Source: Pseudomonas baltica (lineage in GTDB: Bacteria > Pseudomonadota > Gammaproteobacteria > Pseudomonadales > Pseudomonadaceae). Taken from it: a stretch of DNA of 64,000 bases. Position numbers and translations under genes: made by a program. Positions 1 through 64,000 of the stretch are shown one piece after another; positions within the stretch are counted from its first letter, which is position 1; each line of letters starts with the position of its first letter. The notes beneath the pieces are model-generated. The model was not told the DNA's origin. It made no database searches and worked only from the letters and a program-made list of their open reading frames with translations. Location: NCBI RefSeq assembly GCF_031880315.1, contig NZ_CP134771.1, positions 6,566,423 through 6,630,422 of the forward strand, read 5' to 3'.

Positions 1-1043
1 TAGAACTTCACCAGGCGGTCGAACGGGAAGCGGCCTTGCAGGTACAGGTTGACCAGCTCGGGGATGAACTTCTGAGGCACGCTGTCACCTTCGACGATGC
101 CGCGGATGGTCTTGCCGCCTAGCAGCAGGTCGTTGACGTCGAACTCGGCGGTGGTGCCCAGCGCGGGTGCGCCGACCACACCCAGAGCGCCACGGCTACC
201 GAGGGCGTCCACGGCTTGGCGCAACACGGCCGGGCGGCCGGTGGACTCAAGGGCGAAGTTGACGCCCCCGCCGGTGATTTCGCGGATGGCCGCCACCGGG
301 TCAGTGTCCTGACTGTTGATCACGTGGGTGGCGCCTAGCTCGCTGGCCAGGGCCAGGCGGGAGGGCACCACGTCGACGGCGATGATGGTCGTGGCCCCTG
401 CCACCCGCGCGGCGAGTACCGCGCTCAAGCCCACGGCGCCACCGCCGAAGGCGGCGAAGCTGCTGCCCGGGGTGACTTTCAGCGAGTTGATCACCGCACC
501 GGCGCCAGTCTGGATGCCACAGCCCAGCGGCCCGAGCAGTTCCAACGGCGCCTCGCGGCTGACCTTGACCGCATTGTTCTCGCGGCTCAAGGCCAAGGTC
601 GCGAAAGACGACTGGGCGAAGAAGTGATCGTTGAGCCGTTGCCCGGCGTCGTCTTGCAAGGCGCTTTCGCCCTGCGGGTCGCCACCACTGAAGTTGCGCC
701 CGAAGAACTCCTGGCAATAGGCGGTATGGCCGCCGCCGCATGACAGGCAGTGGCCGCAGTAGCCGTACGTCAGCACCACGTGGTCGCCCACCTGCAGGCC
801 CTGCACCAGTGGGCCCACGGCTTCGACGATGCCCGAGCCCTCATGGCCGAGCACCGCCGGCAGCGGCACGGGGTAGTACTGGTCGCGCACGATCATGTCG
901 GTGTGGCACATGCCGGTAGCAACGATGCGTACCAACACTTCATCGCCGCGCGGGTTGCGGATCTGTGCGGTTTCGAGGGCGAAGGGCGCGCCTTTGCCGC
1001 GGGTGACGGCGGCGGTAACGGGACGGTAGACGGTTGCGTTCAT
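1..1043 (-). CDS. Zinc-dependent aryl-alcohol dehydrogenase (XylB-like), 3' end cut by window
   Basis: Medium-chain alcohol dehydrogenase, likely oxidising benzyl-type alcohols to aldehydes with NAD. The reading frame from ATG at 1043 is open to the window edge, so about 347 residues are visible and the stop is missing. The N-terminal part shows the catalytic-zinc cysteine in GMCHTDM, the GHEGSG histidine-glutamate motif, and a structural-zinc cluster of four cysteines (GYCGHC, SCGG, then a Cys before QEFF). A GGGAVG-type Rossmann turn follows. AGGAG lies about 10 bases before the ATG. It follows the aldehyde dehydrogenase by 18 bases, so the two form an operon converting aromatic alcohol to acid. 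The exact substrate is inferred from the pair, not proven. Confidence 0.85.
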   Translation of the reverse strand, partial: MNATVYRPVTAAVTRGKGAPFALETAQIRNPRGDEVLVRIVATGMCHTDMIVRDQYYPVPLPAVLGHEGSGIVEAVGPLVQGLQVGDHVVLTYGYCGHCLSCGGGHTAYCQEFFGRNFSGGDPQGESALQDDAGQRLNDHFFAQSSFATLALSRENNAVKVSREAPLELLGPLGCGIQTGAGAVINSLKVTPGSSFAAFGGGAVGLSAVLAARVAGATTIIAVDVVPSRLALASELGATHVINSQDTDPVAAIREITGGGVNFALESTGRPAVLRQAVDALGSRGALGVVGAPALGTTAEFDVNDLLLGGKTIRGIVEGDSVPQKFIPELVNLYLQGRFPFDRLVKF

Positions 1044-1061
1044 TGTTATTGTTCTCCTGGT

Positions 1062-2540
1062 TTAAAGCGGATAGGCCGGGGCGTCACCCTTGACGGTCAG
1101 CCACTGCCATTGCGTGAATTCTTCCCAGTTGGCCGGGCCGCCGATGCTGGTGCCGTTGCCAGAGGCGCCGACGCCGCCGAACGGGTTGATGACCTCGTCG
1201 TTGACGGTCTGGTCGTTGATATGCAGCAGACCCACGCGCAGCTGCTCGCCGAGCTTCAGGGCGCGGCTGACGTTCTGCGACAGCACCGCGGCGGAGAGGC
1301 CGTAGTCGGTATCGTTGGCCAGTTCGATGGCCTGGGCGTCGGTGTCGAAGGGGATGACCACGGCCACCGGGCCGAAGATTTCTTCATGGAAGGCCGGGTT
1401 ATCGCGGGTCACGCCGCTGAGCACGGTAGGCTTGAAGAACAGGCCTTCATAGGTGCCGCCGGCGTCCAGGCTGGCGCCGGCATCGACGGCGGCCTTGACC
1501 ACCTTGGCGGCATGGTCGCGCTGCGCGGCGTTGATCAACGGCCCCAGGTGTACTTGGCTGCTGGCAGGATCGCCAACCGTGAGGCTGTCGGCCTTGGCCA
1601 CCAGTTTTTCCAGGAACCGGTCGTAGATGCCGCGTTGCACCAGCAAGCGGCCGGTGGACATGCAGATCTGCCCCTGGTGCAAGTACACGCCCCACGTGGC
1701 GTTGGCCAGCGCCAGGTCTAGGTCGGCGTCGTCCAGCACGATCAGTGAGTTTTTGCCGCCCAGCTCCAGGGACACTTTCTTCAAGTGTTTTCCAGCGGCT
1801 TCGCCAACCTTGCGCCCCGCGCCGGTGGAGCCAGTGAACTGGATCATGGCGATGTTGCGGTCGCTGGTCAGTGCTGCGCCTGCGTCAGCGCCGCCAGGGA
1901 GTACGTGCAGCACGCCCTTGGGCAAGCCGGCCAACTCGAACAGGCGGGCAATCACCAGGCCGCCGCACACTGCGGTGCGCGGGTCCGGCTTGAGTACCAC
2001 AGCGTTGCCGGTGGCCAGGGCCGGGGCGACCGCGCGCATGGCCAGGTACAGCGGAAAGTTGAAGGGCGAGATCACCCCGATCACCCCCAGCGGCCGGCGC
2101 CGCGCCAGGCTCAGGCGGCCAGCGCTGGAGGGCAGCACTTCGCCCTGGCTGCGTGACGGCAGAGCGGCGCTTTCGTGCAGGGCCTTGATGGTGATGTTTG
2201 TTTCAAAGGCAGCCTTGGCCTGGGTCGAGCCGCTTTCGCGGACCAGCCAGCCGACGATGCTATCGAAATTGCTCTCAGCCAGTTGCGCGGCCTTGCGAAA
2301 CAGCGCTGAGCGCTCGTCGTAAGGCAGCTGGTACCAGCCACGTTGAGCGTCGGCGGCCTGCTGGGCGCTGCTGGCAATCTGCGCCGCGTCGGCATTGGCG
2401 ATTTCGCCCAGGGCATTGCCGGTGGCCGGTTCGACCACCGCGCTGGATGCAGCGTTGCCGGGTTGCCAGGAACCGGTGAACAGGCGCTGGTGCCACAGGG
2501 CGTTCGGAAGAAATTCGGCAGTTGAGGCAGGGGTGCTCAT
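1062..2540 (-). CDS. NAD-dependent benzaldehyde dehydrogenase family protein (XylC-like)
   Basis: Aldehyde dehydrogenase superfamily member of 492 residues, expected to oxidise aromatic aldehydes such as benzaldehyde to the acid. Visible hallmarks are the N-terminal NAD fold, the FTGSTGAGRKVG loop, the general base glutamate in SLELGGKN, the nucleophilic cysteine in GQICMSTG, and the C-terminal PFGGVGASGNG motif. Overall it resembles TOL-plasmid XylC as remembered. I place the start at ATG 2540, preceded by GAGGG; a longer frame to 2624 would run back through the sigma-54 promoter and is rejected. It is the first gene of an operon with the alcohol dehydrogenase. Salicylaldehyde or vanillin dehydrogenase is a less likely alternative. 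Confidence 0.85.
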   Translation of the reverse strand: MSTPASTAEFLPNALWHQRLFTGSWQPGNAASSAVVEPATGNALGEIANADAAQIASSAQQAADAQRGWYQLPYDERSALFRKAAQLAESNFDSIVGWLVRESGSTQAKAAFETNITIKALHESAALPSRSQGEVLPSSAGRLSLARRRPLGVIGVISPFNFPLYLAMRAVAPALATGNAVVLKPDPRTAVCGGLVIARLFELAGLPKGVLHVLPGGADAGAALTSDRNIAMIQFTGSTGAGRKVGEAAGKHLKKVSLELGGKNSLIVLDDADLDLALANATWGVYLHQGQICMSTGRLLVQRGIYDRFLEKLVAKADSLTVGDPASSQVHLGPLINAAQRDHAAKVVKAAVDAGASLDAGGTYEGLFFKPTVLSGVTRDNPAFHEEIFGPVAVVIPFDTDAQAIELANDTDYGLSAAVLSQNVSRALKLGEQLRVGLLHINDQTVNDEVINPFGGVGASGNGTSIGGPANWEEFTQWQWLTVKGDAPAYPL

Positions 2541-2607
2541 TGTGGGTGTCCCTCTTGTTTTGACGTATGCGCAAAGCCGAGTTGGCGTTGCGGCGCTGTC
2601 TTGGCAT

Positions 2608-2623
2608 AGCAGAGGGCGTGCCA
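2608..2623 (-). promoter_or_regulatory. Sigma-54 (RpoN) -24/-12 promoter of the aromatic alcohol operon
   Basis: Read leftwards the sequence is TGGCACGCCCTCTGCT. It matches the sigma-54 consensus TGGCACG-N4-TTGC at every fixed base except one T, with exact GG-to-GC spacing. The predicted start of transcription is near 2597, giving a leader of about 57 bases before the ATG at 2540. Confidence 0.8.
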
Positions 2624-2679
2624 TTTTGCCGCAGGCGCGGACGGGCAGGGGTTGTAGCGGGTGTTAGCGGCTCAGGCCT

Positions 2680-2738
2680 TGGCGTCCATGTCCAGATACT
2701 GGACATGGACGCCAGGATGAGTGTTCAGTTTCTGGACG
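2680..2738. promoter_or_regulatory. Two palindromic upstream activator sites, probable enhancer-binding-protein sites
   Basis: Bases 2680-2714 form a perfect inverted repeat, 16-base arms around ATA, whose core is TGTCCAG-ATA-CTGGACA. A second copy, TGTTCAG-TTT-CTGGACG, lies at 2722-2738. The centres are 33 bases apart, close to three helical turns, and about 100 and 133 bases upstream of the predicted sigma-54 start site, the usual place for NtrC-family activators. No such activator gene is in the window; it may lie beyond the left end. The rest of 2541-2991 shows no convincing gene. Confidence 0.65.
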
Positions 2739-2991
2739 TTGGCTATCACTACATAATTCCACCCGGGGCAGGTTGGCCCTTCCAGTGGATCTACTCGCGG
2801 ACATTGACTGATTCGTAATGGTCGAGAACCGTTCTGTATATAGAGTGCCTGTGTAATGTTCTGATGAACGGACACCCATTTTTTGCCCCCAGGAGGCGTG
2901 GAATCCATTGGATGTAGATAGGCGGCGGTGGACTGAGATTACCAATAAGCAGCTGTTATGAGACAGTTTTATGGAATTTATTGGAACTCCG

Positions 2992-3906
2992 TTACAAGCT
3001 ATCGGGGTCACCAAAAAACATCTGCAACCGAGACCGCAACCACCGCTCACCGGGATCATTGTCCTGCGACCCCCTCCACGCCATGTGCATCTCGAAGCTC
3101 TGAATCTCCAGCGGCAGCTCCTCCGCGCGCAGGCCACCGGCGGCGGTCAGTGCATCGGCGGTATAGTCGGGGACGATGGCGATGATGTCGGTGCCGGCCA
3201 GCAGTGTGCCCAGCCCGTTGAACTGTGGCACGGCCAGCACCACATGGCGCTTGCGGTCGATCTTCTCCAAGGCTGTATCGATAAAGCCGCTGAGGTCGCC
3301 GGCATAGGAGACCAGCGCGTGGGGCCGGCTGCAGAAGTCGTCCAGGCTCATGCTCCCTGGCATGCTGTCGGCGCGCAGCAACATCGGCCGCGCCCGGCGC
3401 AGCACTTTGCGCTTGGCGTTGGCGGGCAGGTCGTTGGTGTAGGCGACGCCGATGGATATCTCGCCGGAGGCCAGCAGGGCCGGCATCAGAATATAGTTGG
3501 TGCGGCGCACCACCAGGACGATCCCCGGTGCCTCGCCGCGCAGACGCTTGAGCAACTGGGGCAACAGCGAGAACTCGACATCGTCCGACAGCCCGATGCG
3601 GAAGACCGCAGTGCTGGTGGCCGGGTCGAATTCGGAGGCGCGGCTCACGGCCGTGGAGATCGAGTCCAGGGCGGGGGACAGCAGCGCGAAGATTTCCGTG
3701 GCGCGTGCCGACGGCTCCATGCTGCGCCCGGTGCGCACGAACAGCGGATCATCGAACAGGCTGCGCAGGCGCGACAACGCCGCGCTGATGGCCGGTTGAC
3801 CGAGAAACAGCTTTTCCGCGGCGCGGGTCACGCTGCGTTCGTGCATCAGGGTTTCAAAGACGATGAGCAGGTTAAGATCGACGCGACGCAGGTCGTTACG
3901 GTTCAT
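2992..3906 (-). CDS. mexT: LysR-type regulator MexT
   Basis: A 304-residue LysR regulator. The first 70 residues (MNRNDLRRVDLNLLIVFETL, then a winged helix-turn-helix with RSVTRAAEKLFLGQPAISAALSRLR) are nearly identical to P. aeruginosa MexT as remembered, and the effector domain also agrees (FNGLGTLLAGTDIIA, ending MFFGDPDSL). MexT activates mexEF-oprN and mexS under electrophilic or nitrosative stress. It is divergent from mexS, as in P. aeruginosa, which supports orthology. Unlike there, mexE does not follow; downstream is the aromatic alcohol operon, separated by 451 bases. The frame is intact, with none of the inactivating lesions common in mexT. Confidence 0.9.
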   Translation of the reverse strand: MNRNDLRRVDLNLLIVFETLMHERSVTRAAEKLFLGQPAISAALSRLRSLFDDPLFVRTGRSMEPSARATEIFALLSPALDSISTAVSRASEFDPATSTAVFRIGLSDDVEFSLLPQLLKRLRGEAPGIVLVVRRTNYILMPALLASGEISIGVAYTNDLPANAKRKVLRRARPMLLRADSMPGSMSLDDFCSRPHALVSYAGDLSGFIDTALEKIDRKRHVVLAVPQFNGLGTLLAGTDIIAIVPDYTADALTAAGGLRAEELPLEIQSFEMHMAWRGSQDNDPGERWLRSRLQMFFGDPDSL

Positions 3907-4002
3907 CTTCAGTGCTTCTGTTCAGTGACGACGAGGGGGCGGGGTGAATCTTAAGGGCAAAGACTGGTAACCTGCACCGAGAAAATGAAAATTGTCGCCA
4001 GT

Positions 4003-4024
4003 TGATTGAATCGCCGATCAATCA
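4003..4024. promoter_or_regulatory. Nod-box-like LysR operator between mexT and mexS
   Basis: TGATTGA, eight spacer bases, then TCAATCA: a perfect 7-base inverted repeat 96 bases upstream of mexT and 94 upstream of mexS. It has the layout of a LysR-type site and contains the CGAT core seen in MexT nod boxes, but is only a partial match to the published MexT consensus as I recall it. It is the likely MexT site for mexS activation and autoregulation. Confidence 0.5.
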
Positions 4025-4117
4025 CAGGCATGTTGACTATTAATAGGCCGCCATAGCCTTAGCGGGAAAGCCCGGATAAAGTTCATGGCATTAGAGGTCA
4101 CTTTGACGAGGTTTGCG

Positions 4118-5140
4118 ATGTCCCGCACGATCCGTTTTCACAAGTTCGGTCCGGCAGATGTGCTCAAGTGCGAAGAGCACGCAGCCGCTTTGCCTGCGCC
4201 TGGTGAAGTGCAGGTTCGTGTCGAAGCTATCGGCATCAGCTGGTACGACATTCTGTGGCGCCAGAACCTGGCGTCATCCCACGCTCGTCTGCCTGCTGGC
4301 CTGGGTCATGAAATGGCCGGCGTGGTCGTGGCAGTAGGCGAGGGCGTCGAAGTGCTGGCGGTCGGCGACAAGGTCGCCAGCTTCCCGGCCGAGAGTCCCA
4401 ATCAATATCCGGTCTACGGTGAGGTCATCGTGCTGCCGGTGACCGCCCTGACCCGTTATCCCGAATTGCTCACTCCGGTTCAGGCCAGTGTGCATTACAC
4501 GCCGCTGCTGATCGCTTACTTCGCCTATCGCGACCTGGCGCGCACCAAGCCCGGTCAGGTCGCGCTGGTTACCGATGCCAGTCATTGCGCCGGCCCGGCC
4601 TTCGTGCAACTGGGCAAGGCGCTCGGTGTACGGGTGGTCGCGGCGACCAAATCAGCGGAGCAGCGCGACTACCTGCTGGCGCTGGGGGCGGAAAAGGTCA
4701 TCGTCACCGAGGAACAGGACCTGGTCATGCAGATCAGCAAGTTCACCGATGGCCGTGGTGTCGATATGGTCTTCGACGGCCTGGGTGGCCCGCAGATGTC
4801 ATTGATGGGCGATGTGCTTGCGCCCCGTGGCAGCCTGATCCTGTACGGCCTGCAAGGCGGCAATCAGACGCCGTTCCCGGCGTGCGCGGCGTTCCAGAAG
4901 AACATTCAGTTCTATGTGCATTGCATCAGCAATTTCACCGGCAAGCCGGAGCTGGGCATCGTTCAGGATCACGAGGCCTTGCAGCGTGCGTTGGCGGACA
5001 TCAACCAGATGACCGCCGACCGCATCCTGCTGCCCCAGGAGATTCGCGTCTATCCCTTCGGCCAGTTCGTGGAAGCCCACCGCTACATGGACGAGTGCCC
5101 GTGCGGCGCCCGCGTGGCCCTGGAAGTGGAACCCGCTTGA
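4118..5140 (+). CDS. mexS: MexS, zinc-independent quinone-oxidoreductase-like protein
   Basis: A 340-residue medium-chain dehydrogenase/reductase of the quinone oxidoreductase group. It shows the N-terminal GroES-like fold (GHEMAGVVVAVG) and a Rossmann domain with a LGVRVVAATKS turn; zinc-ligand cysteines are absent. MexS detoxifies an electrophile whose build-up otherwise activates MexT; loss of mexS switches on MexEF-OprN. I chose ATG 4118 (MSRTIRFHKFG, matching MexS) with GAGG just upstream, instead of the longer frame from 4085. It is divergent from mexT across a nod-box-like palindrome. Confidence 0.88.
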   Translation: MSRTIRFHKFGPADVLKCEEHAAALPAPGEVQVRVEAIGISWYDILWRQNLASSHARLPAGLGHEMAGVVVAVGEGVEVLAVGDKVASFPAESPNQYPVYGEVIVLPVTALTRYPELLTPVQASVHYTPLLIAYFAYRDLARTKPGQVALVTDASHCAGPAFVQLGKALGVRVVAATKSAEQRDYLLALGAEKVIVTEEQDLVMQISKFTDGRGVDMVFDGLGGPQMSLMGDVLAPRGSLILYGLQGGNQTPFPACAAFQKNIQFYVHCISNFTGKPELGIVQDHEALQRALADINQMTADRILLPQEIRVYPFGQFVEAHRYMDECPCGARVALEVEPA

Positions 5141-5149
5141 GCCAAGCCC

Positions 5150-5235
5150 TGTAGCGAGGGGGCTTGCCGTCGATCAACTGTGTCAGCAAGGTGATGGTGC
5201 TGACACGTGTTATCGGGGGCAGGCCCCCTCGCTCC
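5150..5235. repeat. REPIN-like pair of inverted REP sequences
   Basis: Outer arms TAGCGAGGGGGCTTGCC and its near-complement GGCAGGCCCCCTCGCT enclose an inner perfect repeat GTGTCAGCA / TGCTGACAC. This is the classic extragenic palindromic doublet of fluorescent pseudomonads and may end mexS transcription. Single diverged REP-like copies appear near 24252, 26732 and 30836. Confidence 0.7.
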
Positions 5236-5413
5236 ATCTGTACATCCCCGCTTACGTTTGCTTGATCGCGGTGTAGGAAAATTCCGGTAATCTGCACTGG
5301 TTTTCCGCGCTGATCTGTATCTTTCAATACATTCCCATGCCCCGATAATACTTCCTGCCAATTGCCTCCCGCCGGTGTGGAGCGTTGCCCGACGGTTTTG
5401 ACAGGGATCGATC

Positions 5414-6871
5414 TTGAGCGAGCTGCATCAACAAGCCATCAACTACGTCTATCTGCAGGTGTTACAAAAACTGCAGTGCCACTATTCCCATCGCCAGCGC
5501 CTGGCGCTAGAGCAGCTTATACCGCGCATCATTCTGGCGGCGGGTGGCCCGGGCCGGTTGGGTGAGTACCGGATCATGGTCGCCCATAATGGCGGTCGCG
5601 AGAGTGCTCAGGCCGTCGCCTTTCTGCGCGCTGCGCAGTTAAGCCTGACGGTACGCTGTGGGCAGACCTTCCTCCTGCGAATCGTGACCTGTCGCCAGGA
5701 AACCCTGACCGAACCCACCGCGGGTAATGTACGGCGCCTCTACGCTGCCTTGTTCGTCGAGGACGACCCACGCGTAGAGACTCTGCTGGCCGACGATCAT
5801 CAGGTATCGCCCTTCGACCTGCCGGAAGTTGGCATGGAGCCATTATCCGCCGTCCGGCGCATGAACTTGTTGATGGCAGGGCAGATCACCGGGGGCGATG
5901 TCCGCGCGACCTTCTGCCATCTCGATCACCAGCGCTACGCCAATGCCTTGCAGCGCGGCCTGCACTGGGGCGGCGCGGTGAATGCGCTGGTGCGGCTCGA
6001 GTCACCGCGCCAACGCCATCAGTATCAACTCTGGTCCCGCCAAGTCGCGCGCCGTGCTCAATCGCTGGCTCAACAGCGCGAAGTCGATGACCCTTTGCTC
6101 CAATCGTTCTGCGCGTTGCGTGCGGGGCTCGGGCAGGGCGCTCGTCCGCCACGGACCGTCAAGTCGTTGGCCTTGGACGATCTTATGGACGAGATTCTCG
6201 ACACACCTTGCATGCCATTGCTCGAGTTCCTCGGCTTTCGGCTGACGGATCTGGGCGCGGTGATCGGCCAGGCCGATCTTGCTCATCCATTGCTGCTGGC
6301 GCATATCGCAGGGCTGCGATCCGAAGCCCTGACACTGCTCGACTACCGCGACGGCATCGAACACTACCTGAACCTTTCAAGCCCTTTGTTGCGTCAGCGC
6401 AAGTTGCCCCAGGAATTGCTTCGTGCAGCGTTGGCCGGTTATGCCACCAAAGCAACCCTCACCGCCCACCGCAAACGGGCCAATGCGCTGCTCACTACAC
6501 GCTATGGCCTAGGTGAAAAGCAGCTGGTGTGCATGCTGTTCGCGCCTTTTGTCGATCAGGGCGCCGGACTTGCGCGCTATCTGCGCCATTGCCATCACAG
6601 CATGCCGCGGGCGCTGCCCTATATGCATAGCGCACTGGCTGGCGAGACGGTGCCCATGCCCGTCCAACAATGGTTGACCGAGAGCAGCGGGTTGCCATTG
6701 AAACGATTGCGGGAGCTGTACAGGATGGCGCGGGTGCACGTCGACGACGACCAGGGATTGTTAGCGAATTCGCCGCACTGGCCGCTCAACAGCCGTGGCG
6801 TGCGGGGCCTGCATCCGGTGACCGGTTTGCCCGCCCTGAGCCCGGCCGGCCGACGTGAGCGTGAATCATGA
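5414..6871 (+). CDS. Uncharacterised 485-residue protein coupled to a MocR-like regulator
   Basis: I do not recognise this family. The start is TTG at 5414, with AGGGA eight bases upstream; no ATG fits better. The protein is soluble, with no signal peptide or membrane segment. Near residues 45-70 is a glycine-rich stretch (ILAAGGPGRLGEYRIMVAHNGG). The rest looks mostly helical and rich in arginine, histidine and leucine, with a CHLDHQRY segment near residue 165. Its last codons overlap the next gene as ATGA, so the two are translationally coupled and probably work together. A stress or metabolic accessory role is possible, but nothing in the sequence shows function. Confidence 0.6.
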   Translation: MSELHQQAINYVYLQVLQKLQCHYSHRQRLALEQLIPRIILAAGGPGRLGEYRIMVAHNGGRESAQAVAFLRAAQLSLTVRCGQTFLLRIVTCRQETLTEPTAGNVRRLYAALFVEDDPRVETLLADDHQVSPFDLPEVGMEPLSAVRRMNLLMAGQITGGDVRATFCHLDHQRYANALQRGLHWGGAVNALVRLESPRQRHQYQLWSRQVARRAQSLAQQREVDDPLLQSFCALRAGLGQGARPPRTVKSLALDDLMDEILDTPCMPLLEFLGFRLTDLGAVIGQADLAHPLLLAHIAGLRSEALTLLDYRDGIEHYLNLSSPLLRQRKLPQELLRAALAGYATKATLTAHRKRANALLTTRYGLGEKQLVCMLFAPFVDQGAGLARYLRHCHHSMPRALPYMHSALAGETVPMPVQQWLTESSGLPLKRLRELYRMARVHVDDDQGLLANSPHWPLNSRGVRGLHPVTGLPALSPAGRRERES

Positions 6872-8286
6872 CCAGGGCAGCGGCCCGCCGCTATGCCTAT
6901 CAAACCGTGTACGCCTATCTGGCGAGCCTGATTGCCGAAGCCACCGGCGAGCACAAGATCCGCCTGCCGTCATTGCGCGACCTGGCCAGCCGCCTGGACG
7001 TCTCCGTATCGACCGTGCAGCATGCCTACCAGCTACTCGAAAGCGAGGGGCGGATCATGTCCGTGGCCAAGTCCGGCTATTATGCTGTCGCCTCCCCAGC
7101 GGGCCCGCCGCTCGCTGCACTGGCCACGCCCACCGCCGAACCCGACCTGCTGCAAAGCCTCTACCACCATGCCTGTACCCCGGGCATGTGGGCACTGCAC
7201 CGCAGCGCCCCCTGGCCTGGCGACGCCTTTGGCCAGGCCCTGACCACACGGGAGCGGGAGATCCGGCGCCAGCACCGCAGCCCCGACAGCCATCCACTAG
7301 GCGAGCCGGCGCTGCGACGCGAACTGGCGGCGCGCTATACCCAGGCTACCCATCACCGCTGGTGTGCCGATGATGTCTATCTGGCGGCCGATCTGCGCGC
7401 CACCCTCGATATCACCCTGGCCGCGCTGGATATCAGCGGCCGCACGGTGATGATCACGACGCCGGCGTCCCCCGTGTTACTGATGGCACTCGACGCTGCG
7501 GGGCTGGATGTCTGCGAGTTGCCCCTGGATATGGGCGGCGACCTGGATCTCGAGCGGGCCGCCCACTACTTGCGCGAGCGTGCGGTGGCGCTGGTGATCC
7601 TCAGTTCCACGCTCAATGGCCCACAAGGCGCACTCATGCCTGACACCACTCGACAGGCGTTGGCAAAACTGCTCGATCACCACGGCACTTGGGTGCTTGA
7701 GGACGATGATCATGGCGAGTTGTGTTTTTCCAATGAGACTCCCTTGCGAGATTGGGTAGCTCCGGAGCGTTTGCTCGTGTGTGGCTCGTTCGCACGGACC
7801 ATCGGCACCGAAGCGCGCTATGGCTACCTGCTGGTTCCACCCGAGGCGCGCTCGCCGATGACTGCATCGGTGCGTCAGCGCTTGTTGCAACGTGACTTCC
7901 ATCTGCCTCCAGTACGCCAGAAGGCCATCGCGCGCCTTTACCAGCGCAGGGCCATCGATGGTCAGCTGCGTTCCCTGCGCAACGGCCTGAAACTCAATGT
8001 TGGTCGGCTGGTGCAGCAACTCGATGACAGCCTGGGCGATCTGCTCTGCGCGCCGATGCCTGCGGGTGGCAGCGGGGTGTGGGTGAGTAGCCGCCACGCC
8101 ATCGATGTGCGACAGGTGTACGACCACCTGCTGAGACGACACATCCTCATCGCTCCAGGGCCGGTGTTCAGCAGCCAGGGCCATCATTCTCAATGCCTGC
8201 GCATCGCCTGTCCGGTCAACGGACGGGGGCTGCCGGGGCGGGTGATCGCCGAGTTGCGCAAGGCGTTGCAGTCTGGCCGTCGCTGA
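6868..8286 (+). CDS. MocR/GntR-type regulator with aminotransferase-like domain lacking the PLP lysine
   Basis: A 472-residue fusion of a GntR winged helix-turn-helix (residues about 5-75, LPSLRDLASRLDVSVSTVQHAYQLLE) and a fold-type I aminotransferase-like domain. Family members normally hold pyridoxal phosphate on the lysine of an SFSK motif. Here the matching segment is GSFARTIG, with Arg310 in the lysine position. The EDDYD loop is also altered to EDDDHGEL. The domain can therefore hardly form the internal aldimine, and probably senses another ligand or works without cofactor. The start ATG overlaps the stop of the preceding unknown gene. Its targets are likely local, but no operator was identified. 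Confidence 0.8.
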   Translation: MTRAAARRYAYQTVYAYLASLIAEATGEHKIRLPSLRDLASRLDVSVSTVQHAYQLLESEGRIMSVAKSGYYAVASPAGPPLAALATPTAEPDLLQSLYHHACTPGMWALHRSAPWPGDAFGQALTTREREIRRQHRSPDSHPLGEPALRRELAARYTQATHHRWCADDVYLAADLRATLDITLAALDISGRTVMITTPASPVLLMALDAAGLDVCELPLDMGGDLDLERAAHYLRERAVALVILSSTLNGPQGALMPDTTRQALAKLLDHHGTWVLEDDDHGELCFSNETPLRDWVAPERLLVCGSFARTIGTEARYGYLLVPPEARSPMTASVRQRLLQRDFHLPPVRQKAIARLYQRRAIDGQLRSLRNGLKLNVGRLVQQLDDSLGDLLCAPMPAGGSGVWVSSRHAIDVRQVYDHLLRRHILIAPGPVFSSQGHHSQCLRIACPVNGRGLPGRVIAELRKALQSGRR

Positions 8287-8377
8287 TCGAGGCGATCCAT
8301 TGGTCGCCAGACATTGTCATCGGCAGGGACTGTATGTATAAACAGGCCATGTTTTTTCCGTTGAAATATCTCGTCTC

Positions 8378-10108
8378 GTGACCATTCCTGCCAACTCCCT
8401 CGAAGACCCATTCTACTACCTGAGCAATTTTCGCCAGGTACTGGCCTGGTTGCGCGAGCGCTACAGCGATGTGCTCTGCAACGAAGAACTGGCGTTCGTC
8501 GATGGCTTCGCCTTGCTCGACAAGGCCGCCCAGGCGCTGCTGGTGCGGATGATCATGCGCAAAGGCCCCTTGTATCGCGCGAGCAAACTGGTCTATGCCG
8601 AAATCGGTCCTACCGAACTTGCCGTGGCCCCGTTACTGCAGCGCGGCTGGGTCGACGATCAGCACCCCATCAGCCTGGGGCAGTTGTTCGATCTGCTGGG
8701 CAAGGCCGAACTCTATCAGCGCTTTCGTCACCACGGCCTGCTCTCGGGAGCACGCAAGGCGCAATGGCTCGAACAGCTGTGCGAGCACTACCTCGATGAG
8801 CAGCCCTTCGCCCATTGGTGGCCGGAGCTGGACGACGCAGTCTACGCGCTGCAGATCCGCGGGCTGTGCGAGCGCATGCGCTTGCTGTTTTTCGGCAATC
8901 TTTATCAGGACTGGTCGGAGTTCGTGCTGGCCGACCTGGGGATCTACCGTTACGAACAAGTGCCCCTGAACGCGGAATCACGCAGCCTGCATCACGCGAC
9001 CCATATCGACCAGTACATGGTCTTGCACGAGACCCGCCAGGCGTTGGAAGCAGGGCTTGAGCGCGAGCCCTTGGTAGCTGGGGTGCTGAGCCTCGAGCTC
9101 GACAACCCGTGGCTGCGCAGTCGACGCGACAAACTGCTGTTCCAGATGGGGTATCTGTATGAGCGCGAAGGGCTGCTGGATCAGGCGCTGGTGATCTATC
9201 AGGCCAGCACTTTCGCCGAAAGCCGCGCGCGGCAGGTACGCGTACTCGAACGCATGGGCCGCTTGGAGCAAGCTGTGGAATTGGCGCAAAGCGCCCTGCA
9301 ATCGCCGCAAAATGCATTGCAGGCTGCGCACAACGCTGCCGAGCGTCAGCAATTGCAACGCATGCTGCCACGCCTGCGCCGAGGCCTGGGGTTACCTGCG
9401 CAACCCAAGCGCAAGGCCGCACCGCCGCAACGTCTCGACCTGTGCCTGCTGCGTGATGGGCCAGCGCGCAGCGTCGAGGCCTGGGTCCAGGCGCATCTGC
9501 AAGAGGAGGGCGGCCCGGTGTTCTATGTCGAGAACACCCTGTTCACGTCATTGTTCGGATTGCTGTGTTGGCCTGCGATCTTCGCGCCATTGCCCGGAGC
9601 GTTCTTTCACCCATTCCAGAGCGGGCCCACTGATTTGCACCAGGCCGACTTCCACGCGCGCCGGGCGGCGCTGTTCGAGGCCTGCCTCATGGAGCTGGAG
9701 GATGGCCGCTACCCGGCGACGATCCGCCAGCGCTACCGTGATAAATTCGGCCTGCAGTCGCCCTTCGTATACTGGAGCATGCTGGACGAAGCCTTGCTCG
9801 ATCTGGCCCTCAAGTGCCTGCCCGCTGCGCACCTGTCGCACTGTTTCCGGCGCATGCTCGAAGACCTCAAGGCCAACTGCGCCGGCATGCCTGACCTCAT
9901 CCAGTTCTGGCCCGAGCGCGGCAGCTACCGGATGATCGAGGTCAAGGGGCCGGGTGATCGGCTGCAGGACAACCAGGTGCGCTGGCTGGCCTTCTGCGCC
10001 GAGCATCGTATGCCCGTGGAGGTCTGCTATGTGACTTGGCAATCCACCGCCGATGACACAATGATCGACTCCGCGATCGCAGCCATGGCGCAGCAGGCCG
10101 ATGCGTGA
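8378..10108 (+). CDS. FAN1-family structure-specific nuclease (VRR-NUC domain)
   Basis: A 576-residue protein, close to the length of the bacterial FAN1 nuclease of P. aeruginosa. FAN1 enzymes cut 5' flaps and help unhook DNA interstrand crosslinks. The C-terminal VRR-NUC domain has the complete PD-(D/E)XK signature: PD ending at Asp506, then Glu521 and Lys523 in EVKGPGD, followed by DNQVRWLAF. The middle contains a helical, TPR-like stretch (residues about 230-330), and the N-terminus resembles the FAN1 SAP-like region. The start is GTG at 8378. It overlaps the helicase downstream by four bases, pointing to a joint DNA-repair role. Confidence 0.85.
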   Translation: MTIPANSLEDPFYYLSNFRQVLAWLRERYSDVLCNEELAFVDGFALLDKAAQALLVRMIMRKGPLYRASKLVYAEIGPTELAVAPLLQRGWVDDQHPISLGQLFDLLGKAELYQRFRHHGLLSGARKAQWLEQLCEHYLDEQPFAHWWPELDDAVYALQIRGLCERMRLLFFGNLYQDWSEFVLADLGIYRYEQVPLNAESRSLHHATHIDQYMVLHETRQALEAGLEREPLVAGVLSLELDNPWLRSRRDKLLFQMGYLYEREGLLDQALVIYQASTFAESRARQVRVLERMGRLEQAVELAQSALQSPQNALQAAHNAAERQQLQRMLPRLRRGLGLPAQPKRKAAPPQRLDLCLLRDGPARSVEAWVQAHLQEEGGPVFYVENTLFTSLFGLLCWPAIFAPLPGAFFHPFQSGPTDLHQADFHARRAALFEACLMELEDGRYPATIRQRYRDKFGLQSPFVYWSMLDEALLDLALKCLPAAHLSHCFRRMLEDLKANCAGMPDLIQFWPERGSYRMIEVKGPGDRLQDNQVRWLAFCAEHRMPVEVCYVTWQSTADDTMIDSAIAAMAQQADA

Positions 10109-12372
10109 GCTACCGTATTTCGGTTCGCGCGCTGTGCGAATTCACCGCCAAGGTCGGTGACCTTGACTTGCGCTTCACCCCTTCGCCGACGGCGCTGGAA
10201 GGCATCCAGGGGCATCTGCGGGTAACCGCCGGGCGCCCGGCCGGTTATGAACGGGAAGTCAGCCTCAGCCTCGATTTCGAAGACCTGCAGGTGCGTGGGC
10301 GCGCTGACGGTTATGACGCCAGCACCCATTGCCTGGAAGAGATCAAGACTCACCGCGGCGACCTGAGCCGCCAGCCCGACAACCACCGGCAATTGCACTG
10401 GGCCCAGGCGCGCCTTTACGGATGGATGCTATGCGAACAGCGCCAGCTGGCGCAGATCGAGTTGGCGCTGGTTTATCTGGATGTCGACAGCGATCGCCAG
10501 ACCCGCTTCGAACAGACCTGGCAGGCGGAGGATCTGCGCGAGTATTTCGAGCGCTTGTGCCGGCAGTTCCTCGGCTGGGCACGGCAGGAGATGCTGCGCA
10601 CGGCACTGCGCAATACCGGCCTGCAAGCGCTGGCGTTCCCCCATGGCAGCTTTCGCAGCGGCCAGCGGCAGTTGGCCGAAACCGTCTACAAGGCGGTCAG
10701 CACCGGGCGCTGCCTGATGGCGCAAGCCACCACGGGCATCGGCAAGACCCTGGGCACGCTGTTCCCGATGCTCAAGGCCATGGTCCCGCAGCAACTGGAC
10801 AAGATTTTTTTCCTTACCGCCAAGACCCCAGGCCGGCAGCTGGCGCTCGATGCCCTGCGTCAAGTGCACAGCGCACAACCGGACTTGCCCTTGCGAGTGC
10901 TCGAACTGGTGGCCCGCGACAAGGCGTGCGAACACCCCGACAAGGCCTGTCATGGCGATGCCTGCCCCTTGGCCAAGGGCTTTTATGACCGACTGCCGGC
11001 GGCCAGAGCCGAGGCTGCCAAGGCGCCGCTGCTCGACCGCGCCCACCTGCGCGACATCGCCCTGAGCCATGACGTGTGCCCTTATTACCTGTCCCAGGAA
11101 ATGGCGCGCTGGGTCGACGTGGTAGTGGGCGATTACAACTATTACTTCGACCAGAGCGCCTTGTTGTTCGGCCTGGCCCAGGAACATCAATGGCGCCTGG
11201 CGGTGCTGGTGGACGAAGCCCATAACCTGGTCGAGCGCGGGCGTCAGATGTACAGCGCCAGCCTCGACCAGCGCACCCTGCAGACACTGCGCAAGCAGGC
11301 CCCGGCGGTGCTGAAGACTGTGCTGCAGCGGGTTAATCGCGAGTGGAACGCGCTGCACAAGGCCCAGATCGCGGTGTATCAGGCCTATGACACGCCGCCG
11401 ACCCTGCTGTTACTGGCGTTGCAGCGTTGCGTCGCCAAGATCGGCGACCTGCTCAACGAACAGCCCGAAGGCCTGGCCCCCGAACTGATGGACTTTTACT
11501 TCACGGCGCTGCAGTTCACCAAGGTGGCCGAGTTGTTCGACGATGGCTATGTCTTCGATATCAGCCTGCAGCAGGGCCCCAGGCAGAGCAGCCATTCGCG
11601 CCTGTGCCTGCGCAACGCGGTACCCGCGCGCCTGCTAGGCCCGCGGCTGGCGGCAACACGCAGTTGCGTGCTGTTCTCGGCCACGCTGAGCCCGCGGCAC
11701 TACTTCGCCGATCTGCTGGGCATGCCGGCCGACTATGCCTGGCTCGACGTGCAATCGCCGTTTGCCGCCGAGCAGTTGGAGGTCCAGCTGGCGGCGCATA
11801 TCTCCACGCGCTACAGCCATCGCCAGGCCTCCCTGGTACCGATTGCCGAGCTGATCGCCCGGCAGTTCGCCCAGCGGCCCGGCAACTACCTGGCGTTTTT
11901 CAGCAGCTTCGACTATCTGCAACAGGTCGCGGCACTGGTCGCCGAACGCTATCCACAGCTGGCGCTGTGGTTGCAGGAACGGCAAATGGACGAGGCGCGG
12001 CGCGGGGCTTTTATCGAGCGCTTCCAGGCTGGCGGCCAGGGCATCGGCTTTGCCGTACTGGGCGGGGCCTTTGGCGAGGGTATCGATCTGCCTGGCAGTC
12101 GCCTGATCGGCGCCTTTGTGGCGACCTTGGGGCTGGCGCAAGTCAACCCGGTCAACGAACAACTCAAGCAGCGCCTGCAACTGCGCTTTGGCGCGGGTTA
12201 CGACTACACCTATCTGTACCCCGGCTTGCAAAAGGTCGTGCAGGCCGCCGGGCGGGTGATCCGCGGCGTGCACGACCAAGGCGTGGTCGTGCTGATCGAC
12301 GATCGTTTCGCCGAGGCCAAGGTGCAGGCGTTGCTGCCCAACTGGTGGCCCGCGCCCATCGCTTGCGCCTGA
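10105..12372 (+). CDS. XPD/DinG-family Fe-S helicase with N-terminal Cas4-like nuclease domain
   Basis: A 755-residue ATP-dependent superfamily 2 helicase. Residues 1-170 form a PD-(D/E)XK domain with Asp68 (GRADGYD), Glu79 and Lys81 (EIK). Walker A is TTGIGKT with Lys214, and the DEAH box begins at Asp370. Four cysteines between them (275, 282, 287, 325) fit the XPD iron-sulfur cluster. Motif VI is QAAGRVIRG near the C-terminus. Such enzymes unwind DNA 5' to 3'. The GTG start overlaps the FAN1 stop, so nuclease and helicase are translated together, consistent with crosslink or flap repair. It is not DinG itself, which lacks the N-terminal nuclease. Confidence 0.85.
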   Translation: MSYRISVRALCEFTAKVGDLDLRFTPSPTALEGIQGHLRVTAGRPAGYEREVSLSLDFEDLQVRGRADGYDASTHCLEEIKTHRGDLSRQPDNHRQLHWAQARLYGWMLCEQRQLAQIELALVYLDVDSDRQTRFEQTWQAEDLREYFERLCRQFLGWARQEMLRTALRNTGLQALAFPHGSFRSGQRQLAETVYKAVSTGRCLMAQATTGIGKTLGTLFPMLKAMVPQQLDKIFFLTAKTPGRQLALDALRQVHSAQPDLPLRVLELVARDKACEHPDKACHGDACPLAKGFYDRLPAARAEAAKAPLLDRAHLRDIALSHDVCPYYLSQEMARWVDVVVGDYNYYFDQSALLFGLAQEHQWRLAVLVDEAHNLVERGRQMYSASLDQRTLQTLRKQAPAVLKTVLQRVNREWNALHKAQIAVYQAYDTPPTLLLLALQRCVAKIGDLLNEQPEGLAPELMDFYFTALQFTKVAELFDDGYVFDISLQQGPRQSSHSRLCLRNAVPARLLGPRLAATRSCVLFSATLSPRHYFADLLGMPADYAWLDVQSPFAAEQLEVQLAAHISTRYSHRQASLVPIAELIARQFAQRPGNYLAFFSSFDYLQQVAALVAERYPQLALWLQERQMDEARRGAFIERFQAGGQGIGFAVLGGAFGEGIDLPGSRLIGAFVATLGLAQVNPVNEQLKQRLQLRFGAGYDYTYLYPGLQKVVQAAGRVIRGVHDQGVVVLIDDRFAEAKVQALLPNWWPAPIACA

Positions 12373-12475
12373 CAGGCCGAAGTAACCGGCGCAATCCGCA
12401 GGCGCGATGCAACTGTTAGCGTCCACGGCAATCATAAAGGGGGACAGCAGCCACCCAGATGGACGAACTTGCCCC

Positions 12476-14539
12476 ATGAGCAAACCGACACCGGAACACG
12501 TGCAATGGCTGGTCGACCAGTCGATGCTGCATGCCGCGCAACAGCGCGCCACCTTGTACTCAGGCCAGGCCCGACTGTGGCAACGGCCCTTCGCCCAGGC
12601 CCGACCGCGCGACGCCTCGGCTATCGCCTCGGTCTGGTTCACCGCCTATCCTGCCTCGATCATCACCCGCGAAGGCGGCTCGGTGCTCCAGGCGCTGGGC
12701 GATGAGGCGCTGTGGCACGCGCTCTCGGAGATCGGCATCCAGGGCATCCACAACGGCCCGCTGAAACGCTCCGGCGGCTTGCAAGGTACGAACTACACGC
12801 CAACGATCGACGGCAACTTCGACCGCATCAGCTTCGACATCGACCCGAGCCTGGGCACCGAGGCCGAACTCAGCGCACTCAGCCGTATCGCCGCCGCCCA
12901 CAACGCCGTGGTCATCGAAGACACGATCCCCTCGCACACCGGCAAGGGCGCGGACTTTCGCCTGGCGGAAATGGCCTACGGGCAGTATCCCGGCCTGTAT
13001 CACATGGTCGAAATCAAGGAAGAAGACTGGCCACTGCTGCCCGACGTGGGGGCCGGGCGCGATGCCTGCAACCTGACGCCCGACGTGGTCGACCAATTGC
13101 GCGACAAGCACTACATCGTCGGCCAATTGCAACGGGTGATCTTCTTCGAGCCCGGAGTCAAGGAAACCGACTGGAGTACCACGCCAGTGGTGGTTGGCGT
13201 CGACGGTAAACCGCGGCGCTGGGTGTACCTGCACTATTTCAAGGAAGGCCAGCCGTCGCTCAACTGGCTCGACCCCAGCTTCGCCGCCCAGCAGATGATC
13301 ATCGGCGACGCCCTGCATGCGATCGACGTGGTCGGCGCGCGGATTCTGCGCCTGGACGCCAACGGTTTTCTGGGCGTCGAACGCCGCCCCGAAGGTAACG
13401 CCTGGTCCGAGAGCCACCCGTTGTCGGTGGTCGGCAACCAGCTGCTTGGCGGTGCCATTCGCAAGGCCGGCGGTTTCAGCTTCCAGGAGCTGAACCTGAC
13501 CATCGACGACATCGCCAGCATGTCCCATGGTGGTGCTGATCTGTCCTACGACTTCATCACGCGTCCGGCCTATCAACACGCGCTGCTCACCGGTAACACC
13601 GAGTTCCTGCGCCTGATGCTGCGCCAGACACACCAGTTTGGCATCGACCCGGCCTCGTTGATCCATGCCCTGCAGAATCACGACGAATTGACCCTCGAGC
13701 TGGTGCACTTCTGGACACTGCACGCCCACGACACCTACCTGTACCAAGGCCAGACCTTCCCCGGCAATATTCTGCGCGAGCACATTCGCGAGGAAATGTA
13801 CGAACGCCTGGCCGGTGAACACGCGCCCTACAACCTCAAGTTCGTCACTAACGGCGTGTCGTGCACCACCGCCAGCATCATCACCGCAGCGCTGGGTATT
13901 CGTGAGCTCGATAGCCTGACCGCCGAGGATATCGCGCGCATCCAGCACATCCACTTGCTGCTGGCCATGTACAACGCCATGCAGCCCGGGGTGTTCGCGC
14001 TGTCTGGCTGGGACCTGGTGGGGGCGTTGCCACTGCCCGCCGAGCAGGTTGCGCACTTGATGGCCGATGGTGACACGCGCTGGATCCACCGGGGCGCCTA
14101 CGACCTGGTCGACCTCGATCCGAGCGCCGAGATCTCGACCGGGCAGATGCCCAAGGCCCGCGCCCTGTATGGCAGCTTGCCCGAGCAGTTGCAGCGTCCC
14201 GACTCGTTCGCTTCGCAGTTGAAGAAGATCCTCGCGGTGCGCCGCGCCTACGATATCGCCGCGAGCAAGCAGATCCTGATCCCCGACGTTCAGCATCCTG
14301 GGCTGCTGGTGATGGTGCATGAACTCCCGGCGGGCAAGGGCACCCAGATCACCGCACTCAATTTTTCGGCCGAGCCTTTGGTCGAGACGTTGCAATTGCC
14401 GGGTGTAGCACCGGGGCCGGTGGTCGATATCATTAATGAACGGGTTGAAGGCGATCTGACCGAGCAGGGCGAATTCACCATTACCCTGGACCCATATGAA
14501 GGCTTAGCACTGCGGGTGGTGAGTACTTCACTGCCTTGA
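12476..14539 (+). CDS. treS: Trehalose synthase (maltose alpha-D-glucosyltransferase), TreS
   Basis: A GH13 enzyme of 687 residues that interconverts maltose and trehalose. The sequence tracks the P. stutzeri trehalose synthase I remember over its whole length. Catalytic residues are the nucleophile Asp294 (RLDANGF), the acid/base Glu338 (FQELN) and the transition-state Asp403 (QNHDE). A C-terminal beta domain ends in EGLALRVV. There is no fused maltokinase domain, unlike the longer TreS-Pep2 form. I start at ATG 12476 ([11 protein letters not shown]); a longer frame to 12407 has no family support. It probably supplies or recycles the compatible solute trehalose. It stands alone, with no other glycogen or trehalose gene in the window. 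Confidence 0.92.
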
Positions 14540-14551
14540 GCCGATCGGGGA

Positions 14552-14589
14552 GTGACCGAAATATCAGGACCGGTCCATATTTCGGTCAC
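14552..14589. terminator. Perfect 13-base inverted repeat after treS
   Basis: GTGACCGAAATAT and its exact complement enclose a 12-base loop that is itself nearly all palindrome (GGACCGGTCC). It sits 12 bases after the treS stop. There is no T-run, so it may be an end-of-transcript stem or an operator for the following HD-GYP gene. Confidence 0.45.
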
Positions 14590-14711
14590 AGCCCGGCCAC
14601 CGGTCGCACAAACCGGGCTTTTAAGCGTAGATACACCTAATTTTGTTATCGAGGTTGGCGGGAATAGTGGCAAGATGGAATCGTGCGCGAGTAGCGTGGC
14701 GGGGCGGTTGA

Positions 14712-15911
14712 ATGATCAAGAAAATTGCGACATCAGACTTGATTGTCGGCATGTACATCCATGCATTGTGCGGTAACTGGATTGACCACCCGTTCTGGAA
14801 GGAACGCTTTCTGTTGAGCGACCCCCAGGACATCGCGCGCATCAGGCAATCGGCAATCGAGGCGGTGATGATCGACACCGACAAAGGCCGCGATGTCACT
14901 GTGCAATCGTCCATCGAAGCACCTGCGCCCCTCGTGGAGACCGGCCCCGCGCCGCTCAAGCGCGTGTCCATGGACATGGAGATGTCCAAGGCATTCATCC
15001 TGTGCAATCGCGCCAAGGCAGCCGTCGCCAGCATGTTCAACGATGCGCGCATGGGACACGCCATCAATACCGAAGAATCCGAGGCGCTGGTCGAAGAGAT
15101 CGCCAACTCGGTGATTCGCAATCCCCATGCGCTGATCAGCCTGTCGCGGCTCAAGAGCAGTGACGAATACACCTACATGCATTCGGTGGCGGTCTGCGCC
15201 TTTATGATGGCCCTGGCGCGCCAGATGGACCTGCCCCAGGACTGGGTGCGTGAAGCCGGCATTGCCGGCCTGATGCACGACATCGGCAAGATGACCATTG
15301 GCTCAGACATCCTCAACAAGCCCGGCCGTCTGACTGATCCCGAGTTCGCCGCCATGCGCCTGCACCCCGAGGGCGGCGTCAGGATTCTGCAGCAAGGCGG
15401 GGTGCAGCATGCCTCGGCGTACGACGTGTGCCTGCATCACCACGAAAAGTTTGATGGCAGCGGTTATCCGTTCGGGCTGCAAGGGGAGCAGATCAGCGTC
15501 ATGTCGCGGATGGCGGCGATCTGCGATGTGTATGACGCCATCACCTCTGAGCGGCCTTACAAGAAAGCCTGGGGCCCAGCGCACTCGATCCGCGAGATGG
15601 CCAGTTGGGGGGGGCATTTCGATGAACACGTCTTCCAGGCGTTCGTCCGCACAGTGGGCATTTATCCGATCGGCGCGCTGGTCCGCCTGCAAAGCCAGCG
15701 GATCGGGGTGGTCGTCGATCAGGACGACAAATCCCTGCTCAAACCCAAGGTAATGATGCTATTGTCCGCGCGCACGAAAATGCCGCTGGAGCGCAAGGTG
15801 GTCGACCTGTCGCGCTTTGGTGAGGAAGACAAGATCATCCGCATCGAATCGGCCAAGGACTGGAATCTTGGCGACATCGATGCCCTCTGGACGGGTCGAC
15901 CGGGAAGCTGA
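14712..15911 (+). CDS. HD-GYP cyclic-di-GMP phosphodiesterase with N-terminal DUF3391
   Basis: A 399-residue cytosolic protein. Residues 1-130 match the DUF3391 domain that often precedes HD-GYP. The catalytic domain holds the HD pair His189-Asp190 (LMHDIGK), later metal histidines (CLHHHEKFDGSGYP) and the intact Gly251-Tyr252-Pro253 triplet, so it should hydrolyse c-di-GMP to pGpG or GMP. That lowers c-di-GMP and favours motility over biofilm. The next gene, a membrane glycosyltransferase, begins 10 bases after the stop, suggesting co-transcription and possibly a link to surface glycan control. Confidence 0.88.
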   Translation: MIKKIATSDLIVGMYIHALCGNWIDHPFWKERFLLSDPQDIARIRQSAIEAVMIDTDKGRDVTVQSSIEAPAPLVETGPAPLKRVSMDMEMSKAFILCNRAKAAVASMFNDARMGHAINTEESEALVEEIANSVIRNPHALISLSRLKSSDEYTYMHSVAVCAFMMALARQMDLPQDWVREAGIAGLMHDIGKMTIGSDILNKPGRLTDPEFAAMRLHPEGGVRILQQGGVQHASAYDVCLHHHEKFDGSGYPFGLQGEQISVMSRMAAICDVYDAITSERPYKKAWGPAHSIREMASWGGHFDEHVFQAFVRTVGIYPIGALVRLQSQRIGVVVDQDDKSLLKPKVMMLLSARTKMPLERKVVDLSRFGEEDKIIRIESAKDWNLGDIDALWTGRPGS

Positions 15912-15921
15912 ATTGACTGCA

Positions 15922-17481
15922 ATGAAATCTCTACCTCCGTCGCCGACCGTTGACCGGACGCGGCGTTCGCGCCTGGCTTTCATTCTCGCCTTGGGCGCCG
16001 TACTGATCTTGGCCACGATAGTGCGCTTGCACGGTTTGACGGCGGTGGCCATCTGGTGCGACGAGGCTTCCAGCATCATCACCAGCCGCTACCCGCTGCC
16101 GGACCTGTGGTTCCACGCTGCCCACGATGTTCACCCGCCGTTCTATTACGTGCTGTTGCACCTGTGGATGGCGATGTTCGGCGAGGGACTGTTCTCGATC
16201 CGCCTGCTCAGTGCGATTCCCGGTATAGCCACCGTCCTGGTCGGGGCGCTGCTGGTGCGTCAGGTGGCGTCGCCTAAAGCCGCACTGCTGGCCGGCCTGC
16301 TACTGGCGTTGTTCCCGTTTGCCGTGCGCTACAGCCAGGAAGTACGCATGTACTCGTGGCTCACCTTGCTGTTGCTCAGTGCCACCCTGGCGCTGATGCA
16401 CTGGCTGCGCAACCCCGAGCGCAAGGGGTGGCTCGCCCTTTACGTGCTGTTGATGACAGCGAGTCTCTATACCCACTACTTCACGATCTTCTGCGCGCTG
16501 GTGCACTGGCTGCACGTAGGCGCGCTCAGCCTGCGGCACGAGGGCCAGCGCCCAGCGACGTATAGACCACTAAGGCGCGCCCCCTGGTGGCTGGCCAATA
16601 TCGCCATTGCGCTGCTGTTCATGCCGTGGGTGCCCAAGCTGTACGATCAACTGACCCATCTGCCCCAGTTGGAAGCCGGCGGTGATGTGGGCTGGATTGC
16701 TCCGGTCACGTTGTGGTCGCTGGCCACATCGATGTGGGAGTTCTGGACCCTGAGCGACGGCCAGTCCATGCCCAGAGCAGTGTATTTCCTGCTGCCGTTG
16801 ACGGTTATCGCCCTTGCAGGCGTGGTGGTCCGTACCGACCGCAGCCCCCAGCGCTCTGCGCGTTTCCTGGTGCTCTACACCTTTGCGCCCATGGTCGCGG
16901 TGTTTCTGTTGTCATTGATTTCGCCGCTGCTGGTCGAGCGTTATCTGATGTTCGCGGCCATTGGGCTGCCGATGCTGGTAGCGCTGGCCATCGCGCAGCT
17001 GTGGCGTAAATCCAGGCTGCTGGCGATGGCAGTACTGGTCACCACGCTGGCCGTGGACAGGGTAGGGCTCAACGAGATCTATCGGATCGACGAGCCGCAG
17101 TTCGATCAATTGGTCGATTACGTCAACCGGCATTACCAGCCCGGCGATACCGTGGTGATCAGCGACCTGTTCTGGTACTTCACCTATGTCTACTACAACA
17201 CCACACCGGTGGTGCCCCAACTGCTGACGTTGCCCAAGTCCGAAGGCGGTGCCGGCCGGCCCAATGCCTATGGCTTCGGCACCTTGGTGGATGCGCAGGG
17301 ACCGCATATCTATGTCGATGAGCTGACCCAGCTGCCCCGCCAGGACCATCGTATCTGGCTGGTAGGCAGTGCGCAGCCACCGGACGACTTCTATGCGATT
17401 CCGGCCCAATGGCAATTGCTTGAGGATCGCAAGGTGGGTGATAACGAATTGCGCCTGTATCAGGCGCATTGGGAGCGGTAA
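15922..17481 (+). CDS. GT39/ArnT-like polytopic membrane glycosyltransferase
   Basis: A 519-residue inner-membrane protein with about ten to twelve hydrophobic segments and a C-terminal soluble part. The first periplasmic loop carries the family signature (IWCDEASS with the catalytic aspartate, followed by HDVHPPFYYVLLHLW and FSIRLLS), as in dolichol-phosphate-mannose or undecaprenyl-linked sugar transferases. It likely moves a sugar from a polyprenyl phosphate to lipid, protein or glycan on the periplasmic side; the acceptor cannot be told. The start is ATG 15922, after the HD-GYP stop; the longer frame from 15817 lies inside that gene. Confidence 0.8.
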   Translation: MKSLPPSPTVDRTRRSRLAFILALGAVLILATIVRLHGLTAVAIWCDEASSIITSRYPLPDLWFHAAHDVHPPFYYVLLHLWMAMFGEGLFSIRLLSAIPGIATVLVGALLVRQVASPKAALLAGLLLALFPFAVRYSQEVRMYSWLTLLLLSATLALMHWLRNPERKGWLALYVLLMTASLYTHYFTIFCALVHWLHVGALSLRHEGQRPATYRPLRRAPWWLANIAIALLFMPWVPKLYDQLTHLPQLEAGGDVGWIAPVTLWSLATSMWEFWTLSDGQSMPRAVYFLLPLTVIALAGVVVRTDRSPQRSARFLVLYTFAPMVAVFLLSLISPLLVERYLMFAAIGLPMLVALAIAQLWRKSRLLAMAVLVTTLAVDRVGLNEIYRIDEPQFDQLVDYVNRHYQPGDTVVISDLFWYFTYVYYNTTPVVPQLLTLPKSEGGAGRPNAYGFGTLVDAQGPHIYVDELTQLPRQDHRIWLVGSAQPPDDFYAIPAQWQLLEDRKVGDNELRLYQAHWER

Positions 17482-17547
17482 GCCCGGATGAGCCATGCGG
17501 GTCAATGGACGTATCACCCCCCTGGAGGTACAGGCGGCAAGTGTCAG

Positions 17548-18870
17548 TCAGGACACCCGATGCTGCGTATGCCGATTGACCGGCACCGCCAGGCCGAAGT
17601 TGTCCCGCAGGGTTTGGCCTGAGTATTCCTTGCGCCACAAACCACGTTCCTGCAGCACCGGCACGACCAGCTCGGTGAACCGCGCCAGCCCATCCGGCAA
17701 CAGCGAGCGGATGATGAAGCCATCGGCAGCGCCATTTTCGAACCAGTGCTGGATGGCATCGGCGACCTGCTCGGCGGTGCCGGTGAAATCACGGTTCGGT
17801 TGCGAGAAACGCAGCGCGACCTGGCGCAGTGTGAGGCTTTCTTCCTGCGCCAGGCGCTTGATCGCATCGCTGGTGCCTTTGTGGCTGTTACTGCCCAGCT
17901 CGCCGAGGTCAGGGAAAGGCGCGTCCAGGTCGTGGGGGCTGAAGTCGTAATCGTTGAAGGGACGGCCGAGGGCAACAATCGCGTCCTCGATGCTGACCAG
18001 CGCCACGGCCTGTTGGTAGCGGGCTTCGGCGTCGGCGGCATCGCGGCCGACGATGGGGCGGATGCCAGGCAGCAGGAACAGCTGCTGCGGATCGCGACCG
18101 AAGCCTTGAGCGCGCGCCTTGAGGTCCTTGTAGTAGGCATGGGCCTCTTCGAAGGTCTCAGGGCTGGCGAAAATGGCATCGGCATTCTGCGCGGCGAAGT
18201 TACGCCCGTCTTCAGACACCCCAGCCTGGAAGATCAGCGGCTGGCCCTGACGCGAACGCGCAATGTTCAGTGGGCCCTTGACCTTGAAGAACTCGCCCTG
18301 GTGATTGAGGGTGTGCAGCTTGTCAGGGCTGAAGAACTCGCCGCTGGCCTTGTTGCGCACAAAGGCGTCGTCTTCCCACGAATCCCATAGGCCCTTGACC
18401 ACCTGCACGTGCTCGCGGGCGATGCGATAGCGCTGCGCGTGGGGCGGATGCTCGGCCTTGCCGAAGTTGTCGGCGGTGCCGGAAAGCCACGAGGTCACCA
18501 CGTTCCAGCCGGCGCGACCGCCGCTGATGTGGTCAAGCGACGAGAGCTGCCGGGCCACCTGGAAGGGCTCGGTGTAGCTGACGGTAATGGTCGCCACCAG
18601 GCCGATGTGTTCCGTCACCGCCGCCAGCGCCGAAAGAATGGTCAGCGGCTCGAACCGATTGAGGTAATGCGGGCTGGACTTGGCGTGAATGTGCAGGCTG
18701 TCGGCGATAAAGGCGAAGTCGAAGAAGGCGGCCTCTGCGGTTTGTGCCTCCTGCTTGTAGAACGCGAAATTGGTGCTGGCATCGGCCAGCGCATCGGGAT
18801 GGCGCCATTCGCCCCAGCCGTGACCGACGCCGTGAATCATCGCGCCCAGGTGCAGTTGTCGTGTGCTCAT
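17548..18870 (-). CDS. LLM-class FMN-dependent monooxygenase (NtaA/SnaA/DszA family)
   Basis: A 440-residue TIM-barrel flavin monooxygenase of the NtaA/SnaA/DszA group, which uses reduced FMN and oxygen to cleave C-N or C-S bonds. Visible signatures include [22 protein letters not shown], the [13 protein letters not shown] motif, and [26 protein letters not shown]. It is the last gene of a five-gene unit after an oligopeptide-type ABC importer, with an ATGA overlap on the ATPase gene. In pseudomonads such sets are typically sulfur-starvation genes for organosulfur compounds. The substrate is unknown. A separate flavin reductase is needed; none is nearby. Confidence 0.85.
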
Positions 18871-20528
18871 GCGGGGACTCCTTGTTTAAGTGGGGTGGCG
18901 GCCTGCGGTGGGCGGCGCCCAGGGATCGCGTCCAGCAGTTCGCGGGTATAGGGGTGTTGCGGGGTGTCGAGCACCTCACTGGCAGCGCCGCGCTCGACCA
19001 CCTGGCCCTGGCGCAACACCACTACCTGGTGAGCGAGGCTGGCGACCACGGCCAGGTCGTGGGACACCAGCACGTAGGCGATGCCCAGGTCGGCTTGCAG
19101 GCTGCGCAACAGGTCGAGGATTTGCGCTTGCACCGAGACGTCCAATGCCGAAACCGGCTCGTCGAGCAATAGCAGCTCGGGCTGCAGCGCCAGGGCACGA
19201 GCGATGGCGACGCGCTGGCGTTGACCGCCGGACAGCTCGCGAGGCAAGCGATCCAGGTAGCTGGCCGGTAACTGCACCTGATCCATCAATTTGCGTGCCG
19301 CCTGGTACAACGCCTCGCCTTTGACCAGTCCGAAGGACTGCAGTGGCTCGACCACGCTCTGGAAAATCGTGAAACGCGGATCCAGGGCGGCGAAGGGGTT
19401 CTGCTGCACCAGCTGCATGCGCTGGCGGACGGGCCGGAACTGCTTCCAGCTCAAGTCGGTGACGTCCTGGCCATCGAAGCGCACCCGGCCCGCGCTGGGC
19501 GCCTCGAGGCCCAGGGCGATACGCAGACTGGTGCTTTTGCCCGAGCCAGACTCGCCGACGATGGCCAGGGTTTGTCCGGGGAACACTTCCAGGCTGAGGC
19601 CTTGCAGCGCATTAAAGCTTTGCGCCTGGCCTTTACGGGCGGGCAACCGGTAGTGCTTGCTGATGTTCTCCAGGCTCAACAGCGGCTGGCGACTGGTGTT
19701 GCCGACCGGCACTGGGCGTGGCCGGTTGCCGAACGCCGGTGCGGCGGCCAGCAGTTCACGGGTATAGGGTTGGCGCGGGTTGGAGAGCACCTGGCGGGCC
19801 GGCCCCTGCTCGACCAATTCACCGCTCTTCATCACCAACACGCGGTCGGCCCGATCGGCCGCCACGCCCAGGTCATGGGTAATGATCAACAACGAGATAC
19901 CGCGGGCCTGTACCAGTTGCTCGAGGTGATCGAGGATGCGCCGCTGCACGGTCACGTCCAGCGCACTGGTGGGCTCGTCGGCGATGATCACTTGCGGGTT
20001 GCCGGCCAGCGCGATAGCGATCAACACCCGCTGGCGCATGCCCCCCGACAATTCGTGCGGATACTGGCGCGCGCGCAGCTCAGGGTTGTCCAGGCCCACC
20101 TGTTCAAGCAGTTGCAGCACGTCGGCGTCCAGCGCCGGATAACGGCGGCCGTGGGCCTGGATCAGGCTCTCGCCAATCTGCCGGCCGATGCTCAGGGTCG
20201 GGTTGAGGCTGACCATCGGGTCCTGGGGCACCAGCCCGATTACCCGGCCGCGCAACTGGCGCTTGAGCTTGTCGTTGGCATGGCTGATATCGTGCCCGGC
20301 GACGCGCAAGCTGCCGCCATCGACGCGCGCGCTTGCCGGCAGCAGGCCCATCAGCGCACTGGCCAGGGTGGTCTTGCCCGAACCGGACTCGCCGACGATG
20401 GCCAGGGTTTCGCCGGCCACCAAGTTGAAGGACAGGTTGCGCACCGCGGCAGTCACGCGCCCGCCGCTGTGGTAGCTGACACTGAGGTTGTCGACTTCGA
20501 TCAAAGGGTGTGTTGTCGAGGTGCTCAT
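18867..20528 (-). CDS. ABC importer ATPase with two fused nucleotide-binding domains (oligopeptide type)
   Basis: A 553-residue protein made of two ABC domains in tandem, equivalent to DppD plus DppF. Each has its Walker A (GESGSGKTT, then GESGSGKST), signature (LSGGMRQRV, then LSGGQRQRV) and Walker B ([11 protein letters not shown], then [10 protein letters not shown]). It powers the importer encoded by the next three genes. The start is ATG 20528 ([14 protein letters not shown]), overlapping the permease stop; the longer frame to 20663 lies within that permease. It overlaps the monooxygenase start by four bases. Confidence 0.9.
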
Positions 20529-21427
20529 CGTTCCAGCTCCTCGAAAGTACGGGCTATGTGGTTGAGGCTGAACACCACCAGCACCACATACAATCCGGGC
20601 AACAACGACACCCAGGGCGCGGTGATCAGGAACTGCCGGCCGTTGGCGATCAGAGTGCCCCATTCGGCTGCCGGTGGTTCGGCGCCAAAGCCGAGGAAGC
20701 TCAAGCCGGCGGTCGCGAGGATGGCCGCGCCGAAGTCCAGAGTGGCGAGCACCGCCACCGGGCCCCAGGCGTTGGGCAGCACATGACGCAGCAGCGTGCG
20801 CCCCCAGCTGGCCCCGCCCAGGCGCGCGGCCTCGACATAGGGCAAGGTCTTGACCCGCAACACTTCAGCGCGGGTGGTGCGGGCGAAGCCGGGGATGATG
20901 CCGACGCCGACCGCAATCGCCACCGGCAGCGTACCGAAACCTATGGCCGTGACGATCGCCAGCGCCAGCAGCAGGCCGGGCAGGGCCAGCATGACGTCGA
21001 TAAAACGCATGATCACCGCATCCACCCGGCCGCCGATAAAGCCCGACACGATACCCAGGCCCAGGCCGCTGATCAGCGCCAGGCCGACCGCCAGTAGCGC
21101 GGCCTCCACCGACAGCCGCGAGCCATACAGCAAGCGGGTGTAGAGATCCCTGCCCAGCTCATCGGTACCGAACCAATGAGCAGCGCCAGGCGCCAACAGC
21201 TTGGCGGCGGGCGCAGTGGCGTAGGGATCGAGGCCGCTGAACAACCACGGCATCAGCCCTGCCAACAGGGTAAAGGCGATGAGCACTGCGGCCAGCACGA
21301 AGCCCGGACGGCGAAGCAGGGGCGCGGCTACATCAAGCAGGCGCTGCCAACGACGGCGCGGCTGCCACAGCGCTGACTCGGCAGGTTGGGTGTGGCCACG
21401 GCTGGATAATTGATCGAAGGCGGTCAT
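20525..21427 (-). CDS. ABC importer permease, DppC-type
   Basis: A 300-residue inner-membrane permease with an N-terminal cytoplasmic stretch, a first membrane helix near residues 40-60, a periplasmic loop with HWFGTDELGRDLYTRLLYGSR (typical of DppC/OppC), and the coupling EAARLGGASWGRTLLRHVLPN loop. It pairs with the DppB-type permease three bases upstream. The overlap with the fused ATPase gene fits one tightly packed operon. Confidence 0.9.
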   Translation of the reverse strand: MTAFDQLSSRGHTQPAESALWQPRRRWQRLLDVAAPLLRRPGFVLAAVLIAFTLLAGLMPWLFSGLDPYATAPAAKLLAPGAAHWFGTDELGRDLYTRLLYGSRLSVEAALLAVGLALISGLGLGIVSGFIGGRVDAVIMRFIDVMLALPGLLLALAIVTAIGFGTLPVAIAVGVGIIPGFARTTRAEVLRVKTLPYVEAARLGGASWGRTLLRHVLPNAWGPVAVLATLDFGAAILATAGLSFLGFGAEPPAAEWGTLIANGRQFLITAPWVSLLPGLYVVLVVFSLNHIARTFEELER

Positions 21428-21430
21428 GGT

Positions 21431-22381
21431 TCAAGTCACCTTGGGGGCGTGAGTGATACGCGGGTCGAGCACCGGATAGAGCAGGTCGACCAGCAGATTG
21501 ACCAGTACGAAGGCCGCGGCGGACACCGTCACGATCCCCAGTACCACCGGAATGTCCTGACGCATCACGGCTTCCTGGACCAGGCGGCCGACACCGTTGC
21601 GCGCGAAGATGGTTTCGACCAGTACGGCGCCGGACACCGTGTTGCCGACCTGCAGGCCGATAAGGGTCAGCAGCGGCAATGCAGCGTTGCGCAGACCGTG
21701 GCGTGCCTGCACTTGCGCGCGGCTCAGGCCCTTGGCGTAGGCGGTGACGATGTAGGGTTCACGCGACACATCGGCGAAGCCGCGCTGCAGCACTTGCGCA
21801 TACACCGCGGCGCTGGGAATCGCCAGAGTCACGGCGGGGAGGACCAGACTCGAAAAGCCGATGCTGCCCGTGGACGGGAACCAGCCCAGGCCGAATGCGA
21901 ATACCTGGATCAGCAACAAGCCCATCCAGAACACCGGCACCGAAAAGCCCAAGGCCGGCAAGCGGGCAAGCGCGGTTTTCAACGGCTGCCAGCGCACATA
22001 GGCGGCCAGGTAGGCCAGGCCGATACCACCGAACAACGACAGGAGGATCGCGAAGCCGGCCAGCGACAGCGTCTGCGGCAGGCGTTCGGCGAGGATCGAG
22101 GTCACCGGCCGATTGAGCGTCAGCGATTGCCCCAGATCGCCGTGCAACACGCCCCAGAGCAAGTGCACATAGCGCTGGATCAATCCTTGGTCGAGGCCGT
22201 AATAGGCGCGAGCCTTGGCCAACTGCTCGGGCGACAGTGAGTCGACCTCCATTCCGGACGCACTGAGCATGATCGACAACGGATCGCCGGGCAGCAGGTA
22301 CAGGATGAAATAGGTGACCGTATAGGCGCCCCACAGCACCAGCCCGGCTTGGGCGATCCGACCGAGCAGGTAGCGCTTCAT
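21431..22381 (-). CDS. ABC importer permease, DppB-type
   Basis: A 316-residue permease of the DppB/OppB type. It begins MKRYLLGRIAQAGLVLWGAYTVTYFILYLLPGDP, where the first membrane helix is followed by the conserved PGDP motif, and has the ATPase-contact loop AYAKGLSRAQVQARHGLRNAALPLLT. Six membrane segments are evident. The start overlaps the end of the binding-protein gene by four bases, so it is translated with it. Confidence 0.9.
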   Translation of the reverse strand: MKRYLLGRIAQAGLVLWGAYTVTYFILYLLPGDPLSIMLSASGMEVDSLSPEQLAKARAYYGLDQGLIQRYVHLLWGVLHGDLGQSLTLNRPVTSILAERLPQTLSLAGFAILLSLFGGIGLAYLAAYVRWQPLKTALARLPALGFSVPVFWMGLLLIQVFAFGLGWFPSTGSIGFSSLVLPAVTLAIPSAAVYAQVLQRGFADVSREPYIVTAYAKGLSRAQVQARHGLRNAALPLLTLIGLQVGNTVSGAVLVETIFARNGVGRLVQEAVMRQDIPVVLGIVTVSAAAFVLVNLLVDLLYPVLDPRITHAPKVT

Positions 22382-24042
22382 GGCTTGATCTCGATGTCGT
22401 TGAGGAACGCGAAGCCCTCGGCGCTCCAGTGGAAGTTCTGCACCCGCTTGGCGGTGGCGGCCTGCCAGACGCGTTCGTAGACCGGAATCGCCGAGCCTTG
22501 GTCGATCAACAGATCCTGCAAACCGTCATAGGCCTGGGCACGTTGTTCGGAGGTGGTCGCGGTGAGGCCGGCGTCGAACAATGCGGTCGCCTGGCCAAGG
22601 ATCGCCGGTGGGTAGATGTTGGTGGCCACGGTTGCGCTGTAGGCGCTGCGTGGGTCGAGGATTGTTTGCAGGATGATTGGATCGGCGCGCGTCATGTAGG
22701 TGGACGTCAGGTCGTAGTTGCCTGAGGCATTGGCCGCCGCCCATTCGGCTTTGGTCTGCACGCGCAGCTTGAGGTCGACGCCGATCTTGCGCAGCTGGTC
22801 CTGGATCAGCACGTCGCCTGGGGTCTCTTTGATGGCCAGGTTGTCGACCAGGGTCAAACGCTTGCCATCCTTGGCGCGGTAGCCGTCGGCACCTTTGAGC
22901 CAGCCGGCCTTGTCGAGCAATTGTTCGGCGCCTTGCGGGTCGTAGCCGAGTTTGGCGCCTTGACTGCGGAAATACGGGGTGCTGACGTCGAACACGCCAT
23001 CGACCACCGGGAAGTCCTGGCTGTACACGGTGCTGGCGTAGGTCTTGCGGTCGATGGCCTTGAGCAGCGCCAGGCGCACGTTGATGTCCGCCAGAATGCG
23101 CGTGCCACTGGTGTTGGGGTACAGATTCAGCGCCGGGCCGGGCAGCGAACGGCTCTGGATGGTAGCGCCCTTGCTCTGGAACAACTTGAGATCGACCTCC
23201 GAAAACGGATCGCGCGGCCACAGAATGTCCACTTGGCCCTGTACGAATTGGCCGTTGCGTACGCTTTCTTCCGGTACATAGGTGACATCGATCGCGGCCA
23301 GGTGCGCTTCGCCCTGGTTCTGTACGTTGGCCGACGCCCAGGCGTAGCCTTTGCGCCGGGTCAGGCGCAGACCGGATTCGGGGGTGTAGTGGTCGAGGAC
23401 GAACGGGCCAGTGCCGATGATCGCACCCAGCGAGCGCTCCTTGGCCGTCTTGCGATAGGACTCCGGGGCCAGGATCGCCAGGTTGGTGGTCGAGGTCGCC
23501 TGCAGGAATCCGGCGTTGGGCTTTGCCAGCACCAGCTTGACGGTCAGCGGATCAATCACTTCAGCGTGGTCATAACCGGCCAGATAGGTGGCGCCAAAGG
23601 CGCTGGGCAGGGCGGCTGCGAAGGCTTTGTCGGTATCGAAGGCGGTTTTTACCGCTTGGGCATCGAAGGCTTCACCGTTACTGAACGTCACGCCCTTGCG
23701 CAGGTGGAAGGTGTATTCGCGAGCATCAGCGCTGATATCCCAGCGTTCGGCGAGCCAAGGAATGATCTTGCCCGTTTGCGGGTCCTGGTCGGTCAATGAT
23801 TCGGCAATGTTGCGCAGTACGACGCGGTGCTCGAGCCAATAGACCTGAAAGGGATCGAGGCTCACCAACTGGGTGTTGTCCGAGAAGAAGGCGATCTTCA
23901 AGGTACTGGCAGCCTGCGCATCGGCCTGCGAGGGCGAGCAGCCAGGCAAGGCCGCGGCGCCCGTCAGCAGCATGGTCAGAGCCATTGCGGTGCGGGGCGC
24001 GGTGGCGCAGGCCAGGGAACGGTGCAGGAAGGGGATGAGCAT
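22378..24042 (-). CDS. Peptide/nickel-type substrate-binding lipoprotein
   Basis: A family 5 extracellular solute-binding protein of 554 residues. The N-terminus has a hydrophobic signal ending LPGC, a lipobox-like site that would lipidate the protein at about residue 35. Family signatures follow: LAERWDISADAREYTFHLRKGVTFSNGEAFDA and the NVRLALLKAIDRK segment. It captures the substrate for the DppBC-like permeases. It is first in its operon; upstream is an AT-rich regulatory region. The start at 24042 lacks a clear ribosome site, and an internal ATG (MALTMLL) would also give a short signal peptide. Confidence 0.85.
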   Translation of the reverse strand: MLIPFLHRSLACATAPRTAMALTMLLTGAAALPGCSPSQADAQAASTLKIAFFSDNTQLVSLDPFQVYWLEHRVVLRNIAESLTDQDPQTGKIIPWLAERWDISADAREYTFHLRKGVTFSNGEAFDAQAVKTAFDTDKAFAAALPSAFGATYLAGYDHAEVIDPLTVKLVLAKPNAGFLQATSTTNLAILAPESYRKTAKERSLGAIIGTGPFVLDHYTPESGLRLTRRKGYAWASANVQNQGEAHLAAIDVTYVPEESVRNGQFVQGQVDILWPRDPFSEVDLKLFQSKGATIQSRSLPGPALNLYPNTSGTRILADINVRLALLKAIDRKTYASTVYSQDFPVVDGVFDVSTPYFRSQGAKLGYDPQGAEQLLDKAGWLKGADGYRAKDGKRLTLVDNLAIKETPGDVLIQDQLRKIGVDLKLRVQTKAEWAAANASGNYDLTSTYMTRADPIILQTILDPRSAYSATVATNIYPPAILGQATALFDAGLTATTSEQRAQAYDGLQDLLIDQGSAIPVYERVWQAATAKRVQNFHWSAEGFAFLNDIEIKP

Positions 24043-24240
24043 AGCGAGCGTAGTCCATCGCGTCTGACGCTGGCCCGTGGAAGGGGTGCAGGTTCGATAG
24101 CGTTAAAGTGGGTTAGTGGGCGTGACGCGGTCGTCTGCGCTCGATGATATTTGCATAAAAGATGTCAGTGAAATTCTATTTAGAAATATGCATATTATTC
24201 TCGGCCCGCATCTATGGCCGACAAAACATGCAATTAACTG
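24043..24240. promoter_or_regulatory. AT-rich upstream region of the organosulfur ABC operon
   Basis: A low-GC patch around 24145-24235 stands out from its surroundings. It contains TGCATATTA at 24189-24197, a 9-mer repeated at 25638-25646 in the second AT-rich region of this cluster. Such patches are usual for LysR-type CysB/Cbl-like sulfur regulators. No exact promoter is assigned. Confidence 0.4.
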
Positions 24241-24245
24241 ATTTC

Positions 24246-24299
24246 TAAACCCTCTCTGGCGAGAGGCTTGCTTCCGACCGTCGGTGCCTTCGCACCGAC
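24246..24299 (-). terminator. Two hairpins after the acyl-CoA-dehydrogenase-like gene
   Basis: GTCGGTGC-CTTC-GCACCGAC at 24280-24299 is a perfect 8-base stem. Next to it, read leftwards, CCTCTC-GCCA-GAGAGG is followed by GTTT. Together they probably stop transcription between 24345 and the binding-protein gene. The second stem lies in a diverged REP-like sequence. Confidence 0.5.
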
Positions 24300-24344
24300 C
24301 AGGTTTTGATGCCTGTTTTCGGCACCGCACGCGCAGTACCCGCG

Positions 24345-25505
24345 CTACTGGGTAAAAGCGCTGCGCCCCGCGGCAGCCAGCACCACATCATCCTGCGGGG
24401 TATGCACCCGGCTACACAACACATTGCGAAAGTGCCGTTCCAGCGGGTTTTTTCGCGACAGGCCAGGGTTGCCTGCGGCCTCGATGGCCAACTCCACCGC
24501 CTTGATCGCGTTGGTACTGACCAGTTGCTTGAGCTGGCCCGCGTGCCCCGAAGCCATATGCCCGGCAGCGGCGCTGTCGAGCACGTGGCGGTTGGTAAAC
24601 AGCAGGGTATCGATACGCCCGACCACTTCCTGGAAGCGTGGCAGCGTCGACAGCGGCTTGCCGAGGTTGGTCGGCACTCGTTCTTGCAGAAACGACACCA
24701 GCCAGTCCCGGGCCGCATGGGCCACGGCGTCGTACAGGCTGCCCAGCAGCACCGACATCCACAGCAAGCCCTCGCCATCGAGCACCGCCTGCGGCGCGCT
24801 GGCCGGATTGACTGACACCGCGTGATCGAGCGGCAGCAGTACCTCGTCGAACTCGACGCGGTGGCTGCAAGTGGCGCGCATGCCCAGGTGATCCCATTCG
24901 TCGATGATGCGTACGCCCGGGCTGTCTTTGTGCACCAGAAAACCACCCACCAGCGGATCGGCATCATCACTGCGCGCCCACACCAGGTACCAGGTCAAGC
25001 CATGGCTGCCAGTGCAATATTGTTTGCTGCCACTCAGGCGCCAGCCCTCGGCGGTGCGCCGCGCAATGGTGGCCGGCAAACCGCCTCGGGCAGGGGTACC
25101 GAGATCCGGCTCGACGCGGAACGCGTTGACCAGCGCGCCGTTCTCCACAGCATCGCGGCCCAGGCGCTGGCGCAGTGGCGCGGGCCAGCGCTGGTCATCC
25201 TGCAAACGCAGATGCTGCAGGTATTGCATGATCAGGATCAGCGCCGTCGAAGGCTCACCTTTGGCCACGGCAGCAATCACCTTGCGCGCTGTCGGCAAGT
25301 CACTGCCGCTACCGCCCAAGGCCTTGGGCACGGTAAGGCTTAACAGGCCATGGCTGTGCAACAGGGCAAAGTTGGCGGCGGGGAACGTCCCCAGTCGATC
25401 CTGCTCGGCGGCAGTGGCGGCGAGTGTTTCGGTAACCGATGCCAGCACGGCATCCAGGTCCAGTGATTGTGGCGCGGGGCTGAACAGGGCGGCGGAAAGG
25501 GTCAT
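24345..25505 (-). CDS. Acyl-CoA-dehydrogenase-like flavin monooxygenase (DszC/SfnB type)
   Basis: A 386-residue member of the acyl-CoA dehydrogenase fold, in the branch that includes DszC and sulfur-scavenging SfnB, which oxygenate with reduced flavin instead of dehydrogenating a thioester. It shows the N-terminal helical domain (LGGSGSDLPTARKVIAAVAKGEPSTALI), the beta domain (LSGSKQYCTGSHGLTWYLVWAR), and the C-terminal helices with ALEIAGN-like VELAIEAAGNPGL. The start is ATG 25505. It is divergent from a sulfonate-type binding protein and upstream of the LLM-monooxygenase operon, so organosulfur or sulfonate oxidation is inferred. The exact reaction is unknown. Confidence 0.75.
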   Translation of the reverse strand: MTLSAALFSPAPQSLDLDAVLASVTETLAATAAEQDRLGTFPAANFALLHSHGLLSLTVPKALGGSGSDLPTARKVIAAVAKGEPSTALILIMQYLQHLRLQDDQRWPAPLRQRLGRDAVENGALVNAFRVEPDLGTPARGGLPATIARRTAEGWRLSGSKQYCTGSHGLTWYLVWARSDDADPLVGGFLVHKDSPGVRIIDEWDHLGMRATCSHRVEFDEVLLPLDHAVSVNPASAPQAVLDGEGLLWMSVLLGSLYDAVAHAARDWLVSFLQERVPTNLGKPLSTLPRFQEVVGRIDTLLFTNRHVLDSAAAGHMASGHAGQLKQLVSTNAIKAVELAIEAAGNPGLSRKNPLERHFRNVLCSRVHTPQDDVVLAAAGRSAFTQ

Positions 25506-25754
25506 CGGGCACGTCTCCATGGGGCCAATCGGTAACAAGCGTTCACCTGCTCGTCCGTAAGGGTAGGGGCCATGACCCTATGCCTACCGGTGGGTCCGTG
25601 TGAAATGCTTTATGGATCTAAGCTAATGATCATATTTTGCATATTAGGATATGAATAAAATGCATTTCACCGATGTGTTAATTCCATTTATAGTATAAAA
25701 AAATCGGATTAAGACGATTTAGTTCTAATTTCACTTCCTTGAAAGGACCTGCAC
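25506..25754. promoter_or_regulatory. Divergent AT-rich regulatory region of the organosulfur cluster
   Basis: Bases 25610-25740 are strikingly AT-rich between two divergent genes. They include CATAT-TAGG-ATATG, the TGCATATTA 9-mer at 25638-25646, and AAATGCATTT nearby. This fits binding of a sulfur-limitation LysR activator serving both directions. AAGGA before ATG 25755 is the ribosome site of the rightward gene. Confidence 0.45.
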
Positions 25755-26714
25755 ATGCCTCCCTTTATACGATTCCTGGCGCTTGGCGCCGCTCTGCTGG
25801 TGGCTGGCCAGGCCGCGGCGGCTGATCGGGTCGAACTGCGCATCGGCGACCAGAAAGGCAATATGCGCGCGCAACTCGAAGCTGCCGATGCATTGCGCGA
25901 CTTACCCTATGACATTCGTTGGTCCGAGTTCCCTGCGGCGGCGCCACTGGCCGAAGCGCTGAATGCCGGCGCCGTGGACGCGGGCATCATCGGCGACGCA
26001 CCGCTGCTCTTCGCTCTGGCCGCCGGGGCGCAGGTAAAGGCGATCGCGGTGGACAAATCCGACGGCTACGGCACCGCCGTGCTGGTCGCGCCGGACTCAC
26101 CACTCAAATCCGCGGCCGATCTCAAGGGCAAGCGCATCGCCACCGGACGCGGCTCGATCGGCCACTTCGTCGCCCTCAAGGCGCTCGCCAGCGTCGGCTT
26201 GAGTGAAAAGGACGTGGACTTCCGTTTCCTCGGCCCGGTGGACGCGAAGATGGCCCTGGCCAATGGCTCGGTGGACGCCTGGGCGACATGGGAACCCTAT
26301 ACCGCGCTGTCGGAGCTGACCAAACAGGGCAGGGTGCTGGTCAATGGCAGCCAGCTGACCACCGGCAACAGCTTCCTGGCGGCGACCGACACGGCGCTGG
26401 CCGATCAAGCCAAGCGTGCCGCCTTGCAGGATTATCTGGCCAGGGTGGCAAAGGCGCAGGTGTGGGCGTATGCAAACCTCGACAGCTATTCGCGCAGCCT
26501 GGCGAAGATCATCGGTTTCCCGGAAGATGCCGCGCGCTTGCAGTTCGAGCGACGCAAACTGCACTGGGAGAGCCTGGATGCCCACACCATCGACCAACAG
26601 CAGGAAACGGCGAATTTCTACCAGGCGCATGGGCTGATCAACAAACCGCTTGATGCGAAATCGACCTTTGCCCAAGGGTTCAGCATCCCTACTGGCAACA
26701 CCGCGGCAAAATAA
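25755..26714 (+). CDS. Periplasmic sulfonate-type ABC binding protein (SsuA-like)
   Basis: A 319-residue periplasmic protein with a signal peptide (LALGAALLVAGQAAA, cleaved before about residue 23) and the SsuA/TauA-type fold: IRWSEFPAAAPLAEALNAGAVDAGIIGDAPLLFALAAG, GKRIATGRGSIGHF, and WATWEPYTA. Such proteins collect aliphatic sulfonates or related compounds. No matching permease and ATPase lie next to it, so it either uses a distant importer or the oligopeptide-type one across the divergent promoter. Its placement opposite the flavoenzyme supports a sulfur-scavenging role. Confidence 0.85.
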   Translation: MPPFIRFLALGAALLVAGQAAAADRVELRIGDQKGNMRAQLEAADALRDLPYDIRWSEFPAAAPLAEALNAGAVDAGIIGDAPLLFALAAGAQVKAIAVDKSDGYGTAVLVAPDSPLKSAADLKGKRIATGRGSIGHFVALKALASVGLSEKDVDFRFLGPVDAKMALANGSVDAWATWEPYTALSELTKQGRVLVNGSQLTTGNSFLAATDTALADQAKRAALQDYLARVAKAQVWAYANLDSYSRSLAKIIGFPEDAARLQFERRKLHWESLDAHTIDQQQETANFYQAHGLINKPLDAKSTFAQGFSIPTGNTAAK

Positions 26715-26894
26715 CCCTGAGAAAACCCTTTGGCGAGGCAGCTCGCCCCTGATGAGGGTCAGGCAGATAAGCGGTGTTGCTTGGTAGCAATCGGAAGCGA
26801 GCCGTCTCATCCCAGTGAACGACGCGCGATTAGTTTATTTTGTGCAACAGTGTTTTGCGAAGATGTAACAAGATTTGTCTTGATTAGGCTGGTT

Positions 26895-27004
26895 GTTTCA
26901 TACGACCCTACGCGGCAATTCGCCACACTGGGCTGCTGCCAGGAAACCTGGGCAGTGCAGGGCGGACATCAACCTGTCGGGATCCTCCCCCGGCAGGTTT
27001 TTTT
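26895..27004 (+). ncRNA. Candidate small RNA or attenuated leader ending in an intrinsic terminator
   Basis: In the 378-base gap before the gluconate dehydrogenase genes, two hairpins (one around 26911-26925; one at 26933-26960 with arms TGCCAGG and CCTGGGCA) are followed by a strong terminator at 26971-27004: an 11-base stem opening with AACCTG, then five or more T. Three GGA motifs occur. It could be a free-standing small RNA (compare Pseudomonas P16/RgsA in Rfam; I cannot verify the match) or a leader that limits read-through into the dehydrogenase genes. The earlier part, 26715-26890, holds only a diverged REP-like sequence. Confidence 0.5.
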
Positions 27005-27092
27005 AAGACTCAGTATGAAACCGGTTTCAGTGCCTTTGATCCTGCCGATAGAGCAGGGCGGCGTGCTGTTCAAAGCCCTTGACGAGATGAAC

Positions 27093-27692
27093 ATGAAACA
27101 CACTCCCCCTCTGACGTGCGAACAGGCGACCAGCGCTCCGGCTGGCGCGTGGGCCGCGCCGATGCATCGCCGTACCGTGTTGCTGGGCATGACGGCCAGT
27201 GCGCTGAGCCTTGGCCTCGCCAGCCTGGCTGTCCCCGGGCTCAGCTTCGCCGCACAAGCGCCCGGCCTGAACGCCTCGCGTTTCCTTCAGGCTTCGCAAG
27301 TGTTGACCGGCTATGACAACCTCGATGCGCTGACGGCCCAGCGCATCAGCGCCGCCATGATCGCCCAACAGCCGGCGATGGCTGCGCAACTGACCGCCCT
27401 GGCTGATCTGGTGCAGGTCCCGGCCAACGTATTCAATGCCGAGGCCTTGCTGGCCGCCGCCAAACAGGCTGGCGTCGGTGATGCCGCTTTGGCCGTGGTC
27501 GCCGCCTGGTTCAAAGGCACCGTGGGGCATGGCCAGACCGCTCAGTTGGTGGCCTACAAGGAAGCACTCATGTATCGCCCGGTGAGCGACGGTTTGATCG
27601 TGCCGACCTATTGCGGCAACGGCCCACTGTGGTGGACCGCACCGATTCCAGATGCCAGTGCACCCGCCGCCGGACCGAGGACTGCCGTATGA
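27093..27692 (+). CDS. Gluconate 2-dehydrogenase small (gamma) subunit, Tat-exported
   Basis: A 199-residue subunit of a membrane-bound FAD dehydrogenase. It has a Tat-type signal (HRRTVLLGM, then a hydrophobic run ending PGLSFAA), which carries the folded FAD partner across the membrane. The mature part matches the sorbitol/gluconate dehydrogenase small-subunit family (ASQVLTGYDNLDALTAQRI, WFKGTVG, YKEALMYRPVSDGLIVPTYCGNGPLWW). I choose ATG 27093; ATG 27087 is an equal alternative. Its stop overlaps the start of the large subunit (ATGA). The terminator at 26971-27004 lies just upstream. Confidence 0.88.
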   Translation: MKHTPPLTCEQATSAPAGAWAAPMHRRTVLLGMTASALSLGLASLAVPGLSFAAQAPGLNASRFLQASQVLTGYDNLDALTAQRISAAMIAQQPAMAAQLTALADLVQVPANVFNAEALLAAAKQAGVGDAALAVVAAWFKGTVGHGQTAQLVAYKEALMYRPVSDGLIVPTYCGNGPLWWTAPIPDASAPAAGPRTAV

Positions 27693-29341
27693 AAGCGCCC
27701 GTATTTGCAGAGAACGGCGATGTCAGCGCCGACGTCATCGTGGTCGGTTCCGGCGTGGCCGGCGCCTTGATCGCCAATCAGTTGGTCAGCGAAGGCTACT
27801 CGGTAGTCATCCTCGAAGCGGGCTTGCGCATTCAGCGCGCCCAGGCCGTCGAGAACTGGCGCAACATGCCGTTCGATAATCGCATCGGTTCGGACTTCCA
27901 GGGGCTGTACCCGCAGGCCGAACACGCGCCAGCGCCGCTGTATTTCCCGAAAAACAACTACGTGGGCCTCGACGGCCCGAGCGGCAGCAGCTTCCAGCAG
28001 GGTTACCTGCGCACCTTGGGCGGCACCACCTGGCACTGGGCGGCCTCGTGCTGGCGCCATCTGCCGGTGGACATGCGCATGCAGTCCGAATACGGCGTAG
28101 GCCGCGACTGGCCGATCAGCTATGACGAGCTCGAACCCTATTACTGCCGCGCCGAAGAAGCCATGGGCGTCGCCGGCCCAAGCGACCCGCAGATGGAATC
28201 GCCGCCTGAGCGCAGCAAGCCGTACCCCATGGACATGGTGCCTTGGGCCTATGGCGACAAGCGCTTTGCCGAAGTGGTCAACGCCCACGGCTACAAGCAC
28301 ATCCCGATCCCTCAAGGGCGCAGCACGCGGCCGTGGAAAGGCCGTCCGACCTGCTGTGGCAACAACAACTGCCAGCCAATCTGCCCGATCGGTGCGATGT
28401 ACAACGCCATTCACACCATCGAGGAAGCCGAGCGCCATGGCGCTGTGTGCATCACCGAAGCGGTGGTCTACAAGGTCGATACCGATGCGGCCAACCGCGT
28501 CAGCGCCGTGCACTGGCTACGCCCCGATGGCTCCTCGCGCAAAGCGACCGGCAAGGTCTTCGCTTTGGCCTGCAACGCGCTGGAAACCCCGCGCCTGCTG
28601 CTCATCGCGGCTAACGAGCAGAACCCCAACGGTATTGCCAACTCGTCCGACCAGGTCGGGCGCAACATGATGGATCACTCGGGTTTCCACTGCTCGTTCA
28701 TCGCCAACGAGCCGCTGTGGATCGGCCGCGGCCCGGCCCAGAGCAGCTGCATCGTCGGCCCGCGCGACGGCGATTTCCGCGGCCAGTACTCGGCCAACAA
28801 GATGATCCTCAACAACATCACCCAGGTCGGCAAGGCTACCGAGCAGGCTCTGGCCATGGGCCTGGTGGGCCAGGCCCTCGAAGCCGAAATCCGCCGCCGC
28901 GCCAGCCACGGCGTCGACCTGTCGATCAGCCTCGAGCCACTGCCGGACCCGAACAACCGCCTGACCCTGAGCAAGACCCGCAAGGACCCGCACGGCCTAC
29001 CGTGCCCAGACATCTTCTACGACGTTGGTGACTACGTGCGCAAAGGCGCCGAAGCCGCGCACAAGCAACTGGAGCACATCGGCCAGCTGTTTGGCGCTAC
29101 CGAGTTCGTCATCACCACCAGCCTCAACGCCAACAACCACATCATGGGCGGCACCATCATGGGCAGTAACCCCAAGGATTCGGTGGTCGATGGCGATTGC
29201 CGTGCCCACGACCACGCCAATCTATGGTTGCCCGGTGGCGGCGCGATGGCGTCGGCCAGCGTGGTCAACACCACCCTGACCATGGCCGCCCTGGCGATCA
29301 AGGCAGCCGACTCCATGAGTCAGGCCCTGGCGCGAGGATAA
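27689..29341 (+). CDS. Gluconate 2-dehydrogenase large FAD subunit (GMC type)
   Basis: A 550-residue periplasm-facing flavoprotein that oxidises D-gluconate, or a related sugar acid, to 2-keto-D-gluconate. It has a GSGVAG dinucleotide fold at residues 14-19, and the cysteine cluster CCGNNNCQPIC beginning near residue 221, which in this family binds a 3Fe-4S cluster that hands electrons to the cytochrome. The catalytic histidine is in NANNHIMGG (His484). Gene order small, large, cytochrome is that of the known Pseudomonas enzyme. Sorbitol or 2-ketogluconate dehydrogenase are alternatives. Confidence 0.88.
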   Translation: MKAPVFAENGDVSADVIVVGSGVAGALIANQLVSEGYSVVILEAGLRIQRAQAVENWRNMPFDNRIGSDFQGLYPQAEHAPAPLYFPKNNYVGLDGPSGSSFQQGYLRTLGGTTWHWAASCWRHLPVDMRMQSEYGVGRDWPISYDELEPYYCRAEEAMGVAGPSDPQMESPPERSKPYPMDMVPWAYGDKRFAEVVNAHGYKHIPIPQGRSTRPWKGRPTCCGNNNCQPICPIGAMYNAIHTIEEAERHGAVCITEAVVYKVDTDAANRVSAVHWLRPDGSSRKATGKVFALACNALETPRLLLIAANEQNPNGIANSSDQVGRNMMDHSGFHCSFIANEPLWIGRGPAQSSCIVGPRDGDFRGQYSANKMILNNITQVGKATEQALAMGLVGQALEAEIRRRASHGVDLSISLEPLPDPNNRLTLSKTRKDPHGLPCPDIFYDVGDYVRKGAEAAHKQLEHIGQLFGATEFVITTSLNANNHIMGGTIMGSNPKDSVVDGDCRAHDHANLWLPGGGAMASASVVNTTLTMAALAIKAADSMSQALARG

Positions 29342-29345
29342 GTCG

Positions 29346-30824
29346 ATGATCACCAGACATTTACGTGCTGCATCTCTCCAGGCAGCGCTAGGCCTGACGC
29401 TGCTCGGTGCAGGCTTGAGCCTGCCGGCCTACGCCCTGGAGTCCGTACCCGGTGCCGCGACGACCCCGGTCGCGGCGGCGCCGACCCTGGAAGAGCAGGG
29501 CAGGCGCCTGGCAGTGGCCGGCGACTGCATGGCCTGCCACACCGTCCCCGACAGCGACAAACCCTTCGCCGGTGGTTATGCGATCAACTCGCCTTTTGGC
29601 GCGATCTACTCCACCAACATCACGCCGTCGAAAACCGCCGGCATTGGCAACTACACCGAGCAACAGTTCGCCGCCGCCGTGCGCGATGGCGTTCGCGCTG
29701 ACGGCAGCCGCCTGTACCCGGCCATGCCGTACACCTCGTACGTACACCTGACCGATCAGGACGTCGCCGCGCTGTATGCGTACTTCATGCATGCGGTCAA
29801 ACCGGTGGATGTGCCTGCGCAGGTCACGGCGCTGAACTTCCCGTTCAACCTGCGCTTCTCGATGGTCGGCTGGAACCTGTTGTTTCTCGACAGCCGTGAC
29901 ACGTCCAAGACGGCGGCCAGTGTGGCGGCCAGCGACGCGCAGTTGCAGCGCGGCGAATACCTGACCAACACCCTGGAGCACTGTGGCGCCTGCCACACGC
30001 CGCGCAATCCCTTGATGGCCGAGATCAAGAGCAAGGCCCTCACCGGTGGCATGGTCGGCCCCTGGTACGCGCCCAACATCACCTCTGATCCGGTCAGCGG
30101 TATCGGCGCCTGGAGCGATCACGAACTGATCGAATACCTGGGCACCGGCCGCGCCAAAGGCAAGAACCAGGCAGCTGGCGGCATGGCGGAAGCGGTGCAG
30201 AACAGCTTGCAGTTCCTGCCGCGCGAGGACCTGGCCGCTATCGTCGCCTACCTCAAGAGCACTAAACCGGTGAGGGAGCCGGGGGCCACAATCGCGGCGT
30301 TCAGCTACACCGGCAATGGCAACAGCCTGGCTGAAAGCACGCTGCGCGGTGTCGGCAAATACAACGAGCACGACAGCCTGCACAGCGGCGAGGCGCTCTA
30401 CAGCGGCCTGTGCGCCAGCTGCCACCAGCCGTCAGGCAAGGGCAGTGCCAATCAGGCCTATCCCTCGTTGCTGAACAACACCGCCACCGGCCTGAGCACG
30501 CCCGCCAACTTGATCTCGGCGATCCTGTACGGGGTCGATCGGCTGGACGGCGAGCATCATGTGCTGATGCCACGGTTTGACGGCACGTCCTATGTTCAGC
30601 CGTTGAACGACCAGCAAGTCGCTGACGTTGCCAACTTCGTGTTGCAGCATTACGGCAACGGTGCGGTCAGCGTGTCGGCCAAGGACGTAGCAGTCGCCCG
30701 TAATGGCGGTGAAGCGCCGTTGCTGGCGGTGGTCCAGCCGTACATCCTGCCAGCCATAGTGGTGGGCATCGTCGTGGTGATCGGCCTGCTTGCGCTATGG
30801 CTCCGCCGCCGCAAACCCCACTGA
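29346..30824 (+). CDS. Tri-heme cytochrome c subunit of gluconate 2-dehydrogenase
   Basis: A 492-residue cytochrome with a cleavable signal (LQAALGLTLLGAGLSLPAYA), three CXXCH haem sites starting at residues 61 (CMACH), 213 (CGACH) and 356 (CASCH), and a C-terminal membrane anchor (ILPAIVVGIVVVIGLLALWL) with a basic tail. It passes electrons from the FAD subunit to ubiquinone, so the complex feeds the respiratory chain from the periplasm. It follows the large subunit by four bases and closes the operon; a strong hairpin follows. Confidence 0.92.
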   Translation: MITRHLRAASLQAALGLTLLGAGLSLPAYALESVPGAATTPVAAAPTLEEQGRRLAVAGDCMACHTVPDSDKPFAGGYAINSPFGAIYSTNITPSKTAGIGNYTEQQFAAAVRDGVRADGSRLYPAMPYTSYVHLTDQDVAALYAYFMHAVKPVDVPAQVTALNFPFNLRFSMVGWNLLFLDSRDTSKTAASVAASDAQLQRGEYLTNTLEHCGACHTPRNPLMAEIKSKALTGGMVGPWYAPNITSDPVSGIGAWSDHELIEYLGTGRAKGKNQAAGGMAEAVQNSLQFLPREDLAAIVAYLKSTKPVREPGATIAAFSYTGNGNSLAESTLRGVGKYNEHDSLHSGEALYSGLCASCHQPSGKGSANQAYPSLLNNTATGLSTPANLISAILYGVDRLDGEHHVLMPRFDGTSYVQPLNDQQVADVANFVLQHYGNGAVSVSAKDVAVARNGGEAPLLAVVQPYILPAIVVGIVVVIGLLALWLRRRKPH

Positions 30825-30858
30825 TATCCCGCCCTCTAGCGAGGCGGCTTGCCCCGAC

Positions 30859-30889
30859 AGGCCTGACGGGCTTCATACCCGTCAGGCCT
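30859..30889 (+). terminator. Hairpin terminator of the gluconate dehydrogenase operon
   Basis: AGGCCTGACGGG and its exact complement surround a 7-base loop, a perfect 12-base stem 34 bases after the stop. No long T-run follows. A diverged REP-like sequence lies just before it at about 30836. Confidence 0.65.
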
Positions 30890-31007
30890 AGCTTCACCCC
30901 CTCAGATCGCGTCACATCGCAACATATCGATAGAACATTTTCGTCGGTGTGCCTGGAGGCTTTTTCCGGTACTAATAGCGGCCACATCCGACCCCACAGG
31001 AGTGGCT

Positions 31008-32030
31008 ATGAGCACCCTCGAGTACCGCAACCTTGGCCGCAACGGCATCAAGGTTTCGCCTATTACCCTCGGCACCATGATGTTCGGCAGCCAGACCCCT
31101 GAAGACGTTGCCAAGCGCATCACCGACAAGGCTTTCGCCCAGGGCATCAATTTTATCGACACTGCCAACGGCTACAACGGCGGTGCCAGCGAAGAAGTGG
31201 TCGGCCGCCTGATCGCCGACCGACGCGCCCAGTGGGTGCTGGCGACCAAATTCGTCAACCCCAATCCTGGCGGCGGCGGCCCTAACAACAAGGGCGCTTC
31301 GCGCAACAACGTCATCCAATCGGTGGACGCCAGCCTCAAGCGACTGAATACCGACTACATCGACCTGTTCTATCTGCACCGCGAAGACAACGACACGCCC
31401 GTGGAAGAAACCCTGCGCGCGCTGTCGGACCTGATTCGCGCCGGCAAGATTCGCACCTACGGACTGTCCAATCACCGCGCCTGGAAGCTCGCCGAGTTCA
31501 GCCGTACCGCTGACCTGCTCGGCATCGAACGGCCATCGGCGTCCCAGCCGCTGTACAACCTCGCCAATCGCCAGATCGAGTCCGAGCACCTGCCGGCCGC
31601 CGAGTACTACGGCATTGGTGTGGTGCCTTACAGCCCGTTGGCTCGCGGCGTATTGACGGCCAAGTACGATCCATCCCAACCGCCGTCCCCAGAGTCCCGC
31701 GCCGGTCGCAGCGACCCCCGTCTGCAACAGACCGAGTGGCGCCCGGAGTCGTTGAATATCGCTCAGCGGGTCAAGCAACACGCCGAGGCCCGAGGCATCA
31801 CGCCGGGGCAGTTCGCCCTGGCCTGGGTGCTCAACAACGCCTTGGTGACCTCGGCGATCGCCGGCCCACGTACCGAGGCGCAGTGGGACGATTACGTGCC
31901 GACGCTGGACTATGTGTTCACGGCTGAAGACGAAGCCTTCATTGACGATCTGGTGGTGACCGGGCACTCGTCGACGCCTGGGTATAACGACCCCAGCCAC
32001 CTGTTCGTAGGGCGCAAGCCGCGGCGCTGA
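31008..32030 (+). CDS. Aldo/keto reductase
   Basis: A 340-residue NADPH-dependent aldo/keto reductase. The catalytic tetrad is visible: Asp and Tyr in FIDTANGYNGGASEE, Lys in LATKFVNP and His in FYLHRED. The C-terminal cofactor region includes SAIAGPRTEAQWDD. ACAGGAG lies five bases before ATG 31008, which decides this start over the GTG at 31002. It is convergent with the Gfo/Idh/MocA gene across a bidirectional terminator and stands alone. The substrate is unknown. Confidence 0.88.
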   Translation: MSTLEYRNLGRNGIKVSPITLGTMMFGSQTPEDVAKRITDKAFAQGINFIDTANGYNGGASEEVVGRLIADRRAQWVLATKFVNPNPGGGGPNNKGASRNNVIQSVDASLKRLNTDYIDLFYLHREDNDTPVEETLRALSDLIRAGKIRTYGLSNHRAWKLAEFSRTADLLGIERPSASQPLYNLANRQIESEHLPAAEYYGIGVVPYSPLARGVLTAKYDPSQPPSPESRAGRSDPRLQQTEWRPESLNIAQRVKQHAEARGITPGQFALAWVLNNALVTSAIAGPRTEAQWDDYVPTLDYVFTAEDEAFIDDLVVTGHSSTPGYNDPSHLFVGRKPRR

Positions 32031-32044
32031 ACCTGTAGCACCGC

Positions 32045-32077
32045 GATTTTCAAGGCCCGCTACGGGCCTTGAAAATC
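32045..32077. terminator. Bidirectional intrinsic terminator
   Basis: GATTTTCAAGGCCCG and its perfect complement around CTA, between two convergent genes. The A/T-rich outer arms give a T-run in both directions. Confidence 0.85.
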
Positions 32078-32080
32078 CTG

Positions 32081-33133
32081 CTACTGCGCTTCGATTTCGA
32101 TCACGCGCCCGCTCTTCGCGGCCTCGGCGATGGCCTCGGTCACCCGCAGGTTGGCCAGCCCATCCTGCACGCTCACCAGAGGCTCGACCTCACCACGCAC
32201 CACCGCTCCAAAATGCTCCATCTGGTGCACGAGCGGGTCCTGCCGGATCATGCCCACCACACCGACTTCAAAGGGTTTCCACCATGAGCGATCTTGCGCG
32301 CTGGGGTAGGTTTTCAGTCGCATGGTGGGGACCGACAGGCTGCCGTTGGTGCCCGCGATCACATAACAGTCCTCATCGTCGTAGCTCGCATAGGCCTTGT
32401 TCTCTTGAGAGGTCTGCTCCCAACTGCGCGGCGAGGCGGCGCTGTCCGAGAGCATGAAGCTGCCCAGCGCGCCGCTGGCGAAGCGCAGGTTGATCGCCAC
32501 CGTGTCCTCGACCTGGAAGTTGCGCACGGCATTGGACGCAAACGCCTGCACAGCGACCACCTCACCCGCAAGCATTCGCAGATTGTGGACTTCGTGGATC
32601 ATGTTCAGCAGTATCGGCCCCGCGCCTGGCTGGCTGCGCCACGGCGCATCGCTGAAATACTGATCGGGCTTGAAGAACACCGCGCTGCCCATCACCGATA
32701 CCAGGCGCCCCAAAGCGCCGCTGTGCACGACCTCGCAAGCCTTGGCCATGATCGGACTGTGAGCACGGTGATGGCCGATCAAGATGCGGGCGTTGTGTTC
32801 CTCGGCCTGGCGGGCGAGGGCGCGACCTTCGGCAACGGTCGATGCCACGGGCTTTTCCAGCAGCATCGGCAGCCCCGCAGCCATGCACAAGAGCGCGTGG
32901 GGCACATGAAACTGATTAGGCGTGGCAAGCACCACGCCGTCCGGGCGGTCCCTGTCGAGCAACTCCTCCAGGGATTTATAGAGCGGCACACCGGCTTTGG
33001 CGGCCAGGGCCTGAGCCTGCGGGGAGGGGTCGACTACCGCCGACAGCTCGCAGGTAGAGCTTTGCAGCAGGACATCAATGTGGGCCTGGCCGATATAGCC
33101 AGCACCGGCGATGGCAATGCGGGTCCTGGTCAT
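32081..33133 (-). CDS. Gfo/Idh/MocA-family NAD(P)-dependent oxidoreductase
   Basis: A 350-residue oxidoreductase of the glucose-fructose oxidoreductase / inositol dehydrogenase family. The Rossmann start is IAIAGAGYIGQAHIDVL, and the family signature LLEKPVASTVAEGRAL contains the catalytic lysine of the EKP motif. A second conserved part is GAGPILLNMIHEVHNLRML, including the histidine used in catalysis. It acts on a sugar, inositol or related polyol. A 21-base palindrome lies 90 bases upstream and is likely its operator. No sugar transporter accompanies it. Confidence 0.85.
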   Translation of the reverse strand: MTRTRIAIAGAGYIGQAHIDVLLQSSTCELSAVVDPSPQAQALAAKAGVPLYKSLEELLDRDRPDGVVLATPNQFHVPHALLCMAAGLPMLLEKPVASTVAEGRALARQAEEHNARILIGHHRAHSPIMAKACEVVHSGALGRLVSVMGSAVFFKPDQYFSDAPWRSQPGAGPILLNMIHEVHNLRMLAGEVVAVQAFASNAVRNFQVEDTVAINLRFASGALGSFMLSDSAASPRSWEQTSQENKAYASYDDEDCYVIAGTNGSLSVPTMRLKTYPSAQDRSWWKPFEVGVVGMIRQDPLVHQMEHFGAVVRGEVEPLVSVQDGLANLRVTEAIAEAAKSGRVIEIEAQ

Positions 33134-33222
33134 GGCTGTGGATACTCGGTGATGGGTATCGGAGATGAGCGGGTCATAAGGTTAGCCTCTGTTGTAGTTG
33201 TTCAGGCTGGGTGAACGACTGA

Positions 33223-33268
33223 AATTATATAACTCAACTAAATAGACATTTAGTTGAGTTATATAATT
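33223..33268. promoter_or_regulatory. Perfect 21-base AT-rich inverted repeat, likely operator
   Basis: Arms of 21 bases, beginning AATTATATAACTCAACTAAA, match perfectly around AGAC. Each arm holds ACTCAACTAAAT, so the site offers two facing recognition elements. It lies 90 bases upstream of the Gfo/Idh/MocA gene. No T-run or transcript end is expected here, so an operator is more likely than a terminator. The cognate regulator is not identified. Confidence 0.6.
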
Positions 33269-33454
33269 ATCGTATATCAAGCGGGGCGAGGGCGGTCATG
33301 CGCCGCCCATTGATTCGCTCGACGGTACGCATGTGACAGATGATACAGAACCGCGGCTTCCATTTCCCGCCGATCACCGCCAAGGCCGCATAGAGCCCGC
33401 AATTACAGGGAGTGTTAGCCATTATGATGCTCGCAGATGGGTACTTACCTAAAG

Positions 33455-33480
33455 GTGCATACTATTCAAATAGAATGCAC
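33455..33480. promoter_or_regulatory. Palindromic operator upstream of the SDR gene
   Basis: GTGCATACTATT and AATAGAATGCAC form an 11-of-12 inverted repeat around CA, 41 bases before the SDR start. GTACTTACCT precedes it. The arrangement recalls HxlR- or TetR-type operators; no such regulator gene is adjacent. Confidence 0.5.
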
Positions 33481-33520
33481 AGCTCTACAGTTGGTTCTCA
33501 ACTTTCTACGGGAAACGCTC

Positions 33521-34270
33521 ATGAGCAGGCTCAACGGTAAAATCGCAGTGATCACAGGTGGCAACAGCGGCATCGGCCTTGCCAGCGCCATACGCATTGC
33601 GGCAGAAGGCGCACGTGTGGTGATCATCGGTCGCCGCCAGGATGAATTGGACAAAGCCTTGGTGCTGATCGGCGCTGACGCAGTCGCGATCCAGGGCGAC
33701 ATCTCCAACCTCAAAGATCTGGACCGGATCTTCACAGACATCAAATCTACCCAAGGCAGGATCGATGTTTTGTTCGCTAACGCCGGGCTGGGAGAGTTTC
33801 AGCCGCTCGGATCGATCACCGAAGAATCATTTGACCTCACGTTTGGCATCAACGTGAAAGGCACGCTGTTCACTGTGCAAAAAGCATTGCCACTGATGGG
33901 CGATGGCGGCTCGATAATCCTCACCGGGTCGACGACGGGCTCTATGGGCACGCCGGCGTTCAGCGTGTACAGCGCCACCAAAGCCGCGTTGCGTAACTTT
34001 GCCAGGAGCTGGGCGCTTGATCTGAAAGGCACTGGTATTCGCGTCAATGTGCTTTCACCTGGACCGATCTCGACTCCGGGCCTCGACCTCGCGCTTTCAA
34101 GCCTGGGCCAAACGGACGTGCTCATCGAGGGCATGGCCACGCAGGTGCCACTGGGACGTATTGGCCAACCGGAAGAAGTCGCGGCGGCGGCGTTGTTCCT
34201 GGCGTCGGATGAGAGCAGCTTCATGACCGGCAGTGAGATGTTCGTTGATGGAGGGGCTGCTCAGGTTTGA
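33521..34270 (+). CDS. Short-chain dehydrogenase/reductase
   Basis: A 249-residue classical SDR. It has the cofactor motif TGGNSGIG at residues 11-18, NAG in FANAGLGEF, the catalytic Ser in TGSTTG, and Tyr-x-x-x-Lys in [10 protein letters not shown]. The C-terminus is the usual [19 protein letters not shown] lies about eight bases before ATG 33521. HxlR-controlled SDRs of this kind often reduce quinones or aldehydes, but the substrate is unknown. It is monocistronic and the last gene before the repeat-bounded defence-like cassette. Confidence 0.85.
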
Positions 34271-34766
34271 GGGCGGTCTTTGGGTCAGGGGTTGTGTGGG
34301 TTGAAATGTGGCCGAGACTGCCCCTGACTTGAGGTTATGAGACTACGCATAATGTATATTATGTTAAATCGCGTATTTGGGTGTGGGCTGTGGTGCTGTT
34401 GTCATCGGTACCTGAAAACGAGACTTTGTCTGTAAAGACCATCCTCGCTGAAAATCAATCAGTTCAGCCACAGGTTGAAGTGAACGACCACGGGTGCGGC
34501 GTTAGGCTCCTCTTTATCAAGCAAGACCTAGATCATCGCAAGCGTCGAACTTTTCCCGCTCCCCCAAGGCCCTTCGATGGATAAGACGAAACCCGCTGGA
34601 CTCGACACCTTTGCGAATGAGGCCGTTGTTTGTACTTTCACAAGTATTTTTCCAACCCTCTAGGTATGCTCCGCGTTATAACCGATCACTGATACGGGGA
34701 TGCCAGCCCAGTCTTTGCTGCCCACGCAGTGCATGGAGCCGTACCTCTCAAGGACGTTTGAATACG
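34271..34766. other. Gap holding the left boundary repeat and the cassette leader
   Basis: No convincing gene. Bases 34330-34375 are AT-rich, unlike the flanks. The left direct repeat is at 34363-34403. A 67-codon open frame at 34381-34584 has no recognisable family and no ribosome site. AAGGA near 34750 is the probable ribosome site of the peptidase gene. Confidence 0.5.
34363..34403 (+). repeat. Left direct repeat flanking the peptidase-helicase cassette
   Basis: Starts GTTAAAT and contains GCGTATTTGGGTGTGG. The first 32 bases match 41461-41492 at 30 positions. After a two-base indel TGTTGTC is also shared. The two copies lie in the same orientation about 7.1 kb apart and bracket exactly two genes. 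Confidence 0.75.
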
Positions 34767-35969
34767 ATGAGTACCCCCGTGCTGGATATCAGCAGCCTGA
34801 CGCCACTGCCTTATCACCAGAGTGTCGTCGACTACCTGAAAGCCCATGAACCTGTCGTGTGGGAATGGGCCTCGTCCTTAGGCGTCCAGCAGGAACACGC
34901 CCAGGATGTACGTGCGCAATTGCTACGCGACACCTATCGCTTAAGTCCCGAGACCCATCCGCAGGCCTATCAGTCCTGTGAAACAGCATTGCAGTGCTTG
35001 CAGATCGCGGCACCCGCCACCCTTTACCAGGCTGGCGACGGCGCGATGAATGCGAGCCTCTATTACCTGACCGGTGAAGTGCATGTGGTGTTTTACGGGC
35101 CGATTCTTGAGCGGCTGGACGCCCAGGAATTGCTGGCATTGCTCGGGCACGAGTTGGCCCACTACCGCTTATGGTCGGAGCACAGTGGCGACTTTCTCAC
35201 TGCCGAGCGGATTCTCAATCACGCCATGGCCGACGTGAATACGCCGTCCAGTCTTGAACAGACTGCACGTCTATATAGCCTGCACACCGAAATTTATGCC
35301 GACCGCGGCGCTGCACTGGTGGCTAACGGATCAGAAGCGTCGATTACCTCGCTGGTCAAGATTCACACCGGCATTGTCAGCGTCGATGCGGCCAGCTACT
35401 TGAAGCAGGCCCGCGAGCTGGATGGCAAGGATGCGCCATTGTCCCAGGGCGTTTCTCATCCCGAGACGTTTCTGCGCTCCCAGGCTGTGGATAGCTGGTG
35501 GCAACAACTCCCGGATGCCGATAGCTGGCTGGATCGCCGGTTGCGCGGGCCGTTGTCGCTCAATCGCCTGGACGTGATCGACCAGATTGAGTTGACCGCC
35601 CTCACCCGCAGCTTTATTGCCCATTTCATCGGCTACCCCGCGTTGCAATCAGAGGTCGTGCTGAATCAGGTGCGCAGCTTCTTTCCCGATTGGAAGAACA
35701 ACGAAAAGCCACTCGACCTCGTTACACTGAATGCCGAGCGCATCGACACCAGCATCCATGAATACCTGCACTTCATCATGCTCGACCTGAGTCTGGTGGA
35801 CCGCGACTTGCGGGATGAAGCCCTGCTGCACGCCGCGCGCACCGCGAAGAAACTCGGCAGCGTCGATGACTTTATCAGCGTGCTCAAGCGCGATATCAAA
35901 CTACCCAAACGTCAGCTCGACCCGATCGTTAGCGCGCTCAAAGCGGAGGGCGACACATGGACCCAGTAA
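34767..35969 (+). CDS. Soluble M48-like zinc metallopeptidase, partner of the DUF4011 helicase
   Basis: A 400-residue protein with a gluzincin active site: HELAH at residues 128-132 and a likely third ligand Glu175 in EIYAD, the spacing and ExxAD form of M48 peptidases. Unlike HtpX or Ste24 it has no signal peptide or membrane helix, so it should act in the cytoplasm. The remaining two thirds is helical (a tail of LHAARTAKKLGSVDDFISVLKRD) and may bind the partner or a target. ATG 34767 follows AAGGA. The helicase gene begins 13 bases before its stop, so the two are translationally coupled. A proteolytic effector or activator role is inferred. Confidence 0.78.
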   Translation: MSTPVLDISSLTPLPYHQSVVDYLKAHEPVVWEWASSLGVQQEHAQDVRAQLLRDTYRLSPETHPQAYQSCETALQCLQIAAPATLYQAGDGAMNASLYYLTGEVHVVFYGPILERLDAQELLALLGHELAHYRLWSEHSGDFLTAERILNHAMADVNTPSSLEQTARLYSLHTEIYADRGAALVANGSEASITSLVKIHTGIVSVDAASYLKQARELDGKDAPLSQGVSHPETFLRSQAVDSWWQQLPDADSWLDRRLRGPLSLNRLDVIDQIELTALTRSFIAHFIGYPALQSEVVLNQVRSFFPDWKNNEKPLDLVTLNAERIDTSIHEYLHFIMLDLSLVDRDLRDEALLHAARTAKKLGSVDDFISVLKRDIKLPKRQLDPIVSALKAEGDTWTQ

Positions 35970-38900
35970 TCCAACCCGTCACGTTCACTCAATTGCTGCA
36001 AAACCACGATGGTGCCGCCGTGCCCATTGACGATGTGTTGTTCCTGACGCTGCCACTGCTGCTCCAGGTGGCACAGCTGCATGAGTCGGGACGAGTCGCG
36101 CAGATCAGTTATCTCGATGTGGTGCAAGGGCCGGAACGCACGTTGCAACTGCGTAATCCTGAAGGTGTCCCGCCGCAGCTGGCGCTGGAAGCAGTCAAGC
36201 AGGTGCAGCCCAACCCGGAATCGGCGCTGAATGTCGTCGGCAAAGTCCGCCTGACTCGGGACTCGGAAAGCGGCGTGGCAATTACCGACCTGCAAGTCCA
36301 GGAGGACCTGCATCAAGCCATTGACCACCCGGTATTCCTCCCAGAAATGCACAGTTGGGAGCATCGCCTCGGGCACCACGATGAGATCACCGACATATTC
36401 CAGCTCGGTCAGTTGTTGGCGTGTCTGGCATGCGGATTGGATTTCGCCGATATCAATGACCTAAAGACGTTTGCCCGGCACCGGCGCAACCTGTTTCAGG
36501 TCAATGGTCGGCTCAACCCGGTGTTGGCCAACCTGATCGTCGAGATGACCGAGCTCAACCGCCACGACCGCGCCACGGATGTGGCCTCGCTAGCGCGCCG
36601 CCTGGAGTCTTGGCGCGAGCAGCCGGCCAGTCTGGATGTCGAGCGTGTATTGGCCCAGGCCGAAGGGCCAGCGTCGCGGCGCACGGTGGTCCTGGAACAT
36701 CTGCGCAACCGTTTGTTTGACCTTTCGCGTCGCAATCGCCTGCTGTACTTCCGGCCTACCCAGGCCAACGTCAACCTGACCGTGGCCAGTGTGCCGTTGG
36801 TGATGCGCATTGAAAGTATCCGGCCCGAAGCGCTGTGCACCTGGCAGTCCACCTTCGGTGGTTTCTCCGAACAAGTGCTGAGTGGCAAACCTGTTGGCCT
36901 GCAGCAATGGCTGCGGTTTGAAGACCAGACGTGGTTGCAGGCGTCGCTGGAGCGCATCATCCAGGAAACCCGACGCGACCGTGCCGAGTTCGGCTTCAGC
37001 AACTTGCGCCTGGTAGTAGCCTTCATGCGCTGGCACAACCTAAAGGACACACCGGAAGAACGCATCGTCACCCCGCTGCTGTGGCTTCCAGTGGAGTTGA
37101 GTCGCAAAAAAGGTGTGCGTGACCAGTTCGTGTTGCAATGCGACGAAACCGAGGCGGAATTCAACCCGGTAATGCGTCATCAGCTGCGTCAGCTCTACGA
37201 TATCCAGTTGCCGGAAATCGTCGACCTGCAAAAGACTTCTCTGGAAGACATCCATGCCGATATTGCGCGCCAGATCAAACTGACCGAGCCCGGCGTCGAG
37301 TTACGCCTGCAAAGCAAACCGCAAATCGAGCTGATCCACCAGAAGGCTGTGCAGCATCTGCATCACTTCCAGCGCCGTCGCGCCCGTCAGCGCTCGGCGA
37401 TGCCTTTGGTAAAGCCGGATTTCAGCTACGACCGCGAAGATTTCCGTCCGCTGGGCCTCCAACTGTTCCAGCAAAAGGTACTACCCAGTGAGTTGCCGCT
37501 GCGCCTGGCCGTAGGCGCCAAACCCGTGCTGCGCAATCAACACCCTCAGATGGTCGCCAGGAGCGCCGAAAACAGTACCTTCGCATTGCCCCAGAACCAG
37601 GGACATCGCTACGCCTGGGACATCGACCTGACGCAGGTGACCCTGGCCAACTTCAACTATCGCAAGATGTCGCTGGTGCGTGACTATGCGCAGTTGATCG
37701 ACGAACCAGCGCAGAACGAAGCGTTTGACCGGATGTTCTCCATCGAACCTAGGGACGTCGAGGTCCAAACTCCAGACCCGATCCCGTTGCCGAAACAGTG
37801 GAACGTGGTCGCCGGTGACGCTACGCAAAATGCTGCCGTCAGCCTGGCCCGTACCGGGCGTAATTTCATCATTCAAGGACCGCCGGGCACCGGCAAGTCC
37901 CAGACCATCACCAACCTGATCGCGGACTACGCAGGTCGCGGTCTGCGGGTGCTGTTCGTCTGTGAAAAACGTGCGGCGCTGGACGTCGTGTTCCATCGCC
38001 TGCAACAAAGTGAACTGGGCGAATTGTGCTGTCTGATTCACGACTCCCAGACTGATAAAAAAGCCTTCGTGGGCAACCTGCGCGAGTGTTATGAGCGTTG
38101 GATCGCCGGCGATGCGCAGTCGCCGCAGTTGCAAGCCCGGCGCGAAACCCTGCTGGCTGGCCTGAGCCAACAACTGGGCTTGATAGAGGGTTTTGAACAG
38201 GCAATGGCTGGGGTGCCGGAGTCCTTGGCATGCTCGGTGCGCGAGTTGGTGCGCCATCTGATCCAGCTGCCTTCCGTCGCTGCCAAGCAGCCACCCGAAG
38301 CCTTGGAGCGCTTGCCCGAATGGCGTCATTGGCAGGCACAAAGCGAGCTGACCGGCCGCGTGTATCAGGCGTTCAAAGAACGTTTCGGTCTCGACAGTTT
38401 TGCACGTCATCCTTTTAGCCATTTGGCCTCAAGCCTGATTATCCACGAACATGCTTATGGCCAACTCAAGGCGTTTCTGGATGAAGCCAGTGGGCTGATG
38501 GACAGCGTTGAGCAGTACCTGGAGTCATCGTCGAGCCTGCTGTCCGGGGACACCGGCCTGACGGATGCGTGTGCACTGACCCAGGCCGCGGAACAACTGA
38601 CCACCGCCAACCTGGCAACGCACCTCGACCTGTTGGAGCCTGGCTCGCCGGGCTTCCAGGCGCTGCACGCCGAACAGGTGGCGTTGCAGGCATTGACCGT
38701 ACAGCAACACAACGCCCGTGAATCGACCCATCACTGGCGGGAAAAACTCGCGCCCCAGGACACTCAGGCTGCACTCAACCTGGCGCAGCGGCTGGAAGGC
38801 TCGCCGCTGAGGTGGCTGCAACCTGCTTGGTGGCGATTGCGCGGCGAATTGCACCGACGCTACGATTTCAACCAGCACGCGATTCGCCCGAGTTTCATCA

Positions 38901-41419
38901 GCGTGCTCGACAGCCTGGCCGGCGAACACCGGGCCACTGCCGAGCTGCACGCCGAGCAGCAACGCCTGCAAGGTCGCTATGGCATCCCGGATATCGACCT
39001 GTTCGTGCACAACCTGCAAGCGCTGCTTCAGCAACTGAGCGCATCACCGCTATTGCGCCAGTGGTTGGAAGGCCTGCGGGGTAATTCGGATTCCCTGCCC
39101 CGCGTGCGCCAGCAAGCCAACCTGCGCCAGCCAGTGGCGCGCTTGGCCGAACTGGTCGCGCAACATTGTGTGTTCGACCAGGCGCCGAGCCTGGCCGAGC
39201 TGGCCGAATATCTGCGCGATCTGCGTGAAGAACTCGACGAACTGCCCGACACCCTGCCCCTACTCAATGAGTTGCACCAAGCCGATCCTGTCTGCTTGGC
39301 GGTCGTGCAAAAGTACGCCTTGGCGCAACGTGCACTGGACGGTTTGATTGCTCAGGAAAACCTGACTCGCCTGTACCGCGCTAACCCGAAACTGGCGCGC
39401 TTCGATGGCCTTGCCTTGAGTTTGGCTGCACGTCAGGTCAGCCAGGCTGAAAGCAGCCTGCTCAAAAGTAATGCTCACGTGCTCAGCGCTGCGTTGCACC
39501 AGCGTTTTCTGGAGCATGTGAAGCAATCAGCAATGTCGGTGACTCAGCTGGACGCCCAAGCCCGTGAGTTCAAGAAAGCCTACGCCAAGGGCCGCCGTGA
39601 GCTCGAACACGAGCTGGGCAAGACAATGCGCTATCGCTCCATCCGCGAAATGGCGAGTGGCGACAGTGGCCGGGTGATCAACGATCTCAAGCCCATCTGG
39701 TTGATGAGCCCGCTGTCGGTATCCGACACCCTGCCATTGACGCCGGACCTGTTTGACGTGGTGATTTTCGACGAAGCCAGCCAGATCCCCAGCGAAGAAG
39801 CCGTGCCGGCCCTGAGCCGTGCGCAGCAGGTGATTGTGGTGGGTGACGAGATGCAGTTGCCACCGACCAACTTCTTCTCCAGTGCCGGAGAACAGGACGA
39901 CAACGAACTGATTGCCATGGAGGACGGCGAGCAGATCGCAATCAACCTTGATGCTGATAGCCTGCTCAGCCAAGCCGCGCGTAACTTACCGGCGACCCTC
40001 TTGGCCTGGCACTACCGTAGTCGCCACGAAGCCTTGATCAGTTTCTCCAATGCAGCATTCTACGAAGGGCGGTTGATCACCATTCCTGATCGTCGTATCG
40101 AGCGCCCTGCCCCGGCTCACGCGGCCCTTGACTCCACGGACGTCCAGGCAGTGATCCAGGGCGCCGACACGCTGTTGGAAAGCCCGATCAGCTTCTTGAA
40201 GATGAGCGACGGTGTCTACCTCAGCCGCAGCAACGTGGCCGAAGCACGCTATATCGCCAACCTGGTGCGCGAGCTGCTGCAACGCGATACCGGCCTGAGC
40301 CTGGGTATCGTGGCGTTTTCCGAGGCCCAGCAAGGTGCCATCGACCAGGCCCTGGAAGACCTGGCCAGCAGTGACTCGGCCTTTGCTACGCGGCTTGAGC
40401 GCGAGTACGTGCGTGAAGATGCCGGGCAATTCAATGGCCTGTTCGTCAAGAACCTGGAGAACGTTCAGGGGGACGAGCGGGATGTGATCATCCTGAGCAT
40501 CTGCTACGCGCCCGGACCGAACGGCAAAATGCTGATGAACTTCGGCCCGATCAACCAGCGTGGCGGCGAAAAACGCCTCAATGTGATCTTCAGTCGCGCC
40601 CGCAAGCGCATGGCGATCGTATCCAGCATCGAATCCGAGGCCATCACCAACACCCACAACGACGGCGCTGCTGCACTGCGCGCGTTCCTGCAGTTTGCGC
40701 ATGCCAGTGCCAGTGGGGATGCGCCGCGCTCCCAAGGTATCCTCGCCAACCTTAATCCAGGCGCCAGGCAGTCCTTTGCCGTAAGCCTGCCAAAGGACCA
40801 CCTGCGCAGTACCCTCGCCGCTGCGTTGCGCAAACGCGGCCATTCTGTTCAGGAGTGTGTCGGGCGTTCACAGTTCCGCTGTGACCTGGCGATCAGTGAC
40901 GCCAGCGGCGAACACTTCAGCCTCGGCGTGCTGTTGGACGGTGATACGGCGGCTGCAACTGACGTGCGTGAGCGTTATATCTTCCGTCCGACGGTACTGC
41001 GCAGTTTCGGTTGGAAGATTATCGACGTGCTCAGCCATGATTGGCTGCGAGACCCGGAAGACGTGCTCAATCGTATCGAAGGGCTGCTAAGGAATGAGGA
41101 AACGCCTGCGCTACCAGAACTAGAACCACAACAGACAGAGGGAACCTTCGAGATTGAGGCCGACGTACCAGTCACCACGCAAGCGTCACCCTTGATGCGC
41201 GAGTTCACCTTTGGAGAAGGCAATTCCAACAAGTTCTGGCGGATTGGCGTGGCGGATGTCGAGCTCACGGTGAATTTTGGTCGTATCGGCACCAAGGGTC
41301 AGACCCTGATCAAGTCCCTCGACAGTCCCGAGCGCGCTTTGCGTGAAGCAGACAAGCTGATCGCGGAGAAACTCCGCAAAGGGTATCAAGAGCAAGCGGA
41401 TTCGATCACCCCGGAGTGA
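35957..41419 (+). CDS. Giant DUF4011-SF1 helicase-decayed nuclease-WGR protein, candidate defence sensor
   Basis: An 1,820-residue cytosolic protein. Residues 1-230 look like a degenerate protein kinase C-lobe (TDIFQLGQLLACLACG around Asp146; no usable catalytic loop). DUF4011 starts near 241 (RNRLFDLSRRNRLLYFRPT). A Upf1-like SF1 helicase has Walker A GPPGTGKS with Lys647, a 620-residue insert, Walker B FDEAS with Asp1272, GDEMQLPPT near 1295, and a C-terminal FSRARKR. A Vsr/DUF559-like fold follows with Asp1643, but the expected catalytic Glu is Leu1659 and the histidine is missing. A WGR domain occupies about 1748-1815. GGAGGG precedes ATG 35957. The architecture resembles Hhe-type anti-phage proteins, with differences described in the findings. 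Confidence 0.85.
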   Translation: MDPVIQPVTFTQLLQNHDGAAVPIDDVLFLTLPLLLQVAQLHESGRVAQISYLDVVQGPERTLQLRNPEGVPPQLALEAVKQVQPNPESALNVVGKVRLTRDSESGVAITDLQVQEDLHQAIDHPVFLPEMHSWEHRLGHHDEITDIFQLGQLLACLACGLDFADINDLKTFARHRRNLFQVNGRLNPVLANLIVEMTELNRHDRATDVASLARRLESWREQPASLDVERVLAQAEGPASRRTVVLEHLRNRLFDLSRRNRLLYFRPTQANVNLTVASVPLVMRIESIRPEALCTWQSTFGGFSEQVLSGKPVGLQQWLRFEDQTWLQASLERIIQETRRDRAEFGFSNLRLVVAFMRWHNLKDTPEERIVTPLLWLPVELSRKKGVRDQFVLQCDETEAEFNPVMRHQLRQLYDIQLPEIVDLQKTSLEDIHADIARQIKLTEPGVELRLQSKPQIELIHQKAVQHLHHFQRRRARQRSAMPLVKPDFSYDREDFRPLGLQLFQQKVLPSELPLRLAVGAKPVLRNQHPQMVARSAENSTFALPQNQGHRYAWDIDLTQVTLANFNYRKMSLVRDYAQLIDEPAQNEAFDRMFSIEPRDVEVQTPDPIPLPKQWNVVAGDATQNAAVSLARTGRNFIIQGPPGTGKSQTITNLIADYAGRGLRVLFVCEKRAALDVVFHRLQQSELGELCCLIHDSQTDKKAFVGNLRECYERWIAGDAQSPQLQARRETLLAGLSQQLGLIEGFEQAMAGVPESLACSVRELVRHLIQLPSVAAKQPPEALERLPEWRHWQAQSELTGRVYQAFKERFGLDSFARHPFSHLASSLIIHEHAYGQLKAFLDEASGLMDSVEQYLESSSSLLSGDTGLTDACALTQAAEQLTTANLATHLDLLEPGSPGFQALHAEQVALQALTVQQHNARESTHHWREKLAPQDTQAALNLAQRLEGSPLRWLQPAWWRLRGELHRRYDFNQHAIRPSFISVLDSLAGEHRATAELHAEQQRLQGRYGIPDIDLFVHNLQALLQQLSASPLLRQWLEGLRGNSDSLPRVRQQANLRQPVARLAELVAQHCVFDQAPSLAELAEYLRDLREELDELPDTLPLLNELHQADPVCLAVVQKYALAQRALDGLIAQENLTRLYRANPKLARFDGLALSLAARQVSQAESSLLKSNAHVLSAALHQRFLEHVKQSAMSVTQLDAQAREFKKAYAKGRRELEHELGKTMRYRSIREMASGDSGRVINDLKPIWLMSPLSVSDTLPLTPDLFDVVIFDEASQIPSEEAVPALSRAQQVIVVGDEMQLPPTNFFSSAGEQDDNELIAMEDGEQIAINLDADSLLSQAARNLPATLLAWHYRSRHEALISFSNAAFYEGRLITIPDRRIERPAPAHAALDSTDVQAVIQGADTLLESPISFLKMSDGVYLSRSNVAEARYIANLVRELLQRDTGLSLGIVAFSEAQQGAIDQALEDLASSDSAFATRLEREYVREDAGQFNGLFVKNLENVQGDERDVIILSICYAPGPNGKMLMNFGPINQRGGEKRLNVIFSRARKRMAIVSSIESEAITNTHNDGAAALRAFLQFAHASASGDAPRSQGILANLNPGARQSFAVSLPKDHLRSTLAAALRKRGHSVQECVGRSQFRCDLAISDASGEHFSLGVLLDGDTAAATDVRERYIFRPTVLRSFGWKIIDVLSHDWLRDPEDVLNRIEGLLRNEETPALPELEPQQTEGTFEIEADVPVTTQASPLMREFTFGEGNSNKFWRIGVADVELTVNFGRIGTKGQTLIKSLDSPERALREADKLIAEKLRKGYQEQADSITPE

Positions 41420-41460
41420 AATGAGTCGGTGCAGCATGACTGGGACAAGCGCGTTCAATC

Positions 41461-41499
41461 GTTAAATGGCGTATTTGGGTGTGGCCTGTGGTTGTTGTC
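41461..41499 (+). repeat. Right direct repeat flanking the peptidase-helicase cassette
   Basis: Second copy of the element at 34363, 42 bases after the helicase stop and in the same orientation; 30 of the first 32 bases agree. It marks the right boundary. The rest of the 387-base gap contains the terminator at 41711 and no visible gene. Confidence 0.75.
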
Positions 41500-41710
41500 C
41501 AATGTCACTAACCCCCGTTCGGTTTTGCTCAAAACCCCGCATGGTGCAAAGTCAGCCCCTCGCCTTACTGAGACGTTCGCGATACGAGTAAAAAGTCTGG
41601 TCATCCGTAACGCAGCTCCACGTAACCCGCTGATTCAGCCCCGGACATGCTTTCTGATCAATCAATATCTGTTCCGTGAAAATTACTCATGAACTGTGGG
41701 TTCCTTGCTG

Positions 41711-41736
41711 CCGGGCTGAGCTACAGCCCGGGTTTT
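41711..41736 (+). terminator. Intrinsic terminator after the cassette
   Basis: CCGGGCTG-AGCTA-CAGCCCGG followed by GTTTT, on the plus strand 292 bases after the helicase stop. Confidence 0.75.
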
Positions 41737-41806
41737 GAAATGACGCCTACCTGGATTGCAATCGAGTAACGCAATCCTCCCAGTACCCGCCACCCAGGTT
41801 CGTCCA

Positions 41807-43492
41807 TCACTGAGGCAACGCGTACGCCACTACGTAGTCTCCCTTTTTCGTCGTAGCGGAGTTTCCACCCGCGCTGATGACAACAAACTGCCTGCCGCTT
41901 TTAGGCGAGATGTAAGTCATCGGCGTAGCTTCCGCACCAACAGGCAGGCGTCCTTTCCACAGTTCCTTGCCCGTGCGCACATCCAGTGCACGGATATAGA
42001 AGTCCTGCGACGCAGCAATAAACACCAGGCCGGTCGACGTGGTGACTGGCCCTCCCCGCGTCGGCATGCCGATAGGCATCGGCAGATGGGTGGCTATACC
42101 CAGTGGGCCAGTGTCTTGCGTCGTTCCAAGCGGCATCGACCATGCGACCTTGCGTGTTGCCAAGTCGATAGCGCTGATGGTTCCGTACGGCGGCTCCTGG
42201 CAGGGGATCCCCAATGGCGACAGGAAACGTCCCATCTCGATCCCCCATGGCGTACCTGCCTGCTGTGCATTGCCCTCATGGCCGCGCGTACCCGGCGTGT
42301 AGCCCTGTCCTTCTGGGGGCTCACGGGTAATCGCGGGGTTACCCAAGTCCCATGCCCAGACAAGCGCGCCTGTGCGGACATTGAATGCGCGTACGACTCC
42401 GGAAGGCTCCCCGGTTTTCTGGTTATCCCAGACCAAACCCCCAACGACGACCAGATCGCGCACAACGGTGGGGGCTGCTGTCGGAAAATAAAGCTCCTTG
42501 TCAGGGCTTCCCATACCGATCCGCAGGCTCACACTGCCGTGGTCGCCAAAGTCGGTACAAGCCTCCCCTGTTTGCGCATCAACGGCTATCAGGCGCGCAT
42601 CGACGGCGGTGGCAATGATTCGACGAGTGCAAGCGGCTGCGGGCACGGAGTTCCCGGAATCCGATGTTTGCGCAGTCGAATCGTGATAACCCACCCCACG
42701 ACAGCGCGGGTAGACGTTGTTGGTTTGTACCTTGGGATCGTGGTGCCATATCTCCTTCCCGGTCTCGTCGTCCAGGGCAAAGAGCTGACTGGACTGAGTA
42801 CAACCGTAGAGCACGCCATCAACGTGCAGCGGCGTCACCACATGGCCTTCGCTGCTACCCTTTGGGATTTCTCCCGTCCGATACGTCCAGGCGACCTTGA
42901 GGTCAGAGACGTTTTGCGCAGTGATCTTGTCCAGGACGGCGTGCCGAGTGCCTGATGGGGTATGCCCGAAGTAGCGCCAATCGGCAGCCGGCTCGACGGT
43001 GCCAACGGCTTTGCCAGGCACAGGCGTCGGTGCTCCGTCGGCTGTCTGGATTGGCTGTGGTTGCAGCGCTGCGTAAAACGTAGCTGCGAGGCCCACGGCC
43101 ACCGCCAATGCGCACATATAGGAAAGCCTGGCTTTTGCAGTTTTGCGGCCAGGAGCCAGCGTAGGTATCGCCAGCAGCACCAACAAAGCGAGGACTGCCA
43201 ACGCGAACAATCGAGAAAACAGCGGCCACAAGGCCAGGCCCACATCCCATACAGCCCAGGCTATCGACGCCACGAATACCGCTAGATATAGCAAAGCACC
43301 TGACAGGCGCCGGCGCACCAGAAGGATCCGGGCTACGGTCATCCCCAACCCCGCCAGCGCGAAGTACCAGGAACCGCTTAGCGTAATGAGATAGACGCCA
43401 GCGATGAGCATGAACAGCCCTGGAAGCAGAGTGATCATACCTAGCGCAATCAGTAGCGCGCGGGCTATCCGGGATGGGTTTGTGTCCGGCAT
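41807..43492 (-). pseudogene. gcd: Membrane PQQ glucose dehydrogenase with in-frame deletion of the catalytic region
   Basis: Reads as one open frame of 561 residues against about 800 for Gcd. The five N-terminal membrane helices are present, as are the early propeller (WRYFGHTPSGTRHA, WTYRTGE, NNVYPRCRGVGYHD) and the late one (GTPWGIEMGRFLSPLGIPC, FIAASQDFYIRALD, PVGAEATPMTYISPKSGRQF). Around 42300 the frame jumps from EGQGYT straight to PGTRGHEG, leaving out about 230-240 residues. In E. coli this part holds the catalytic Asp466 and Lys493. It therefore cannot be a normal glucose oxidase. Start ATG 43492 follows AAGGA. A distinct short quinoprotein is possible but unlikely. Confidence 0.75.
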
Positions 43493-43576
43493 AAATGACT
43501 TCCTTGATACGCTATTGAGCATGGGTGCTCTTGGGCTTGCCTGGGCATAACTGATAAAGCGCACAGCCCAGACGGG

Positions 43577-44341
43577 TTAACGCATGACGAAACCGCCATC
43601 CACCGAAATGGATTGCCCGGTGACGTAGCTGGAAGTGCTACTACTCAACCACAGCACAGCGTCGGCGATTTCCTCTGGCTTGCCATGACGGCCCATGGGA
43701 ATGGCCTTGACCATTCCCTCCATCGCCTCGCCCTGCCCCGCGGCCACCATGCTGTCGACCATGGGCGTCCAGATCAGCCCCGGGCATACCGCGTTGACGC
43801 GGATGTTACGGGCGGCATATTCAAGCGCGGCGCTCTTGGTCAGGCCGATCACACCGTGCTTGGCAGCGTGATAATTGGCGCGTTCTGCACCTCCCACCAA
43901 GCCTCCCAGCGAAGAACAGTTCACGATGGCGCCGCTACCTTGACGACGCATGTGTTCCAGCTCGAACTTCATGCACGCCCAGACGCCGCGAAGGTTGATG
44001 GACATCACGCGGTCATAGTCGTCGACGGTTGCGTCGGCGATTTCGGCCAGGATGTTCTGGATACCTGCGTTGTTGAACGCGGCGTCGAGTTGCCCAAATG
44101 TAGCGATGGTCTCCTTGACCATGGCCTCGACTTGATCGATGTCGGCAACATCACAGCGAAGGCCGATCGCCTTGTGGCCGGCAGCGACCAATGCCTCGGC
44201 CTGTACTCGTGCGACGTCACCATTGACGTCTACAAGCGCAACTGCTGCCCCAGCCTGGGCGAACGCCTTGGCGGTTGCCAGACCAATACCAGAGGCTGCA
44301 CCGGTGACCAGCGCAACCTTGTTTTCAAACGAAAAGCTCAT
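43577..44341 (-). CDS. Short-chain dehydrogenase/reductase
   Basis: A 254-residue SDR of the glucose-1-dehydrogenase-like group. Cofactor motif TGAASGIG, Asp-Val for cofactor choice in ALVDVNG (Asp after beta-2 favours NAD), NNAG, catalytic Ser in CSSLGG and Tyr-x-x-x-Lys in NYHAAKHG. It ends SYVTGQSISVDGGFVMR. ATG 44341 is preferred over the adjacent TTG. It follows the efflux pump gene by 15 bases on the same strand, so the two probably share a transcript. Substrate unknown. Confidence 0.87.
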   Translation of the reverse strand: MSFSFENKVALVTGAASGIGLATAKAFAQAGAAVALVDVNGDVARVQAEALVAAGHKAIGLRCDVADIDQVEAMVKETIATFGQLDAAFNNAGIQNILAEIADATVDDYDRVMSINLRGVWACMKFELEHMRRQGSGAIVNCSSLGGLVGGAERANYHAAKHGVIGLTKSAALEYAARNIRVNAVCPGLIWTPMVDSMVAAGQGEAMEGMVKAIPMGRHGKPEEIADAVLWLSSSTSSYVTGQSISVDGGFVMR

Positions 44342-44356
44342 CAAGAATCCTCGACT

Positions 44357-45649
44357 TTACAGGTGATCAGATTCAGGTCGTGCCCACAGCACACAGACTG
44401 CCGCGAGTAGACAGCCAAGTCCGCAGGCACCCACGACCAGGCCCATAGGCCAGGGGGTACCATCGGCAAACTTGGCCACCAGTGCTGAGCCCAAAATGCC
44501 GGCGCCATACTGCATTGCACCAGCGAGTGCCGATGCAGTACCGGGAAATTGGGAAAGGCAGTTCAAGGCCCCGGTGATGGCGTTTGCCAGGACAAAGCCT
44601 GTGGCTGTGACGAATACGAAACAGCCACAGATGAGCAGCGGCAGCCCGCCCCAATCGGCCCAGGTGGTGAATGCAATCAAGCCCCCAGCGATGGCCGAAA
44701 TGATCCCACCCACCAACAGCACCGCATCGGCGTCATGGCGATTGAGCAATCGAGCGTTGAGCTGATTAGTCACCATCAGCCCAACGATGCCGGCCCCGAA
44801 TAGCGCGCCGTACCATTGCGGATCAACATGGTGGTAAGCGATGTACGCAAAGGGCGAGCCCGCGATGTAGGCAAAAGTACCGGCGTAAAAGAACCCGCCA
44901 GTGGCGACATAGGCCAGGAACCTGGGCGTGCGCAGTAGCACGCCATAGCGCTGCACGATGGTGTGTAGCGAAGTAGGGCTGCGCCGATGAGCAGGCAAGG
45001 TTTCGGGTAAAATTACCAGGCTGGCAAGTGTGGCCAGTCCCAGCAATACCAGGGTCCAGAAGATGGCTTGCCATGAGAACAGATGCAAAATCTGCCCGCC
45101 GACTGTGGGGCCTGCCAGCGGTGCGATTGCCATGATGGTCATCAAGGTCGACATTTTCTGCCCGGCTTGGCGACCCTCATACAGATCGCGAACCATCGCC
45201 CGAGCAAGAACCACGTTTGCACAGGCGCCCAAGGCTTGCACCACGCGCCAGGCAATCATGGTCGTACCATCACTGGCGAGGGCACAGCCGGCGGATCCCG
45301 CAACGAACAGCAGGCAGCCAAGCGCGACAGGCAGCCTGCGGCCATATCGATCACTGAAAGGCCCCCAAAAAAGCTGTCCTGCACTGAACCCAGCAAGGTA
45401 TCCGCTCACAGTTAGCGCCATCGTGCCGCCGTCTGCGTGCAACGAGCTCGCCATGATCGGCATCGCTGGCAAATAGAGGTCAGTGGAAATCGACGCGAAG
45501 GCCAGCAAGGCGCTGAGGATTAATAAAGTGCGTGTGCCGTGCTGCGGATCGTGTCCCGTTTGCGTATCTCGGGGGCGAGACTCAGCCAATGCGATCTCTC
45601 TCGCTGCGCGTTGCTTCAGGCAAAATCTGGGAAGCAGTCGTGTGCTCAC
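44357..45649 (-). CDS. Bcr/CflA-type MFS drug efflux transporter
   Basis: A 430-residue major facilitator with twelve membrane segments. It begins after a short cytoplasmic stretch with LLILSALLAFASISTDLYLPAMP, the Bcr/CflA signature, and has the loop motif GPFSDRYGRRLPVALG. It exports drugs or small metabolites by proton antiport. GAGGA seven bases before GTG 45649 decides this start; longer frames upstream lack a ribosome site and run through the likely operator region. Two TGAG-N5-CTCA palindromes lie between it and the divergent cupin gene, suggesting shared LysR control. Confidence 0.85.
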   Translation of the reverse strand: MSTRLLPRFCLKQRAAREIALAESRPRDTQTGHDPQHGTRTLLILSALLAFASISTDLYLPAMPIMASSLHADGGTMALTVSGYLAGFSAGQLFWGPFSDRYGRRLPVALGCLLFVAGSAGCALASDGTTMIAWRVVQALGACANVVLARAMVRDLYEGRQAGQKMSTLMTIMAIAPLAGPTVGGQILHLFSWQAIFWTLVLLGLATLASLVILPETLPAHRRSPTSLHTIVQRYGVLLRTPRFLAYVATGGFFYAGTFAYIAGSPFAYIAYHHVDPQWYGALFGAGIVGLMVTNQLNARLLNRHDADAVLLVGGIISAIAGGLIAFTTWADWGGLPLLICGCFVFVTATGFVLANAITGALNCLSQFPGTASALAGAMQYGAGILGSALVAKFADGTPWPMGLVVGACGLGCLLAAVCVLWARPESDHL

Positions 45650-45763
45650 GTTTGAGTCCTCTGCGGCTAGGGTCAGCGAGCGCTGATATCCGATGAAAAA
45701 TTCAAGTGGGCTAACGCTAATCATTGAGGGAGCCCTTGAATACCGGGCAGATTCGGGATGTGC

Positions 45764-45860
45764 TACTGAGCAGCACTCATCAATCGCTTGGAAGGCCGGG
45801 ATAGCGCTGCGATCCGAGAGTCCGCTCGTACGGTTGAGGATTACTGAGCTTTGCTCATCG
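45764..45860. promoter_or_regulatory. Two LysR-type TGAG-N5-CTCA palindromes between efflux and cupin genes
   Basis: TGAG-CAGCA-CTCAT begins at 45767 and TGAG-CTTTG-CTCAT at 45845. A third copy is upstream of the LysR gene at 46720-47628. They match the T-N11-A layout of LysR operators and sit in a divergent promoter. Confidence 0.55.
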
Positions 45861-45945
45861 GATCACGTTGGATTTGGCCGGTAGCACAGGTGGGGATTCT
45901 GATCTAGGTTGTCCGCTCGACCGCCTACCGAGCAGGAGCTTGCCC

Positions 45946-46437
45946 ATGAGAGGAATAATCAAAACGTCGTCGCTGGCTGTACTGTTGTCTACGGCCATGT
46001 CAGTCCATAGCGCCGATATCCCGAAAGACCAGGTCATGGCTATCACGAGAAATGGCGAACAGGCTTCGATGATGGGAGCACCAGCCAACTTCGTTGGGAA
46101 CGCACGCATTGATCCAATCTTTGCCGCACGCGCGCCTTCGACTGTCTCTGCAGACGCTGTGACTTTCCAGCCGGGCGCGCGATCGGCCTGGCATACCCAC
46201 CCGAAAGGTCAGACCCTGATCGTCACGGCGGGTGCCGGCTGGGTACAACAAGTGGGTGGTGAGAAAACCGTTATCAAACCGGGCGACGTCATCTGGACGC
46301 CGCCTGGCGTCAAACATTGGCATGGCGCTACGGCGACTACAGGGATGACCCACATTGCCATCCAGGAAGCCGTTGACGGGAAAAACGTGGCGTGGATGGA
46401 GCCAGTCAGTGAAGCGCAGTACGAGGCGTCCCGGTGA
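45946..46437 (+). CDS. Exported cupin-domain protein
   Basis: A 163-residue protein with a signal peptide ([16 protein letters not shown]) and one cupin barrel. The metal-binding cupin motifs are visible: [20 protein letters not shown] and [17 protein letters not shown]. Small cupins of this type often bind zinc, nickel or iron, and cluster with aldo/keto reductases and carboxymuconolactone-decarboxylase-like proteins, as here. AGGAG eight bases upstream supports ATG 45946. The biochemical role is unknown. Confidence 0.82.
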
Positions 46438-46439
46438 GT

Positions 46440-46475
46440 TTGGCTAACAGGTATCGCTTGGCTAGCAGGTATCGC
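46440..46475 (+). repeat. 18-base tandem duplication
   Basis: TTGGCTAACAGGTATCGC is repeated head to tail with one change (TTGGCTAGCAGGTATCGC), right after the cupin stop, at the edge of an alcohol dehydrogenase remnant. Confidence 0.8.
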
Positions 46476-46482
46476 GCCTCCC

Positions 46483-46704
46483 CTGCTTCCTAGCGGTCAG
46501 CCATCGGAGAATATCGACGTCATCAAACCCGAGCAGATCGACCTGGCTTATGAACGAGTCATCGGCAAGGATGTGCGTTACCGTTTAATGATCAACTTCG
46601 CTTCCGCTCGTACGGCCTGGTACGATCCGATCACGACGTCCGCCCTGCGCAAGCCAGCGGCCAATATATTCTTCAGATATGCGCTTGTGCGGCAGAATCG
46701 GTGA
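46483..46704 (+). pseudogene. C-terminal remnant of a zinc alcohol dehydrogenase (YahK-like)
   Basis: The frame through 46504 reads IDVIKPEQIDLAYERVIGKD, then VRYRLMINFASA, the characteristic C-terminus of YahK-type NADP-dependent alcohol dehydrogenases, then drifts into unrelated residues before TGA at 46702. There is no start and none of the upstream domains. It is the fossil of a gene lost by deletion next to the cupin. Confidence 0.7.
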
Positions 46705-46719
46705 TTACTGCCGCCAAGG

Positions 46720-47628
46720 TTACGCGCCCAACGGCTGAACTTCGCGTATGAGGTCTATCAACAGACGCAGCCCTGTCGGCAGCTGGCGATGGCTGGAAAA
46801 ATACATGTGAAACCCAGGCGCTATGCTGGCCCAGTCATCCAGTACAGTGACGACCTCACCGCGGTCCACCAGCGCTTGCATCGCAGGCTCTGGGGCATAC
46901 ATCAGGCCAGCGCCATTGCGCACAAGCGAAAGACCCACGCGAGTCTCATCGATCGTAATCGTCCCGGGTGCGGCAATCGACAGCTTTTCGGTGCCCTTCT
47001 CGAACTCCCAGTCATACATGGCGCCGTTGCCCAGACGAATGCGCAGGCAGCGATGATTGTGCAAATCGTTGGGGTGTTCAGGTATCCCGAACCGCTTGAG
47101 ATATTCAGGAGTTCCCGCCACAACCCAGCGAATGTCCGGGGACAAGCGTTGGGTAATCATGTCTTCGGGAACGGTACCTCCATAACGGATACCGGCATCG
47201 TGACCGCCCCCAATGACATCGACGATAAGGTTCGTCACGGTCAGGTCGATCTGAATTTCCGGGTACCGCTCGTTGAAGATCGGCAACACAGGGCCTAGCA
47301 AAAGGTCGGCGGCGTCACTGAGGAGATTCAGACGAATACGGCCTGTGGGCTCGTCCCTGAATTTGTTTAGGATCTCCATGGCATCGTCGATCTCTTTCAT
47401 CGGGGTACTAATAACCTGATGCAGCCTCTCGCCTGCATCGGTCAAAGTCACACTTCTGGTCGTTCTGTTGAGTAGTCGAACACCAATTCGGGTTTCCAGC
47501 CCTTTGATGGCGTGACTCAGCGCAGAAGCACTGATCCCTACTTCTTGACCTGCGCGACTGAAGCTTTGGTGGCGAGCAATGGCGAGGAAATAGACAAAGT
47601 CGGCAAGGTTGGCGCGGCTTACGTTCAT
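46720..47628 (-). CDS. LysR-family transcriptional regulator
   Basis: A 302-residue LysR regulator of the CrgA-like branch: the winged helix-turn-helix is near residues 15-60 (FSRAGQEVGISASALSHAIKGLETRIGVRLLNRTTRSVTLT), then a substrate-binding effector domain (IRLNLLSDAADLLLGPVLP, GHDAGIRYGG). A palindrome TGAG-TTTTG-CTCAT lies 86 bases upstream and matches two copies in the efflux-cupin promoter, so it may control itself and those genes. It is related to, but distinct from, the next LysR gene. Confidence 0.87.
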   Translation of the reverse strand: MNVSRANLADFVYFLAIARHQSFSRAGQEVGISASALSHAIKGLETRIGVRLLNRTTRSVTLTDAGERLHQVISTPMKEIDDAMEILNKFRDEPTGRIRLNLLSDAADLLLGPVLPIFNERYPEIQIDLTVTNLIVDVIGGGHDAGIRYGGTVPEDMITQRLSPDIRWVVAGTPEYLKRFGIPEHPNDLHNHRCLRIRLGNGAMYDWEFEKGTEKLSIAAPGTITIDETRVGLSLVRNGAGLMYAPEPAMQALVDRGEVVTVLDDWASIAPGFHMYFSSHRQLPTGLRLLIDLIREVQPLGA

Positions 47629-47713
47629 GGACGGATCTCAGCCTGGAGTAATCATTAGCAGTCCGTTGAGCTGGCTGCTGCTGGATTTTACTCAGCAGGC
47701 GATAGTCGATTAA

Positions 47714-47728
47714 TGAGTTTTGCTCATT
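47714..47728. promoter_or_regulatory. LysR-type palindrome upstream of the LysR gene
   Basis: TGAG-TTTTG-CTCAT, the third copy of the motif at 45767 and 45845. A half-site, GCTCATCAAT, follows at 47743. Likely autoregulatory. Confidence 0.55.
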
Positions 47729-47913
47729 GAGGGGTGATGCATAGCTCATCAATATGACTTTTCAACTCGCAGTCGCTGACCACTCAGCTGGCTCCAGTGG
47801 GCACTGACGGGGCGGTGCTTGGAAAAGAGCGTCCACATACAATTCCTATCCAGAGTGCAGTTGCCGAAAATCAACAAAATATCGGCACCCTTGCTTCCTT
47901 ACAGATTGTTACC

Positions 47914-48840
47914 TCAACCGGTGCAAGGCTGAACGAGCTCCTGTTGATCTCGTGCCCACTGCCTTACAGCGTCGGCAAACATCCTCAACGCCATTGGCGG
48001 GTGCCGGTTGGCAGGATAATAGAGACATGCGCCCGGATAGTACGGGCCCCAATCCGGCAACAGATGAACCAAACGCCCCTCACGAAGGTGATCATCGACT
48101 TGGTGCTCTGGCAGCCACGCAATACCGATTCCGGCCAGGGCTGCCTCCGTCATCAAGTTGAGGTTGTCCATCGTCAGCGGCCCATCGACATCGATGCTGG
48201 CTGTTCTGCCCAAGTGGCCAAGATCCCAACGGAACAAGGTACCGCTCGCAAAACGAAATCGGATACAGCGATGGGCTTTGAGGTCATGGGGCGCTAAGGG
48301 TGCTGGGTGCAGACTGAGATATTCAGGAGAGGCCACTGCTGCAAAGCGAATGTCAGGGCCGAAACGGACGGCGATCATGTCGCGCGGAACGTCATCGAAC
48401 AGACGGATGCCCGCATCGAACCCATCAGCGACGATATCGACCGGGCGGCTGTCGGCGATGCATTCAATGTGGATTTGCGGGTTGTCCTGGAAGAACTTCG
48501 GCATCACATGACGGATCAGCGGTTTGAACGACGACTCCGACGCGCTGAGCCTGATCGTGCCCGAGGGCGTATTGCGCTCGGAGGTTACATCGTTGACGGC
48601 GCACTCCAAGTCACCGAGCAAGGGCTGGACACGATTGAACAGTTGCTCTCCGGCTTCGGTCAGCGCTACGGAGCGTGTGGTGCGGTTGAACAATCGCAGC
48701 TCAAGACGCGCTTCGAGTCCACGCATCGAATGACTGAGCGCAGAAGGCGATACGCCCAGTGTTCTCGCCGCGCCGCTGAAGCTGCGCTGTTCGGCAATGG
48801 CGACGAACGCTGTGAGCTCCGGAAGACCCGCACGGATCAT
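47914..48840 (-). CDS. LysR-family transcriptional regulator, divergent from an aldo/keto reductase
   Basis: A 308-residue LysR regulator with helix-turn-helix FSGAARTLGVSPSALSHSMRGLEARLELRLFNRTTRS and an effector domain (IRLSASESSFKPLIRHVMPKF, DGFDAGIRLFDDVPRDM). It is divergent from the aldo/keto reductase at 48947 across 106 bases, the usual geometry for a regulator and its target. The start ATG 48840 fits the family. Confidence 0.87.
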   Translation of the reverse strand: MIRAGLPELTAFVAIAEQRSFSGAARTLGVSPSALSHSMRGLEARLELRLFNRTTRSVALTEAGEQLFNRVQPLLGDLECAVNDVTSERNTPSGTIRLSASESSFKPLIRHVMPKFFQDNPQIHIECIADSRPVDIVADGFDAGIRLFDDVPRDMIAVRFGPDIRFAAVASPEYLSLHPAPLAPHDLKAHRCIRFRFASGTLFRWDLGHLGRTASIDVDGPLTMDNLNLMTEAALAGIGIAWLPEHQVDDHLREGRLVHLLPDWGPYYPGACLYYPANRHPPMALRMFADAVRQWARDQQELVQPCTG

Positions 48841-48913
48841 TGATGAATTCCTCTCATGTAGTCATGAAACGCCAGGCCGATTGTTGAAGCACTCACAGGA
48901 ATTTAAAGTGTAA

Positions 48914-49930
<1,017 letters not shown>

Positions 49931-49944
49931 CGCGCCCTTCCCCT

Positions 49945-50046
49945 ATGCCGTATGACGTGCGACCAGTCGATCGCATGGAGCGCGTCGATGTGCGCTATCG
50001 CTTCGTGATCGACATGAGTTCATTGCCGGCACCAGAGCAGGCTTGA
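49945..50046 (+). pseudogene. Second C-terminal remnant of a zinc alcohol dehydrogenase
   Basis: A 33-codon frame includes ERVDVRYRFVIDMSSL, the closing motif of YahK-type alcohol dehydrogenases, and ends at TGA 50044-50046. The other 300 or so residues are missing. The copy at 46483 ends in the same motif but has diverged, so these are two separate gene losses or one rearranged pair. Confidence 0.7.
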
Positions 50047-50125
50047 TCAAGCAGCGCTCACGTCATCCACAGGCACTGAATCTCAAAACCTGTGGACACA
50101 CCGACTCCCCAAGCAGGAACGTCCA

Positions 50126-50898
50126 ATGAAACTGCTCACCGCCACGACTTTCGCTACCCTCTTGTTTTCCGCTGTAGTTGATGCTGACCAAGCACAACCA
50201 CGGCCGGATCCCAAGCCATCGCCCGACGTGCTGGAAGTAACCCCCCAGCTCTACAAATACACCACTGATTTATTGTTTGGAGATGTCTGGAAGCGCGAAG
50301 AGTTGATCCCTAGGGATCGCAGCCTTATCACCCTATCGGCCCTGATTGCCAGCGGCCAGATTCCACAACTGACCGGGCACATGAAACTGGGGCTCGATAA
50401 TGGCCTCAAAGCCAGTGAGATCAGTGCACTGATTACTCATCTAGCGTTCTATTCCGGTTGGCCAAACGCGATGTCAGCCGCTGGTGTGGCCAAGCAGATC
50501 TTCAGCGAGCGCAACATTCCAGCAGATCAGATAGTACCGCCCACCACAGCACCGTTAACGCTCGACCCAGAGAGTGAACTAAACGCCGTGCAGCTGTAGA
50601 GGCAGGTGTAGGTGACGTTGCACCAGAACTGGCGCGGTACACCAATGATGTGTTGTTCGGTGACCTTTGGCGGCAAAGCAGTCTCAGTGCTCGCGATCGT
50701 AGCTTGGTCACGGTTGCGGCGCTGATCGCACAGGGTCAGGCGGCTCAACTGCCCTTCCATCTTAATCGAGCGATGGACAATGGCCTCACGCAAGCTCAGG
50801 CCGCCGAAGTCGTAACGCATTTGGCTTTCTATGTAGGTTGGCCCAAAGCGATGTCCGCTGTACCGGTGCTAAAGCAAGTGTTTACGTCCCGCAACTAG
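50126..50898 (+). pseudogene. Frameshifted tandem carboxymuconolactone-decarboxylase-like protein
   Basis: The first frame (50126-50599) encodes a signal peptide and one CMD domain (RDRSLITLSALIASGQIPQL, THLAFYSGWPNAMSA), then stops at TAG. The second CMD domain (RDRSLVTVAALIAQGQAAQL, THLAFYVGWPKAMSA) is in another frame ending at 50898. Translating that frame back before the stop gives VEAGVGDVAPELARYTNDV, a natural linker, so a single indel near 50570-50600 split one two-domain exported protein. AGGA supports ATG 50126. The N-terminal half may still be made. CMD-like proteins of this sort are peroxidase-like or of unknown function. Confidence 0.75.
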
Positions 50899-51076
50899 GA
50901 CTGATGACAGCGTGTGACGCTCTATACCGTTGGATACCCGGAGGATATCCGCCATAACCGCCATGGCGAACTCCGCCGTGGTCTTTCCAGGCATTCCTGA
51001 TCGCAGCTTGAACACACCGATGCCAGGCTGGTCACAGACTTGCACTAACCCATCGACAATCGCTAAGGATCCACTT

Positions 51077-51988
51077 ATGAGTGCAGGTCACAATCATGCT
51101 CAAGTCCGCGCGGGGCACGAGAAAAAGCTGCTTGCGGCCCTACTGCTGACGACAGCGTTCATGATCGCCGAGATCGTCGGCGGGCTGGTGACTGGCAGCC
51201 TCGCCCTCCTCTCTGACGCTGCGCACATGTTCACTGACTCTGCGGCGTTGGCGATTTCACTGATCGCTTTCCAGATCGCCAAGAAACCCGCTGATCGCAT
51301 GCGTACTTTCGGCTACGCACGGTTCGAGATTCTGGCCTCGGCCTTCAATGCGATTCTGCTGTTTTTGGTGGCGCTCTACATTCTGTACGAGGCCTATCAG
51401 CGGTTGGTAGAGCCTTCACCGATCCAGTCGACAGGCATGTTGATCATCGCAGTGCTCGGCCTTTTGGTGAACCTGATTTCGATGCGGATATTAGCCTCGG
51501 CAAGCGGTGACAGCTTGAACATGAAAGGCGCCTACCTGGAGGTCTGGAGCGACATGCTCGGCTCCATGGGCGTGATCGTTGCCGCGATCCTGATTCGCTT
51601 CACAGGCTGGACATGGGTCGATTCCCTGGTGGCTGCAGGCATTGGCCTATGGGTGCTTCCGCGCACCTGGACGCTGTTGAGGGAAAGCATGAACGTGTTG
51701 CTTGAAGGTGTCCCGAACGGGATTGACCTCGAACAGGTCGAGCAGGCGATTCTGGCGGTGGATGGGGTAAAAGCCGTTCACGATCTCCACGTGTGGTCGG
51801 TGACCAGCGCGAAAAACGTGATGAGCGTACACGTGGTGATAGCCGCCAGTGCCGCCGATGGCCAAGAGATTCTGGGCAAGGTCACCGAATCCGTCAGCCA
51901 TAGTTTCGAGATCGGTCACTGCACCATCCAGCTTGAACATGACGGCTTTCATGCCGCAGAGCACGGCGAAGAAGGCCACCACCATTGA
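51077..51988 (+). CDS. Cation diffusion facilitator, CzcD/ZitB type
   Basis: A 303-residue inner-membrane metal/proton antiporter with six membrane helices. The metal site HxxxD is in LLSDAAHMFTDSAAL (helix II) and the partner in AYLEVWSDMLGSMGV (helix V). The N-terminus (SAGHNHAQVRAGHEKK) and C-terminus (AAEHGEEGHHH) are histidine-rich, and a cytosolic ferredoxin-like domain follows residue 210. It exports zinc, cobalt or cadmium. AAGGA supports ATG 51077; the frame open from 50930 has no ribosome site. No metal regulator is adjacent. Confidence 0.88.
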   Translation: MSAGHNHAQVRAGHEKKLLAALLLTTAFMIAEIVGGLVTGSLALLSDAAHMFTDSAALAISLIAFQIAKKPADRMRTFGYARFEILASAFNAILLFLVALYILYEAYQRLVEPSPIQSTGMLIIAVLGLLVNLISMRILASASGDSLNMKGAYLEVWSDMLGSMGVIVAAILIRFTGWTWVDSLVAAGIGLWVLPRTWTLLRESMNVLLEGVPNGIDLEQVEQAILAVDGVKAVHDLHVWSVTSAKNVMSVHVVIAASAADGQEILGKVTESVSHSFEIGHCTIQLEHDGFHAAEHGEEGHHH

Positions 51989-51994
51989 TGGTGT

Positions 51995-52019
51995 GCCTGC
52001 GGCGTCCAACGCCGCAGGC
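51995..52019. terminator. Hairpin terminator between convergent genes
   Basis: GCCTGCGGCGT and its exact complement around CCA, seven bases after the metal exporter stop and upstream of the convergent LysR gene end. Confidence 0.65.
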
Positions 52020-52099
52020 GACGGTCACGCCTCTAGACCGCGTCCTCGAATTTCGCGCCGTAAGACTGGCTTCTCGGCTTGGCGCCTAGGGGCGCTCGA

Positions 52100-52996
52100 T
52101 CACAGCGTGTGATGTTCACCGTTGCCGGCAAACACCAGAAACTCTTCCGCGAACCTTTGCACCAACCCTTGTCGCGGTGCATTTTCCGAGCGAATCACCA
52201 GAAACCCGGTATCCACTCGCACGCTCAGAGGCTTGCTGACCACGCCCCGGCCAATGAATTGCTGCGCCGTGGGCGGGTCGACGATGCTCACTCCCAGCCC
52301 CTGCGCAACCAGTGCGCACGCGGTGTAGGACAAACCGGTTTCCAGATGGGCCAGCCGCGGTACCTCGGCAAGCGCCAAGGTCACACCGGCCGCGAATAGC
52401 GAACCAGGCGCCACGGCGATCACGCACTCACCGCTGAGATCTGCAGGCTCTACCACGGCGACCCCCGCCAGTCGATGCTCGGCGGGTACCACGACCACCG
52501 CATCCATGGGCACCGCCTGGATATTCAGCCCATGACGGTTCAGCGGCCCCTCCGCATAACCGATATCCGCCTGCCCGGATGCCACCATTTCCGCCACCAG
52601 ATGGGATGGCACCCCCAGCAGGCTGACCTGCAGCTCCGGCCGGGGCGCCAGGAAGCGGGCGAGAAACACCGGCAACAGGGTGTTGGCCACCGCCGGCATT
52701 GCCGCGATACGCAGCGACCCCGCGGTCTGTTCATCGATGCCACGGGCGACGCGGGCTATGCGCTCCAGGCCGATAAAAGATCGCTCGATCTCGGGAATCA
52801 ATGCACTGGCCTGCGCGGTTGGCTGCAACTGATTGCCGCGACGCTCGAACAGGGCGAAACCCAAGGCCTCTTCCATATCCCGCACCAGCCGTGTGACCGC
52901 CGGCTGCGTGACAGACATGAGATGAGCCCCGCTGGTCATGCTGCCGGTGCGCATCACCGCGCGAAACGCTTCGACCTGACGAAGAGTGAGCCGCAT
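52100..52996 (-). CDS. LysR-family regulator, OccR/NocR-like
   Basis: A 298-residue LysR regulator resembling Agrobacterium OccR, the octopine-responsive activator: LRQVEAFRAVMRTGSMTSGAHLMSVTQPAVTRLVRDME, then GSLRIAAMPAVANTLLPVFLARFL and GQADIGYAEGP. GGAGG five bases upstream fixes ATG 52996. It diverges from the uptake and oxidation operon starting at 53173, which it most likely controls in response to the imported substrate. Confidence 0.87.
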   Translation of the reverse strand: MRLTLRQVEAFRAVMRTGSMTSGAHLMSVTQPAVTRLVRDMEEALGFALFERRGNQLQPTAQASALIPEIERSFIGLERIARVARGIDEQTAGSLRIAAMPAVANTLLPVFLARFLAPRPELQVSLLGVPSHLVAEMVASGQADIGYAEGPLNRHGLNIQAVPMDAVVVVPAEHRLAGVAVVEPADLSGECVIAVAPGSLFAAGVTLALAEVPRLAHLETGLSYTACALVAQGLGVSIVDPPTAQQFIGRGVVSKPLSVRVDTGFLVIRSENAPRQGLVQRFAEEFLVFAGNGEHHTL

Positions 52997-53172
52997 GCAT
53001 CCTCCATAACATCCATTCATTCTGAATCAAGATAAATTGATTATGGATTATGCCTGCGCCATGAGAGATTCACTCCAGATTATTTCGAGATGGCGCCATG
53101 AGCGTCACCCAGGCGGCAACTGCGGTTTTTCTATCTGCCCTTGATCAAGCGGTCCTCCACCAGGGGCACTCC

Positions 53173-53883
53173 ATGACGTTTTGGCAAACGATGGGTTTTG
53201 GCGAGCAAGGCTGGGCGGCCGACATGTTATTGGCGACGCTCATGACCTGTGCCATCACCTTTTGCGGATTCGCCTGCGGCGGCCTGATCGGGGGCGTCGG
53301 ATGCTGGGCAAAACGCTCGCGATTCAGATCACTGCGGGCGCTGGCCGACCTCTATACCACCGTGCTGCGCGGCGTCCCGGATCTGCTGATCATCTACCTG
53401 TTCTATTTCGGCAGCAGCATGGTGTTGACCCAGGCGGCTCGTGAACTGGGGGTGGAAAGCTTCGTCGGCTTACCGCCCTTTCTAGTGGGCGTGGTGGCGA
53501 TCGCCGTGGTGTCGGGTGCCTATCAGATCGAAGTCCTGCGCGGCGCCATGGGCTGCGTACCGCGCGGCACCCTTGAGGCGGGACGTGCGCTGGGGTTGGA
53601 CGGTGCCAGGTTGTTGCTGCTGGTCATCGCCCCGCAGGCGTTGCGATTCGCCCTGCCGGGGCTGGCCAATGTCTGGTTGCTGGTGCTCAAGGAGTCGGCC
53701 CTGATCAGCGTGGTGGGTATGGTCGAGTTGATGCGCCAGGCGCAGATCGGCGCGGGCGCGACGCACCAGCCCTTTTGGTTCTACGGCACTGCGGGCGCGC
53801 TGTATCTGCTGGTCAGTGTCAGCAGCAGCCAATGCCTGGGCCGCCTGGAACGGCGGCTGGCGCTGCCATCTGGGGGCCAGTGA
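53173..53883 (+). CDS. ABC amino-acid/opine importer permease (HisQ/OccQ type)
   Basis: A 236-residue permease with five membrane segments and the EAA loop (EAGRALGLDGARLLLLVIAPQALRFALPGLANVW). I choose ATG 53173 because CAGGGG precedes it at good spacing and MTFWQTMGFGEQGWA matches family N-termini; ATG 53098 would add 25 residues without a ribosome site. The following permease overlaps its stop (TGATG). It should form a heterodimer with it to import an opine or basic amino acid. Confidence 0.85.
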   Translation: MTFWQTMGFGEQGWAADMLLATLMTCAITFCGFACGGLIGGVGCWAKRSRFRSLRALADLYTTVLRGVPDLLIIYLFYFGSSMVLTQAARELGVESFVGLPPFLVGVVAIAVVSGAYQIEVLRGAMGCVPRGTLEAGRALGLDGARLLLLVIAPQALRFALPGLANVWLLVLKESALISVVGMVELMRQAQIGAGATHQPFWFYGTAGALYLLVSVSSSQCLGRLERRLALPSGGQ

Positions 53884-54581
53884 TGGATGGGTCGTTCATG
53901 CTCGACTGCTTCCTGCAACTGCTCAAGGGGTTGCCCCTGACCCTCAGGCTGGCCGCGTGCGCCTGCCTGGCGGGCTTTGCCCTGGCCTGGCTGCTTTGCG
54001 CCATGCGCCTTTCGGGCAAGCGCTGGCTGGACGTCCCGGCATGGTTGTTGGTTGAAGTGTTCCGTGGCACGCCCTTGCTGGTGCAGCTGTTCATCATCTA
54101 CTACGGCTTCAGCCAGTCTGCCTGGCTGCGCGCCAGCTTCGCCTGGCCCTACCTGCGCGACGCCTACTGGTGCGCCCTGCTGGCGCTGACCCTCAACACT
54201 GCAGCCTACACCAGTGAAATCCTGCGCGGCGGCGTCAAGGCCGTCGCTACGGGGCAACAGGAAGCCGCCGCAGCCCTGGCCCTGAGTCGCTGGCAAATCT
54301 GGCGCCACGTGATCTGGCCGCTGGCCTGGCGGCAGATGCTGCCCGCCTACGGCAACGAAGTGATCCTGATGATCAAGGCGACCTCGCTCGCCTCCATCGT
54401 CACGCTTATGGAAGTCACCGGCATCGCCGCCCGCCTGGTCTCGCAAAGCTATCGGCCGGTGGAAGTGTTCGTGTGTGCCGGGGCCTTGTACCTGCTGATC
54501 AATTTTTCCATCACCCGTGTGGTGATGTGGCTCGAACATCGTCTGCACCGCGACCGCGCGGTGTCTACCCATTCGCACTGA
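53883..54581 (+). CDS. ABC amino-acid/opine importer permease (HisM/OccM type)
   Basis: A 232-residue permease with TLRLAACACLAGFALAWLLCAMRL as first helix, the FRGTPLLVQLFIIYYGFSQS loop typical of HisM-type proteins, and the EAAAALALSRWQIWRHVIWPLAWRQMLPAYGNE coupling loop. The start overlaps the previous stop by one base, which implies coupled translation. No ATP-binding subunit gene exists in the operon, so an ATPase must come from elsewhere. Confidence 0.87.
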   Translation: MDGSFMLDCFLQLLKGLPLTLRLAACACLAGFALAWLLCAMRLSGKRWLDVPAWLLVEVFRGTPLLVQLFIIYYGFSQSAWLRASFAWPYLRDAYWCALLALTLNTAAYTSEILRGGVKAVATGQQEAAAALALSRWQIWRHVIWPLAWRQMLPAYGNEVILMIKATSLASIVTLMEVTGIAARLVSQSYRPVEVFVCAGALYLLINFSITRVVMWLEHRLHRDRAVSTHSH

Positions 54582-54596
54582 AACGAGGAACCGCCA

Positions 54597-55442
54597 ATGA
54601 TCCGCAACTCTTTGCTGGGCACAGTGTTAGGGCTGTCGCTCAGTAGCTTGATGGCCCACGCCGATGACGCGCCGGTGCTGAAAATCGCCACCGAGGGCGC
54701 CTATGCCCCCTGGAACTTCATCAAGCCCGGCGGGCAGCTCGACGGCTTTGAAATCGACCTGGCCCATGAGCTCTGCGCGCGCATCAAGGCCAAATGCGAA
54801 GTCGTGGCGCAGGACTGGGACGGGCTGATCCCCTCACTCAATGCTGGCAAGTTCGACGCGATCATGGCGGGCATGAGCATCACTGAAAAACGCCAGCAGG
54901 TGATTGGCTTCAGCCGCCCGTACGCGGCGCCACTCAATGGCTTGCTGGTGATGGGCGACGGCCCGCTGGCCGCCTTGCCCGACGCAAAGGCCACCTTTGA
55001 TCTGGACAGCGATGAAGCCGGCGCCAAGGCCTGGGTGACGAAAATGACACCGCTGCTCAAAGGCAAGGTACTGGGTGTACAGGGCTCGACCACGGCGTCA
55101 GCGTTCGCAGAAAAATACCTCTCCGGATTGATGGACGTGCGTGAATACAAAACCGTCGACGCCCACAACCTCGACTTGGTCAGTGGTCGCATTGATGCGG
55201 TGCTGGCCAACGCGGTGGTGCTCAAGCTGGCCACCGAGCAAGCATCGATGCAGGGCGCAAAAATGGCCGGGCCGATCTTCGCCGGTGGGGTCTTCGGGCC
55301 CGGTATCGCCATTGGTGTGCGCAAGGATGACAGCGCCCTCAAAGCGCGTCTCGACCAGGCCATCAACGAAGAAATCGCTGACGGCAGCCTGAAGAAACTT
55401 TCCGAAAAATGGCTGAAACTCGATGTCACTCCTCTCAAGTAA
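54597..55442 (+). CDS. Periplasmic binding protein for opine or basic amino acid
   Basis: A 281-residue family 3 binding protein with a signal peptide ending SSLMAHADD, and the family pattern LKIATEGAYAPWNFIKPGGQLDGFEIDLAHELC, QDWDGLIPSLNAGKFDAIMAGMSIT and GVQGSTTASAFAEKYL. It resembles histidine, lysine-arginine-ornithine and octopine binding proteins. It sits 15 bases after the permease pair, with GAGGAA before its ATG. Confidence 0.88.
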   Translation: MIRNSLLGTVLGLSLSSLMAHADDAPVLKIATEGAYAPWNFIKPGGQLDGFEIDLAHELCARIKAKCEVVAQDWDGLIPSLNAGKFDAIMAGMSITEKRQQVIGFSRPYAAPLNGLLVMGDGPLAALPDAKATFDLDSDEAGAKAWVTKMTPLLKGKVLGVQGSTTASAFAEKYLSGLMDVREYKTVDAHNLDLVSGRIDAVLANAVVLKLATEQASMQGAKMAGPIFAGGVFGPGIAIGVRKDDSALKARLDQAINEEIADGSLKKLSEKWLKLDVTPLK

Positions 55443-55472
55443 CACTTGTGCAAGAAACAGGAGCGCAGCTCG

Positions 55473-56588
55473 ATGACGACGCCCAGGATTTGTGTCGTTG
55501 GCGGCGGCCTGGTGGGCATGGCCCTGGCGTATGGCCTGGCCTGCGCCGGCGAATCGGTGTGCCTGCTGGATCAGGGCGATGTCGCCTGGCGTGCGGCGCG
55601 CGGCAACTTCGGACTGGTATGGGTACAGGGCAAGGGCTTTGGCCTGCCTGCCTACGCACGCTGGACGCGGACCTCGGCCGCCCTGTGGCCACGGCTGGCC
55701 CAGGACCTGATGGCGGACACCGGCATTGACGTACACCTGCACCAACCCGGCGGCTTTCAGCTATGCCTGGATGGCGCCGAGCTGGAAGAGGAAGTATGGC
55801 GCCTGAGCTGGCTGCGCGAAGCAGTGGGCAGCGACTACCGCTTCGAGGTCCTCGACCCCGTGCAACTGCGCCAGCGCCTGCCCGGCGCAGGCCCGACCTT
55901 GGTCGGTGCCTGCTATTGCCCCGACGATGGCCACGTCAATCCATTGCTGCTGTTACGGGCGTTGAGCACCGCCATGCAAAAGCGCGGAGTGATCTTGCAT
56001 ACCCATGCCAACGTGCAGCGTATCGAACGCGCTGGCGACGCTTATCGGCTGTCGGGCGAGGGGCGCGAGTGGACCGCCGAGCGCGTAATCTTCGCCGCCG
56101 GGCTGGGCAACCGTGCACTGGCGGCGCAGGTAGGGCTGAACATCGAGGTGCAACCCAACCGCGGACAGATCCTGGTCACCGAGCGGATTGCACCGTTCCT
56201 GCACTACCCCACCAGTTACGTCCGCCAGACCGCCGAAGGCAGCGTGCAGCTGGGCGACTCCCATGAAGCCGTGGGGTTGGATGACGGTGTGAGCCGAGGC
56301 GTCATGGCCGATCTGGCGCAGCGGGCCGTGCGCTGTTTCCCCCTGCTGGCCAAGGTTCAGGTGGTCCGCACCTGGGGCGCATTGCGGGTACTGAGCCCCG
56401 ATGGCTTTCCGATTTACCAAGAGTCCCGCGAGGCACCCGGGGTATTCGCCACCACGTGCCACAGCGGCGTGACCCTCGCCGCCGCGCACGCATTCGTGCT
56501 GTCGCCGTGGCTGGCCGGGGGGCCTGCTCCGCACGCCATAGCGGCCTTCAACGACCAGCGGTTCAAGGAGCATGGCCATGGGCGCTGA
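55473..56588 (+). CDS. FAD-dependent amine/opine oxidase subunit, DAO type (OoxB/HcnC-like)
   Basis: A 371-residue flavoprotein of the D-amino-acid-oxidase fold, starting with ICVVGGGLVGMALAYGLA and closing with GVFATTCHSGVTLAAAHAFVLSPWL. With the next two genes it forms a three-subunit dehydrogenase like octopine/nopaline oxidase, D-hydroxyproline dehydrogenase or HcnABC hydrogen cyanide synthase. The gene order (large DAO, small Fe-S, second FAD subunit) and the OccR-like regulator favour opine or N-substituted amino acid oxidation. CAGGAG supports ATG 55473. Confidence 0.82.
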   Translation: MTTPRICVVGGGLVGMALAYGLACAGESVCLLDQGDVAWRAARGNFGLVWVQGKGFGLPAYARWTRTSAALWPRLAQDLMADTGIDVHLHQPGGFQLCLDGAELEEEVWRLSWLREAVGSDYRFEVLDPVQLRQRLPGAGPTLVGACYCPDDGHVNPLLLLRALSTAMQKRGVILHTHANVQRIERAGDAYRLSGEGREWTAERVIFAAGLGNRALAAQVGLNIEVQPNRGQILVTERIAPFLHYPTSYVRQTAEGSVQLGDSHEAVGLDDGVSRGVMADLAQRAVRCFPLLAKVQVVRTWGALRVLSPDGFPIYQESREAPGVFATTCHSGVTLAAAHAFVLSPWLAGGPAPHAIAAFNDQRFKEHGHGR

Positions 56589-56895
56589 GCCTTTATTTAC
56601 CAGCCTCGATGGCGATGATCAGGTGCGGGTCAGCATCGAGTTCGACGGACAAGCGATAAGCGTGCTCGATAACGTGCCGTTGGCCAGTGCATTGCTCGAA
56701 GCTGGCGTCGAATATACCCGCCGCCACCCGGTCAGCGCCGGGCCGCGCAACGCCTATTGCATGATGGGGGTGTGCTTCGAGTGCCTGGTGTCGATCGAGG
56801 GGGTTTTGCAGCAGGCTTGCCAGGTCCCGACGCGCTCCGGGCTGTGCGTCAGCCGGTACGCTATCCATCCGGCCGAGGAGGCAAGCGATGAATGA
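56578..56895 (+). CDS. [2Fe-2S] small subunit of the oxidase (HcnA-like)
   Basis: A 105-residue ferredoxin-like subunit. Four cysteines in the order C-x4-C-x2-C-x11-C (CMMGVCFEC, then a Cys after QQA) bind the cluster that connects the two flavoproteins. AAGGAG is seven bases before ATG 56578, so this start is preferred over ATG 56572. It overlaps the previous gene by 11 bases and the next by eight, which fits fixed subunit ratios. Confidence 0.87.
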   Translation: MGAEPLFTSLDGDDQVRVSIEFDGQAISVLDNVPLASALLEAGVEYTRRHPVSAGPRNAYCMMGVCFECLVSIEGVLQQACQVPTRSGLCVSRYAIHPAEEASDE

Positions 56896-58264
56896 ATCGA
56901 TCGATGTGCTGATCGTCGGCGCCGGTCCGGCGGGCATGGCGGCAGCGCTGCAGTTGCACGCATTGGGCGTGCAGGTGCGCGTGCTGGACGACCAGGCCGG
57001 TCCGGGCGGGCAAATCTATCGTGGTGCCCATCAAGCCTCGGGCAAACGCAGTGCCGTACTGGGTGCGGACTACCAGGAAGGGATCGGCCAGGTGCGCCGG
57101 TTTCTGGCCAGCGGCATCGACTATGTTGCACTTGCCTCGGTGTGGTTGATCACGCCAGAGCGGGAGGTGCACTACCGCGTGGACGGTCAATTGCGCCGGG
57201 TCAAGGCGCAGAAGGTCTTGCTGTGCAGCGGCGCTTATGAACGGCCGATGCCGTTGCCAGGCTGGACGCTGCCGGGGGTGATGACCGCAGGCGCTGCGCA
57301 GATCCAACTCAAGGGCGCGGGCCAGATCCCCGTCTGCCCCGTGGTGATGGTGGGCAGCGGCCCATTGTTCTACCTGCTGGCGTGGCAATTGATGCGCGCC
57401 GGCGTGCGCATCGAAGCGCTGGTCGACACCGCCAGCCCCCTGGACCTTTTGCGGGCGCTGCGCCATTTGCCTCGGGCGCTGGGCAATCTGCGGCAACTGG
57501 GCAAGGGCCTGAAATTGTTGTACGCCCTGCGCCGGGCTGCGGTGCCCTGGTTTCGTGCTGCCAGTGGTGTGCGGATCGAAGGTCAGGCCCACGCCGAAGG
57601 GGTCAGCTTTGTCAGTGGCGGCCGGTCTCATCGTTTCTCCAGCCGGCTGGTGCTGCTTCATCAAGGCGTCGTACCCAATACTCAGCCGACCTTGGCACTG
57701 CGCGCGGCACATCGCTGGGATGAGCAACGTCAATGCTGGGTCGCAGAGCAGAGCGAATGGGGAGAACTGAGCGTGGCCGGCTGCTTTGTAGCCGGCGATG
57801 GCGGTGGTATCGAAGGTGCCGAAGCGGCAGCGATACAGGGCAGGATCACCGCGATCGGTATTACCCTGGCGTTGCAACGGCTCACACCCGAGCAAGCGCA
57901 GAGCCTGGCAGGGCCCGAGCGCAAGCGCCTGACCCAGGTGCGCAGCGCGCGGCCGCTTCTGGACGCCCTGTACCCACCGCAGCGCGCCTACCTGGCCCCC
58001 GCCGACGAGACCATCGTATGCCGCTGTGAAGACGTGACCGCAGGCGCCATCCGTCAATACGCGGCGCTCGGCTGCCAGGGGCCGAACCAGACCAAAGCCT
58101 ATGGACGCTGCGGCATGGGGCCTTGTCAGGGGCGCCAATGCGGCTTGTCAGTGACGCGCCTGCTGGCCGACGCCCACGGCGTCAGCCCGGCCGAAGTGGG
58201 TTACTACCGCATCCGCCCTCCCCTCAAGCCCATCACCTTGGGCGACCTGGCCAACGAACAATGA
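56888..58264 (+). CDS. FAD/NAD-type oxidase subunit with BFD-like [2Fe-2S] domain (OoxA/HcnB-like)
   Basis: A 458-residue protein with an FAD-binding fold (DVLIVGAGPAGMAAALQL), a second dinucleotide turn (VVMVGSGPLFYLLAWQL), and a C-terminal BFD-like cluster domain (CRCEDVTAGAIRQY, then CGMGPCQGRQC). It is the third subunit of the heterotrimeric dehydrogenase and probably carries electrons from the DAO subunit to the respiratory chain. The operon context suggests opine or imino-acid catabolism; hydrogen cyanide synthesis is unlikely given the importer and OccR-like regulator. Confidence 0.85.
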   Translation: MNESIDVLIVGAGPAGMAAALQLHALGVQVRVLDDQAGPGGQIYRGAHQASGKRSAVLGADYQEGIGQVRRFLASGIDYVALASVWLITPEREVHYRVDGQLRRVKAQKVLLCSGAYERPMPLPGWTLPGVMTAGAAQIQLKGAGQIPVCPVVMVGSGPLFYLLAWQLMRAGVRIEALVDTASPLDLLRALRHLPRALGNLRQLGKGLKLLYALRRAAVPWFRAASGVRIEGQAHAEGVSFVSGGRSHRFSSRLVLLHQGVVPNTQPTLALRAAHRWDEQRQCWVAEQSEWGELSVAGCFVAGDGGGIEGAEAAAIQGRITAIGITLALQRLTPEQAQSLAGPERKRLTQVRSARPLLDALYPPQRAYLAPADETIVCRCEDVTAGAIRQYAALGCQGPNQTKAYGRCGMGPCQGRQCGLSVTRLLADAHGVSPAEVGYYRIRPPLKPITLGDLANEQ

Positions 58265-58310
58265 ATTGCCCTTACCTGCCATCTCCCATCGACTGCGAAG
58301 GACACACACC

Positions 58311-58676
58311 ATGACCGATATCATCCGCCAGCAACCCAACGCCCGCCTCAGCCGCGCGGTCATTCACAACAACGTCGTTTGGCTGGCCGGCGTCGCCCCC
58401 GCCGACTGTAGTCAGGACGCCGCCGGTCAGACGCGCCAGGTGCTGGCGCGTATCGACGAATTATTGAAGGATGCCGGTACCGACCGCAGCCGCTTGCTGT
58501 CGGTGCAAATATGGATGGGGCACATGGCGCGCGACCTGGAGGCCATGAACAGCGCTTGGGTAGAATGGCTCGGCGATGCCGGCCGCCCCGCGCGCGCGAC
58601 CTGCCAGGTGGCCTTCGACGATCCGGACTTGCTGGTGGAGATCATCGTGACAGCGGCGGTCAAGGCACCAGACTGA
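58311..58676 (+). CDS. RidA/YjgF-family imine deaminase
   Basis: A 121-residue RidA-like protein (LSRAVIHNNVVWLAGVAP, TRQVLARIDELLKDAGTDRSRLLSVQIWM, GRPARATCQVAFDDPDLLVEIIVTAAV). The glycine and the arginine of the active site are present in the last part. RidA proteins hydrolyse reactive enamines or imines made by flavin amine oxidases, so its place at the end of the oxidase operon makes sense. GAAGGA supports ATG 58311. Confidence 0.85.
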   Translation: MTDIIRQQPNARLSRAVIHNNVVWLAGVAPADCSQDAAGQTRQVLARIDELLKDAGTDRSRLLSVQIWMGHMARDLEAMNSAWVEWLGDAGRPARATCQVAFDDPDLLVEIIVTAAVKAPD

Positions 58677-58731
58677 TCAGCACATGGCGCTGGAGTCCCC
58701 ACCGCCGGGCCAATCCTTGGCCAGGGGATGC

Positions 58732-58751
58732 GGCCCAACAAAGCTTGGGCC
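58732..58751. terminator. Hairpin after the opine-type operon
   Basis: GGCCCAA-CAAAGC-TTGGGCC, a perfect 7-base stem between the convergent RidA and porin genes. No T-run, so it is a weak candidate. Confidence 0.4.
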
Positions 58752-58817
58752 AGCCAAGCCTCTTTTGCCTTCACCTCGCGGCACATGGCGCCATCAGGCA
58801 AGTTGCAGAACGAGCGA

Positions 58818-60176
58818 TTAGAACTGCGACTGCACTTGCAGTCCCAGGACCAGCGCATTATCCACTTGGCGCACGCCATCCGGGTTCTTGACGAACTGCA
58901 CGTTCGGCATGATGTTCAACCACTTGGTCGCCTGAATCCCGTAGTTGAGCTCTGCCGCATATTCCGTGTGCTGCTCAGGCACGTAGGCTGCATCGTCGTA
59001 GCTGGCGCCGCTCTGGTCATTGGCTGTTTTGGCATTGCGCAAGAACCGCGAACTGGCGTGAATGCGCGCGATACCCAGCCCCAGAGTATCCGTCGGACGC
59101 GCGTCGAACGGACCTTTGTAGGTCAATGCGACCTTTTGGTAGCTGTCTACCGCAGTGGTGGCCTTGTCCTGGAACGTGGCGCTCGCCGACAACGTCAGGC
59201 CGCGGGAGGTATCACCGCCCACTGAGGTCAGTTGCTGCTTGCCGATCAGCCAGAAACCGTGCCGGCTCGAATCGCTGCGATACGCGTCGCCGGTGATGGC
59301 CGCCACACGGTTGTTGTCGTCCTTGTAGACGTCGGTGCCATTGGCGGAACTGTGGTAATAACCCAGGCGATATTCCCCAGGCAGTTGGCTGACCTTGGGC
59401 GTCCAGATCAGCTCGACAGGCACGAAGGTGCCGGAAGTACCGGAGCCGTTGAGCTTGAAGCCATTGTCGTTATCGAGGTCGGACGGATTGACGTTGAATG
59501 CGCCGATTTGTGCGTAAACCTGATCGGCCACGCGATAACGAATGCGTGCCGCCCATTGGCTGATGGGCGAGTTATAAATGCTGTCGACGTAGTTGCCCGG
59601 CTGGGAGCCGCAGAATGCCAGGCTTTGAAACACGCAATCCTCGACCGCGAATTCGTCACTGACCGCGAACCGACCCGCCTTGATGTTGATACGGTCGTCG
59701 AACCAGCCTTTGCTCAACCACAGCTCGCTCAGCCGGGTCACACTGCCGCGACCTTGGATTTGCTGAGTCGAACTCATGCCCGTGGCGCGGGGATCGGCAA
59801 TCTTGTCGTTGATGTTGTCGCCGTTACGATTGGTCAGCGAGATACTGAAAGCCGTGTCGCTCCACCCCATGAGTTTTTGCAGATCGATATTCGCGCCCAG
59901 ATTGAACTGGTCCGCGTAGCGGGTCACCCTATCGTGCTTCTTGTAGCCTCCGTGAACATTGGAGGCAGACTCGCCAAGGTAGCCCATCTGGATATCGATA
60001 CCCTTGTTCAGCCACTCGGTGCGCAATCCGCCCCAATCCCCGGTCATCCATGGAGAGTCGGCAGCGAATGCATCCGCCGCCTGGACATCAAGCGAGCAAC
60101 CGGTGGCGGCGCACAATGAAAGAATTGCCAGAAACGCGGGGCGCGGACGAGCGGCGGCGCGAGAGCCATATGGCAT
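58818..60176 (-). CDS. OprB-family carbohydrate porin
   Basis: A 452-residue outer-membrane porin. It has a signal peptide (PAFLAILSLCAATGCSLDVQA) and the OprB opening (SPWMTGDWGGLRTEWLNKGIDIQMGYLGESASNVHGG). Alternating beta strands follow, ending with aromatic closure LGLQVQSQF. OprB-type porins admit glucose and other sugars. AAGGA upstream and the signal context favour ATG 60176 over the TTG at 60182. No sugar ABC transporter is adjacent, so it may serve a distant pathway or the gluconate system. Confidence 0.87.
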   Translation of the reverse strand: MPYGSRAAARPRPAFLAILSLCAATGCSLDVQAADAFAADSPWMTGDWGGLRTEWLNKGIDIQMGYLGESASNVHGGYKKHDRVTRYADQFNLGANIDLQKLMGWSDTAFSISLTNRNGDNINDKIADPRATGMSSTQQIQGRGSVTRLSELWLSKGWFDDRINIKAGRFAVSDEFAVEDCVFQSLAFCGSQPGNYVDSIYNSPISQWAARIRYRVADQVYAQIGAFNVNPSDLDNDNGFKLNGSGTSGTFVPVELIWTPKVSQLPGEYRLGYYHSSANGTDVYKDDNNRVAAITGDAYRSDSSRHGFWLIGKQQLTSVGGDTSRGLTLSASATFQDKATTAVDSYQKVALTYKGPFDARPTDTLGLGIARIHASSRFLRNAKTANDQSGASYDDAAYVPEQHTEYAAELNYGIQATKWLNIMPNVQFVKNPDGVRQVDNALVLGLQVQSQF

Positions 60177-60485
60177 AAACAATCAATCCTTTTTTAGTTA
60201 TCGACCTGCAGGCAATACGCACCTGAGCAAGAGTGATGCTGGCGTCAGGGCTTGAACTAAAAATCCCAGACATCAACATTGAATTTTTAATATTGACGTA
60301 ATAGTTTGCCACGCCCTTCGGTAAAAATCACAGTTTAGATTGTTGCGCTTCCTGCAAATACTTATTACCTGGGCCGCTCTATAATCAACACCAATCCCAT
60401 GTTATGAGCGGCGCAAAAGGACTATTTGTTCTTGGCGGCACCCGTGACGATCAGTTTCGTGCGCACGGTGGATCAATCCGAGTGA
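60177..60485. other. Gap upstream of the porin gene
   Basis: No gene seen in 309 bases. It is AT-rich around 60255-60310. A TATAAT near 60380 is on the plus strand, where no gene follows, so it is not assigned as a promoter. The porin promoter must lie here but I cannot place it. Confidence 0.4.
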
Positions 60486-61406
60486 TCATGCTTCCCGGTA
60501 TTCCACCGTCAGGTGAGTGACCTCATGCACCGGCTTCAAGACTGCCCGCACGTCATCCGCCGAGAGTTCGGCACTGCCATACACACTGACGATGGCAGCT
60601 CGGGCCTGCGGGCCAACGCGCCACACGTGCAGGTCGGTGATGGCGAGTGTTCCGCTTTGATCCAGCAACTCGCGGATTTCTTTGGCCACGTGCTCGTCGG
60701 TCCTGTCCAGCAGCACCGCAGAGGTGTCCTTCATAAGCGACCACGCCCACCGGGCAATTACCACAGCACCGACGATGCCGATCACCGGATCAAGCCAGAC
60801 CCAGCCCAGGAACTTGCCTGCCAGCAACGCGGCGATGGCCAGCACGGAAGTGACCGCATCCGCCAGGACGTGCACGTACGCCGACCGCAGGTTGTTATCC
60901 GCGCCATGGGTGTGGTCGTGATGATGATCATGATTGTGTGCATGCCCATGCCCACCACCGGATAGCAGCAACGCGCTGACGATATTCACGATCAAACCAA
61001 CAATGGCGATAAGCGTGGCGGTGCCGAACTGAACCGCCGTCGGCTCGAGCAAGCGCATGACCGACTCCACGCCTATGCCCGCTGAGATCAGGCCAAGGAT
61101 GAGCGCGGAGGCGAATCCCCCGAGATCACCGACCTTGCCGGTCCCGAAGCTGTAGGCGTCGCTGGTCGCATGTTTACGCGCAAACCCATAGGCCGCCGCG
61201 GTGATGCCCAAGGCAGCAGCATGAGTGGCCATATGGAAGCCATCAGCGAGCAGCGCCATGGAGCCGGTGATGTACCCGGCAGCAATCTCACCGACCATCA
61301 TGACCACCGTCAATACGACGACCCACAGGGTGCGGCGCGCATTTTGATCGTGATCGATGCCCAGAAAGTTGTGGCTATGGACGTGGTGTAACGCTGTGGT
61401 TTTCAT
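60486..61406 (-). CDS. dmeF: DmeF-type Co/Ni cation diffusion facilitator
   Basis: A 306-residue CDF exporter of the DmeF branch: it starts with a histidine-rich segment (HHVHSHNFLGIDHDQNARRTLW), has the metal motif ALLADGFHMATHAAAL, a long histidine-rich loop (GHGHAHNHDHHHDHTHG) after helix IV, and AYVHVLADAVTSVLA in helix V. DmeF proteins export cobalt and nickel. I choose ATG 61406, seven bases after the DmeR stop and typical of the family; ATG 61424 would overlap the regulator by 11 bases. It is co-transcribed with the metal-responsive repressor. Confidence 0.88.
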   Translation of the reverse strand: MKTTALHHVHSHNFLGIDHDQNARRTLWVVVLTVVMMVGEIAAGYITGSMALLADGFHMATHAAALGITAAAYGFARKHATSDAYSFGTGKVGDLGGFASALILGLISAGIGVESVMRLLEPTAVQFGTATLIAIVGLIVNIVSALLLSGGGHGHAHNHDHHHDHTHGADNNLRSAYVHVLADAVTSVLAIAALLAGKFLGWVWLDPVIGIVGAVVIARWAWSLMKDTSAVLLDRTDEHVAKEIRELLDQSGTLAITDLHVWRVGPQARAAIVSVYGSAELSADDVRAVLKPVHEVTHLTVEYREA

Positions 61407-61413
61407 AGCGGTC

Positions 61414-61689
61414 TCATTTCCCATAGCGGCGAATGGCTTCGAGCAGCTCGCGGGTACCTTGGGCTCGCTCTTCATCGGACAAGCCCGCCTTGGCGACGTG
61501 CTCCCAGGCGTGGTCTTCGATGATTTCATCCAGCAAGCCGTTCATGGCGCCACGAGTGGCGGCCACCAGGTGCAGGGTCTTGGCACAATCTGCGTTGCCT
61601 TCCAAGGCCCGCTCGATCGCCTGAACCTGACCCGCAATGCGCTTGACCCGCTGAAGCAACGCCTCTTTTCCCACCTTGGTGTGCGACAT
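61414..61689 (-). CDS. dmeR: RcnR/CsoR-family metal-responsive repressor, DmeR
   Basis: A 91-residue all-helical repressor of the FrmR/RcnR/CsoR family. The N-terminal metal histidine (MSHTKVGKEALLQRVKRIAGQVQAIERALEG) and the Cys in NADCAKTLHLVAATRGAMNGLL fit cobalt/nickel sensors, with a further His in IEDHAWEHV. Metal binding lifts repression of dmeR-dmeF. The start ATG 61689 is the family start; the open frame beyond it crosses the operator. An operator-like C-run lies immediately upstream. Confidence 0.87.
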   Translation of the reverse strand: MSHTKVGKEALLQRVKRIAGQVQAIERALEGNADCAKTLHLVAATRGAMNGLLDEIIEDHAWEHVAKAGLSDEERAQGTRELLEAIRRYGK

Positions 61690-61691
61690 GG

Positions 61692-61710
61692 GATACCCCC
61701 CTACCCTATA
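61692..61710. promoter_or_regulatory. RcnR-type operator upstream of dmeR
   Basis: GATACCCCCCTACCCTATA on the plus strand: a run of six C flanked by TA-rich sequence, as in RcnR and DmeR operators, directly before the dmeR start. It probably overlaps the ribosome site or promoter and mediates self-repression. Confidence 0.55.
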
Positions 61711-62034
61711 AAGACGAGCATCATGTACGGCATTGGCGTCGAGAGCAATACGCGAACCACCCAACATTGCGCCGGAAACCGATTGCACCAGGCCCCGCCC
61801 TGACATACCTTGCCCCGCTCACTGACTACGCAGCGAACCTTGAGCTGCAAATGCGAGACGTGCGGCCACACGGGAGGCCCGTGATACGTTTCGAAGACAT
61901 CGCCCCGTCTGACTGGGCTGGCGCCGCCGAGCTGTCAGGTGGCACGCCTGAGGGGTTTCCCCAGCATCGGTTAGGAAGGAACGGCTTGTACGAATAGGGT
62001 TCGAACCTTTCACACCCATTTTTCAGGAGTCACC

Positions 62035-62829
62035 ATGAAAATCGATTTGAGCGGTAAACGCGCCCTGGTCACCGCCTCTACCGGCGGAATCGGCTACGCC
62101 ATTGCCAAAGGCCTCGCTGAGGCCGGCGCCACGGTCGTCGTCAACGGCCGCAGCGACAAGTCCGTCAATGGCGCCGTCGCCCGTCTGCAAGCCGAAGTGC
62201 CTGACGCGTCGATCTCGGGCGTCGTCGCCGACCTGGGCAATGCGCAAGGCGTTGCTGCGCTGGTCAGCGGTGCGGGGGCGATCGATGTGCTGGTCAACAA
62301 CGCCGGCGTCTATGGCGTCCAGGATTTTTTTGAAACCGCCGACGACGTCTGGGACCAGTACTGGGACACCAACGTCATGTCGGGGGTGCGCCTGAGCCGC
62401 GCACTATTGCCGGCCATGGTCGCCAAGGGCTGGGGTCGGGTGGTATTCATCGCCTCGGAGTCGGCCCGTAATATTCCGGCGGACATGATCCACTACGGCG
62501 TTTCCAAAACGGCTCAGCTGGGCTTGGCCCGTGGCTTGGCCAAACGCGTTGCCGGCAGCGGCGTGACCGTCAACAGCGTGTTGCCAGGCCCGACCTTGTC
62601 CGAAGGCATGGCCGGTATGCTGCAAGGCGAAATAGAGCGTAGCGGCAAATCCTTGGAAGCGGTCGCGGCCGACTTCGTGAAGGAACATCGCCCGAGTTCG
62701 ATTATCCAGCGCGCCGCTTCGACTGACGAAGTGGCCAACATGGTCGTCTACGTCTGCTCGCCTCAAGCCAGCGCGACCACCGGCGCCTCGCTGCGGGTCG
62801 ACGGCGGCGTGGTCGACGATATCGTTTGA
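62035..62829 (+). CDS. Short-chain dehydrogenase/reductase
   Basis: A 264-residue SDR, monocistronic. Cofactor motif TASTGGIG near residues 13-20, NGR after beta-2 (favours NADP), NNAG at the end of beta-4, catalytic Ser in IASESAR and Tyr-x-x-x-Lys in IHYGVSKTAQ. The C-terminus TTGASLRVDGGVVDDIV is family-typical. CAGGAG precedes ATG 62035. The substrate is unknown. The 228 bases before it, partly covered by a 76-codon frame of no family, show nothing convincing. Confidence 0.87.
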   Translation: MKIDLSGKRALVTASTGGIGYAIAKGLAEAGATVVVNGRSDKSVNGAVARLQAEVPDASISGVVADLGNAQGVAALVSGAGAIDVLVNNAGVYGVQDFFETADDVWDQYWDTNVMSGVRLSRALLPAMVAKGWGRVVFIASESARNIPADMIHYGVSKTAQLGLARGLAKRVAGSGVTVNSVLPGPTLSEGMAGMLQGEIERSGKSLEAVAADFVKEHRPSSIIQRAASTDEVANMVVYVCSPQASATTGASLRVDGGVVDDIV

Positions 62830-62929
62830 TGTGCCGGAGGGGGGGCGCTTGGAGCCGCCCCTCCCCGTCGGGGTTGCCATCGCGGACGCGTAACTCGCTC
62901 GGCCAGAAGAAACGCTTGCGTACGCTTTT

Positions 62930-63853
62930 CTAATCCTCTGCTTTTATAAGCTGTCCAAGCGTATTTACGGATTGCACGGCCATCCCCTCGAACGGCACCG
63001 GCACTGACTTCACCGCCCCATTCAGATTCCGATACCGGTGATAAATCCCTCCTCCCGGCAGCAGCCGCCCACGCTCTACCTGCCGTTGCCCGTCGAGCAC
63101 ATAGCGTACCGTCTGCTCCTGTCCGAGCGCCTGCCCGTCACCGGCGTGCAGGTCTTGGGCGAGCACGCGCAGGGTTTCGTCGATACACTGCTGCAGTTGC
63201 CCATCCACCAACGCCATATCCAGTTGACCATCATCAACGCATTGCGTACCGCAACGGCGGAACGGCTGGCCGACGACCTCGATATGCCGGCGGTACAAGG
63301 CGCTACCGGCGATGTCCTGTACCTGCACGCGGCTCACCAGGGTGAAGCTACCCCGGTCGGCCGAAAGCACCAGTTGCGGCTCCACAATCAAATGCGCGGT
63401 GACGGCGCCTTGCCCCAAAGGCAGCCCTGCGGTCATGCCTGCCTGCCGGAAGCGTTGGGTCAGCTTGTCGTCCACCGCCTGGTTGCTCAGTAGCGCCGCC
63501 ATTGGCCGGGCATCTTTTTGCGCTGCGGCGCGGGCGTCTCGCTCCAGCACGCCGGTGCCGGTCTGGGTATTGATTGCGCTGGCCACCAGCAGCCCCACTA
63601 CCCCACCCGCCTGCACCGAACTGCGAGTGACATTATTGGTGGTGAGCGCAGCAGCCTCGGCCGCCTTGGCATCGATCACCATCTGCGCGCTGACAAAACC
63701 GTCCTTTGGCACCTGCACCTGAACCTGCACGCCGTGGGCAGTGACATAAGGCAATGCAGTCGGATCATTGAAACTGGCTTCGGGCGGCGGACTTTGCGCG
63801 CAGCCGGTCAAGGTCAGCGCGGTCAATAGCGCTATCGAGCACCTGAGCTTCAT
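62930..63853 (-). CDS. Uncharacterised lipoprotein
   Basis: A 307-residue lipoprotein with signal LRCSIALLTALTLTGC, lipidated at about Cys18. A hydrophobic stretch (AGGVVGLLVASAINTQTGTG) lies near residue 85 and is followed by an alanine-rich helical part. The remainder is beta-rich. I do not recognise the family beyond its presence in pseudomonads. The start ATG 63853 overlaps the stop of the preceding gene (ATGA), so the two are translated together and probably belong to one cell-envelope system reaching past the window. Confidence 0.7.
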   Translation of the reverse strand: MKLRCSIALLTALTLTGCAQSPPPEASFNDPTALPYVTAHGVQVQVQVPKDGFVSAQMVIDAKAAEAAALTTNNVTRSSVQAGGVVGLLVASAINTQTGTGVLERDARAAAQKDARPMAALLSNQAVDDKLTQRFRQAGMTAGLPLGQGAVTAHLIVEPQLVLSADRGSFTLVSRVQVQDIAGSALYRRHIEVVGQPFRRCGTQCVDDGQLDMALVDGQLQQCIDETLRVLAQDLHAGDGQALGQEQTVRYVLDGQRQVERGRLLPGGGIYHRYRNLNGAVKSVPVPFEGMAVQSVNTLGQLIKAED

Positions 63854-64000
63854 TTCGAAAAAGGCGTAATGACCATCTGCCGACTGCTGTCCACGGCCTG
63901 GTAGTAGGCGTTGGACAGGTTCGCGTAGTTGGGCTGGTCCCACTCGCCCTGAGCCGGTTGGGTCACGGCGAACGGTTTGTACCACAGCAGGTGATTGTCC
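63850..64000 (-). CDS. 3' end of an unidentified gene coupled to the lipoprotein
   Basis: Only the last 49 residues are visible, from the window edge to TGA at 63850-63852. They read DNHLLWYKPFAVTQPA, then a tyrosine/asparagine-rich stretch, ending MVITPFSK. The stop overlaps the lipoprotein start. Too little is present to name it. Confidence 0.6.
   Translation of the reverse strand, partial: DNHLLWYKPFAVTQPAQGEWDQPNYANLSNAYYQAVDSSRQMVITPFSK

Follow-up and report, generated by a model that had tools for sequence, protein, structure and literature searches.

Whether a zinc metallopeptidase whose gene runs into that of a giant helicase protein belongs to an undescribed two-gene defence system, as the initial annotation had proposed, is the question raised by this locus of Pseudomonas baltica, which lies in the 64,000-nucleotide stretch analysed here (the window; coordinates refer to it and to its plus strand). 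The ORF list places on the same strand an M48-family zinc metallopeptidase of 400 aa, probably soluble (34767..35969), and then a giant protein of 1820 aa (35957..41419), the two genes overlapping by 13 bases (35957..35969). The listed protease ORF begins at a TTG upstream of the ATG at 34767. The giant comprises a pseudokinase, DUF4011, an SF1 helicase, a probably inactive Vsr-like REase fold and WGR, and is present as one copy in the 6.63 Mb single-contig genome, of which the window is the end.

Upstream of the protease, a stretch conserved among Pseudomonas copies located in different chromosomal contexts (34607..34766) is the probable promoter or leader; it spans about 160 alignment columns, so that its left end is approximate. 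In the alignment of 12 Pseudomonas loci (L016 omitted), mean pairwise identity before the ATG was 0.65-0.82 in 7 of 8 blocks of 20 columns and 0.19 in one gapped block, falling to 0.32 or less farther upstream. The closest named record, Pseudomonas sp. MWU16-30317, carries an identical protease and shows 99.25% identity across 7.9 kb. Both the cassette and the downstream flank are about 99% alike in this strain and the window, and its upstream flank (upstream of its position 9628, window 34395) was unmatched within window positions 24001-50000, a mismatch that suggests a rearrangement beside the cassette. Downstream, the PQQ-dependent dehydrogenase ORF (41807-43564) encodes 585 aa, compared with 817 aa in the counterpart; 696 bases of that strain are missing from the window at about 42285, an internal in-frame difference in this ORF.

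The protease scored above the gathering cut-off of Peptidase_M48 (PF01435; E=4.5e-9, 36.8 bits against 20.3), and the HExxH motif and downstream Glu of this family were found as H128-E129-xx-H132 and E175. The invariant HELAH zinc-binding and catalytic motif (residues 128-132; 35148..35162) retains H128, E129 and H132 in 114 of 115 protease loci, the remaining locus being a gap, while E175 (35289..35291), presumably the third zinc ligand by analogy with M48, is kept in 115/115; rows in these counts are loci, and some genomes were entered twice. A simple Kyte-Doolittle scan gave no transmembrane-like 19-residue window, in agreement with the soluble enzyme initially proposed, and the family profile had no sequence match among solved chains at E 0.01; in these two respects the protease differs from the M48 peptidases ZMPSTE24, BepA, HtpX and the minigluzincins. 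Structural matches hardly reach residues past ~260.

In the giant, DUF4011, AAA_11, AAA_12, MTES_1575 and WGR each exceeded their own Pfam cut-offs. DUF4011 (residues 252-410; 36710..37186; PF13195, E=5.9e-15) is followed by the first SF1 helicase segment (AAA_11, residues 621-684; 37817..38008; PF13086), which contains the Walker A motif GPPGTGKS (residues 641-648), by the Walker B motif DEAS (residues 1272-1275; 39770..39781) and by the second segment (AAA_12, residues 1335-1557; 39959..40627; PF13087, E=7.4e-18). A profile match to SMUBP-2 (E 2.6e-11) places the helicase in SF1 (Upf1-like). Walker A residues G644, G646, K647 and S648, as well as D1272 and E1273 of Walker B, were uniform in the 114 of 119 rows with a residue; indeed, all 13 positions tested across Walker A, Walker B and the arginine motifs were invariant in these 114 rows, the other five being gaps, so the helicase is, as judged by its motifs, intact. 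The WGR domain (residues 1747-1815; 41195..41401; PF05406, E=5.1e-19) was detected in 81/119 giant rows; it is absent from all 12 named Variovorax loci and from L023, L025 and L086, where the gene pair is still present. DUF3320 had no Pfam match in the giant. Overall, the protein is strongly conserved, with a mean column identity of 67% (36 rows).

The Vsr-like REase fold (MTES_1575; residues 1620-1708; 40814..41080; PF18741, E=1.4e-16) carries Leu1659 at the position of the Glu that we take to be catalytic. Its first Asp is retained (D in 111/114 rows, E in 3/114), and the Glu of the IECDG motif is gone in 113/113 family rows, replaced by Leu in 105 and by another residue in 8, the site being mostly of the ILLD/VLLD type; the sole Glu among the 114 rows belongs to the outlier L113. 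By comparison, Glu was retained in 122 of 123 DUF4011/DUF3320 relatives scored, the exception being L110. These relatives come from an outgroup of 125 proteins, largely a single clade made up of the best homologues of a Bosea protein; P0278 and L107 of this outgroup stood outside the scoring, and L107 was read separately. The loss of this residue indicates that the fold is probably a dead nuclease. PMC3710099 names MTES_1575 a Vsr-like REase and DUF3320 a wHTH.

At the N-terminus, residues ~7-224 (35975..36628) form a pseudokinase C-lobe: the C-lobe fold is present, from which most structural matches align the giant's model, and the N-lobe and the catalytic HRD Asp are lacking, with the Asp replaced by L or I in 32/32 rows (register set by eye). 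The pseudokinase profile was found in 113/119 rows versus 0/125 outgroup proteins. Having lost their catalytic residues, the kinase-like and nuclease-like domains probably act in binding or regulation. In this context, the anatomy initially proposed was borne out as regards the overlapping HELAH metallopeptidase and the 1,820-residue giant with DUF4011, SF1 helicase, Vsr-like fold and WGR, and both HELAH and Walker A Lys647 lie where they had been placed; the N-terminal pseudokinase and the loss of the REase Glu had been missed. The latter backs the proposal that nuclease output was replaced by a protease.

Association of the two genes was examined from both sides. Genome contigs were scanned with a 38-sequence protease alignment, and the giant lay directly downstream, on the same strand, in 80/80 of the loci used (the best 80 of 115 confirmed relatives), so that the pairing is not a matter of chance; in L050, L055 and L068 it lay there in pieces. 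Mechanically assigned ORF starts gave an overlap of 4 nt in 38/80 loci and of 13 nt in 13/80. These loci come from Pseudomonas, Burkholderiales, Lysobacter/Xanthomonas and relatives, Alphaproteobacteria and two Verrucomicrobia records. In Herbaspirillum sp. RV1423, a truncated second protease copy (L033:217-729), 92% identical over 165 residues, has both a Sel1-repeat protein and the intact pair downstream of it.

Conversely, a giant profile built regardless of the protease detected the giant in 3/369 genomes of the window's class (threshold 1e-200), 15/398 of its genus (1e-150) and, at 1e-100, in 4/398 genomes of the phylum, 4/299 of the family of G1147 and 17/81 of the genus of G1147, weaker relatives being uncounted. 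The protease adjoins the giant in 36 of 37 distinct giant-bearing genomes (counted by hand); giants usually lacking the peptidase, the finding named at the outset as fatal to the proposed pair, were thus not observed. The exception, G1023, encodes a DUF4011 protein in a 2215-aa frame (473 bits) that keeps the nuclease Glu, has neither pseudokinase nor WGR, and had no protease within 18 kb around it. Two ORFs with SIR2_2 domains flank this protein, a setting that resembles defence loci and that none of the examined loci with a protease partner showed. Distance matrices of M48 and giant correlate with r=0.978 over 77 loci, a value that includes shared species history and that 0/1000 permutations equalled; the nearest-neighbour loci of both proteins agree in only 43/77 cases. 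Both genes are broken in G482 (L105/L106), where the protease too is fragmented, and the giant is in two pieces in G095 and G1529; stops or frame changes split or break some copies, as in G482, L050 and L068. Protease and giant are a real, obligate two-gene system.

Regarding known systems, ProA (NCBIfam NF058533, DUF4011-helicase-MTES_1575-DUF3320; also PADLOC PDC-S37) and Hhe (NF042953 / PDLC02194) have DUF4011, a helicase (SF1 in ProA) and the Vsr-like fold in common with the giant, and the DUF4011 and SF1 helicase core of ProA is found in it. Since this core is common to known anti-phage proteins, the system is not categorically new. Nevertheless, the giant scored 689 bits against ProA (best stretch 553-1729) and 480 bits against Hhe, below the respective cut-offs of 1500 and 2000, whereas the three outgroup proteins scored all passed one of them, namely P0241 (2141) and L111 (2190) as ProA and the Klebsiella Hhe (2735) as Hhe. 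Unlike ProA, whose REase site (D...ExD) is intact, the giant has Leu at the Glu position, a pseudokinase N-terminus, usually WGR, unmatched DUF3320 and an obligate M48 partner. Hhe is a single gene with an intact nuclease site, whereas here a partner gene was present in 80/80 loci (best 80 of 115); the one Hhe read, L107 from a Klebsiella plasmid, has GIECDG at the nuclease site, lacks pseudokinase and WGR, and showed no M48 gene over 10 kb of sequence. Likewise, a profile search around the four plasmid relatives annotated with DUF3320 (L108-L111) detected no M48 gene; of these four, L111 was the one scored against NCBIfam, and it passed as ProA. L108, L109 and L111, on rhizobial-type and Paraburkholderia plasmids, adjoin genes annotated as DNA repair exonuclease, YhaN or AAA family, possibly a partner set of their own. 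The protease matched no PADLOC model up to E 1, which, together with the scores of the giant, sides with the undescribed pair that was initially proposed. In the literature on DUF4011, ProA, Hhe, WGR or pseudokinase helicases, a scope outside which most subscription papers fall, no description of an M48-DUF4011 pair was found.

The genomic setting does not support a defence system, and in particular not the expectation that homologous pairs would lie near known defence genes; the phage sensing and abortive infection initially put forward are thus putative. Among 130 proteins (of 134 selected) around 14 Pseudomonas-type loci, PADLOC matched mad3 twice and mad8, TnsB and PtuB once each, and no defence model was matched among the 107 nearest neighbours (of 171 selected) of loci outside Pseudomonas. 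The control, 137 genes from 14 arbitrary Pseudomonas stretches, yielded three mad3 and 26 other families, models for helicases and regulators among them (in the 25 of 27 families shown, all but mad3 had one member each). Defence models near the pair are therefore not enriched, since random stretches matched as much or more, and no defence-island association was found by this comparison. Neighbours were called by a greedy longest-ORF script, with some spurious genes, and the Pfam families shown (25 of 117 and 25 of 90, tallied as families, not proteins) serve for the most part metabolism, transport and regulation and include two DDE transposases. Carriage of the protease on mobile replicons was also rejected: tblastn gave no homologue in 72,556 plasmid and 50,697 phage records, and of seven pattern matches in viral contigs none was confirmed. 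For the giant, 461 plasmid records gave a match; identity stayed below 60% throughout, and no alignment extended over 80% of the protein. Furthermore, control by SOS was discarded, a LexA-type pattern occurring upstream in 5/80 loci at scattered, non-conserved positions (counted with no shuffle control). By inspection, about 10 different neighbourhoods occur among 13 Pseudomonas loci, while neighbours of Variovorax and Sphingomonas loci are mostly common within the genus. Given the varied Pseudomonas neighbourhoods and the conserved upstream stretch, yet no defence enrichment or mobile-replicon copies, the pair behaves like a chromosomal cassette that is complete in itself and subject to gain or loss, and not like a typical defence-island resident. 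PMC10250203 describes a core DUF4011 gene flanking a P. aeruginosa defence hotspot.

Our preferred reading, to which we give a probability of about 45%, is that the pair is one obligate machine in which the helicase, acting on unusual nucleic acid, activates the M48 protease in a conflict or defence role. The giant would be a nucleic-acid motor and scaffold, with pseudokinase and pseudonuclease as binding or regulatory modules, and the M48 protease, translated in overlap, would be the only intact effector enzyme. The helicase would engage an unusual substrate, such as phage replication DNA or a DNA end; an ATP-driven rearrangement would position or activate the protease, which would then cleave a protein, either at the DNA engaged or in the cell at large. 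We infer that the two proteins form a complex in which the giant recruits the protease and gates it on nucleic acid; the substrate and the defence role are put forward on the same footing. Speaking for the machine are the pairing, the invariant protease and helicase residues, the Glu loss, the family-specific pseudokinase, the correlation of distances and the patchy distribution; speaking against it, or against defence, are the background of defence models, the lack of mobile copies, the strong conservation and the limited agreement of nearest neighbours. That no protease homologue was found on plasmids, phages or viral contigs is unusual for a mobile defence system, as is 67% identity for an arms-race gene. 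A conflict or defence role is favoured on account of Hhe and ProA, the closest relatives with a name, both of which carry an anti-phage annotation, while WGR and the ordinary genomic context favour a role in removing proteins from DNA.

This last role would be that of genome maintenance, with a helicase that tracks DNA, a WGR domain as the marker of breaks or damaged ends, and an M48 protease that clears stuck or crosslinked proteins in the way of SPRTN and Wss1. WGR is a DNA-damage domain in PARPs, and the mostly ordinary chromosomal neighbours without excess of defence models, the absence of protease homologues from plasmids, phages and viral contigs and the strong conservation of the giant would all fit. 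Even so, we consider it rather unlikely: the pair is patchy within genera (15/398 and 17/81), it persists where WGR is gone, in the 12 named Variovorax loci and in L023, L025 and L086, and LexA-type boxes are not conserved upstream (5/80). SPRTN and Wss1, DNA-protein crosslink proteases, are of another protease family; their resemblance to the present enzyme is a functional analogy only, in that a zinc protease is joined to a partner which binds DNA or translocates, and there is no clear structural match, SPRTN (6mdw) appearing weakly at rank 30 (E 2.2) and the SprT-like Pfam profile at E 0.17.

In another scenario, the DNA-bound giant would activate the protease to cleave one host regulator, giving a transcriptional response, as a switch of stress or immune signalling. 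Such cleavage is known from IrrE, which cleaves DdrO, and from CapP, which cleaves CapH, and for the present pair we regard it as distinctly improbable. Still harder to credit is a ProA/Hhe-like nuclease defence protein acting alone, with the protease as accessory maturation factor. The shared DUF4011, helicase and REase fold, and the PADLOC matches of the giant to PDC-S37 (E=1e-207) and Hhe (E=2e-100), are what this explanation offers, but the REase Glu is absent in 113/113 family rows, the protease keeps HExxH in 114/115 (one gap) and the pair is almost never separated.

In brief, the obligate machine of helicase and protease remains our preferred reading, and with the same somewhat-below-even confidence we propose that a helicase acting in immunity or in guarding the genome gave up its nuclease in exchange for a separately encoded zinc protease, pseudokinase and pseudonuclease becoming regulatory, so that nucleic-acid sensing would lead to proteolysis. 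The pair presents a helicase-nuclease architecture that combines a lost nuclease site with a fixed protease partner and a pseudokinase, and it is spread over many Proteobacteria and some Verrucomicrobia. Immunity and repair are separable by experiment, and the prediction of dead domains is directly testable. Probably, these bacteria carry an undescribed two-gene machine that turns DNA sensing into protein cutting; if so, recognition of nucleic acid would be coupled to proteolysis, in the service of immunity or of repairing DNA blocked by proteins.
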